Shown here: positions 1 through 37,714 of the stretch, piece after piece | How the letters are laid out: every line of letters starts with the position of its first letter | How positions within the stretch are numbered: the stretch's first letter is position 1 | IMG/VR virus record: IMGVR_UViG_3300027734_000156 | Location: 1 to 37,714 of that record | Strand: one strand, 5' to 3' | DNA length: 37,714 bases | From: a virus | Notes under the pieces: model-generated | The model's input: the letters and a program-made list of their open reading frames with translations, nothing else | What the model was told of the DNA's origin: nothing | Database searches by the model: none | Position numbers and translations under genes: made by a program

Positions 1-92
1 CCGTCAATCACACGGTTGATTACCGCATCGTAGACCACTGGCTCACCAAAAACCAGTATTGGGCACAACAAAACAAGTGAAATTAACTTCAT
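1..92 (-). CDS. Secreted nuclease-like protein, N-terminal fragment
   Basis: Only the first 30 codons are in the window; the gene runs off the left edge. The start ATG overlaps the stop of the holin gene as ATGA. Residues 1-16 form a short basic start plus hydrophobic stretch (MKLISLVLLCPILVFG), which reads as a signal peptide. The following VVYDAVINRVIDG resembles the opening strand of staphylococcal-nuclease-like proteins, where a VIDGDT motif follows. The fold assignment is an inference from about ten residues; the secretion signal is better supported. Its place after the holin fits a late, periplasm-directed product, but an unrelated secreted protein is possible. Confidence 0.5.
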   Translation of the reverse strand, partial: MKLISLVLLCPILVFGEPVVYDAVINRVID

Positions 93-583
93 TTTGTGGG
101 TGACGATTGGTGGAGAAGGTCATCTTTGGCTTGCGATCCTGCACTGCTACCAAAGTAGAAAGCAATTATTCCGGTCCATGCTGTACCAAGGCTACCCAGC
201 ATCAGCATAAGCGCATCAGAAGTCTTAAAGGTTTCGGTCATCATGCCCACAAGAATCCCAAAGAACCCCAGTGTTACAGCAATAGCAAGAACAGCAGGGA
301 TGTAAGAGCGAGTCTCTGCTTGCATCTCACGGGCAGATTTCCTGTCTTCATTGCCCAGCTTGGCAAAATCCAAACCCATCTCTTGAGCACGAGCCGCCAT
401 GTCAATCTCGGCCTTCTTGAGCATCATTATCTGGTCAGCAGATAACTTGCCCTCACTGATGGTGCTTTGAACGTCCTTTGGGTCTATGCCAATAGCCTTG
501 CTCACCGCCTCGACAGCAAGCCCCGCTAGAGGCCCACCAAGGGCTGTTGCAATGGTAGGTGCGATAGTCTTAAGCCAATCCAT
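89..583 (-). CDS. Holin, 3-TM family
   Basis: 164 residues. Expected to form the inner-membrane lesion that triggers lysis. An N-terminal glycine/alanine-rich segment (about 5-27) is followed by a charged middle with DRKSAR near 80-85 and two clear membrane spans (about 96-116 and 124-146), ending FYFGSSAGSQAKDDLL. This layout and the FYFGSS-GS-K-LL tail are characteristic of the Holin_3TM family (also called gene-transfer-agent release holin). A strong Shine-Dalgarno, AAGGAG, sits 5 bases before the ATG. The gene lies in a tightly packed cassette of small membrane proteins. No endolysin is visible next to it in this window. Confidence 0.8.
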   Translation of the reverse strand: MDWLKTIAPTIATALGGPLAGLAVEAVSKAIGIDPKDVQSTISEGKLSADQIMMLKKAEIDMAARAQEMGLDFAKLGNEDRKSAREMQAETRSYIPAVLAIAVTLGFFGILVGMMTETFKTSDALMLMLGSLGTAWTGIIAFYFGSSAGSQAKDDLLHQSSPTK

Positions 584-592
584 AGTTGCTCC

Positions 593-742
593 TTAAAAAG
601 GTAAATAACTCAATGCTTTATCCATTGCTCGTTTAGCCAATGGTTCGGGTAACGCTTTCACAAAATCCAAAAACCACCAAACACAGGCCACATAGCAGAA
701 CAATTTGAACCACTTTTTGAAGCCATTGACGATCTCATCCAT
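593..742 (-). CDS. Small membrane protein, 49 aa
   Basis: A 49-residue reading frame that starts inside the end of the upstream gene (8-base overlap) and stops just before the holin Shine-Dalgarno. The sequence has an amphipathic start with several lysines (MDEIVNGFKKWFKLF), a hydrophobic aromatic core (CYVACVWWFLDFV, about residues 16-28) and a basic/proline tail. It fills an otherwise empty gap in a compact lysis-type cassette, which supports it being real. Function is unknown; a lysis accessory role is suggested only by position. No strong ribosome site is seen, so translational coupling is likely. Confidence 0.5.
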   Translation of the reverse strand: MDEIVNGFKKWFKLFCYVACVWWFLDFVKALPEPLAKRAMDKALSYLPF

Positions 743-1211
743 GAGGTCTTATCTGGTAAATGCCCCACCCAACCATTGCCAACAATAACCCAGCAGTAAT
801 TAAACCAAGAACCACTTCAATAGCCTGTTGCATTTCTTGTTTCTTCTTGATAGCGGCTTCCTTTTCACGTTTGGCAGCTTTGGCAAACTCAGCTTCCATT
901 GCGGCGGCTCTGATCTTGATGTTGTTCCACAAATCCATGTGGTTTGGGTAAAACAGTTTGTTCTTCAAGTCATCTTCAAATTGGCGGTGCTTAGCAAGCG
1001 CCATCTCGATCTCCATTGCTTTACCAAGTGCAGAGCCTTTAAACGTGCCATTCTTGGACTCAACCACCACTTGTAAAGCATTGGCCTTGGCATCAAAGTA
1101 ACGCCCAAGGAAAGGCCCAAGTGACTCCACGTTCTGAGCCGTAGAAGCCGCTTTCTTTATCAAGTTGACTGCTGAATTCACAGCGTCAAGGGCTTCAAAC
1201 GGGTCAATCAT
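735..1211 (-). CDS. Tail-anchored coiled-coil membrane protein, lysis-cassette neighbour
   Basis: 158 residues, family not recognised with certainty. The N-terminal two thirds is alanine- and charge-rich and helical, with a strongly lysine/glutamate-rich segment at about 105-130 that should form a coiled coil. One membrane span follows near the C terminus (about 131-153, VVLGLITAGLLLAMVGWGIY). So it is probably anchored in the inner membrane by its tail. The start ATG overlaps the 41-aa upstream gene as ATGA. Similar proteins occur beside holins in podovirus genomes, so a lysis or membrane role is plausible, but this is positional inference. Confidence 0.7.
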   Translation of the reverse strand: MIDPFEALDAVNSAVNLIKKAASTAQNVESLGPFLGRYFDAKANALQVVVESKNGTFKGSALGKAMEIEMALAKHRQFEDDLKNKLFYPNHMDLWNNIKIRAAAMEAEFAKAAKREKEAAIKKKQEMQQAIEVVLGLITAGLLLAMVGWGIYQIRPHG

Positions 1212-1333
1212 TTCTTTTCAACCTTTTTCCATTCAAGGCAATAGACTATCCGATTGTAAACATCACCCGTCCAACCCCATCTAACACACCTATATTCTGT
1301 GCTGATCACCAGCGCCAGAACAACAGCAATCAT
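1208..1333 (-). CDS. 41-aa hydrophobic-start small protein
   Basis: A 41-residue frame joined to both neighbours by four-base ATGA overlaps (1330-1333 and 1208-1211), which is strong architectural support for translation. It opens with a short hydrophobic stretch (MIAVVLALVIS) and continues with a tryptophan/cysteine-containing part (RCVRWGWTGDVYNR) and a basic C terminus. The hydrophobic start could be a short membrane anchor or signal. Function unknown. Its place between the 77-aa and 158-aa membrane proteins makes it part of the presumed lysis cassette. Confidence 0.6.
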   Translation of the reverse strand: MIAVVLALVISTEYRCVRWGWTGDVYNRIVYCLEWKKVEKK

Positions 1334-1563
1334 TTATCTGCTTTGCCGTCTAACTTATCAAATATTTTGCCTAGCATTTCTTTGATCTCACGAATGTCTT
1401 CACGGCTGTCATCACGGGTAACGTAGGTCTTAGGAAGTTCCTCACGCAGTTTAGCAAGGTCTGATTTCAAATCTTTGACAGCAGTCCACATTTCACGGGC
1501 AAACCATCCTGCCACTGTAAAAGCAATGCCAGCGCCAGTGTTTATAAGAGATTGATATTCCAT
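1330..1563 (-). CDS. Small membrane protein with coiled-coil tail
   Basis: 77 residues. One membrane span at about 8-25 (INTGAGIAFTVAGWFAR) is followed by a heptad-like, highly charged helix ending IKEMLGKIFDKLDGKADK. The layout (short N-terminal anchor plus cytoplasmic coiled coil) resembles XhlA-like haemolysin/holin accessory proteins, but I cannot show homology. Ribosome site AGG 8 bases before the ATG. It is the first gene of the membrane/lysis cassette, directly after the ejection-protein genes. Confidence 0.7.
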   Translation of the reverse strand: MEYQSLINTGAGIAFTVAGWFAREMWTAVKDLKSDLAKLREELPKTYVTRDDSREDIREIKEMLGKIFDKLDGKADK

Positions 1564-1566
1564 GAT

Positions 1567-3069
1567 TTACCTGAAGTATGCAGAAGGAGGAGCAATGCCA
1601 CGACCAGCGCCGACTTTGCGAACGTATTCTTGTTCTTGACGCAGTTTCTTGGCTTCTGGAGACTGAGCATAAGGGCTTCCCAATAACATAGCATTAGCCG
1701 TGCTTGGAACATTACTAGAACCCTCACCAGCACCGGACATTGTGAATCCTGGTGGCAATACAGCCTCAAGCAAATTAGCTCCCGCCATGCCACGTTGACC
1801 AACAGTTTGTGCATTTACAAGGTCAGGTATAGCAATTAAAGCGCCCAATATGCCACCTACTTTTGCCGTTTTTGTGCCCATAAAAGGGGTTTCTTTACTT
1901 TCAAGAACAGATTTAGTAATTCCAGGAGTCTGAGGAGGAAGAGCAAGACCCGCTGCTTTTGCTTCTGCACGAGTGGGCCTACCTAACCCTCTGTTAATTT
2001 CATTTGCCTCTAAAATAGAAGCCTCGTATGAAGAAGGAAAATCACGCTTTGAATACGCATTTGTATATTCAGGTTGTCCTATCATTAATCTAGATGAATC
2101 AATGTTTTGAGCATTTGGAACAAAAGCATATCCTGCAGGAACATCTTCTACTTTGGCATAGTTGTTTCTCAGCAATGGCTCTCCTGCTTTTTTGCCTTTT
2201 GTCCTTAATTCAGCAGCAGGACCTTGACCAGCATATGCAGGTTTCCCAGTGCCTGTCAGCAATTCGTTAGAAACAATTTTTTGTGCGGCAGGTGTTTCTG
2301 AAAGTCTTTGATTGATCAAAGAATTCATTGGGCTAGTTCCAGTAGGAATACCTGCTGGTTGGTTAGAAACAGCACCAGACAAAGAATTCATGTAATTCTT
2401 GTAGTTGTTGGTTAAGATTTCAGCATCTTTAAGATTGGTAATCTTGACGTTGAAATGCTTTTCTACATCAGCTAATGGAGCGCCAAACTTTGCCTGAGAT
2501 TCAACAGCCAATTTAGATTCTGGAACGCCAGGTGTGAAAAGTGGCGGTGGAGGAGGTGGCTCAAAAAAAGGTATATCAACATTGCGGTTGATATTTGCAT
2601 TAGCTTCTTTAGCTATGCGTCTGTTTTCTAAAACAGATTTACCTTTTTCTATGGCTTTTTTCCCGCCATATTCAATTGCTTTAGCTCCCACATAAGTTGC
2701 AGCAGCAATAGCTGGTATTTTCCAATTCTCAAGAACTTGATCTTTTAAATGATCAACAGCACTTGGTGGGGCTGGAGGGGGCGTAGAAATACGCAAAGCC
2801 TCACGAGCTTGGTTAACTTGAGCGGCTACAGCGGCAGCGTCAGGCTCTCCAGGTTGTGGCGGCGGCATTGCGGCATTGGCTTTTGGTAATTTAACTGGAG
2901 AAGGAATAACAGGGTTAACTTGAACAAGGCTAGTTTTTGGTTGCTGTGCAGGTTGTGGTGCAACTTGCAAAGCATCTTGAGTAATGGCTTGAGTAATAGC
3001 GGCATGACCAAAACTACCATGCATCATCCGGTTGTATTCATCGTCCGATAGTTGTTTTATGTCTGCCAT
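1567..3069 (-). CDS. Putative internal virion / ejection protein, proline-alanine rich
   Basis: 500 residues, no recognised enzymatic motif. The N-terminal 100 residues are rich in P, Q and A. A short hydrophobic helix follows at about 117-130 (KIPAIAAATYVGAKAIEYGG), then a poly-proline run near 170-176, a long polar region, and a second hydrophobic segment at about 405-425 (KVGGILGALIAIPDLVNA). Large, low-complexity, alanine-rich proteins with membrane-active segments placed after the tail genes are typical of the proteins podoviruses eject with their DNA. The role is inferred from composition and position. Clear leader AAGGATTGAT before the ATG. Confidence 0.65.
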   Translation of the reverse strand: MADIKQLSDDEYNRMMHGSFGHAAITQAITQDALQVAPQPAQQPKTSLVQVNPVIPSPVKLPKANAAMPPPQPGEPDAAAVAAQVNQAREALRISTPPPAPPSAVDHLKDQVLENWKIPAIAAATYVGAKAIEYGGKKAIEKGKSVLENRRIAKEANANINRNVDIPFFEPPPPPPLFTPGVPESKLAVESQAKFGAPLADVEKHFNVKITNLKDAEILTNNYKNYMNSLSGAVSNQPAGIPTGTSPMNSLINQRLSETPAAQKIVSNELLTGTGKPAYAGQGPAAELRTKGKKAGEPLLRNNYAKVEDVPAGYAFVPNAQNIDSSRLMIGQPEYTNAYSKRDFPSSYEASILEANEINRGLGRPTRAEAKAAGLALPPQTPGITKSVLESKETPFMGTKTAKVGGILGALIAIPDLVNAQTVGQRGMAGANLLEAVLPPGFTMSGAGEGSSNVPSTANAMLLGSPYAQSPEAKKLRQEQEYVRKVGAGRGIAPPSAYFR

Positions 3070-3077
3070 ATCAATCC

Positions 3078-4568
3078 TTATTTGATCACAAGTTGATTAG
3101 ATTCATTGACCATCAATGTACCTTTAGGATATTTGCTTTGGCCCTTCAAATGAATGTTCATTTTCTCATCAAAAGTATTGTTGATGGCTTGATAAAGAGG
3201 CGATGCAGCAAACTCTTGCTTTAAAGCATCTTGATCAACCAATTGACCAGTAGCGGCTACTTTCCTTGCGGCCCTCATTAATTGAGCAGAGTAAGCAGCC
3301 ATCAAAGCATTGTTGCGTTGTTGTTGAACACGGTTCATCAAAACTGCATCAGTACCACCTGTAAAAATGTCAGTGCCTGTAAGGTTTACAAAACCAATTG
3401 GCTTAACAAAATCAGGGACATTCTTTGCATCAGCTTCATTCTGTGCATTCAAAGCTTGCAATCTAGCAAAGTCTTGAAACTCTTGAGGCGTTTTAATAAC
3501 ATCTTGCAATACAGCCATAATGGATGATTGCAAGTTACGCTGGTCTTGCATTGTCTGACCAGAAGATGCCGTTGCTGAAGTAGCATCACGGGCATTGGCT
3601 GCAACACCAACTTGAGCGTTAGCAGAAGCGCCCATTGCGCCACCAGCAGACACATTAGACCCAGACGGAGGAGCAACGCCACCAGCCTGACCTTCTGCGC
3701 CAAAACCAGCCTTTACATTGGCTGTGTTACCAAGACTTGTTAAATCATTAGCACTTGCACCAACTGCCTTGTTTCTTTCATTGGATTTGTTATTACTGAT
3801 TGTGTTGTAGCTGTTGATGTTGCCAAGCAATTTGGCACGTTCATCAGAAGGCAATGTGCCAACAAAGTCAAGAATTTTGCGGTTCTTCTTGGCTAAATAG
3901 ATCTGCTCATCAATGTTGTGATTGGATGCAGAAGCATTTGCTGAAGTAGCGTAAGCAGCGTTGGTGGTTACTTTTAGTTGGTCGGTAAGACCTCTGGTAA
4001 CCATTTCAGAACTAATTTTCCCATTAGTCCAAGGTAGAGTTCTAATGGCATCTTGATCAGATTTGGAAATAAGACCACTACGAGCGTTAATTTCTTGTTT
4101 TTCTTTATCACTTAAATCACGTTTGTCGGCGTAATTTTTGATAATTCCATTCTCACCAATTTCGTTATAACCTTTCCAATAGACTTTGCCATTGAGGTCT
4201 TTGGCTGCTTCATACCTTACCGCACCACCGTTGTAATATTTGTAAACATCATTCCAATTGTTGTCCATAGCGGCAAAAAACATCTTGCCCCATTGTGGTT
4301 GCGTATTAGGATGTTCAGCAGAAGACTCTTTGGTATGCTGGTCAATGTTGCTTGCAAATGAAATTCTGTCTGCAGGCGTTGCTGCACCAGTGGCAAGTTT
4401 AACTATGTTTTTAGTGATAACTTGAGCACGTTCTGGAAGATCTTGAAACTGAACAGAAGTAGGCTCTAATGTCACTTGAGCAACAAAATTATCTCCTGCA
4501 TTCGGAGGAACAACGGCAACCTTTTCGGTTAACGCGCCTGTTTCTGGTGGAGCAACAGCAGTAGCCAT
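3078..4568 (-). CDS. Putative internal virion / ejection protein
   Basis: 496 residues, rich in A, N, S and Q. The N-terminal third has a mixed fold-like composition (WGKMFFAAMDNNWNDVYKYY near 93-113). The middle (about 270-350) is glycine/alanine/serine low-complexity (GAEGQAGGVAPPSGSNVSAG). The C-terminal part is helical and polar. No lytic transglycosylase signature (no ES...GP pattern) was found. It sits between two other glycine/alanine-rich proteins in the ejection module, so a role as an internal core or ejected protein is likely but unproven. Leader AAAGGAT precedes the ATG. Confidence 0.65.
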   Translation of the reverse strand: MATAVAPPETGALTEKVAVVPPNAGDNFVAQVTLEPTSVQFQDLPERAQVITKNIVKLATGAATPADRISFASNIDQHTKESSAEHPNTQPQWGKMFFAAMDNNWNDVYKYYNGGAVRYEAAKDLNGKVYWKGYNEIGENGIIKNYADKRDLSDKEKQEINARSGLISKSDQDAIRTLPWTNGKISSEMVTRGLTDQLKVTTNAAYATSANASASNHNIDEQIYLAKKNRKILDFVGTLPSDERAKLLGNINSYNTISNNKSNERNKAVGASANDLTSLGNTANVKAGFGAEGQAGGVAPPSGSNVSAGGAMGASANAQVGVAANARDATSATASSGQTMQDQRNLQSSIMAVLQDVIKTPQEFQDFARLQALNAQNEADAKNVPDFVKPIGFVNLTGTDIFTGGTDAVLMNRVQQQRNNALMAAYSAQLMRAARKVAATGQLVDQDALKQEFAASPLYQAINNTFDEKMNIHLKGQSKYPKGTLMVNESNQLVIK

Positions 4569-4587
4569 GATTTGTATCCTTTATCTA

Positions 4588-4983
4588 TTAAGCCATTGCA
4601 GAAATAAAATCCATGCCATCTAAATTATCCAAACCTTGGCTTAATTCTTCATCATCAAGTTGACTTTTGTAATTATAAGGATTGGTTATTGGAGCTTCTG
4701 TAGGCGATGTAGTCTGTTCATTTGGGTTAATGGCAGAGTTAAATGAACCTCCAAAATTTCCACCCAAAACTTGAGTTCCAAATTGTTTAGCTGAACTCCA
4801 AGCTTCTGATATTGGTTTGGTTTCTTCTTCCCACATCTGCGACATGGATTCAGGAGGCTTAATTCCAGACAAAGAAGGTGACGCAACAGGGGCCAACGCT
4901 CCTGTTGTTCTGTTAAACCCAGCGTACTTTGCCCAATCAGCATGGTTAACTGGGTTTGCAAAATCAAACTTAAAATCAGCCAT
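4588..4983 (-). CDS. Small virion-module protein of unknown function
   Basis: 131 residues, acidic, rich in N, S and P. No recognised domain. The N terminus (MADFKFDFANPVNHADWAKY) is aromatic and the C terminus is acidic with a DDEELSQGLDNLDGMD stretch. It lies between two putative ejection proteins with short gaps on both sides, so it is probably a minor virion or chaperone component of the same set. Ribosome site GGAAAA before the ATG. Confidence 0.6.
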   Translation of the reverse strand: MADFKFDFANPVNHADWAKYAGFNRTTGALAPVASPSLSGIKPPESMSQMWEEETKPISEAWSSAKQFGTQVLGGNFGGSFNSAINPNEQTTSPTEAPITNPYNYKSQLDDEELSQGLDNLDGMDFISAMA

Positions 4984-4985
4984 GA

Positions 4986-5873
4986 TTATTTTCCAAAACC
5001 AAAGCTACCACCCTTGCCAGAACTATTAGAGCCTTGAGTTCCAGAAAAGTTTGGAGTTGTAGAACCTTGCGGAGTGCCGTAAATGATTGATGCGTATTTG
5101 CTGTACAAGTCCATTGGCGCATTTGCATAACCAATTTGAGCAGCAGCAGATTGATTGGCGGCATTTAAATTTGCCGCGCCAGCACCCATTAAAGCTTGCT
5201 GATACCCTGCCGATTGATTTGTGGCGTTTTGACCAGCACTTAACAATGCCTGACTTGCGGCAGAACGGTTTGCTTCAATACCTTGTTGGGTCTGAGCAGC
5301 AACAGTACCCATTCGTTGGTTGCTCAATGATTGCAAGTTGGCTTGAGCCAATGCCGCACGAGAAGATCCAAGTCCACCAGCAGCACCATACGATGCGTTT
5401 TGCCCACTCATTGCTTCACGGGTCTGCTCCATAGCAGGCTGCAAAGCCGCAGCAACTTGTTGTTTTTGATATTCAGGCGAAAACAATCCCGCCAATTTTG
5501 AAGCACCTTCTTGACCTAAAATTTGACCAACATTTTTTTGATATTGAGCTGCATCTTGTAAACCACTCATGCCGCCCGTAAGACCTGCGCTACCCGCTGC
5601 TTGCTGAAGATTGCCAGTTTGTGAGGCTACATTTGAGGCGTTATTTGCTGCACCTGATACATTGCCAGAAGAACCTCCGTAAAGATTGCCAGCGCCCGTA
5701 ATTGTTTGCTGATATGCAGGAAAGGCTGTGCCAGTAAGAAAACCTGTTTGAGCTTTAATAAGTGCTGTTTGTTCAGGAGTTAAAGTAGGCGTACTCGAAG
5801 AACTGCCACCACCCATACTAATTATGGTTAGCCTTGGCATCAAAAAATTGATTAAATTTTTTATCTTAAACAT
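4986..5873 (-). CDS. Putative DNA-ejection protein, Gly/Ala/Gln rich
   Basis: 295 residues. A basic, hydrophobic N terminus (MFKIKNLINFLMPRLTIISM) is followed by GGGSSSST and then alanine-, glutamine- and serine-rich helices with almost no cysteine, ending in a glycine-rich tail (SSGKGGSFGFGK). The composition recalls P22 gp7-like pilot/ejection proteins. The upstream ATG is chosen because AAGGAG lies 7 bases before it, inside the end of the preceding gene; an internal ATG at residue 20 lacks such a site. The hydrophobic N terminus could be a membrane-inserting or cleaved leader. Homology is not proven. Confidence 0.65.
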   Translation of the reverse strand: MFKIKNLINFLMPRLTIISMGGGSSSSTPTLTPEQTALIKAQTGFLTGTAFPAYQQTITGAGNLYGGSSGNVSGAANNASNVASQTGNLQQAAGSAGLTGGMSGLQDAAQYQKNVGQILGQEGASKLAGLFSPEYQKQQVAAALQPAMEQTREAMSGQNASYGAAGGLGSSRAALAQANLQSLSNQRMGTVAAQTQQGIEANRSAASQALLSAGQNATNQSAGYQQALMGAGAANLNAANQSAAAQIGYANAPMDLYSKYASIIYGTPQGSTTPNFSGTQGSNSSGKGGSFGFGK

Positions 5874-6318
5874 CTAAATGCTCCTTTTGATATTCATCAA
5901 ATCGTTCAAAAACTACAGCCTTCCACATATCAGGAAGGTGTTTTCTTAACTCAACAGGTCCCAAACACACATACATTGCATAAGCAATAATTTGACCTGA
6001 CGCACATCGCAAATTGTGAGCTATTTCAATACCATGAGGATCTTTTTCTCTTTCAAAATGGTTAGCTGTTTCGTAAGAAGAAATCACGTTTAACCACATT
6101 GGAATTATTTGAGCTTGAATTCGTTGATAAAACTTGTTGGTTGGCAAATACACCAAACACAAAGCAAATGCATTGTTTGTTTGCTGTTCTGTGACTTCCT
6201 TATCTTTGTCTATCAAATCATCCCATGTATGCGCCAATTCTACAAACATGCAAGTCATTTGGTAAGCATCTACATCCCCCCCAAACCATTCAAGCTTTAC
6301 AAATTCATTGCTATACAT
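5866..6318 (-). CDS. Helical protein with DDLID motif, function unknown
   Basis: 150 residues, largely alpha-helical and aromatic. The conspicuous segment is AHTWDDLIDKDKEV at about 29-42, which contains a DDxxD pattern. Later there is SYETANHFEREKDP near 80-93 and a small hydrophobic stretch with cysteines (QIIAYAMYVCLGP). DDxxD motifs bind magnesium-diphosphate in isoprenoid synthases, but those proteins are twice this size and have a second acidic motif, so that function is not claimed. It sits among ejection/virion genes; similar short DD-motif proteins are found in the virion modules of other podoviruses. Ribosome site AAAGGTT. Confidence 0.65.
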   Translation of the reverse strand: MYSNEFVKLEWFGGDVDAYQMTCMFVELAHTWDDLIDKDKEVTEQQTNNAFALCLVYLPTNKFYQRIQAQIIPMWLNVISSYETANHFEREKDPHGIEIAHNLRCASGQIIAYAMYVCLGPVELRKHLPDMWKAVVFERFDEYQKEHLDV

Positions 6319-6321
6319 TGG

Positions 6322-6747
6322 TCAACCTTTGCCTTTTCCCTGACGATTTGTTGACATTTGCGTCATACCCGTATTATCGCTTGCTTTAACAGTATTTGGG
6401 TAAGCATTAGGTTGGCCCATTGCTGGCTGACCACCTTGACCAGGAAAAGTGATAGCACCCTGTGTTCCTTGGCCTTTGCCTTGTGACATCTGGCCTTGCA
6501 TCTTTTGCGTTTGGCCTGCCATTGCATCAAGTCTAGAAGCACCTACAGGAGGCTCCACATTAGGCTCACCCATAGGCATATCCATCTGATGAGCAGGTTG
6601 TTGCGGGAATCTCCGCATCATTTCATCTCTTATGTTTTCAGTAGGCTGGTTAGGCGACATTTGAGCATCTGGGTTAGGTAAGCCCTGTCCTTTGCCTTGT
6701 GGGGCAGAAGAATAAGGTGATTGCATAGAGGTTGATTGCATTCCCAT
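6322..6747 (-). CDS. Disordered Q/M/P/G-rich virion-module protein
   Basis: 141 residues, low complexity: rich in Q, M, P and G with nearly no hydrophobic core. The short motif GKGQG occurs twice (SAPQGKGQGLPNP near 15-27 and SQGKGQGTQG near 88-97), and the protein ends RQGKGKG. It is probably intrinsically disordered. No function is recognised. Position between the 104-aa structural-module gene and the DDLID gene suggests a scaffold-like, linker or core role in virion assembly. Leader AAGGATAAATC precedes the ATG. Confidence 0.6.
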   Translation of the reverse strand: MGMQSTSMQSPYSSAPQGKGQGLPNPDAQMSPNQPTENIRDEMMRRFPQQPAHQMDMPMGEPNVEPPVGASRLDAMAGQTQKMQGQMSQGKGQGTQGAITFPGQGGQPAMGQPNAYPNTVKASDNTGMTQMSTNRQGKGKG

Positions 6748-6750
6748 GAT

Positions 6751-7065
6751 TTATCCTTGTTGAGCGTCACGAGCAGTGGCGGTTTGTATATACAGAGAAT
6801 AGATCATTTGATAGATCTGAGCCTGCGTTGCGGTTTCACCAGTGGGGCTACCCGTTACTGGATCGAGAATTGGAAAGGTTGCAGCAGGATCGTATTTCAC
6901 GCCACAACCAGCAACTTGTTTGTTAATTGTAGTCTGATCAAAGACATAAATCTTTTCTTCAGCAAAACCTACTTGCTTAACAGCATCTAAAGGGTTGGAA
7001 ATGTTTACTGAATAACAACGCTGATATTCTTGTCCTGAAATATTAATTTGTTTGTAATTTGCCAT
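6751..7065 (-). CDS. Conserved-looking small structural-module protein
   Basis: 104 residues, no recognised domain. The N-terminal half looks folded and beta-rich (MANYKQINISGQEYQRCYSV), including a DQTTINKQ segment; the C terminus is helical and polar (QIYQMIYSLYIQTATARDAQ). Leader AAGGATAAAAT lies before the ATG. It is placed directly after the 707-aa fibre-like gene, so a tail accessory or assembly role is possible. No further claim can be made. Confidence 0.55.
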   Translation of the reverse strand: MANYKQINISGQEYQRCYSVNISNPLDAVKQVGFAEEKIYVFDQTTINKQVAGCGVKYDPAATFPILDPVTGSPTGETATQAQIYQMIYSLYIQTATARDAQQG

Positions 7066-7074
7066 ATTTTATCC

Positions 7075-9198
7075 TTATGCAATTAAAACCCAACCAAGGG
7101 TTGTACCTTTGTAAAACCACAATTCACTATTGGCAGAATTACCAACAACATGCAATGAACCCGCTTGAGCAGCGGAAGGAAGTGATGCCACTGGCAATAT
7201 AACCATTGCAGGGTTAGCGGTGTTAGCTAACAGGACTAATGGAAAGCCAGAAGTTGATGTTCCAGCCAATCCAATAAAAGAATCACTTGCGCCTAAAACA
7301 CCAATACCTGATGGGCTAGTGGCTATTCCCCAAACCCCATAACCTCCCAAATTGTTACTTTCTCCTTTTACACCTGTACCAGGGTAAGCATATGATGAAC
7401 TGTGACCATAAACTCCAATATTAGAACTATTATTATCGCCATAAATGCTACCAGTAACTTGCCCAACAACTCCTTTTCCAGAAATATTTGAGGCAAATAC
7501 TCCTGTATTTTGGAGATAATCAGATCGAACAATTAACCCATAACCGTAATTTTGTCCAGTAACAACATTAACTGCTGTTAATAAACCACCAATAGAATTA
7601 GAACCAGAAAAATTTGCATACCCGCTAATATCTATAGATGAATTTCCAGTTAATGCTAAATTAGAACCATCCCAAGTTAATCCTTGAGTAGATGATCCAA
7701 TAGAAAATTTGTAATTTGCTCCGCTATATCCAAGAAAAAAACCAGTCCCTGTGTTGTAAGCAGTCTGACCACCTTTTAAATAGCCACCAGTATCTACAGT
7801 TAATGTTCCGGTATTAACCGTAATGGCAGACAGTTGACCTACTTTTAAGCTAGAAATGTAGGGTGTGGTCCAAGATGTAATGTTAGTGGCAGGGTCGTAA
7901 ATGCCATCAGCTTGATATAAAGAGTCGGTGCTTGTCGGGTTAGGATCCACACCACCCCAAGTTGCAGTCAATCCCCATGAGCCAGATACTGGGAATGATG
8001 CACTGCCTGTGGTGGTTACAGTGGCAGATACAGGTGATGGATTGCCAGCAATACGGGCAAATGTCAGCCTAGAAGACAGCCCATTGCCACCCGCATAGCC
8101 AATAGAGGACACACTAGCTGTTGTCCAATTAATGGTTGAAGTGGTTGTACCTGCTGGTGCAATTAATGTAACCTGCGCCCTATAAAGCGTAAACCCAGGC
8201 GTTGATGCTCCAGCAACAGCAGACCACCCACTTGGATCTGGACTAAACGTACCTGCAGACCAAATATAAGTTGAAGTACCTGTAACCGTAGGAATCGATG
8301 TATCCCACCGATAAACAGACGGGTAAGCGACTTGGCTACCGGATGCGCCTTGGTCCGAAAAGACAAATTGAACAATAGCTACATTAGCCTGAGTAATTAC
8401 CCCTGTGGTGCTTTTGTAGCGCACAGGAACACTTAAAGAAGCTGGAGTGCCTGACATTGCTGTTGGAGCAGGAAATAAAGCATAGCCACCACCGTCTGTT
8501 GGCAAACCAATAGTAATCTGGTTATAAGTAATATCACCCAATCCAGTTGTAGATGAATTACCAATACGCCATGTATTATTTCCAAATGTAGGATCAGTAT
8601 CTGTTGAAGCAGTTACATAGGTAGCCAAAGCACCACCAGCAGTGGCATACAGTTTAGGTGTGACTCCGGTAAATATTGGAGTTAATGGGTTACCAGAACG
8701 AATTACTTGCAAACTAGCTGGTTGAAAATAAGCAAGAAATCCTGGGCCTACACTTGTTGAAGTAATAATATCAAGGTTAATTGATACACCAGCGTCTTGA
8801 ACCCATCCAAGACCAGGCGAAGCATTTTGAGCAGCAAACTGAATCTGCCTTCCACCAGCAGTGATATACCAAACAAACTTGGTTGTGCCAAAACCACCAG
8901 TTACTTGCCGCCAAGTGTAATCAGCAGGGTTTGTTGATTCTGTAATGTCGTTGCTGTTACGGATTCCGTAATACAAACGACCTGTTGGCGTATTGCTAAA
9001 ATTTAAAGAACCATCAAAACTGTCTGCATATTTAATGGCAATGTATTTGTACAGATAGCCAACAATTTGACCTGTAGGACCTGAAATCTGACCCGATACA
9101 GAATCTGCTGAATACGTTGTGTTGAAATTACTGAGCAGGTAATTAACTGCCTCAGAGACTTCTGAAGATGTTGGGTTACCGTCAAGAAGAAAAGGCAT
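7075..9198 (-). CDS. Large fibre-like tail protein
   Basis: 707 residues, beta-rich, dominated by T, S, G, N and A, with very few charged residues. The N-terminal part (to about 150) contains a mixed region with PADYTWRQVTGG, a phrase typical of host-specificity/central tail proteins of the J/TipJ type. The middle has immunoglobulin-like strands. From about 450 it reads like a receptor-binding fibre (SLKVGQLSAITVNTGTLTVD), with glycine-rich repeats such as GVYGHSSS, GVKGESNN, GVWGIATS and GVLGAS at about 590-650 that suggest a beta-helix. The stop overlaps nothing; the start is fused to the previous stop as TAATG. Likely a receptor-contact fibre. Confidence 0.7.
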   Translation of the reverse strand: MPFLLDGNPTSSEVSEAVNYLLSNFNTTYSADSVSGQISGPTGQIVGYLYKYIAIKYADSFDGSLNFSNTPTGRLYYGIRNSNDITESTNPADYTWRQVTGGFGTTKFVWYITAGGRQIQFAAQNASPGLGWVQDAGVSINLDIITSTSVGPGFLAYFQPASLQVIRSGNPLTPIFTGVTPKLYATAGGALATYVTASTDTDPTFGNNTWRIGNSSTTGLGDITYNQITIGLPTDGGGYALFPAPTAMSGTPASLSVPVRYKSTTGVITQANVAIVQFVFSDQGASGSQVAYPSVYRWDTSIPTVTGTSTYIWSAGTFSPDPSGWSAVAGASTPGFTLYRAQVTLIAPAGTTTSTINWTTASVSSIGYAGGNGLSSRLTFARIAGNPSPVSATVTTTGSASFPVSGSWGLTATWGGVDPNPTSTDSLYQADGIYDPATNITSWTTPYISSLKVGQLSAITVNTGTLTVDTGGYLKGGQTAYNTGTGFFLGYSGANYKFSIGSSTQGLTWDGSNLALTGNSSIDISGYANFSGSNSIGGLLTAVNVVTGQNYGYGLIVRSDYLQNTGVFASNISGKGVVGQVTGSIYGDNNSSNIGVYGHSSSYAYPGTGVKGESNNLGGYGVWGIATSPSGIGVLGASDSFIGLAGTSTSGFPLVLLANTANPAMVILPVASLPSAAQAGSLHVVGNSANSELWFYKGTTLGWVLIA

Positions 9199-10826
9199 TA
9201 GAACGCATCCTCAACAACAGTTGCTTGCCAGTTAAGTGCCGTCAGATTCCATGCGTCTGTAGCATCATTGGACTCTACCTTGACGGACACTGTACGTACA
9301 TTGTTCTGCTGAGTAGTTACCCAAGGGTTATCTGTAACTATGTTTACATATCCCGTCTGACCGTAAGTAGCTGGTTGGGCAGTAGAGTTAGCGCCCCCAA
9401 GGGTAATATTAATTACGCCTGTACCTGCAATCTCAGGCAAAACACGGTGGATGTAGACCTTGGACGAATAAGGAACAGGCCCTTGGCTACCTTGTAAAAC
9501 CATGTTGTTGCGTTCAAACAACGCAGGAATTGCTGCGCTGTTGATAAACGAATTGCCAATGTTGGTTTGAATCAGCTTACTGGATGCGCCAGCAGGAGCA
9601 TAAGTTACTGTACGAGAGGCAAACTTAAACACGCCACCCGTAAAAATAGGAGCTTCTGCCCCCATACAGGCATTGGCAATGTCTTTAGGAGCATTCCAGA
9701 TCTGCAAGTCATAGCGATATGACAGCATTTGATTGCACCATCCAGAAGAAGTCAGGTCAGGATAATAAATCTCAATCTGATTCTTTTGAGTATTGTTGAT
9801 CATAAAGATACGATCAGAATACGTTGTAGACAGATTACGGAAGAAATAATCCCTGACTTTTTGGTTGCCTAGCGGAGCAAAGTCTGAACCATTGAATACC
9901 CAAATGTCACGACTGTCCACACCATATACGTTGGTATCAGTATTAGACCAGCAGTTATTGTTAATAAGACCACGGCCCTGATTAAACAGTCGCACACCAA
10001 AAATAGGCGCTGTGCTGTTTTGATAAGCAATTGGACTGAAGACAACTGTGTCCCAGTAAGAGCAGACATAGAAATTACCACCAAGGAAAAAGCCATCAAC
10101 AATAGGACCACGCACAGGGATTTCCTGTTCGTTAGCCACGTTAGACAAGGTAGGGACCCAAGTGGCGGGTACACCTGTATTTGCAAAGGCTTGTGACCAC
10201 CGGACTGTAGTCGGGTAATTGATTGTCAATCCAGAAGTAATGTAATCCTTGGTCAGATTACCTGCAATCAAGATGTTGCCTACGTTTGGAGAACAAAAGT
10301 TTCTGACAAATGCCGCTCGTGTAGCCGATACATCAAGGTCATAGTTCCAAACATAATTGTCTGGAGCAGCATCGTATTTGTAGATTTCTGTTGCTGTGGA
10401 CAACAAATACATGGGAGAAGTAAGTCCGTCATTGATGAAAAAGACGTTACCCACCCAAGAAGTGGTGATGTTAATATCTTCCGTGTAACCTGTCAGGTAT
10501 GCCGCAGGATTAGCGCCTACACCTGGCGTGATGTTGGAAATGCCAGCAGTAGTGATCAAATACCAGCGACCACGGTTGGAGCTGTCCCGTGTGGCAATAA
10601 TGTAGACCCATTGCGCTTCACCCCGAAAACCGCCATCCATAAAAATAGGCAGGTTGGGAATAGTACTTAGAATGTCTTGCTCACCATAGATTTTCTTGAT
10701 GCCACGCACATCAGCCTCAACATTACGCCCACTGTTGTATTCGTTTGGCCCTAATGCATTGCTTGGCACATCTGGTGTGAAGCTCATCTGGGGAAACGGG
10801 GTTCGTAATCTTTGGTAATCGCTCAT
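9198..10826 (-). CDS. Putative tail nozzle / stabilisation protein
   Basis: 542 residues. Aromatic, beta-strand-rich throughout with repeated blocks of the type G-F-YVCSYWDTVVFSP and NVYGVDSRDIWVFNGSDF, which is what a beta-propeller would give. The start, MSDYQRLRTPFPQMSF, and the length match P22 gp10-like nozzle or tail stabilisation proteins of podoviruses. That assignment is by overall pattern and genome position, not a diagnostic motif. It lies between the glycosyltransferase and the 707-aa fibre, and its stop overlaps the fibre start as TAATG, so both are coupled. Confidence 0.6.
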   Translation of the reverse strand: MSDYQRLRTPFPQMSFTPDVPSNALGPNEYNSGRNVEADVRGIKKIYGEQDILSTIPNLPIFMDGGFRGEAQWVYIIATRDSSNRGRWYLITTAGISNITPGVGANPAAYLTGYTEDINITTSWVGNVFFINDGLTSPMYLLSTATEIYKYDAAPDNYVWNYDLDVSATRAAFVRNFCSPNVGNILIAGNLTKDYITSGLTINYPTTVRWSQAFANTGVPATWVPTLSNVANEQEIPVRGPIVDGFFLGGNFYVCSYWDTVVFSPIAYQNSTAPIFGVRLFNQGRGLINNNCWSNTDTNVYGVDSRDIWVFNGSDFAPLGNQKVRDYFFRNLSTTYSDRIFMINNTQKNQIEIYYPDLTSSGWCNQMLSYRYDLQIWNAPKDIANACMGAEAPIFTGGVFKFASRTVTYAPAGASSKLIQTNIGNSFINSAAIPALFERNNMVLQGSQGPVPYSSKVYIHRVLPEIAGTGVINITLGGANSTAQPATYGQTGYVNIVTDNPWVTTQQNNVRTVSVKVESNDATDAWNLTALNWQATVVEDAF

Positions 10827-10827
10827 G

Positions 10828-11892
10828 TTATTCCACCGTAGTAGGCTCCAACATCTGTTCTAAATTGCGAATAAGTCGGGTGTCTGTAGGGTTGAATTCT
10901 AAAGCTTTTTTACATAATCCGACAGCTTCTTCTTTTAACCCAAGATGCCAAGCAGCAATACTACCCAAGTCCCAAGGCTTTTCACCCCAGACCAAAGGGT
11001 CCATTGTGTACACAAGCTCTTTATTGGTAATTGCAAGGGCTGATTTGGCTGCTGAATAAGACTCAATCCACATACTGTTGCGGTAACAGAACATGGACAG
11101 GTCCACCCAAGTCTCACGGGTATTAGGTGCTTCAGCTACTGCCAAGCGATACCACTTCAAAGCATCCCAACCTTGACCCAGTTCCTCATGGGATTTACCC
11201 AACAAACGCATGGCATAGGCACGTTCATTCTGCCAAGTAGCCTGTGGCATAGCCAGATAAGCGTTTAGGGCCTTTATGGCCTCTTCCCATCGACTGTAAA
11301 AGGTTAATTCCCGTGCATGGTAGAACCGATTGCGGGGGCATAGCGGGTCTTCTTGGATGGCAAGGTCCAACAAGGGCATGTATTGCCCACGGGATTTGGT
11401 TGGATCTGGGTGGTGGCTAACCAAAAGCATGTCTGTTTGGGCATAGACTTCTGTAATCCTGCCGTCAGGACGGGGATATTCATGCACTGGGTGATGCCAG
11501 TGATATCCGTGACGGTGGTGGATTTTCTCGTAAAAGAAAGAGATTCCACAACCCCAATCAAACTTGTACCGCAAACGGGTGGTTTCTGCTGTCCAAACAC
11601 GCTCTATCTCTTCACGCCAACCAGGTTCCATGACTTCATCTAGGTCTAAACTGATACAGACATCAAAGTCTTTTGGAATAAGCGATAGGGCGGCATCTCT
11701 GGCCTTGTCAAACCTCCAAGGGCTAATACAGATGTCGTGTACTCTTGCTCCACACTCCAAAGCCAATTTAACCGTGTCATCAGTGCTTCCGGTATCTGCT
11801 ATCAGGATTAGGTCAGCATCTTTGGCAGAGTCACAAAAGCGATGAACAAACTGCTGTTCGTTTTTACTGATGGCGTAAACAGCTATTTTCAT
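10828..11892 (-). CDS. Family 2-type glycosyltransferase with TPR repeats
   Basis: 354 residues. The N-terminal GT-A domain has AISKNE (7-12), ADTGSTDDT (32-40) that binds the nucleotide, and the metal-binding SLDLDE (81-86, DxD type). A histidine-rich insert follows (HHRHGYHWHHPVHEYP, about 125-140). From about 185 to the end are helical repeats (ALNAYLAM, ALKWYRLAVAEAP, ALEFNP) of TPR type. Family 2 enzymes of this layout transfer sugars to protein or glycan acceptors. The start overlaps the S74 fibre stop as ATGA, and it sits inside the tail module, so it may glycosylate a virion protein or alter host glycans. Substrate unknown. Confidence 0.85.
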   Translation of the reverse strand: MKIAVYAISKNEQQFVHRFCDSAKDADLILIADTGSTDDTVKLALECGARVHDICISPWRFDKARDAALSLIPKDFDVCISLDLDEVMEPGWREEIERVWTAETTRLRYKFDWGCGISFFYEKIHHRHGYHWHHPVHEYPRPDGRITEVYAQTDMLLVSHHPDPTKSRGQYMPLLDLAIQEDPLCPRNRFYHARELTFYSRWEEAIKALNAYLAMPQATWQNERAYAMRLLGKSHEELGQGWDALKWYRLAVAEAPNTRETWVDLSMFCYRNSMWIESYSAAKSALAITNKELVYTMDPLVWGEKPWDLGSIAAWHLGLKEEAVGLCKKALEFNPTDTRLIRNLEQMLEPTTVE

Positions 11893-13307
11893 GCTGGATT
11901 TTCTAAAGCCGTAAGGCGGGTTGTGAGTGATTCAATAAGGGCTTGCTGTTCTTGAATAGATGCAATCATTAATGGAATAAGTTCCGTGTAACGCACACCC
12001 AAATATTCGGTTTCGTCTTCTTTTGAATTGCGAACACGGTCAACCGCTTCGGGGACAACAGCCGCAACAGATTGGGCAATCACACCAACGCAAGGTTTAT
12101 TGCCAGCATCGTGCTTCCAAGTAAATTTAACTGCTTGGATTTGTGCAATGTCAGACAGAGCATTTTCATAACTGCCTGTGATATTTTTAAGTTTTAAATC
12201 AGAAGCGGAAACCCAAGAAGTTGCCCCAGAAGTTAGTTTCACGCCGCCAGACGCTGCTGAACCAGATGCAATGGTCAGCGAATCGTAATCTGTGCCGCCT
12301 TTAATCCATGAGTCAGAGCCGATATACCAACGAGCAGTTTGTGATCCATAGCTGCCAGTGCGACCAATAAGTGTTGGGCCATTATTAGTTGCTGCTTGGG
12401 CAAGCAAAACAGCTAGACCAGAGCTAGAACCACCATCACCAAAAATCCATGTTCGTGAGCCAGAGCAACTGGCAACTGGATTCCCATCCCCATCAGACAG
12501 TACGATGTAGTTGCTTGCTGTGCGAATGTCTAGGCCACTTTGGTTGCCGTTGTAGCTACCTAAGACAGAGTTTTTACTGCCAGATGTTATTGCGCTACCA
12601 GAGCCAATACCAACAAGAGTGTTGTACGTTCCCGTGAGTGAGTATCCAGATTGCGACCCAACAGAAGTGTTTTGCCCCCCTGTTGCGGCATACCCAGCTT
12701 GATAACCCAGATAAGTTGTTCCATTTACTGTTGATGTGGAATACCCTGCCTGATACCCAACGGCAGTGTTGTTTGAGGCTGTGGTGTTTGAACGCAATGC
12801 TCCCACACCAACACCAACATTGCTTGATCCAGTTGTGTTTTGATATAAAGGCGCAAATGTTCCTGAACTAGAATCGTACCCACCTATTGCTACGTTTGCA
12901 GTGCCTGTAGTGTTTGAAACAAGTGCCTGATGCCCGACAGCAGTAAGACCGCCGCCTGTGGTGTTTTGTTGAGCCGCATATCTTCCTAAAGCGGTATTGT
13001 ATGAAGCGGTTGTGTTTGAAAGAAGCGCATTATCCCCAAGTGCTGTATTACCAACGCCACTTGTATTAGCCGCCAAAGCACTAGCACCCACCGCAGTGTT
13101 GGTAGACACAGCACCTGCACCACGGCCTACTGTTAAACCTTGAATGGTTACCCCGTTAGTTGTGCTTACAACTTGACTTGCATCAATGGTGACAGCAGTA
13201 GTATTGGCTCCCGTCTGAAGCACCAAGATACCCGAAGAGTCAGCAGTAGACTTTAAGCCAGCCGATCCGCTGACCGAGCCGTTATCTGCGGAGATGATTG
13301 TTGTCAT
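11889..13307 (-). CDS. Tail fibre with C-terminal S74 intramolecular chaperone
   Basis: 472 residues. The stem (about 60-300) is a run of short imperfect repeats of the type NTAVGASALAANTSGVGN and NTALGRYAAQQNTTGG, giving a beta-structured shaft. The C terminus (about 369-472) is a peptidase_S74/endosialidase chaperone: SDLKLKNI with the serine where self-cleavage occurs in the family, GVIAQSV near 408, then YTELIPLMIASIQEQQ and a heptad coil. The chaperone trimerises the fibre and is then cut off. Ribosome site GGAG. It lies next to the fibre-assembly-like gene and the glycosyltransferase. Confidence 0.9.
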   Translation of the reverse strand: MTTIISADNGSVSGSAGLKSTADSSGILVLQTGANTTAVTIDASQVVSTTNGVTIQGLTVGRGAGAVSTNTAVGASALAANTSGVGNTALGDNALLSNTTASYNTALGRYAAQQNTTGGGLTAVGHQALVSNTTGTANVAIGGYDSSSGTFAPLYQNTTGSSNVGVGVGALRSNTTASNNTAVGYQAGYSTSTVNGTTYLGYQAGYAATGGQNTSVGSQSGYSLTGTYNTLVGIGSGSAITSGSKNSVLGSYNGNQSGLDIRTASNYIVLSDGDGNPVASCSGSRTWIFGDGGSSSGLAVLLAQAATNNGPTLIGRTGSYGSQTARWYIGSDSWIKGGTDYDSLTIASGSAASGGVKLTSGATSWVSASDLKLKNITGSYENALSDIAQIQAVKFTWKHDAGNKPCVGVIAQSVAAVVPEAVDRVRNSKEDETEYLGVRYTELIPLMIASIQEQQALIESLTTRLTALENPA

Positions 13308-13309
13308 TA

Positions 13310-13819
13310 TTAAACTCCAACGTAGTCAGGATCGTGAGGCCAAGTGATGCTACCCATCACCGCTTCAAGGGCTGGCATATCAGCCGCCGCCATGATTGCA
13401 GTTACATAATCAGCCGCCGTTGTGCGGATGGATTGTCTCCAAGTATTCCACGCTGGATCAATCGGTGTGCTTGTCTCGGTGGCCTTGACTACCATCCAAT
13501 CTGAAGGCAACAGGAGGCTGTAGGCCGTAGCATTGATCTGTGACTTGCAATTGGCTTTGGTAGCGTCCAAGTCCTTGGGGGTGCTGGTGTAAGTGACTAC
13601 AACCTGACCGTCAACCAAGGCTGGCGCATTTTGGGTTACCCAATAGTAGATGTCTGACGGTGCTTGACCGTAGATTACATCGACCATGCCGATTGCGGTC
13701 TTTTCTTCTGGGGTAGACAGGTTGCACCAGTTGGCGGGGTACTGAACTCCGTCTAACTCAAAGGCTGTGCCCTCTGGTACAAGTTGGACGATGGTGTTGT
13801 TTTGGACGATTGCAAACAT
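13310..13819 (-). CDS. Putative tail fibre assembly protein
   Basis: 169 residues. It starts MFAIVQNNTIVQLVPEGTAF and has the pattern LLPSDWMVVKATETSTPIDPAWNTWRQSIRT near 104-134, the layout seen in tail fibre assembly / DUF4376-type proteins (a D-W phrase, then P-D/P-x-W-x2-WRQ/YR). Such proteins help fold or load fibres and are encoded next to them, which is the case here between the S74 fibre and the LamG/SPRY fibre. Ribosome site AAGG. Family membership is inferred by pattern only. Confidence 0.6.
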   Translation of the reverse strand: MFAIVQNNTIVQLVPEGTAFELDGVQYPANWCNLSTPEEKTAIGMVDVIYGQAPSDIYYWVTQNAPALVDGQVVVTYTSTPKDLDATKANCKSQINATAYSLLLPSDWMVVKATETSTPIDPAWNTWRQSIRTTAADYVTAIMAAADMPALEAVMGSITWPHDPDYVGV

Positions 13820-13823
13820 GGGG

Positions 13824-16250
13824 TTACCTTGCTAAAGAATTTTGGAATGGGTTTTCTGCGAATGCCATGTATATGTATGTGTCACCGCTTCCGTTATTAG
13901 ACTGAGAGGCATTTTTTATTTTAAACCCGTTAGATAAAAAATCTAATGCATATCCAGATGCCGTATATTCTGTATCAACTACGTTAGCGTAAAGTTCATG
14001 AGATGTTGTGTTGTATGGGTCACGGGATGAGTCTTTAATCATCCAGTAATAACCGCCAGTTGTTGTAATTTTTAACATCAAATACCGTGGCCTGAATCCA
14101 AGGTACACAAACGGCCCATCCGTAGACCCGTTACCCGTGTAGCTACCAAATGCGGAGAAGCCTTTGATTGCGGCAAAGCAGTAGGCGGCGTAAGTATAGA
14201 CACTGCTGTTGATGTTTACATCGTTGCTTGTGCCGATGGTGAACACAGAGCTACTTGGCGCAGTGTTATTCCAATATGCCGATGATGTGGTTGCGGCATC
14301 AGTTGACTGCAATGTCAAATATTGCGTTGCCCCCAATGATGCGTGGTATACCGCCCATGCTTGTGTTGTGGTTGGATAAGTACATTTCACAATCACCAGA
14401 CTTGGGGCTACACCCAAACCATGACCCACCGTAGCGCCGTTTGTACCGTTAGAAATGTATTTGATTACGCTGAACCCGCTGGTCGTATTGGCGCTTACAG
14501 ACGATGTGATAGAGCCATTGGTGTTGGATACAGCAGTGCCGCCAGCTTTCCAGTTCCAAGCGACATAAGCCTTGCCACTGTTGTTATTTTCATTTCCGTT
14601 GCCAGATTCGCTAAACCCACCAGACACAAAAGTGGTGTAGTTGGCATCGGTAATTTCTGCCGCTGTATCGTTGGACAGCAAAACCTTGGTACTGCCACGC
14701 ACAATGTCAGCTAACAAATGCGAGTTGGCAGTGCTTCTGGCTTTAACCCAAACAAAGTCAGGGGTAAATGATACAGAGCCAACCGTGTTTGTAATTGTCT
14801 GCGTTGCACCCGTACCCGTGTACAGCGTAGCCGCCATGTAAGCCGCACCGTTTGGAATGCTTGAGGCTGGCAGGTTGTATGTGTTCAGCGCAGCAAAGCC
14901 GCTTGGTGGGGTGTAGGTAAAACCTTGCTGACCAAAGTTGAATGTTTGGGCGCTTCCATTGTAATAAGTTCCAGAAATTGGCCCCCACTGAGTATCAATT
15001 GAAAGCAATCCACTTCTTGCTGGGTTTGTCCCATTAGCAGGATCGCCACTTGCTTGCCAAGTATTATTTTTGCTGAACCACACCTTGCCGTTGTCCATGT
15101 CCAAAGCAACGCCAATTACATCGCCAGTTGTCCATGAGTTCCCCCAAGAGGCTTGTGAGGTTGTGAGGTAGTACAAATATCCATCGGTGTAATAAGTCAC
15201 GCCATAGTTGCTCGACTGCCCCGGCAAAACGCCAAGGGGCATATTAGGGCTTGCAATTGAGGCACATAAAACGCCTGTATTATTTGTTGCAGTAACTTCC
15301 CAATACCATTTGCCAGAACTTGGAATGACGGTTGCTCTTGAATTATCCCAAGAATTTGCACCCGAATCTGTAAACAACAAATTGCCGTTTGAGCAAGTGC
15401 CATTATTTTTATCCAACGGGTTCAGCACAGCAAAATTAGCCGCAGTCGCACTTGTCAGTGTCGGCACATCAGTCATTGAGTCGTATGTCGCACCCGCAGT
15501 CAGGCTGATGTTGTTGGTTGTCCAGTTGTTGCCGTTGCCCGAACTGTCGTAGCCCAAGGTCGTTGTGCTTGTGGTGTTCGTAAAGGGCAGGTAGAACCCG
15601 TTTGTGCCGTATGTGCCTGTGTATTTAGCTGGTTGCCATACGCCAGTGGTGCTGTTAGTTGAGCCAAACGATGATGGGGTTAATTGCTGACCGTCAATAA
15701 AGTTAACTTCAGCAAGGTAACCGTCAAAATAAGCCCCCGCATAGTTGCTTAAATAATTTACAGAACTTGATGCATTAATCTTTGACGCTGTGTTTTGTGC
15801 TGGGTATGTAGCAGTAGAAAACGAAGTTACTTGTGACCCGTTTACATATATCAAAACCCTGTTAGCTGCCGTTGCGTTAGCACTGTCCCACACAAGCACA
15901 ATGTGATACCAAGCAGATGGATCACGATAAACTGCACTTGTAGTCACACGAACAATATACCCGCTACCTTGTACATACTGTTCAAAAGTCAAAGAATCAA
16001 CCGCCGCCGCGCTGCCATTTGAAAAACCAAAATTTTCAAAATCAGTGTATGCGTTAGTTGTACCGTTAAAAAATATGTTGTATGCAGAGCCTACTATTCC
16101 CCGTTTAACCCAACCAGACCATGTAAATTTTTTGGTGTCTGTTGGCGTTGTAAGAGTCCGGTTTAAGTATGAACTTGCACTTGCACGAAGTCGCAAAGAA
16201 CGGGTTAACTTGTAACCCGATGGGCCTGATGATTTGGTTGCACTAAACAT
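13824..16250 (-). CDS. Large adhesin fibre: LamG-like, SPRY-like and repeat domains
   Basis: 808 residues, secreted-adhesin style. Residues about 15-215 form a concanavalin-like (LamG) domain: SLRLRASASSYLNRTL, FTWSGWVKRG, WYHIVLVWDS, RVLIYVNGSQV, FDGYLAEVNFIDGQ. About 320-460 is SPRY-like: GKWYWEVTATNN, GDVIGVALDMDNGKVWFSKN. The C-terminal 300 residues hold the AYVAWNWKAGG plus GHGLGVAPSLVIVK blocks that are known in phage adhesins (DUF7483-like). The domains bind glycans or proteins, so this is likely a receptor-binding fibre. Its start shares bases with the previous stop (TAATG) and has no good ribosome site, suggesting coupling. Confidence 0.85.
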   Translation of the reverse strand: MFSATKSSGPSGYKLTRSLRLRASASSYLNRTLTTPTDTKKFTWSGWVKRGIVGSAYNIFFNGTTNAYTDFENFGFSNGSAAAVDSLTFEQYVQGSGYIVRVTTSAVYRDPSAWYHIVLVWDSANATAANRVLIYVNGSQVTSFSTATYPAQNTASKINASSSVNYLSNYAGAYFDGYLAEVNFIDGQQLTPSSFGSTNSTTGVWQPAKYTGTYGTNGFYLPFTNTTSTTTLGYDSSGNGNNWTTNNISLTAGATYDSMTDVPTLTSATAANFAVLNPLDKNNGTCSNGNLLFTDSGANSWDNSRATVIPSSGKWYWEVTATNNTGVLCASIASPNMPLGVLPGQSSNYGVTYYTDGYLYYLTTSQASWGNSWTTGDVIGVALDMDNGKVWFSKNNTWQASGDPANGTNPARSGLLSIDTQWGPISGTYYNGSAQTFNFGQQGFTYTPPSGFAALNTYNLPASSIPNGAAYMAATLYTGTGATQTITNTVGSVSFTPDFVWVKARSTANSHLLADIVRGSTKVLLSNDTAAEITDANYTTFVSGGFSESGNGNENNNSGKAYVAWNWKAGGTAVSNTNGSITSSVSANTTSGFSVIKYISNGTNGATVGHGLGVAPSLVIVKCTYPTTTQAWAVYHASLGATQYLTLQSTDAATTSSAYWNNTAPSSSVFTIGTSNDVNINSSVYTYAAYCFAAIKGFSAFGSYTGNGSTDGPFVYLGFRPRYLMLKITTTGGYYWMIKDSSRDPYNTTSHELYANVVDTEYTASGYALDFLSNGFKIKNASQSNNGSGDTYIYMAFAENPFQNSLAR

Positions 16251-16741
16251 TAGTAGTTCTGCCCAAAGACGCTGCCGTAAGTATTTGTGCCATCTTGCAC
16301 AAAGTTAAACACATCAAACTTGCCTGTAGCACTGGTTGCAGTAGGAGTTGTACCAGCCGCCCACTTCAATGTTGTACCACCCGCCCAGGATAATGCGTCA
16401 GCAGCAGCGTAACTCACAATCACCGTAAAACTCTTGCCAGACACACTGGCTGGCAAAGTAATTGTAGTACTGCCGCTTGTGGTTATCTTTTGAATCGTAC
16501 CGTTGCTTAACGCCACGGTTAAGCTACCAGTAGCTGAGTACAAGGTTTCTGTATAGTTGGTTATCGTAGGCGCTGTCAGCGTTGAGCTTGCAATGGTTGA
16601 GCTAAAAGCAGGTGCGCTTGAACCGTTGGACACAAGAAGCTGACCAGATGTACCCGCTGACGTAAAGTTTAGGGTTGTGCCGTTACCTATCGCTACCGCA
16701 CCAGCAGTAGGGGTTACGTTGCCGTCAATGATAATCGCCAT
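16250..16741 (-). CDS. Small fibre-like protein
   Basis: 163 residues, beta-rich and nearly devoid of charge, with repeated T/S/A/G strands (ASSTLTAPTITNYTETLYSA, TITLPASVSGKSFTVIVSYA). The C terminus (FDVFNFVQDGTNTYGSVFGQNY) is typical of the ends of phage fibre modules. It may be a fibre tip, an adaptor or a separate trimer that co-assembles with the large LamG/SPRY fibre downstream, to which it is translationally coupled (TAATG). Leader AAGGATTAAAA precedes the ATG. Confidence 0.7.
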   Translation of the reverse strand: MAIIIDGNVTPTAGAVAIGNGTTLNFTSAGTSGQLLVSNGSSAPAFSSTIASSTLTAPTITNYTETLYSATGSLTVALSNGTIQKITTSGSTTITLPASVSGKSFTVIVSYAAADALSWAGGTTLKWAAGTTPTATSATGKFDVFNFVQDGTNTYGSVFGQNY

Positions 16742-16750
16742 TTTTAATCC

Positions 16751-18604
16751 TTAAATAACATAATACCGTTGACCAGAAGCAACTGTCAGCGTTGCACCCG
16801 CTGCAACAGTGATTGGCCCAAGTGCCATGCCGTTTGTCCCAGTATTGATTGTATAACTTGATGATACTGTTGTGCCATTTACCACAATACCATTTGTTGA
16901 AACCATCTCTTTGGCTTGTAATTCACCCGTAGATGGGGTATACAGATAATAAGCATTACCCGTATAGACCGTTGAAGCAGTACCACTTGTTGCAGCAGAG
17001 AACAATGGGTATACCGCAGTTGCGGTAGCAGTGTCGTTGCTAATAGTGATTGTTGTACCGCCAACAGCCGCCCATGATGTGTTTGTGCCATCAGTGGTCA
17101 GGTATTTGCCTGTGTTGGTTGTTTGGCTAGGAGCAAGTGCATTAAATGCCGTATTTGCCGTAGTTTGACCTGTACCGCCATTTAAAACAGGCAATGCTGT
17201 ACCACTGTAAGTCAGAGCCAATGTTCCTGACGTAGTAATCGGGCTTCCGCTTACAGTAAATATGGTTGGGGCAGACAAAGCAACCGAAGTAACAGTGCCT
17301 GGGCCTGTGGGTCCAGTAGGTCCAGTAGCTCCCGCCGCTCCTGTTGGGCCAAGCTGGGTGTACATTACCTGAGTTGCGGTAAAGATAATTGATGGTGTTC
17401 TAGGATAACCACCACTTGCTGCCAATGTTTCTATCGTTACGCTTGTATTTGCTGTTTGCCAGAATACTTGGATGTAATCAGTTGCCGTTAAACTTAAAAC
17501 ATAATTAACAGTAACAATTTCTGATGAAAAAGAACTTCCTTGTTTATCAGGAACATCATAATGAGAATTTGTATCAGCTAAATTTGTGCCGTTTTTCTTT
17601 AGCCAAATTTGAGTGTTGCCATTTGCTGTGCTTGTATTTGTAAACTGAATAGAAAATGTCAGGCTATATACGCCTGTATAAGCAAATGTAATGCGGCTAC
17701 TTGATGCAACTGAAACTCCACTATTTAAAGGATCAGCACTGTTTAAAGTAATTGCATAAGGCGTGTTGATTGCCGCAGCAGTTTGGTTTGTTGTGTCCCA
17801 AAAAGAACCCCAATAACCCAAAGTTCCACCTGCGCCTGTACTTCCTGTCGGGCCTGTGGGGCCTGTAGCCGATGGGCCAGTTGCTCCAGTAGGGCCAGCG
17901 ACTGTAGATGCCGCACCTGTGGGGCCTGTGGGGCCTGCTACCGTAGAAGCAGCTCCCGTAGCTCCCGTAGGACCAGTAGGGCCTACTACCGTAGATGCTG
18001 CTCCTGTAGCACCAGTAGGACCAGTTGGCCCCGCTACCGTGGAAGCCGCGCCCGTAGCGCCTGTAGGTCCAGTTGGACCTGCAACAGTTGAAGCAGCTCC
18101 AGTTGATCCAGTAGGCCCAGTAGACCCAGTAGGCCCCGTTACTGTTGAAGCCGCGCCTGTGGAGCCTGTTGGGCCAGTGGGTCCTGTAGATCCAACTGAC
18201 CCCGTAGGTCCAGCAACGGTAGAGGCGGCTCCTGTTGGTCCGGTGGCTCCGACACTTCCTGTAGGTCCTGTGGGGCCTTTTTGAACCAAAGGTCCTGGCA
18301 CTGACCACACCAATGTTGTAGGAGTCTTAGAATTGACAATTGCAAGCGACAACCAAACAGTGTTGGTAGGAGCAACAGGGGGTGAGTTAAGCCAACCAGT
18401 AGGAGGTGTTCCTATGTTGGTTGTAAAGTCCCAAGACCCACCCGTAGGAGTTGCTGGCGCAGTAGCTGACTCTTTAAAAATCAGATATTCAAAGTAAGTC
18501 CCACCAAATACAGTATTGTTGCCGTACAGACCAGTTGATTCTGAACCAGAAGGCAGGGCTACTGTACTTGATGCAGTACTTCCATAAAGACCACTTGTAG
18601 CCAT
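16751..18604 (-). CDS. Collagen-like fibre with C1q-like head
   Basis: 617 residues. The N-terminal 105 residues are a capsid/tail attachment part. Residues about 110-260 are collagen-like G-x-y repeats ([10 protein letters not shown]), interrupted by AASTVA, including a 16-residue unit [17 protein letters not shown] beta-sandwich follows at about 264-410 ([31 protein letters not shown]) that resembles C1q/TNF-type heads, then a second short collagen run ([18 protein letters not shown]) and a C-terminal fibre domain with [12 protein letters not shown]. Such proteins trimerise through the collagen and use the head for binding. Leader AAGGAATCAAC before the ATG. Confidence 0.85.
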
Positions 18605-18613
18605 GTTGATTCC

Positions 18614-19597
18614 TTATTTGAAGCTGTAGCGGTAGTTGCGGGGCTGGAATTCAGATGTAAGGTGCTGATCACCACCACGCCACTTGCCTTTGTAGTTCTG
18701 ATCTTCAATCAAGCCATAAGAAGCGTCAAATCGGGCATCCCATTTTTGTGATTCTTCTACGTTCTTGTTTTTGTCGTAGTAAGCCGACAACGTACCATAC
18801 AGGTAGCCTTCAGGGAAAGACGCAAGTACCCCGTTGCTTTGCACAATAGGATTCAGGTTATCGCCTGTTGTGCTGAACAAGAATGGGAATGTCTTTTGGT
18901 AGTAGGCTTTGATGACCACGCTATCACCTGGGTTTGGCGTAAACACATAGTTTGGGCCAACTTCAGAGAACGAAGCACGGATAACCCTTGGCACACCAAA
19001 AGGTCGAATGTACAACTGGTCAATCATGCGCCTACGGATAATCTCACGGTCACCCACACGGTCATACACAATCCAAGGACCCAAAGCAGTAGCGCCTGGC
19101 GGTTGATTAGACGGTGGCGACTCTTGGAAGAACAAAATTGGAAAACACATATCCGAAGGGATAGGAGCCATGCCTTGTGCATTAGTAGTCAGCGTTGATG
19201 GGCTGACAGTGGCATACGGGTCTGAACGCAGAGCAGGAAGCTCAATGGTACGCATCTTAAGCTCAGCCATTTGGATGCAAGCTTGAATCTCTAAGGCTGA
19301 TGCGGAAGGCAGTTTCAGAATAGCCGTTGGATAGGTAATACCTGTCCATACGGCATCTGGGTCATTGACTGTGATAGTGGTTGAACTAACAGCTAAAACA
19401 GCGGCAAAAGGACCCATCATATTGGGGCCAATAAAATCACCTATCAAAACCAAAGAAGATGGGTTAGAAGCGCAGGTAATAACTCCAGTGGAAGAGTTAT
19501 ATGACGAAGCGTTTATGCCTATGCTGCTTGGAATTGCCCCTACCCAACTTGCGATTCGGCTAACAAGAGCGTTAGCAGATTGAATGAATAGGGCCAT
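18614..19597 (-). CDS. Putative neck / head-tail adaptor protein
   Basis: 327 residues. The C-terminal segment FPEGYLYGTLSAYYDKNKNVEESQKWDARFDASYGLIEDQN is the pattern of neck/adaptor proteins (an LYG-L-x-YY helix followed by a Q-W/Y-x-x-x-F helix). A proline-rich middle (FFQESPPSNQPPGATALGP) and a YNSSTGVITCASNPSSL N-terminal strand region precede it. Order after the coat and decoration-like genes and before the fibres suits a protein that joins portal to tail. Leader AAGGATGCTCT before the ATG. Function inferred. Confidence 0.65.
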   Translation of the reverse strand: MALFIQSANALVSRIASWVGAIPSSIGINASSYNSSTGVITCASNPSSLVLIGDFIGPNMMGPFAAVLAVSSTTITVNDPDAVWTGITYPTAILKLPSASALEIQACIQMAELKMRTIELPALRSDPYATVSPSTLTTNAQGMAPIPSDMCFPILFFQESPPSNQPPGATALGPWIVYDRVGDREIIRRRMIDQLYIRPFGVPRVIRASFSEVGPNYVFTPNPGDSVVIKAYYQKTFPFLFSTTGDNLNPIVQSNGVLASFPEGYLYGTLSAYYDKNKNVEESQKWDARFDASYGLIEDQNYKGKWRGGDQHLTSEFQPRNYRYSFK

Positions 19598-19606
19598 AGA
19601 GCATCC

Positions 19607-20101
19607 TTATTTCGTAGGTATTGTTGGATTATAAGGCAGAGGGATCTTGCCTGTGGGATGGCAAACAAAATCACTGTAGTATTCATTGACGATGGCGTAA
19701 AACAAGATCTTGTCCTTCTTTTCTTGCTTGATTAACTCCCAAGGACGGTTGTTAAACCACTTTGAACTGATCTCATGAGCAAAACATTTAGGCAATTGCA
19801 TCATGTGAGCAGTACCTGCAAAGAACGGGTTGTCTGTTCCATGAACTTTATGAAACTCCCTACGCTCTTTACAAAACTGCTTTACTTCTTCAACATTCTT
19901 TTGGTCATACTGGACATACCGCACACCGTCTACAGCACCAACCTTGTAATCAATGTTGGGAGTTTTAAAGGTTTGCGACCAAGTACCAGACTTGACTTCA
20001 TTAAATAGTTTGTCATTATGGCGAAATACACCATCAATGCCAGCTTCAAGAATGCCGCCTGAATAGTATTCTTCATTTATGCGAACTTCATCATCATTCA
20101 T
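19607..20101 (-). CDS. Unknown protein between decoration-like and neck genes
   Basis: 164 residues with a balanced soluble composition. Motifs such as EYYSGGILEAGIDGVFRHNDKLFNEVKSG and IDYKVGAVDGVRYVQYDQKN give it a mixed alpha/beta look. There are cysteines at KQFCKERREFHK, LPKCFAHEIS and DFVCHP, but no metal motif I recognise. No signature of a known enzyme. It is preceded by a hairpin that may end transcription of the coat operon. Could be a capsid maturation, neck or accessory protein. Confidence 0.55.
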   Translation of the reverse strand: MNDDEVRINEEYYSGGILEAGIDGVFRHNDKLFNEVKSGTWSQTFKTPNIDYKVGAVDGVRYVQYDQKNVEEVKQFCKERREFHKVHGTDNPFFAGTAHMMQLPKCFAHEISSKWFNNRPWELIKQEKKDKILFYAIVNEYYSDFVCHPTGKIPLPYNPTIPTK

Positions 20102-20124
20102 ATTTAATCCAATAACAATACCTT

Positions 20125-20155
20125 ACCAAAAGAGCCTCCTTGTGAGAAGCCCTTT
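20125..20155 (-). terminator. Possible weak intrinsic terminator
   Basis: On the minus strand AAAGGGCTTCT pairs with AGGAGGCTCTTT around a 5-base loop (11 pairs, three of them GU wobbles), followed by a short T run (TTTT). It lies in the gap between the decoration-like gene and the 164-aa gene. The T run is short, so leaky termination or an mRNA-end function is more likely than a full stop. Confidence 0.4.
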
Positions 20156-20163
20156 CAGAAAGA

Positions 20164-20970
20164 TTAGTCTTTAGGGAACATCATAACTGTGAAGCCTTCA
20201 AGAACAATGTGGTCAGTTGCTGTAGCGGTATCACCAGTAATGGTGACTGCAACAGAAGCAGAACTATCAATTGCTGTGTAGACATGAGCGCCAGCCGCTG
20301 CTCCACCAATCAATTGGGTAGATTGCACATTTAAAACACCACGATTACGGATGGAGTTCATAGAACTGCCGCCAGTAGAAGTAGTGTATGAAGATGCAGT
20401 ACCGATAGTAGTTCCACCAAAATACACAGCGCCTGCTTTAGCACCAGCGGAGTTGTTGCAAGACCAGTTAGAAGTAACAACGATTTGACCGTTGTTGCCC
20501 ATAGAACCAGCAGGAACAGTTACGTTAATCAAAGTAGTTTCAGTGGTAGAACCAGTGAAAGAAGCATTTGAACCCGTAACAGCAGTCAAAGTGCCAGATG
20601 GGATAACTGGTGTAAACGCAACAGCGCCAACGCCGTTAGCAACACCATATTTGCCAGCATAAACCACACCCACAGTAGTGCTAGAAAACACCACATAGTA
20701 GATGCCGCCAGTTGAGTCACCCGACACAGCAGAAGCTGGGAAGTAGACAAAAGCAGAAGCGTAGGTTGTTGCCAACGCAGTACCCAAAGTTACAGTGCCA
20801 TTTGTGGCAATAGTGCCACTGTTAGCAACAATAACTGGAATACCAGATTCGCTCAAAATGCGGGGGAAATATTGAACCTGACCTTGAGTTCCAAGAACGC
20901 CAGTGATATCACCAGTGTTAACGTCAGACACAAATGCGGAGTTGTACTCTTTCCATGCTAATGTAGCCAT
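20164..20970 (-). CDS. Beta-rich capsid decoration or head-fibre protein
   Basis: 268 residues, nearly uncharged, beta-strand-rich. The C-terminal half (about 130-265) is a jelly-roll-like domain with VTVPAGSMGNNGQIVVTSNW, NNSAGAKAGAVYFGGTT and RNRGVLNVQSTQ, a module used in phage head fibres and decoration proteins. Its position immediately downstream of the major capsid gene, and a terminator between them, fits a head surface protein expressed at a lower level. The N-terminal region (MATLAWKEYNSAFVSDVNTG) is probably the head-binding part. Decoration versus fibre cannot be told apart here. Confidence 0.6.
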   Translation of the reverse strand: MATLAWKEYNSAFVSDVNTGDITGVLGTQGQVQYFPRILSESGIPVIVANSGTIATNGTVTLGTALATTYASAFVYFPASAVSGDSTGGIYYVVFSSTTVGVVYAGKYGVANGVGAVAFTPVIPSGTLTAVTGSNASFTGSTTETTLINVTVPAGSMGNNGQIVVTSNWSCNNSAGAKAGAVYFGGTTIGTASSYTTSTGGSSMNSIRNRGVLNVQSTQLIGGAAAGAHVYTAIDSSASVAVTITGDTATATDHIVLEGFTVMMFPKD

Positions 20971-20992
20971 GATTTTTCCTTAAAAATAAATT

Positions 20993-21018
20993 AAAAAAAG
21001 GGGGTGATTAGCCCCCTT
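20993..21018 (-). terminator. Intrinsic terminator after the coat gene
   Basis: On the minus strand AAGGGGG, loop CTAATCA, CCCCCTT, then a run of T (TTTTTTT in total from the stem end) directly after the coat stop codon. This is a clear stem plus U-tract. It sits between coat and the decoration-like gene and probably sets their expression ratio through partial read-through. Confidence 0.85.
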
Positions 21019-21023
21019 GAAGT

Positions 21024-22181
21024 TTAGCTCAGGTAACGCTGAACTTGTGCAGATGTACGAGCAGCAGTTACGGCAGCACCAGAAGAAGAAGTGCCAGCCA
21101 AAACAGCCACACCCGCTGGATTACGCACAATCAATGTGCCTTCCATAATGTACTGGTCCAAAGATGCGTCAGCAGAGCTAAACACTTCATTGTTAGGACC
21201 AAGTTCACGCAAGCTACCCCATTGGATAACGTCAGGGTTCAGGAACAAGGCAGATGTGTTATCTGCGCCAGTTTGGTCCATAACCCAAGAGTCATCAATT
21301 TGGTAGGTGTAGTTGAAGTCACCCTCGTAAGTACCAATCGTGTCACCCTTGTCAGCAGGGTTAAAACGGTTGATAGAACGGCTAGTAGGCATCTGGTCAG
21401 AGATGTGAGTACGCATCGATGTTGGGACTACCATGTTGGTAATCTTGGCATTGAAACGCTGCTCAGCAGTAGTAACCAATTGCTTGTAGGTAAAAGGACT
21501 AAACTGTTGCAAAGTCTGACCAGTGGAGAACGAAAAATAACCCAAACCAGCGTTGCTCAACAAACCATTGAAAGGTTGGTTGGTGCTAGTGGTAGTGGTT
21601 GTGTCGTTACCATCAGAAGTTGCCAAGTTTAAAACCGCAGTACCACTGGTAGGGTTACCAGAACGTGTACCAGCAAACGAATACAACGAACCAAAACGGC
21701 GACCGTTGTTAGGCGAAGAGCCTTGGCTGGAAGCTTGACCAGAGTACTTGACAGAAGCGCCATCGGCACGAACCATCTGCAGCTCAACGTCAAACATGAT
21801 TTCAGTCAATTGCTTGACTTCTTGATAGGCTTGTGGGTCACCACCAGCTTGTTCAACAGCACGAGCAGTGCCAGTAGCACCGATCACAGTGGTGAAAATC
21901 TGTGTGTAGTTACCACAGTTAGCACGGGTGTTGTTGACAGCATCAGATGCGGCAACAGCAGCGCCTTCCAACTTGGCGTTCAAGGCTGGAGTACGGTAGT
22001 AGTCAACGGGCCAAATGTGCAGAGTCGAATTGACTTTGCGTTTTTTGCTCATTGCCATGTTGGTTAGAGGGGTACGGTCTTTAACATAGTTAGAGACAGT
22101 CATATCGAGGTCTTTGACCACGATGTCGGTGGTATACGAGCCATTGCCGTTACCAAGGTTTGCAGAGGTGATAGTTGCCAT
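21024..22181 (-). CDS. Major capsid protein (SU10 / DUF5309 type)
   Basis: 385 residues. The N terminus, MATITSANLGNGNGSYTTDIVVKDLD, and blocks NMAMSKKRKVNSTLHIWPVDYYRTP, ANCGNYTQIFTTVIGATGTARAVEQAGGDPQAYQ and IMFDVELQM are the conserved elements of the SU10-type coat family, whose HK97-like fold shell is about this length. The C-terminal strand region has PDVIQWGSLRELGPNNEVFSSADASLDQYIMEGTLIV. It follows a scaffold-like gene directly (16 bases) and has AGGAG ahead of the ATG. Confident as coat protein; exact subfamily less so. Confidence 0.9.
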   Translation of the reverse strand: MATITSANLGNGNGSYTTDIVVKDLDMTVSNYVKDRTPLTNMAMSKKRKVNSTLHIWPVDYYRTPALNAKLEGAAVAASDAVNNTRANCGNYTQIFTTVIGATGTARAVEQAGGDPQAYQEVKQLTEIMFDVELQMVRADGASVKYSGQASSQGSSPNNGRRFGSLYSFAGTRSGNPTSGTAVLNLATSDGNDTTTTTSTNQPFNGLLSNAGLGYFSFSTGQTLQQFSPFTYKQLVTTAEQRFNAKITNMVVPTSMRTHISDQMPTSRSINRFNPADKGDTIGTYEGDFNYTYQIDDSWVMDQTGADNTSALFLNPDVIQWGSLRELGPNNEVFSSADASLDQYIMEGTLIVRNPAGVAVLAGTSSSGAAVTAARTSAQVQRYLS

Positions 22182-22196
22182 TTCAAAAACTCCTGA

Positions 22197-23309
22197 TTAA
22201 CGCCTGCGCTGTTTATTTGCTGCAAGCATTGTTGCTAAAAGATCCCGTGCCGCATTCTTATCGCCTGATTTAGCTTGCTTTTGAAGTTTCTCAACATCAT
22301 TTTCTGGTGAGGTCTTAGCTTTTGTGACAGGTCTACTGGCTGCTGCCAATGAACTCCCCACATTTCGCATCTTAGGTCCTTCTCGGAACTTCATACCGTC
22401 CCGAATTAACCCCAACAGATACTCATCACCGGATACCAGATCAATGTTCTGGACACCAGGAACAAAAGAACCCGTTGCACCTTTCCATTCTTTACCTAGC
22501 TTATCTCTAAGTTCAGTAAAGTTAGCCTTGTTTGCTAATTCCTTATCAGTAAACGATTGCCTTGCTTGTTCCAACTGATGCTGGACATAAGCGGCTCGAT
22601 GCTGAAAGAAATTCTCAACTTTAGGCCGATTCGACTTAATGTACTGCGACTTTTCCTCGATTAGCGAGGCATTTTGGCGTATAGCCGCTTCTGCCTGTGA
22701 CTTCTCGGCTGGATCATTCGCATTCTGATAGATTTGCTGCCATTGCTGGTTATATTGCTGGAGAGTAATTAGCTCATCTGCTGCTGTTTGCAACTGAGGA
22801 ACAATTGTTAACTCCAACCCTATCTGCAAACCATCAAGCTCATTAATTCGCTTTGACGTTAACTCTTCAAAATCAGCTCTTTCGGCTTTAAGCTTACGAG
22901 CATTTTCATGGATAGCACTGCCTTGACCCAAAATAGCAGCCGCCTTGGATACTGGGATCTCTATAAAGCCGCCTTCTGCGTCCTTATTGGGGATTCTCCA
23001 CAGCATGTCAGGATTCTGCTCTGCAAACTCCAAGAAGTTAACCGGATCGGTTACACCATCGGTGGCCTCATCAGTTTCTTCAGAGCTTTCAGTTTCCAGC
23101 TCATCAACATTACTATCTTCAGGTTCGGCTTCTTCTACAGGAGCCGCCTCAGGGGAAACTTTCGTTTCTTGTCCTGCTGGTGGTGGTGAACTGCCATCGG
23201 GTTGCGGATTGTTACGCTTGTTAGCGGCAATCATTGCAGCGATAGCATCGGCGGGATTCGCCATACCAGTTTGCTCAGGGGCGGTCACTTGCGTGATTAC
23301 GTCTGACAT
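22197..23309 (-). CDS. Capsid scaffolding protein
   Basis: 370 residues with the usual scaffold layout: a flexible acidic, proline-rich N-terminal part (about 30-90, PVEEAEPEDSNVDELETESS), a long helical glutamine-rich middle (LITLQQYNQQWQQIYQNAND), and a basic C terminus (KLQKQAKSGDKNAARDLLATMLAANKQRRR) that would bind the inside of the coat. It directly precedes the coat gene. Ribosome site AAGAG. No protease motif was found. Known scaffolds of podoviruses have this acidic-helix-basic design. Confidence 0.85.
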   Translation of the reverse strand: MSDVITQVTAPEQTGMANPADAIAAMIAANKRNNPQPDGSSPPPAGQETKVSPEAAPVEEAEPEDSNVDELETESSEETDEATDGVTDPVNFLEFAEQNPDMLWRIPNKDAEGGFIEIPVSKAAAILGQGSAIHENARKLKAERADFEELTSKRINELDGLQIGLELTIVPQLQTAADELITLQQYNQQWQQIYQNANDPAEKSQAEAAIRQNASLIEEKSQYIKSNRPKVENFFQHRAAYVQHQLEQARQSFTDKELANKANFTELRDKLGKEWKGATGSFVPGVQNIDLVSGDEYLLGLIRDGMKFREGPKMRNVGSSLAAASRPVTKAKTSPENDVEKLQKQAKSGDKNAARDLLATMLAANKQRRR

Positions 23310-23325
23310 AGTTTACTCTTTTCTG

Positions 23326-23643
23326 TTAGTTAATGGACTTCTTTGCCACTTTTCCCAGAAATTCTGTCTTCTCAATGAAGCCAATAAAATCTCGGACCCC
23401 AGCAATATTAAATGCGTTTTCAATACGTTCTGGATCAGTTCGGCATTCCTCCAACCGACCCAGCAAATCAAACCTGTAAAGGTTGAACAGCAATGCAAAA
23501 TCCTCGTTTTTAATGAGGCGGGAAGCACACTCCCCGTTTTCAATTACTAGAGTTTTTCGACTTACATCAGCTTCCTTGTGTGAATCGGAGCCTTTTGTGC
23601 GCCGATTAAAATATTCACGAATATTCAATACCAAGCTTTTCAT
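23326..23643 (-). CDS. Unknown 105-aa protein between portal and scaffold
   Basis: 105 residues, soluble, mildly charged, with an N-terminal basic helix (MKSLVLNIREYFNRRTKG) and a helical C terminus. No recognised family. It sits between portal and scaffold genes, the place where P22-like phages keep small assembly factors. Leader AAGGATTGCA lies before the ATG. Confidence 0.6.
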   Translation of the reverse strand: MKSLVLNIREYFNRRTKGSDSHKEADVSRKTLVIENGECASRLIKNEDFALLFNLYRFDLLGRLEECRTDPERIENAFNIAGVRDFIGFIEKTEFLGKVAKKSIN

Positions 23644-23651
23644 TGCAATCC

Positions 23652-25820
23652 TTAATCAATCTGTACAGCAGTAAGTTTATCTCTTTTTGCTGCCAATGCT
23701 TCAAACATATTATCAGTGTCAATATCTTCAGCTTTCTTGATGTTCAATGCAGATATTGTATTAGATTCTTGTACTTTAGCATTATTAAGATCGGTCTTAG
23801 ATTGAATTTCTTTCTGTTCTGCACTAGGACCTTGCTGAGATTTTGCTTGTGCAAGTTTAGCGGCTTCTTCCATTGTTGGCAAATAGGCATCCACATCTTT
23901 GACACCCAGTACTCGCAAGGTATCTTCAAATGGGCGGCGTACCTTGGCAAACAATTCGGGCGCACTAGGATCCAGTTGCATCATCATTTGGGTAAATTGA
24001 GCTTGAGCCTGACCAATTAACTGTTGGCGGGTTAAACGGTTCTCATCCGACATAAAACCCAAAGCCAAATCAATGTTAATCAGCTTGCGGTCAATGAATT
24101 CATAGTTATCCATTGAGATGGCATCCATAAACGGCTTGCCTTTGCCGCATACACCTGCCAGTTGCTGAATGTTGTAATCATCAGCGTACTGGATGAGCGT
24201 TTTCCAAACAATGTACAAAACATCCCGCAAACCAATGGCACAGTTCTTAACCATCTCGTCTTGGATGAGTTGGTTAGGACCCATAGCAAGTTGCAATTTG
24301 TAACCGCTGTTGCCATCCTTCATTACTTCAGGGTTTAGCACATCGCCAGGGCTTGTCATGCCAATCATTGCCATCTTGTCGGCCTCAAACCGCTCCATAG
24401 ACGATTGGACGTAGGCAAGGTTGCCTTGCATTGGCGAAAACTCGTAGATGTGCTTGTTAGGATCGAATTTGCGGTCCAAAACAAACATAGCTGACACGCC
24501 ACGCTGAATTTCCTCGGCATCAATAAACTCTGGGTTTACGCCAATCCTTGGAGTAGACGATTGCATTGCAAAAGCCATCTCTGCACGGGCAATTGAGGTT
24601 GCATATTCTTGCATAGGCACAAGGCGCTCGGCAAGAGAGTAACCAAAGAAGTTTCCTGTGATAGGTTTTGGGCACATTGCCGCCAAGGGAATGAAATCCA
24701 CTTCCTTGACATACAAAACGTATGAACCTGAGAAGCAGCACTCCACAATCTCTTCTTCACCATCACCATCCACATCTTTGCGGATCCAAGCTGTGGTCAG
24801 CATGATGACTCGGCTGTAACGGTCAGCACCTGCGGAGGCCACAACGCCTTGACCAGGCACTGGAGTGGAATCACGGGCATGAAGTGCTAAATCGTTCTCC
24901 AATGCGCCAGCTTGATAGGCTCCAGCAGGGCCGTAGGCGGCATGATCTGCAAGCTTTTCAAGGTCTACATACGGAAACTGTGATTTGCACTCATGGAGTG
25001 TCATTGGGTCATAGAAACCCACAAAATCTTGGTCTTGAATGTTGGGGATTGTTGGGTTGCAAACAAAATAATGCTGGGCAACGTGTTTGATCTTCACCGA
25101 AGTGGAGAATCCGGTCATTTTGTATTTGGCACGATAGACAGTGTTGGCTCGGATAGCCTCATTCATATCTTCTTGCGGAGTATTGACTTGTTCCTCTTCA
25201 TCAGGAGCCATCATCTCCTGCATCACGCCTTGCAAATCAACGTCAATACGGCGCATGTTTTGGCGCTTGACAGTCAGACCTTTTTCAGCAGCCATAGTCT
25301 CAAAAACACGCAGTTGGTCTTTTGTGCCTTCAACTTCTTTGTACTGGGTGATAGGTTCACGCACGGGAGACACCATAACAATGCCGTTTTTGTGCAACAA
25401 AGAGTCTTGCGCCCAATCCCTGATGATTGCGTATGAATCATTCTTGGAATTAACCATGTACTTGACCATTTCGGTGGCTTGGTTAGCTTGTTCGCCATCC
25501 ATTTCACTGAAACGCTCAAACTCAAAGTTGACTTTACCGTTTGGCATCAAGCACTTAGTAATGATAGCTGTAGCGTAATCTACGCCAGGTGTCACTACGG
25601 GGTGAATGTAATCAATGCCTCGGATTGGCTCAGTGGAGTTGCTAACAGCAATGTTCAGGTAGTGATAGTCGGATAGGCGGTTAAATGTGTTCTTGGCTTG
25701 GGTTAAGCGAAGATAGTCCACCATCTTGAGATACACCTCATGGGCAACTTGGAATACGATTCCTTTATTGCCAGCAGGTGCTTCAATGTACTCAACGATG
25801 ATGTTTTGTTTATCCAACAT
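23652..25820 (-). CDS. Portal protein (P22-type, large)
   Basis: 722 residues from ATG at 25820, which has AAGGATCTAAT before it; an upstream in-frame start inside the terminase gene is rejected. Portals of the P22 family are about this size. Supporting blocks: PIRGIDYIHPVVTPGVDYATA, RDWAQDSLLHKNGIVMV, FFGYSLAERLVPMQEYATSI, and the long helical C-terminal barrel region rich in Q/A. It forms the dodecameric ring at one capsid vertex through which DNA is packaged and ejected. The upstream terminase stop is shared (TAATATG). Confidence 0.85.
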   Translation of the reverse strand: MLDKQNIIVEYIEAPAGNKGIVFQVAHEVYLKMVDYLRLTQAKNTFNRLSDYHYLNIAVSNSTEPIRGIDYIHPVVTPGVDYATAIITKCLMPNGKVNFEFERFSEMDGEQANQATEMVKYMVNSKNDSYAIIRDWAQDSLLHKNGIVMVSPVREPITQYKEVEGTKDQLRVFETMAAEKGLTVKRQNMRRIDVDLQGVMQEMMAPDEEEQVNTPQEDMNEAIRANTVYRAKYKMTGFSTSVKIKHVAQHYFVCNPTIPNIQDQDFVGFYDPMTLHECKSQFPYVDLEKLADHAAYGPAGAYQAGALENDLALHARDSTPVPGQGVVASAGADRYSRVIMLTTAWIRKDVDGDGEEEIVECCFSGSYVLYVKEVDFIPLAAMCPKPITGNFFGYSLAERLVPMQEYATSIARAEMAFAMQSSTPRIGVNPEFIDAEEIQRGVSAMFVLDRKFDPNKHIYEFSPMQGNLAYVQSSMERFEADKMAMIGMTSPGDVLNPEVMKDGNSGYKLQLAMGPNQLIQDEMVKNCAIGLRDVLYIVWKTLIQYADDYNIQQLAGVCGKGKPFMDAISMDNYEFIDRKLINIDLALGFMSDENRLTRQQLIGQAQAQFTQMMMQLDPSAPELFAKVRRPFEDTLRVLGVKDVDAYLPTMEEAAKLAQAKSQQGPSAEQKEIQSKTDLNNAKVQESNTISALNIKKAEDIDTDNMFEALAAKRDKLTAVQID

Positions 25821-25821
25821 A

Positions 25822-27414
25822 TTAGATCCTTTGCGCCTTGCCTTCAACAGCGGTTAACCTGCGAAACTCAAATGTATTCGCTCGACTGACTAATGACTCA
25901 CCGTGACCTTGAATAAGTGCAAGTATGCCAATACGAGCAGAGTCAATGTGGTCATCAGGATCACTGAACTTGCCAGCATCATCAATAGCATAGTTTCTTG
26001 CCTCATCAAGGAAATCGACACATGCTTCATTAATCATAAATGTTCCACGCTCCATCCCCATCCGCATTATATTGATTCCGTAAGATTTGTGGTTAGTTAC
26101 CTTGCCCATATCGTTTACAGGGTTCAATATAGCTCCAGCGATGCAATTAAGGCCATAGTTGTCCTCAAATACTTCCCTGACAGATTGCTCAGTCAGAGTA
26201 TACCTTCCCGCTTGGGCGGCATCGTGCGGAAGTGCTATTGGAACGCCTTTTGACTCCTTGTCCATCAAATAATGGACGTATTCATCAGGAGTTTCCCCTT
26301 GGGCAACCTTTACTTGACGGTGCAGGTAGATGATTTCCTCCACAGGATCCCTAAAAAAGAAACTGATAACCGTAGGGTCGTTTTTAATTCCCAAGTCAAA
26401 AGAAATTAATCTTTCCATCTTGGAGTTGTTTCTTAGGTCAATGTCTGTAGACTTATAGGTAGGCCATTTGAGCAGCGGGAATACTACGCCTTTGCCAACT
26501 AAAGGAATACCGTTTATACGGCACTCTCGCTCCCAAGGCATAAAGTCTCGGCTTAACTGATCCCGCTCTTTCTGGCTAAAGAAGCTTTCACCCCATTCAT
26601 TTTCAAAGGGTACATCATCCCAAGTTACTCGAATATGCGTGTAGCCTTCTATTCTGTCCCAGAATCTGCGAACAAGTCCTGACATGCCTTTGAGTGGTGT
26701 GAAAGAACACAGTACCTGCCCGTTGCGTTGTGCAGTACGGATGACAAGCTCTGAGAATGTCTCGTCAGGGGGTTGCTCGTCCAAGACAACAAGGTCAAGT
26801 TCAAAACCCTGCAGATGGCGCACTTGCTGTGTGTAGTTGGAGAAGTAGAGTTTGGATTTGCCACCAGAAGAATGCCAGATTTCAATAGACAGGACGTTTG
26901 CACCATCGGTGCGGTATGACTTCTCGTCAATGCTTTCCAAAGGAATAGCACCCGTTCCTAGTTTGTATGCTTGTTTGATATCGTCACAACCCAACAATTT
27001 GGATTGTAGCGTTTTTGCAACTTGTTCCCAAGATTCACCAGCCGCCATCGCAATAATGGGTTTGTCCCATTTCTTGCCTTTCCAGTTCTTTGGATACATG
27101 CCTGTCAGGTGGTAGGCAGTCTCATAGGTAGACGCAATGGTCTTTCCGGTACGGTTACCCGCAATCATTCCTCGGCGGGTGAAATGATTGCCAGTTTCAA
27201 AGAAGTCAGTCTGATACTTGAATGGCCTGAACCATTTCAAAGCGTTGTACTGCATGTCTTTGGCAATGGTATCTCTTGCCGCCATCATCTTGCGTAGCTG
27301 GTCAGAGTCCATTTGGTTGGTAGCCTTTTTGCCACCAGCCAACTTAACAAGATGTTTTAAGGCTCGATCTTTGTAGATCGGTTGGATGTAGTCACTGGCT
27401 TCACTTTTTGCCAT
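25822..27414 (-). CDS. Terminase large subunit
   Basis: 530 residues from ATG at 27414; a GTG nine bases upstream is an alternative. The ATPase has GNRTGKT (86-92, Walker A), LDLVVLDE (206-213, Walker B with catalytic glutamate) and SFTP (237-240, coupling motif). The nuclease domain has ISFDLGIKNDPTV (first Asp near 340), PHDAA near 397, and DPDDHIDSARIG close to the end. The enzyme packs DNA into the prohead. It overlaps the preceding small gene by 14 bases. Confident. Confidence 0.95.
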   Translation of the reverse strand: MAKSEASDYIQPIYKDRALKHLVKLAGGKKATNQMDSDQLRKMMAARDTIAKDMQYNALKWFRPFKYQTDFFETGNHFTRRGMIAGNRTGKTIASTYETAYHLTGMYPKNWKGKKWDKPIIAMAAGESWEQVAKTLQSKLLGCDDIKQAYKLGTGAIPLESIDEKSYRTDGANVLSIEIWHSSGGKSKLYFSNYTQQVRHLQGFELDLVVLDEQPPDETFSELVIRTAQRNGQVLCSFTPLKGMSGLVRRFWDRIEGYTHIRVTWDDVPFENEWGESFFSQKERDQLSRDFMPWERECRINGIPLVGKGVVFPLLKWPTYKSTDIDLRNNSKMERLISFDLGIKNDPTVISFFFRDPVEEIIYLHRQVKVAQGETPDEYVHYLMDKESKGVPIALPHDAAQAGRYTLTEQSVREVFEDNYGLNCIAGAILNPVNDMGKVTNHKSYGINIMRMGMERGTFMINEACVDFLDEARNYAIDDAGKFSDPDDHIDSARIGILALIQGHGESLVSRANTFEFRRLTAVEGKAQRI

Positions 27415-27589
27415 ACAGGTCACGCATAGACAAAAGCAAATCAGCGGCAGAGGCTAAATAGTAAACGTCTTGAGGGGGTAGAGTCCGATCTCCTTGAAGA
27501 TCTTTTTGTAACCACTCAAGAGTCTTACGGGCGCAAACTTCTGCTTGAGCCGATAGCTTTTGACGAAAGACGGAAGATTGATCTTCCAT
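27401..27589 (-). CDS. 62-aa helical protein before terminase
   Basis: 62 residues, helical (KLSAQAEVCARKTLEWLQKDLQ, DVYYLASAADLLLSMRDLYGKK), starting at the TAATG shared with the preceding stop. Small helical proteins just upstream of a large terminase are sometimes terminase-associated or small-terminase-like, but no family is recognised here. An alternative start three codons upstream is less likely because the shared stop-start is the usual arrangement in this genome. Confidence 0.6.
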   Translation of the reverse strand: MEDQSSVFRQKLSAQAEVCARKTLEWLQKDLQGDRTLPPQDVYYLASAADLLLSMRDLYGKK

Positions 27590-28230
27590 TACGCCCACGG
27601 ATCAACAATGTTCTTAGAAGAGATGCTAGTCAAATCACGGTCAATCAAGCCCCAGATACCACCGCCTTTTTCGCCAGAGCAATATTGGAACAGCTTGCGA
27701 CCACGCTCAGTGTATGTCCCATCAGGGCGCTTCATCAAAGTCTCGCCTGTACGGGGGTCATTCCATGTGTATTTCTCAGGCACACGCTGACCAAACTTGT
27801 TTAGGCGCTCACCCACAGCTACTTGAAAAACGGGGCCAACAATTTGAAACGTCACCGTGCCATTGTCGTACTTGCGGAAATCAATAGCGACCTTTTCATC
27901 CGATTGAGGGTTGGATGGGTGGGGCATATTTGTTGCACCAAAATAATGAATTCGCGACTCAATATCTGGCAAGTCAGCAGGGCGTTCAGGAAGAGGAGGC
28001 AGATCGTCCTCAGGAATCAGTTCCTTTTTGTCAATGTAGGGATTGACATCCGTTACATATTCGGAAGGAATCTTTCGGCCTTCAAGGGCGTTCTTAGCGA
28101 CTTGGTATTGATCTTCTTTTGGCTTACCAATAAGGTCTAATGCAATCTGTGTTCTGTCGTACACAAACTGCGCTAGGTCTTTAGCTGTTGGAAGATCTTC
28201 TTTCAGTGCGTCAATATCATACGTTGCCAT
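27589..28230 (-). CDS. 213-aa conserved-looking unknown protein
   Basis: 213 residues with a helical N-terminal third (ALKEDLPTAKDLAQFVYDRTQIALDLI), a proline-rich stretch with DLPPLPERPADLPDIESRI at about 76-94, and a C-terminal part with NGTVTFQIVGPVFQVAVGER, PEKYTWNDPRTGETL and GGGIWGLIDRDLTSISSKNIVDPWA. The repeated proline phrase suggests a linker between two folded parts. It sits just upstream of TerL and the 62-aa gene, so a packaging role is possible. Not recognised. Confidence 0.6.
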   Translation of the reverse strand: MATYDIDALKEDLPTAKDLAQFVYDRTQIALDLIGKPKEDQYQVAKNALEGRKIPSEYVTDVNPYIDKKELIPEDDLPPLPERPADLPDIESRIHYFGATNMPHPSNPQSDEKVAIDFRKYDNGTVTFQIVGPVFQVAVGERLNKFGQRVPEKYTWNDPRTGETLMKRPDGTYTERGRKLFQYCSGEKGGGIWGLIDRDLTSISSKNIVDPWA

Positions 28231-28242
28231 GCTATTCCTAAG

Positions 28243-28455
28243 TTATGCAGCGGGTGCTGCGGGTTCTTCAACGGGAGCTTCAGGTTCTTCAATGGGTGCT
28301 ACAAATTCTGAAGTTTCTTCAATTGTTGGGTAGTCATCACCAACTTGGGGTTTGTGTTCTGCCACATAACCAAAATCCAAATAAGTCTCATTGCCTTCAG
28401 CATCCAAGGCAATAATCTTGTTTTTTTCATCACGTTTAAAGTTTGCAATTTTCAT
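28243..28455 (-). CDS. 70-aa protein with acidic PEAPVEEP-type tail
   Basis: 70 residues. An N-terminal strand-like part (MKIANFKRDEKNKIIALDAEGNE) is followed by an acidic, proline-rich tail (IEEPEAPVEEPAAPAA). A likely small structural or assembly accessory protein of unknown function. Leader AAGGATTGAT precedes the ATG. Confidence 0.55.
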   Translation of the reverse strand: MKIANFKRDEKNKIIALDAEGNETYLDFGYVAEHKPQVGDDYPTIEETSEFVAPIEEPEAPVEEPAAPAA

Positions 28456-28463
28456 ATCAATCC

Positions 28464-28610
28464 TTATTTCTTTTTGGCTGTCTTAGCCGACTCTTTAAAA
28501 GCCTTGGCAGTAGGTGCGCCCTTTGTGCCAGGTTTACGCATCTTCTCTTTAGAACCATTGGCTATGCGTTCTTTCTTTGCAGCGATATTTGCGTAAAGAC
28601 CTGGCTTCAT
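28464..28610 (-). CDS. 48-aa basic conserved phage protein
   Basis: 48 residues, strongly basic: MKPGLYANIAAKKERIANGS, then EKMRKPGTKGAPTAKAF and an ESAKTAKKK end. The start of this short protein (MKPGLYANI-x-AK-x-RI-x-x-GS-x-EKMRKPG-x-KGAPTAKAF) is a pattern I recognise from many unrelated tailed phages, always as a tiny gene near the packaging or capsid genes. Function unknown; the basic charge suggests nucleic-acid binding. It overlaps the upstream stop as ATGA. Confidence 0.75.
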   Translation of the reverse strand: MKPGLYANIAAKKERIANGSKEKMRKPGTKGAPTAKAFKESAKTAKKK

Positions 28611-28831
28611 ACTTTTTTAGGCAGTTTAGGTGTGGTGAATTTAGAACCGTTAATGTTGTCCAGATGGTTATCTGACAAAGGGTTCTGATTAAACGTCTTG
28701 CCAACAGCAGTAGCCAGCATTGCGGAATACTTGTGGCTTTCAGCATAGTTTTTCAACTTGTCATTAATGCCTTTAGTTAGACCGCTTGTCATGGCTTTAC
28801 CGCCAGAAATTACTTTACCGTATGCAGACAT
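28607..28831 (-). CDS. 74-aa unknown protein
   Basis: 74 residues, moderately basic (MSAYGKVISGGKAMTSGLTKG at the start, TTPKLPKKV at the end), probably helical. No recognised domain. Coupled to the next gene by ATGA overlap. Part of a run of short virion-module genes. Confidence 0.5.
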   Translation of the reverse strand: MSAYGKVISGGKAMTSGLTKGINDKLKNYAESHKYSAMLATAVGKTFNQNPLSDNHLDNINGSKFTTPKLPKKV

Positions 28832-28838
28832 GTTGGCC

Positions 28839-29105
28839 TCACTTTAGATAGTTGTTGCGGTCACTGTTCATGTAACCATCATTCTTGATAGTCCCACAGT
28901 AATCAGCATGTGTGCTGACAGACACTTTGTTGCCAACAGGGTAGACATTACCAGAAGCCTTAGGAGCGCCTTGGTTGCCTTTAGGGGTTGCTGTGCCGTG
29001 CTTGGCAGCAGTAACATTTGTACAGCCGCCAGATTTGGATACGGTCTGCTTAGATACGTTACCCTTGCGATTAGGAGCTTGGGCGTACAGGAAGTTTGTA
29101 GACAT
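28839..29105 (-). CDS. 88-aa unknown protein
   Basis: 88 residues, low hydrophobicity, rich in K, N, T and G, with SGGCTNVTAAKHGTATPKGN and VSTHADYCGTIKNDGYMN. Two cysteines. Perhaps a basic DNA- or virion-associated protein. No family recognised. Ribosome site AAAGG before the ATG. Confidence 0.5.
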   Translation of the reverse strand: MSTNFLYAQAPNRKGNVSKQTVSKSGGCTNVTAAKHGTATPKGNQGAPKASGNVYPVGNKVSVSTHADYCGTIKNDGYMNSDRNNYLK

Positions 29106-29134
29106 ACTAACCTTTCATGAAAGTATTGCTATTA

Positions 29135-29629
29135 TCACACTTTGCGAAGAGACTGCAAGAAATCATCTAATGCATCATCAGCAGACACCTCTTCCTCTTT
29201 GTTCACGTTGTTAACGTGCTCAATCGAAATTATAGGCGCTCTTGAGGATTCAAAGGGGGCAAGCTTATCAGCAATCTTAGCCTTGTCCTTGATATCCAAT
29301 TCATCAGACTGCATCGCATCAATCAAAACTTCCATTGCCGTCTTGAGTGGGGGTAGACCTTTGGCGGCACGTTCATCATTGAGCTTGTTAAACAAAGCGC
29401 CATATTCAGTTACTCGGTTAACCACCGACTTAGGCCGACCAGTGGTGAATACCGGAACCTTTGGCTCTTTAGGTTCTTGCTTACCAGTAGCTAACTTCAT
29501 TGCTTTTTGTTCAGCTTTCTTTCTCTGATAATAATCACGCTTCTTTTGTTTCTCTTCTTCACTGGTGACATTAGAATCTTGAGGACGAATATCTCCATAT
29601 ATTGCGTCATTGGGTTTAGGTATTTTCAT
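29135..29629 (-). CDS. Putative terminase small subunit-like protein
   Basis: 164 residues from the ATG that overlaps the upstream stop (ATGA). The N-terminal half is highly charged (SEEEKQKKRDYYQRKKAEQK), the C-terminal part has PLKTAMEVLIDAMQSDELDI, KDKAKIADKLAPFESSRAPI and then IEHVNN. The pattern PL-x-x-M-x-x-L-x-x-x-M-(acidic)-x-x-x-x-K-x-x-(A)-x-x-x-AP-(aromatic)-x-x-x-x-x-P is seen in several phage small terminases. This is suggestive only; there is no helix-turn-helix I can assert. Six genes separate it from TerL, farther than usual. Confidence 0.45.
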   Translation of the reverse strand: MKIPKPNDAIYGDIRPQDSNVTSEEEKQKKRDYYQRKKAEQKAMKLATGKQEPKEPKVPVFTTGRPKSVVNRVTEYGALFNKLNDERAAKGLPPLKTAMEVLIDAMQSDELDIKDKAKIADKLAPFESSRAPIISIEHVNNVNKEEEVSADDALDDFLQSLRKV

Positions 29630-30126
29630 TTCATTTCCTTTAATAATTCTGCAGTGCGTCCCCAAGCATAAGAGCCATTAACAGTAAACCCACGTTTCTT
29701 GTGAATCTTCATAAACCCATTATGCTCCGCTCTAATACTTGTTGAGCATATAACCGGAATACCCCAGCTACTGGCCCACAATATATGCTGATCAATCATC
29801 TCGTTAAGTAACCTCACTCTGGTTCTAACCGGAAGACTCAAATCAAGGTGGTGGAACTTAGCATTGCTGATCTCTTCATTGGCATATGTTGTATACCCAC
29901 CACGGTCAAACCAACAGTACGCAACCAACTTATCCACATCTCTGCAAACAGCAAGGAATTCTCTGCCCTTGTCAAACAGCTGCATAGTAGCAGTAACCGT
30001 TACATGCTTTCTAAAGACGTTCCTGTCCCTCGTCAGTATGCCATCAGCCTCTACCCCAAAGATAGTGTCTGCCATCTCAACAATGTCATCTACGTCATCG
30101 AGCGGATGTGCCAATCTCCATTCCAT
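29626..30126 (-). CDS. GNAT-like acetyltransferase family protein
   Basis: 166 residues from ATG at 30126, which has AAGGAG 5 bases upstream; the in-frame ATG at 30162 would place the candidate promoter -10 inside the coding region. Segments AVCRDVDKLVAYCWFDRGGY, LPVRTRVRLLNEMIDQHILWASSWGIPVICSTSI and RAEHNGFMKIHKKRGFTVNGSYAWGR match the layout of GNAT-type enzymes: acetyl-CoA strand, R-rich helix, then a kinked C-terminal H-K-(K/R)-x-GF strand. Target unknown. It is the first gene of the leftward late block, preceded by a non-coding region of about 740 bases. Confidence 0.6.
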   Translation of the reverse strand: MEWRLAHPLDDVDDIVEMADTIFGVEADGILTRDRNVFRKHVTVTATMQLFDKGREFLAVCRDVDKLVAYCWFDRGGYTTYANEEISNAKFHHLDLSLPVRTRVRLLNEMIDQHILWASSWGIPVICSTSIRAEHNGFMKIHKKRGFTVNGSYAWGRTAELLKEMK

Positions 30127-30148
30127 ACATTCTCCTTGCAATGCCTGA

Positions 30149-30178
30149 ATTGTAGCAACCAAAAAACTTTTAGGTAAA
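30149..30178 (-). promoter_or_regulatory. Candidate sigma70-like promoter for the late block
   Basis: On the minus strand TTTACC, an 18-base spacer, then TACAAT, with a likely start about 16 bases before the ATG at 30126. The -10 is close to TATAAT and the -35 matches TTGACA at four of six positions. It faces the acetyltransferase gene. There is no experimental evidence; single matches of this quality also occur by chance. Confidence 0.3.
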
Positions 30179-30182
30179 AAAA

Positions 30183-30234
30183 TTTATACAAGGGCGCAAG
30201 TACTACATTCCTGTTTGGCAATTCTTTGTATAAA
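30183..30234. repeat. Inverted repeat TTTATACAA, possible operator pair
   Basis: TTTATACAA at 30183-30191 and its exact reverse complement TTGTATAAA at 30226-30234. Centres are 43 bases apart, about four helical turns, as in looping operators. It lies upstream of the candidate leftward promoter. Confidence 0.45.
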
Positions 30235-30400
30235 CCCGTGTATTCTGGCACTTTAACGAGGTTTCAGCATTGTTTGTATTACTGTAGTTCTATTCTTTGT
30301 TTGTTGCTAGTACTGGCAAAGAAAGTTTTTAAAGAAAAAGTGGGGAGAGGTGAGCGGGCCCCCTCTTTTCCGTCACCATCCAGACCTACCCCCTCTTGGA

Positions 30401-30455
30401 TCTAGGGGGGTTATGAGGCTTTCTAGGGGGGTATCAGCGTGGGGTGGTGGGTGGG
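30401..30455 (+). repeat. TCTAGGGGGGT repeats and G-run cluster
   Basis: TCTAGGGGGGT occurs at 30401-30411 and 30422-30432 (a third copy lies at 32572-32582). From 30426 the plus strand reads G6, nine bases, G4, TGGT, G3, T, G3, enough G-runs for a G-quadruplex, although the nine-base loop is longer than usual. The first copy also closes a hairpin with ACCCCCT at 30388. Confidence 0.5.
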
Positions 30456-30724
30456 TAGCCTGAATGGCCTTGCTCTCCTCTAGAGGGCGCATATAAAAGG
30501 CAAGCACTAGGGCCCGATGTGTTTATGGTTTTCCAGTGTTTTGCATTGTCTCAAGCATGGCGCTGGAAACTATTTCAATGGCTGTGCATTGTCCTAGTGT
30601 TTCCCTCTGATAGAGTGCCAATACAGGCCCTGGGTTTTTATCTCTCTTTTTCTTTTCATTCATTCACCAGAGTGCAATCCCATGCAGCACCATATTTATG
30701 CGTTTATTGCATAACCACAATGTG

Positions 30725-30745
30725 CACTTGAATGATGATCAAGTG
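30725..30745. promoter_or_regulatory. Dyad CACTTGA-N7-TCAAGTG, possible operator
   Basis: A perfect 7-base inverted repeat with a 7-base spacer, upstream of the plus-strand island. Such dyads fit a dimeric repressor site or a small hairpin. No matching repressor gene is assigned. Confidence 0.35.
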
Positions 30746-30753
30746 AAAATAGT

Positions 30754-30781
30754 TTGCAAACCTAGGGTTTATCCCTATGTT
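30754..30781 (+). promoter_or_regulatory. Candidate promoter of the plus-strand island
   Basis: TTGCAA, 16 bases, TATGTT: four of six matches in each box. The spacer contains the near-palindromic element CTAGGGTTTATCCC, which is also found at 32546, so a regulator could bind between the boxes. About 85 bases of leader precede the first ATG. Confidence 0.3.
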
Positions 30782-30866
30782 TTTTTATGCTTTGCAGCGT
30801 TATATTGTGGTTACTAGGTCATCACCTGGTAGCAGATCAAATCAACATTACTTAAAGGATCACACA

Positions 30867-31112
30867 ATGCAAGCCATTCACACTAAAATATTGCGCCCCA
30901 CAAATAGTAAGGGCGCACGGATCAAAGCCACATGCTGGGGCCGATCAATCACTATTGCATACCCTTATGAATTAGATGATTGTGATGGTCATATGCAAGC
31001 TGCACAAGCATTGCTTGCGAAGCTTGAATGGACAGATGAACGTTACTATGGAAAGCTGCACCAGGGTACATTGCCTAATGGTGATTTTTGCCATGTGCTG
31101 GTGAAAGGTTAA
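30867..31112 (+). CDS. 81-aa conserved-looking protein, first gene of island
   Basis: 81 residues from ATG 30867, chosen because AAAGGATCACACA stands just before it; a 30-codon longer reading frame begins inside the leader. Sequence MQAIHTKILRPTNSKGARIK resembles small proteins common in phages and plasmids of Proteobacteria (IHTKIL-P-TN-GARIKA). A histidine/alanine helix follows (HMQAAQALLAKLEW). No defined function. It opens a four-gene plus-strand operon that ends with the clamp-like gene. Shares the leader TCACACAATG with the clamp gene. Confidence 0.75.
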   Translation: MQAIHTKILRPTNSKGARIKATCWGRSITIAYPYELDDCDGHMQAAQALLAKLEWTDERYYGKLHQGTLPNGDFCHVLVKG

Positions 31113-31115
31113 ACC

Positions 31116-31376
31116 ATGCTTACTCAAGACCAAAAAGACTCTATCGGTGGCGATGCTGTATTCGAGTTTGAAGCAACTGTAGGTTGTGGTGGCGCAACTG
31201 TCATTGTCCGCATGGCTTATGAATACGACTACAGCGGTACATACAATGAAACCATTGATTCAATTAGAAACGCATCAGGGTATTCAATAATGGATTATCT
31301 CGAAGAAGAAACCATTGATCAAATCTGCATGCGGGGTTGCATGTTATTAGAAGAATCTAAAAAAGAGATATTTTAA
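31116..31376 (+). CDS. 86-aa acidic unknown protein
   Basis: 86 residues, acidic and mostly soluble, with GGDAVFEFEATVGCGGATVIVRMAYEYDY near 11-39 and an acidic helical end (YLEEETIDQICMRGCMLLEESK). Three cysteines. Ribosome site AAAGG before the ATG. Not recognised. Its stop overlaps the start of the 30-aa gene (TAATG). Confidence 0.65.
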   Translation: MLTQDQKDSIGGDAVFEFEATVGCGGATVIVRMAYEYDYSGTYNETIDSIRNASGYSIMDYLEEETIDQICMRGCMLLEESKKEIF

Positions 31377-31468
31377 TGAAAAGCTTTATTACTGATTTAT
31401 TCCATGCGACTATATTTGCTATCATTATATCAAGTCCAATGGTAGCGTATTTTCTCATTTATATGTAA
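31376..31468 (+). CDS. 30-aa single-span membrane microprotein
   Basis: 30 residues beginning on the TAATG shared with the preceding stop. Sequence MKSFITDLFHATIFAIIIS continues with SPMVAYFLIYM: a basic start followed by one hydrophobic span. It is too short for automated gene calling, but the shared stop-start and hydrophobic pattern make it plausible. Function unknown. It may localise a partner at the membrane or affect the host envelope. Confidence 0.45.
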   Translation: MKSFITDLFHATIFAIIISSPMVAYFLIYM

Positions 31469-31480
31469 AGCATAAACTGC

Positions 31481-31502
31481 AAAGCCTCATTAATGGGGTT
31501 TT
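31481..31502 (+). terminator. Possible weak terminator or attenuator
   Basis: AAGCCTC, loop ATTAAT, GGGGTTT: a 7-base stem with two GU pairs, followed by TTGTTG rather than a clean T run. It lies between the 30-aa gene and the clamp-like gene, so partial attenuation of the clamp mRNA is possible. Confidence 0.3.
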
Positions 31503-31548
31503 GTTGCCTGTGCTTTACAGGGTTAACAATTCAAGAAATGGTCACACA

Positions 31549-32169
31549 ATGAAAATTACTCTCAAAACCAATGTTTTACGCGCTGCATTACTTTGTGCGG
31601 CAAAAAAAGACTTGCGTTATTATTTGCAAGGTGTTTGTATTTCAATAAATCACCGTGATATTGCAATGATTTACGGGACAAATGGACATATTCTTTTTGC
31701 CGGGCAATGTCTTATTGACACAATAGAAGCTCCAGAAGCCCTGGGTTTTGATATCATTGTTCCTGCTGAAGTTATCAAAGCAATAGATAAAAAATCTGAA
31801 GTAGTAATGCTTGAAACCATTGATTCAATGCCTAAAGGGTATTACGTCTTAGGAAATTCCCGTTTTCAAGCAATAGATGCACGTTATCCAGACATCACCC
31901 GCGTAGTTCCATCGCGTGAAGCCTTTGGAGATCCAAAAATAAGTTATTTCAAGCCAGAATATCTTTGCACTGCGAATGAAGCTTTAGCAATGTATTACGG
32001 CGATAAAAAAGACAAATGTTATTCATTGTCGCAAAGAGGGGATCAGTCGGGGGTTGTTCACAATGGAAGAAATGATGCTCTAGTGGTAGTAATGCCAATG
32101 AGAAATGATCCAGACAATTATCAAGGTTTAAATTACGATTTTATGCAAGTTCAACAAAAAGCAGCATAA
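31549..32169 (+). CDS. Sliding-clamp-like protein, two-domain-sized (DnaN domains 2-3)
   Basis: 206 residues from ATG 31549 (the longer 222-residue frame lacks a better start). It aligns by eye with bacterial beta clamp from domain 2 onward: LRAALLCAAKKDLRYYLQGV against the QDVRYYLNGM region of E. coli DnaN, GTNGHILFAG against TDGHRLAV, DIIVPAEVIKAI against VIVPRKGVIEL, ARYPDITRVVPSR against GRFPDYRRVLPKN, and the C-terminal ALVVVMPMR against YVVMPMRL. Domain 1 is absent. A clamp tethers polymerase to DNA. Bacterial clamps are dimers of three domains; two-domain subunits (PCNA, T4 gp45) form trimers. A trimer is therefore my inference. Terminator follows directly. Confidence 0.8.
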   Translation: MKITLKTNVLRAALLCAAKKDLRYYLQGVCISINHRDIAMIYGTNGHILFAGQCLIDTIEAPEALGFDIIVPAEVIKAIDKKSEVVMLETIDSMPKGYYVLGNSRFQAIDARYPDITRVVPSREAFGDPKISYFKPEYLCTANEALAMYYGDKKDKCYSLSQRGDQSGVVHNGRNDALVVVMPMRNDPDNYQGLNYDFMQVQQKAA

Positions 32170-32200
32170 AAAGAAAACAATGAAAACCGCATAAATTAAT

Positions 32201-32223
32201 CCCGGCTTAGTCCGGGTTTTTTT
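32201..32223 (+). terminator. Intrinsic terminator of the plus-strand island
   Basis: CCCGG, loop CTTAGT, CCGGG followed by TTTTTTT, 32 bases after the clamp stop. A textbook stem plus U-tract. With the minus-strand terminator at about 32710 it closes two converging operons. Confidence 0.9.
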
Positions 32224-32229
32224 GTTCTA

Positions 32230-32361
32230 TCGCGTGCGCGTGCGTTTGTATGCGCGTGCGCGTTTGTCCTTGCGTGCGTTTGTAGCACGCTGGGTGCGTG
32301 CGCGTGCGTGCATGGGTGCGCGTGCATAGGTGCGTGCGTTTGTAGGGGTGCGCGTGCGCGT
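32230..32361. repeat. GCGTGC-rich array, alternating purine-pyrimidine
   Basis: About 130 bases of almost continuous GCGTGC/GTGCGT, with very little A. GCGTGCGTTTGTA occurs three times exactly (32238, 32272, 32332), 34 and 60 bases apart, with a shorter variant GCGTGCGCGTTTGT between. Alternating purine-pyrimidine GC/GT tracts can adopt Z-DNA. No coding frame is convincing here. Its position right after the clamp terminator is compatible with an origin, a packaging or a regulatory element. Confidence 0.75.
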
Positions 32362-32697
32362 TATGTATGGAAATGACCCAGCAAAGCCTTTAAACAAGCG
32401 TTTAAGCGTGTTTTGTGGTTTTTGAATAGGTAGCTATGTCTTTTGCGTTTATGCGCTTATGCGCGGTTCTATGCTTTGTTGCGTAAAAACCACTGTATGG
32501 AAACACAATGTTGCGAAAAAACCACTGGGGTAAAACACACGAGAACTAGGGTAAACCCTATGTAGTACTCGTCTAGGGGGGTAAAAATGGTGTTTTTTTG
32601 CGTACAGAAAGGACCCCCCCCCCTCAAAAAATCTAAGGCCTTGTAAAAATGACCCCACCCCTTTTTTATTTTGCCCACCCTTTTTAAACTTTTGACG
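32362..32697. other. Non-coding convergent region with repeats and C/G runs
   Basis: No supported gene. It holds 17-base near-identical repeats (32479, 32511), GTGGTTTTT in the opposite orientation at 32415, CTAGGGTAAACCCTATG (32546-32562), a third TCTAGGGGGGT (32572-32582), a run of ten C at 32614-32623 and two CCC-CCC tracts. Two overlapping minus-strand frames of 69 residues are low-complexity translations of these runs and are not called. Confidence 0.6.
32479..32527 (+). repeat. Iteron-like repeats TTGCG(T/A)AAAAACCACTG
   Basis: 17-base direct repeats at 32479-32495 and 32511-32527 that differ at one base, with starts 32 bases apart (about three helical turns). The core AAAAACCAC also occurs inverted at 32415-32423. 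Such spaced repeats resemble iterons bound by replication initiators, but no initiator is identified. Confidence 0.5.
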
Positions 32698-32721
32698 AAA
32701 AAAAACCTCCCGAAAGAGGTT
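32698..32721 (-). terminator. Intrinsic terminator of the replication module
   Basis: On the minus strand AACCTC, loop TTTCGG, GAGGTT, then TTTTTT. It is 33 bases after the stop of the Dps-like gene and faces the plus-strand terminator at 32201, marking the end of leftward transcription of the right-hand module. Confidence 0.9.
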
Positions 32722-32753
32722 AATAGCCTTGCAGGGCTAGGAGAGGACCACGG

Positions 32754-33104
32754 TCAACTGAGAAATCTGAGCTTGTAAAGCGTTGAATCTATTCTATCAC
32801 CTATGCTGTCTAGCAGGTTCTGGATCTCACTGTCTGGTGGCATTACATTGCGATTATCTACAAAATACTCACGCAGCTCTTTTAGCTCTTGCAAGCCATT
32901 TTCTGCTGGTGGGTAGTAGTCTGCTGGGTATTGAATGATCTCACCCATCACACCTTGTGTGGCCTCCACCAAGGCATCAATTAGTTCAGGCAGTTCAGTG
33001 TAGAACTCACCCAATGCTGAATGCTCTGCAAAGCTTTTGGTCTGCCAATGCAGGATGTGAGTATTGGTAGCTGCGTGTAGCAAAGTCAGTATGAATTCAC
33101 CCAT
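32754..33104 (-). CDS. Dps/ferritin-like protein (DUF5856-type)
   Basis: 116 residues with the ferritin-like four-helix look. Helix 1-2 has ATNTHILHWQTKSFAEHSAL (about 12-31) and then YTELPELIDALVEATQG (35-51). The residues H19, H28, D43 and E47 mirror the ferroxidase set of Dps; the H28-D43-E47 spacings of 15 and 4 equal those of typical Dps proteins, though the loop after the HW pair is three residues shorter. A role in iron oxidation or storage, or DNA protection, is inferred from this. Phage members of this family are known but of unknown function. AAAGGAG ribosome site. Confidence 0.7.
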   Translation of the reverse strand: MGEFILTLLHAATNTHILHWQTKSFAEHSALGEFYTELPELIDALVEATQGVMGEIIQYPADYYPPAENGLQELKELREYFVDNRNVMPPDSEIQNLLDSIGDRIDSTLYKLRFLS

Positions 33105-33121
33105 GATAGGCTCCTTTAACG

Positions 33122-33388
33122 TTATTGTAGGCCATCTAGCAGACGTTGGATAGTTATGTTGAGAGCATCCATCTCATCCATGTGTTTGATAGCCCACATA
33201 CGCTTTTGCCCATGCCAGCCAAGTAATGGTCCTTGGTGGCAAGATTTACACAAGGCAATGCAAGTGAATTGTCTGTGCTGCTTGACATGGTGGGCATCAC
33301 TGGGTCCAGGCTCATCACATACTGAACAAGGTAATTCTTTGATAAGCGCCAAATGCAATCTCTCACGGGCGTTTAGCTTGTTGTTCAT
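33122..33388 (-). CDS. HNH / Ref-like zinc nuclease
   Basis: 88 residues. CSVC (21-24), DAHHV (31-35), CKSC-H (47-51) and GWHG (57-60) form the zinc and catalytic set of small HNH endonucleases of the Ref/RecA-dependent type, where the first HH is catalytic and the cysteines bind zinc. It probably cuts DNA during recombination or resolution. The start overlaps the 108-aa gene as ATGA. Confidence 0.75.
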   Translation of the reverse strand: MNNKLNARERLHLALIKELPCSVCDEPGPSDAHHVKQHRQFTCIALCKSCHQGPLLGWHGQKRMWAIKHMDEMDALNITIQRLLDGLQ

Positions 33389-33711
33389 CCAAGATTTCTC
33401 AACTCAGCACGTTTAGAGTATTCCTGCACCTTGTAAACCTCGATTCGGGCCAGTGCTGCCTTCATCATCCACAGCAGATTCTCCTCTATTTCAGTAGCCT
33501 CTCTGAGGGCCACCAATTGTTGCTTGTAGTTGGCATGGGCATAGGCATAGGCTTCTTTGTGGCCTAGCGTACCCTCTTCCTCATTCATCAACTCAGACTT
33601 CACCACTCGCAGGTTGTTCTCTACAAAGGTCCTATCTGCTTTGGCCTTGGCAAATGCTTGCGAGTTGGCAGTGATGTAATTGATTGCTTTGTTAGGGTCG
33701 ATTTCGCTCAT
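33385..33711 (-). CDS. 108-aa helical unknown protein
   Basis: 108 residues, almost entirely helical and alanine/glutamate-rich (VENNLRVVKSELMNEEEGTL, ATEIEENLLWMMKAALARIE). It looks like a coiled-coil or adaptor protein. ATGA overlap upstream and downstream. Placed among replication/recombination genes between an HNH protein and the basic GGNRKGAGE protein. Not recognised. Confidence 0.65.
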   Translation of the reverse strand: MSEIDPNKAINYITANSQAFAKAKADRTFVENNLRVVKSELMNEEEGTLGHKEAYAYAHANYKQQLVALREATEIEENLLWMMKAALARIEVYKVQEYSKRAELRNLG

Positions 33712-33986
33712 AGTTCATCCAATTTAGTGTCTATTAATTTCTGTACGCCAGCATTTATGTCACCGTTGCCCAGGTCAAGAAGTAGGCTGTACTGGATGCG
33801 GGTGTGCTTGATGAATACCTTACTGTCATAGGGCTTCTTGAACCGCTCTCCAGCGCCCTTTCTGTTGCCGCCCCATGTCCCTATAGGTCTACCCAATCTT
33901 CTAGCCCTTGCTGCTCGTCTTTTCTCACGCTCTTCCAAGACAAGCCACTTGGGCTTTTGGTAGTCAAACGGATCGTCCAGTTCCAT
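33708..33986 (-). CDS. 92-aa basic protein with GGNRKGAGE motif
   Basis: 92 residues from ATG 33986, chosen because GGAG is five bases upstream; in-frame ATGs at 33989 (too close to the GGAG), 34016 and 34037 are less likely. The central region is very basic (RKRAARARRLGRPIGTWGGN-type with RRAARARRLGRP) and contains GGNRKGAGERFKKPYD, recalling the GG-R-GAGR motif used by phage DNA-binding proteins including some small terminases. The C terminus is helical. Probably nucleic-acid binding. Overlaps the HTH gene by 23 bases. Confidence 0.6.
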   Translation of the reverse strand: MELDDPFDYQKPKWLVLEEREKRRAARARRLGRPIGTWGGNRKGAGERFKKPYDSKVFIKHTRIQYSLLLDLGNGDINAGVQKLIDTKLDEL

Positions 33987-34284
33987 CATGTCTCCAAACT
34001 GATGCGGGTAAATCATTTTCTGTGGGGTGTGGAGCATTTTCAGGCGTTTCTACACACGCATATACAGCCGAATATTGGCCTCGGTTAGGCCCCGCCCAAC
34101 GGTCTATATATACGCCGCAAATCAAATTCATGCAGTTATAAATAGTAGCTGGGTTGCAAGCAAAATGTTCGGCTATCTCCTTAACTGTTAAGCCGTCCTT
34201 TGAAGCCAACAACAATTCACGAATAGCAGGGTGTCTAGATTTCATTAATTCTTCCAAAATTTGTCGTTTACGCCAGCCACTCAT
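33964..34284 (-). CDS. Helix-turn-helix DNA-binding protein
   Basis: 106 residues from ATG 34284 (GGAG 5 bases before). The segment LTVKEIAEHFACNPATIYNC (about 33-52) is a typical helix-turn-helix: T-V-K-E-IAEHF-x6-TIYNCM. A winged-helix-like part follows (GVYIDRWAGPNRGQYSAVYAC). Likely a transcriptional or replication regulator. It overlaps the 31-aa gene by 17 bases and the downstream gene by 23. No cognate operator identified. Confidence 0.7.
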   Translation of the reverse strand: MSGWRKRQILEELMKSRHPAIRELLLASKDGLTVKEIAEHFACNPATIYNCMNLICGVYIDRWAGPNRGQYSAVYACVETPENAPHPTENDLPASVWRHDGTGRSV

Positions 34285-34363
34285 AAAAGCTCCATGCAAT
34301 CAAGGTTATAAAGATGATGCACACCAGTACCACCCCAATTTCTAGCTTGGTTTGCGCTTTCAT
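34268..34363 (-). CDS. 31-aa single-span membrane microprotein
   Basis: 31 residues, starting on a TAATG shared with the preceding stop. MKAQTKLEIGVVLVCIIFIT followed by LIAWSFYEWLA: a basic N terminus and one membrane span. It is below normal gene-calling size, but overlaps neighbours on both sides in the style of the rest of the operon, supporting translation. Function unknown. Confidence 0.5.
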   Translation of the reverse strand: MKAQTKLEIGVVLVCIIFITLIAWSFYEWLA

Positions 34364-34698
34364 TAAGACAACCCCAATTCTTTAAACCCAAGCCAATGCT
34401 TTTCGTTTTTCCAATTAGGCTTTTTCCATCCTTCATCTTCGTCAACTAAAGATTCTTCTTCACCAAATTCAAACTTGGTTTGTTCAACTTCGTAATCCTC
34501 ATCGTCATCATCTATATGCACGGTAACTTTGACATGCTTGCAATAGCCACCGTGATTAGCCTTTTTTATCTCTACATCCAAAGGATTGACATACTCATCA
34601 ATAGCATAAGGAAGATTCTCCATACTGTCTGAGAAAACCAAACCTCTGTAACCATTTGGTTTGCCGTCTTGCATGACACGAAAATAATATGCAACCAT
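34363..34698 (-). CDS. 111-aa acidic unknown protein
   Basis: 111 residues. N-terminal beta-strand part (MVAYYFRVMQDGKPNGYRGL), then VHIDDDDEDYEVEQTKFEFG and EEESLVDEDEGW, giving strong negative charge. A DNA-mimic or metal/regulatory role can be imagined but nothing diagnostic is present. GAGGAG lies 8 bases before the ATG, in the end of the 19-aa frame, and the start shares bases with a TAATG. Confidence 0.65.
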   Translation of the reverse strand: MVAYYFRVMQDGKPNGYRGLVFSDSMENLPYAIDEYVNPLDVEIKKANHGGYCKHVKVTVHIDDDDEDYEVEQTKFEFGEEESLVDEDEGWKKPNWKNEKHWLGFKELGLS

Positions 34699-34757
34699 TA
34701 TTTGCTCCTCAATGGATAGGGTGGAAAGGGCCAGTTATCGGGCCAATCTTTGGTCAT
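34698..34757 (-). CDS. 19-aa possible leader frame
   Basis: MTKDWPDNWPFPPYPLRSK, joined to the upstream gene by ATGA and to the 111-aa gene by TAATG. Tryptophan/proline-rich. It may be a tiny gene or a translational leader that delivers ribosomes to the next start. Evidence is architectural only. Confidence 0.35.
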   Translation of the reverse strand: MTKDWPDNWPFPPYPLRSK

Positions 34758-34927
34758 TTTTTGTTCCATTCACGGCAAAATGCCCTATGGTTGACAGACA
34801 GGTCAGGGTGAAACCCTGCTACTGAACACTCTGGGTGAGATGGTGGTAGTTGTGGTGCAAATACAACAAAGATGCCAACAATGTTGACTATCAGGCCAAA
34901 CAAAAACAAAGGGAATAGTGTTTTCAT
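34754..34927 (-). CDS. 57-aa membrane-anchored small protein
   Basis: 57 residues: a signal-anchor-like start (MKTLFPLFLFGLIVNIVGIF, continuing VVFAPQ) followed by a polar part with PPSHPECSVAGFHPDLSVN and a basic end. Membrane or periplasmic location is expected. It follows the 65-aa gene (two bases after its stop) in a run of tiny coupled genes. Function unknown. Confidence 0.55.
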   Translation of the reverse strand: MKTLFPLFLFGLIVNIVGIFVVFAPQLPPSHPECSVAGFHPDLSVNHRAFCREWNKK

Positions 34928-34928
34928 A

Positions 34929-35126
34929 TCAATACATCCCTTCCCAAATCATTTCATACAATTTGTCGCCATTTTGGTCTTTAAGCTCATCAAGCTCATC
35001 ATCAGTAAGCTCAGTGCCATCTTCATATTCAGCATACGAAAAAAATGCATCACAAAAATCAGGCGCATCACGATGGTCAACGCCATCAATTTCTACGCCA
35101 TGTACTGTTTTACCGTTTAGTTTCAT
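34929..35126 (-). CDS. 65-aa acidic small protein
   Basis: 65 residues from ATG 35126 (GGAG 6 bases ahead); a longer TTG-started frame is rejected. Very acidic and helical at the C terminus (MKLNGKTVHGVEIDGVDHRD, then DDELDELKDQNGDKLYEMIW). A charged, possibly DNA-mimicking or interaction protein. Not recognised. Confidence 0.6.
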   Translation of the reverse strand: MKLNGKTVHGVEIDGVDHRDAPDFCDAFFSYAEYEDGTELTDDELDELKDQNGDKLYEMIWEGMY

Positions 35127-35194
35127 TTCAGACTCCATTAAGTTGAAGCTCAAGTGTCTATCATCTTGATTGCACTTGATATCAGGACAAACCC

Positions 35195-35620
35195 TTAGAT
35201 GTCTTCTTTTACCAACACCTCAACCATGCCAATAGTCCCATAGCGTTTTGTGCTGTGGAGGCTGACCACTTGGGTGTCATCGTCATAGACAATGCCATTC
35301 ATGCTGTCTAAGAAGGCTTTAATGATGTTATCGATGTCTGGCTTCTTACATGGCCTCTCTAAACCATCTAAACAGGCCGTAGAGCGCTTTTTAGAGTAAG
35401 AGGCAGGGATTGGTACTGTGATGTAGATATAGGCCGCTATGGGCGTTTTTAGCGGCTCAGAAGATCCCATTGCTTGCCTAGCAGCTTCTGCTATCAAGAT
35501 TTCGTAGTCACGGGTTTTTGTGGGTGTATATGTGGATACAAAGTTTCCACGCCTGGCGAACTTGGGCCTACCCTTGCCTATGGGTGTGCCTTCCACTGTG
35601 AACATTACTTGAAAAGTCAT
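35195..35620 (-). CDS. rusA: RusA-like Holliday junction resolvase
   Basis: 141 residues. GRPKFARRG (18-26) followed by KKPDIDNIIKAFLDSMNGI (92-110) and YDDDTQVV (112-119) is the RusA signature: the acidic residues D95, D97 and the DDD group at 113-115 hold catalytic magnesium, and KKPDIDN is the conserved block. RusA cuts four-way junctions during replication, recombination and packaging preparation. The start overlaps the 70-aa gene as ATGA. Family-typical length (about 120-140). Confidence 0.9.
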   Translation of the reverse strand: MTFQVMFTVEGTPIGKGRPKFARRGNFVSTYTPTKTRDYEILIAEAARQAMGSSEPLKTPIAAYIYITVPIPASYSKKRSTACLDGLERPCKKPDIDNIIKAFLDSMNGIVYDDDTQVVSLHSTKRYGTIGMVEVLVKEDI

Positions 35621-35829
35621 TCCAATTCCCCATTCTTTATCATATTCATGTAGTTCCGAACCCTCTCCACAGATCCTTTAGAGTAGCGGCGCTCGATCAA
35701 TTCAATGCGTTCTTTTGTAAAAATGCGGGTTTTTGTTGTTTCCCATGTTCTATACAACTCTCTAGCCAGTGCTATCTCAAGTTGTACCCTGTCCCCCGCA
35801 TTGCTTACTACCTTCCTGCTGTAACTCAT
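35617..35829 (-). CDS. 70-aa basic helical unknown protein
   Basis: 70 residues, basic and helical (MSYSRKVVSNAGDRVQLEIA, KERIELIERRYSKGSVERVR). AGGAG six bases before the ATG defines the start, although it overlaps the upstream gene by 53 bases in another frame. Possibly nucleic-acid binding. Located directly upstream of rusA, coupled by ATGA. Confidence 0.6.
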   Translation of the reverse strand: MSYSRKVVSNAGDRVQLEIALARELYRTWETTKTRIFTKERIELIERRYSKGSVERVRNYMNMIKNGELE

Positions 35830-35932
35830 CCAGATCTCCTGTCATTACCAGTGCCTTGTCTACTACCCTCTGTGGGTAAGGTGTTCCTTCTTTAACCTTG
35901 TCCAGTATCTTCATCGCTAGTTCATGTGTCAT
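35777..35932 (-). CDS. 51-aa small unknown protein
   Basis: 51 residues from ATG 35932, which has GGAG six bases before it (in the end of the PAPS-reductase-like gene) and follows that stop directly. MTHELAMKILDKVKEGTPYP, then QRVVDKALVMTGDLDELQQE: helical. An in-frame start 15 codons upstream would lie inside the neighbour and is rejected. Overlaps the next gene by 53 bases, so either frame could be partly non-coding. Confidence 0.5.
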   Translation of the reverse strand: MTHELAMKILDKVKEGTPYPQRVVDKALVMTGDLDELQQEGSKQCGGQGTT

Positions 35933-35933
35933 A

Positions 35934-36776
35934 TCAATCTCCGCAAAAACAGGCAATAGTTTCTTCGTTCGGGTCAAACATGTCTGTTTGATCCTTTGTA
36001 AATTGCATCATGCTGGCATAACTTGGTCGGTCTTTGCGGAAACGAGCCCCGTCTGGCTTGCTTGCCAATGCCAATGCCAATGCTTCCATCTTTGCCCACC
36101 AAACTGCTCTTTCAGGCTTTTCAGTGATCAAACTCATGGTTTGTGATGCACCTTTTAGAAAGCAAAGGTCACAGTTTCCGTGGTAAGTCACCCCGTTGAT
36201 GTTGGGCAGCTCAAGGTCAAAAGATTGATTACGCCAAAACTCTCCAACCATCTCCTTAGTTACGCCAGCAGCAACCAAGGGAGTCCTGTCTCTAGGTATC
36301 TTGGCGGCTCGTCTAGGCTCGTCTGCCCTGATGCCCACCCAAGACATATATTCCCCGTGGCTACGCTTCTCACACATACCAATTGACAATAAATAGTTGG
36401 CAATCGTCCTGATCTTCATCTCAATAGTGCAAAACCGTGTAACAGGGTTAGGCAGGTAATTTTTCTTGCGAATTACCGCTTCAAAAGGCTCACCATTGCG
36501 GCTGGCTGTCTCATAAGTCACGACCTTAAAACGGTCTTTTGATTCTTCGGCTTCTGTGTACTCAAGCCACACAATAGGCACATTCCAATTCACAGAGCAA
36601 TCATGCACAAACTTTAGTGTTGCTTTTTCCTCTTTTCCAGTGTTTGCAAAACAGACTACTGCTTCCTCCGGTAGGCTCATCTGGTGAGCCTCAAGTATCT
36701 TGTACAACATGTACCCACTTGTCCGACCCCCTGAGAAGCTTATACAGGTTGGTTCGAGTATCGAGTAAGGGTTCAT
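35934..36776 (-). CDS. PAPS-reductase-like / PP-loop enzyme
   Basis: 280 residues from ATG 36776 (GGAG at 8 bases; a 7-codon longer start lacks one). SGGRTSGYML (15-24) is the PP-loop that binds the ATP/adenylyl group, FANTG at 43-47 follows, RFCTIEMK (115-122) and VGIRADEPRR (147-156) are typical blocks of the PAPS reductase/sulfotransferase-like family. Cysteines at C202-x2-C205 and CFC near the end (276, 278) could bind a metal or Fe-S. Phage members are common; proposed roles include sulfur metabolism and nucleic-acid sulfur modification, none proven. Downstream of the structured tract. Confidence 0.8.
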   Translation of the reverse strand: MNPYSILEPTCISFSGGRTSGYMLYKILEAHQMSLPEEAVVCFANTGKEEKATLKFVHDCSVNWNVPIVWLEYTEAEESKDRFKVVTYETASRNGEPFEAVIRKKNYLPNPVTRFCTIEMKIRTIANYLLSIGMCEKRSHGEYMSWVGIRADEPRRAAKIPRDRTPLVAAGVTKEMVGEFWRNQSFDLELPNINGVTYHGNCDLCFLKGASQTMSLITEKPERAVWWAKMEALALALASKPDGARFRKDRPSYASMMQFTKDQTDMFDPNEETIACFCGD

Positions 36777-36797
36777 TGTGTTTTCTCCATATTCCAT

Positions 36798-37080
36798 TGC
36801 TTTGCTAGTATGTATTGCGCTAGTGTGATATTACTCTTTGGTGGATGGAAGAGCAAAGCACAGCCTTACCGTGTTCAAAAACAACAGTTCGCTCTGTGCT
36901 TGCGTACATTACTCTCAGGAGCCATGTCTTCGCATAATCACTGGACAGACTTAAAGACCTTACAGCCTTACCACCAGGTTCTATCCTTGGCCCACCTTCC
37001 CCGCTCTGGCTTGCTCGTGTTACGGGGTTATTTAAGACACTACCACTGACGTACCGCATAGTGTCCGAGTGACCGTAGGG
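36798..37080 (-). ncRNA. Structured non-coding tract, possible RNA of unknown class
   Basis: About 280 bases without a convincing gene, between a terminator and the PAPS-reductase-like gene. The minus strand can fold GACACTA/TAGTGTC (37036-37065), CCCCG/CGGGG (about 37000-37030) and GCAAGCACAG paired with CTGTGCTTTGC with one bulge (about 36851-36905), and it repeats GGTAAGGCTGT twice (36860-36870 and 36962-36972). No tRNA, tmRNA, RNase P or intron signature was recognised. A 139-codon frame crosses it but looks like translated RNA (see rejected). Function unknown. Confidence 0.35.
36828..36856 (-). promoter_or_regulatory. Possible promoter before the PP-loop enzyme
   Basis: On the minus strand TTGCTC, 17 bases, TAATAT, about 50 bases before ATG 36776. 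The -35 is weak. It would restart transcription after the upstream terminator. Low certainty. Confidence 0.25.
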
Positions 37081-37085
37081 ACAAT

Positions 37086-37159
37086 AAAAAAGCCGCTTAC
37101 AACTGCCCTCGGTAGGAACCCTAAAGTAAAAACCAAGGGCGAGAGCATGTGTAAACGGC
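37086..37159 (-). terminator. Long hairpin terminator, or RNA element, after replication gene
   Basis: Minus strand: GCCGTTTACA pairs with TGTAAGCGGC and, inside, GCCCTTGGT pairs with ACCGAGGGC, then TTTTTT. In each stem a single GU pair would become a C-A mismatch on the plus strand, so the structure is built for a minus-strand transcript. It begins 37 bases after the replication gene stop. The 18-base loop and asymmetric internal bulge are larger than for a simple terminator, so a regulatory RNA that ends here is possible. Confidence 0.7.
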
Positions 37160-37195
37160 TTCAATTTGTCGCTTCCTACGGCAACGGTTTGAATT

Positions 37196-37558
37196 CTATA
37201 CCCGATTCCGGATCTCTGCCAACCTTTTTTTGATGTCATCAGGTATCGGTGCAGCTTTACCCCAATCCTGTTGTATTTTTACAAGCGCAGGATCAGCGAC
37301 TTTAGGCTTATCAAAGCTCTCAGGAATCTCAGCACCGTCCCAACGCTGTTGGTTAAGGTAGACCAATGGAGCAGGGATAAAAGCCCCGTCTGACTTGCGC
37401 CAAGCGTCTGTAGTAGCCATCCATGTTGTGTGCTTGATGATTTGGTCTGCACAACCATCATAAAGACCCTTGTTCCACCTAGCCAAGCAGACATTCTTAC
37501 CGCCCTTGCGGACAGATTTGGGCCATGCTGACCAGAATTTCTCAAATAAATCGCTCAT
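37196..37558 (-). CDS. Phage replication protein, C-terminal-type domain
   Basis: 120 residues. FEKFWSAWPKSVRKGGKNVC followed by ARWNKGL, IIKHTTWMATTDAWRKSDGAF and then IPAPLVYLNQQRWDGAE is the FWSAWP...W...IP-P-x-x-YLN-x-x-RWD pattern found at the C terminus of phage replication and DnaT/primosome-type proteins. Here it stands alone without the N-terminal initiator part, either a split gene or a short relative. Ribosome site AAAGGAAG. It ends at the long hairpin. Recruitment of the host helicase is the usual role for the family; not shown here. Confidence 0.75.
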   Translation of the reverse strand: MSDLFEKFWSAWPKSVRKGGKNVCLARWNKGLYDGCADQIIKHTTWMATTDAWRKSDGAFIPAPLVYLNQQRWDGAEIPESFDKPKVADPALVKIQQDWGKAAPIPDDIKKRLAEIRNRV

Positions 37559-37710
37559 TTACTTCCTTTCGGTTTGGCTTTCTGATAAAAGGCCAGCACT
37601 TTGGGCTTTAAATCTCGCACAACAATGTTGTTATGCAATGTTGCTTTTTCCTGCTTGCTAAACAGGGTTGAGGGTTGGGATTGCCAATTAAAGGGGCTGG
37701 AAGATTTCAT
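37555..37710 (-). CDS. 51-aa basic small protein
   Basis: 51 residues starting right after an in-frame TAG (TAGATG), so this is a complete start rather than a cut gene. MKSSSPFNWQSQPSTLFSKQ followed by EKATLHNNIVVRDLKPKVLA and a basic tail. Basic and mostly polar. Its stop overlaps the replication gene start (ATGA). Possibly nucleic-acid binding. Its own ribosome site would lie outside the window. Confidence 0.5.
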   Translation of the reverse strand: MKSSSPFNWQSQPSTLFSKQEKATLHNNIVVRDLKPKVLAFYQKAKPKGSK

Positions 37711-37714
37711 CTAT

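Follow-up and report, generated by a model that had tools for sequence, protein, structure and literature searches.

The last gene of a leftward operon in a phage genome record appears to encode a pared-down, Dps-type mini-ferritin that would handle iron and peroxide by metal chemistry during infection, a reading to which we give a probability of roughly 0.6. The window, by which we mean the whole analyzed stretch of 37,714 nucleotides, is a phage record by its genes for terminase (25822-27423), portal (23652-25847), major head protein (21024-22181) and tail fiber (11889-13307), and its terminase shares 82% identity with the one in podovirus ctfne034 (MW202484). Translation, Pfam, PHROGs, profile searches and an AlphaFold2 model identify the product of the open reading frame at 32754..33104 (minus strand), a protein of 116 amino acids, as a member of the DUF5856 / PHROG 858 family with the predicted form of a minimal Dps-like four-helix bundle.

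The open reading frame is real. A Shine-Dalgarno-like AAAGGAG, found by direct reading of the sequence, lies a few bases 5' of its ATG (33111..33117, minus strand), and a hairpin with a T run resembling an intrinsic terminator (32704..32721, minus strand) follows just 3' of its stop codon. This hairpin is one of two terminator-like sites found against 2.2 expected by chance; such sites are common by chance, and we credit this one because its position fits. Against close relatives, dN/dS is 0.04-0.10 (about 0.05), which argues for a conserved protein under strong purifying selection. The upstream neighbor (33122..33388, minus strand), assigned to PHROG 1588, encodes a small Cys/His HNH-type protein, and the leftward block that ends in the DUF5856 gene also encodes RusA, a PAPS-reductase-like protein and a replication initiation protein. 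Elsewhere in the window, the product of 31501-32169 is RusA-like by PHROG 3007 and weakly matches a sliding-clamp domain (PF02767, 0.003; PHROG 947, 1.6e-6). It is possibly a DNA polymerase clamp, and the PHROG name RusA may be wrong. Imperfect repeats rich in GTGCGTGCGCG, an alternating purine-pyrimidine sequence, occupy 32230-32360 between two convergent gene blocks. Beyond them come a direct repeat of 32 bases (32477-32539) and, near 32610, a run of C.

The protein matches PF19174 (DUF5856) across the entire profile (positions 1-94 of 94; E 1e-19, 71.7 bits against a cut-off of 34.6) as well as PHROG 858, annotated 'starvation-inducible transcriptional regulator' (E 1e-24). It shares 55% identity with the member in ctfne034 and 49% with that in Methylophilaceae phage P19250A. 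By tblastn, DUF5856 relatives are present in 1147 phage records, mainly of T4-type and Ackermann phages, and IMG/VR holds well over 500 relatives. Structural neighbors in BFVD are found also in Pithovirus and Fadolivirus, and a prasinovirus protein bears the same annotation (PMC11408933). A bacterial reservoir was considered and set aside, as the candidates amounted to two MAG contigs that are probably phage or prophage pieces. One further open reading frame (locus L041, 3102-3722) carries two tandem DUF5856 domains, the second without its first helix; it is perhaps an assembly artefact and was left out of the analysis.

The original prediction was built on four residues, H19, H28, D43 and E47, that were said to mirror the Dps metal site. 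Their codons lie at 33048..33050, 33021..33023, 32976..32978 and 32964..32966, respectively (all minus strand), and the translation confirms their positions. In the family alignment and by hhalign, they correspond to H51, H63, D78 and E82 of E. coli Dps. The residues are spaced by 9, 15 and 4 in the window protein and by 12, 15 and 4 in E. coli Dps; as had been claimed, the last two spacings are exact and the loop between the histidines is shorter than in bacterial Dps, by three residues. Comparison with DUF5856 relatives, proposed at the outset as a check, favored the site: the four residues are the same in every one of 131 distinct relatives, including those of T4-type, Ackermann and jumbo phages. 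One IMG/VR scan pattern contained H19, so the invariance of that residue was partly selected for in that scan, but H28, D43 and E47 were part of no pattern in the scans from which this count was drawn. All four are also kept at 16 named-phage loci found by plain tblastn without any motif. The fetched loci contain roughly 10,850 mechanical open reading frames that escape the family profile, and only 2 of these contain H-x8-H-x14-D-x3-E; the motif is therefore not a product of chance. Strong conservation is also seen at A30, Y35, G51, S24, N96 and Y110. The ferroxidase reading of the four residues is well supported as homology, and the activity is a prediction from it.

Homology to Dps becomes visible at the level of the family profile. 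Searched as a single sequence against the PDB, the window protein gave no Dps match, whereas nearly all top matches of the family profile were Dps proteins, among them H. pylori NapA (1.1e-5) and S. aureus Dps (2.4e-5), with the four residues in register against the PDB chains and a gap of three residues in the first loop. When the family was compared by hhalign with a profile of nine bacterial, plasmid and phage Dps sequences, the two aligned end to end over 115 columns (E 1.4e-5, probability 80%), again with H/H/D/E in register. The short first loop is no barrier between the families because two DUF5856 relatives, from Krischvirus ECD7 and podovirus ctEw122 (HFGVTGPGSYAKH and HLMTAGPGSFAAH), have a first loop of Dps length. 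It reads 'TGPGS' or 'AGPGS', similar to 'TGPQF' in one bacterial Dps. Pfam Ferritin (PF00210) matched none of 36 DUF5856 members at E 0.1, and in NCBIfam no Dps model was matched, the only matches obtained being chance ones.

The predicted structure is the four-helix bundle that the original prediction anticipated. AlphaFold2, given an alignment of 36 sequences, produced a confident model (pLDDT 96, pTM 0.88) with helices at residues 2-21, 25-53, 70-87 and 92-114. Foldseek ranked Dps proteins at the top (for E. coli Dps, probability 1.00 with an E of only about 0.02), with query TM scores mostly of 0.60-0.72. VIA-align against Dps gave Z of about 11 over 114-116 residues, and a Z of 11-12 for a helical bundle falls within the range the tool itself warns about. 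Bacterioferritins and YciF-type proteins score nearly as high, so that the fold by itself indicates 'ferritin-like', and it is the sequence profile and the residues that point to Dps specifically. Taken as a statement about homology and modeled structure, we regard the Dps-like character of the protein as nearly certain. This part of the earlier reading holds for the fold and the four ferroxidase-type residues but does not extend to two other hallmarks. No helix is modeled in residues 54-69, meaning that the BC-loop helix of Dps is absent, and the fifth iron ligand of Dps (D67 in E. coli, D47 in Listeria), an Asp in 8/9 aligned Dps sequences, is G32 in the window protein and a non-acidic G or Q in most relatives. 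Given these two departures and the missing PF00210 match, we use the name 'Dps-like DUF5856 protein' rather than 'Dps'.

The Dps metal site lies between two subunits, with two His from one and the Asp and Glu from the other. By homology, DUF5856 subunits would likewise pair around a two-fold axis, as a dimer or within a dodecamer, and H19 and H28 of one subunit would hold ferrous iron together with D43 and E47 of its partner. The iron would then be oxidized, preferably by hydrogen peroxide, and kept as ferric iron. Removing both Fenton reagents could protect phage and host-cell nucleic acid during infection. Metal binding is likely, and control of peroxide and iron during infection is our best guess for the role of the protein, at somewhat better than even odds. 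The loss of the fifth ligand, the short first loop and a length well below that of Dps would also fit a ferritin-like fold whose metal site is structural, or serves zinc or manganese, without ferroxidase function. We find this very doubtful, as the four principal ligands, including both carboxylates, stay fixed across the 131 sequences while most of the surface varies.

Any protection would come from metal chemistry and not from coating DNA. Only some Dps proteins have a Lys-rich DNA-binding tail. The window protein has a charge of -12 and a pI of 4.4, with no N- or C-terminal extension and no Lys-rich tail, and all 36 members of the alignment are acidic. These properties speak against compaction of DNA and favor metal chemistry, the mode of those Dps proteins that do not bind DNA. 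The earlier suggestion that the protein could compact DNA is at odds with its predicted charge and its lack of tails; we rejected compaction as unlikely, and DNA binding of the kind seen in E. coli Dps is likewise unsupported.

We surveyed the genomic context of 79 DUF5856 representatives, 72 of which had a gene call. An HNH-type nuclease lies directly upstream in 29/72 loci, 15 of the YbcO type and 14 of the RecA-dependent-nuclease type. Initial hints of a lysis cassette came from rI in T-even phages, a 'holin' in P19250A, a lysozyme in ctfPj964 and spanins near the gene in Klebsiella phage Muenster. The P19250A 'holin' (KX815270; locus L074, 8351-8788) encodes an HNH-type protein, with a weak PF01844 match and a Cys/His motif, and its annotation is probably wrong. 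Since that gene is an HNH gene and most window-type relatives adjoin HNH nucleases, we dropped the lysis cassette as a general context and kept it for T-even phages only. Several related phages encode a GTA-type holin and an M15 peptidase three to four genes downstream.

In the T4-type phages, the link to lysis is closer. In T6 and in the six T4-type phages examined, namely Krischvirus ECD7, Tulanevirus, Muldoonvirus, Gualtarvirus and two Klebsiella phages (with T6, loci L078, L158-L161, L163 and L164), rI, which encodes the antiholin regulator, is immediately followed by the DUF5856 gene, known there as rI.-1. According to a review of Golec 2010, overexpressed rI.-1 slightly prolongs T4 lysis inhibition (PMC6832632). 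Both observations would be expected of a protein that regulates when lysis occurs by means of a ferritin-like fold, with metal or redox state as its signal. We consider this quite unlikely: the effect, as that review relays it, is small and comes from overexpression; the direct neighbors outside T4-type phages are HNH nucleases; and RaK2 has a homolog without T holin or RI (PMC3622015). Two T4 stocks carry a frameshift in rI.-1 (PMC8573959), which indicates that the gene is dispensable in the laboratory and counts against our main reading of a protective mini-ferritin.

A second setting ties the domain to the phage head. Chryseobacterium phage MA9V-2 (OR513085; locus L080, 1576-5214) encodes a 1213-amino-acid protein that joins an N-terminal Peptidase_S77 prohead protease to a DUF5856 domain (amino acids 465-581) with all four ligands intact, and its gene has a capsid assembly gene on one side and the major capsid gene on the other. 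The same fusion is found in MA9V-1. The MA9V-2 protein contains many 'INES'-like stretches, similar to the (L/I)xE sites at which the T4 prohead protease cuts, and we take them to be putative cleavage sites. The fusion to a protease together with these stretches points to a possible release of the domain within the capsid. An IMG/VR scan with the MA9V-2 domain for more prohead-protease fusions returned three stand-alone genes.

These fusions, and a DUF5856 gene directly 3' of the portal gene in podovirus ctEw122, raise the alternative of a virion-associated mini-ferritin, packaged in or on the particle, where it would act on the iron or peroxide that surrounds the packaged DNA or is met at entry. 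A related protein, gp217 of Sajous1, was detected by mass spectrometry in CsCl-purified virions and modeled as a ferritin by Phyre2; its authors propose a role in entry (PMC10892097). The same study reports only 10 spectra, allows that low counts may reflect contamination, and saw no dependence on the host iron-uptake genes TonB/FeoB in the one host tested (PMC10892097). The window gene itself lies in a leftward DNA-metabolism block with RusA and replication initiation rather than among head genes, and we judge a virion role for its product unlikely. Iron and peroxide handling within the infected cell remains our preferred reading.

Should that reading hold, many lytic phages would carry their own means of controlling iron and peroxide. 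It gives a chemical function that can be tested to a family labeled as of 'unknown function', which occurs in more than a thousand phage genome records and includes rI.-1. It would be a larger step, and an improbable one at present, to see DUF5856 as a widespread viral mini-ferritin that is found in the particles of at least some phages, in the MA9V phages as a product of the prohead-protease precursor, and works with rI in T4-type lysis inhibition. Phages of every scale, small podophages and jumbo phages alike, would then share iron and peroxide handling as a general means of controlling infection.

The ferritin character of DUF5856 is not wholly new. Besides Sajous1 gp217, the Muenster record precedes us in noting that HHpred matches the protein to a mycobacterial Dps, 4M32. 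Less known are the place of T4-type rI.-1 in DUF5856 and the fusion to a prohead protease in MA9V-1 and MA9V-2; within open-licence papers, a literature search found none that connects rI.-1 of T4 with Dps and with the invariant site. A long-known accessory gene of T4 lysis inhibition is thereby placed in a Dps-like family.

Among known systems, the nearest is the family itself, including T4-type rI.-1 (MobD.6), which resembles the window protein over its whole length, in the four residues and in fold. The T4-type members are only about 30% identical to it, however, and the window context has no rI. Sajous1 gp217, from a Vi01-like Salmonella phage, is by our analysis also a DUF5856 member but comes from a large myovirus. 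True Dps genes are carried by Lactobacillus phages, Bacteroides-type gut phages and Streptomyces phages, and have been proposed to ease oxidative stress (PMC6669764, PMC8008677). These too are phage-borne members of the ferritin superfamily, yet they match bacterial Dps directly, whereas DUF5856 does so by profile only. With the Dps / NapA / Dlp mini-ferritins (E. coli Dps, H. pylori NapA, M. smegmatis Dps2), the window protein shares the four-helix bundle, the H-H-D-E order, the two exact spacings and a W after the first H. It differs from them in being 116 rather than about 150-167 amino acids long, in having neither BC-loop helix nor tails, in the three residues trimmed from its first loop, and in a D67 position that is not acidic.
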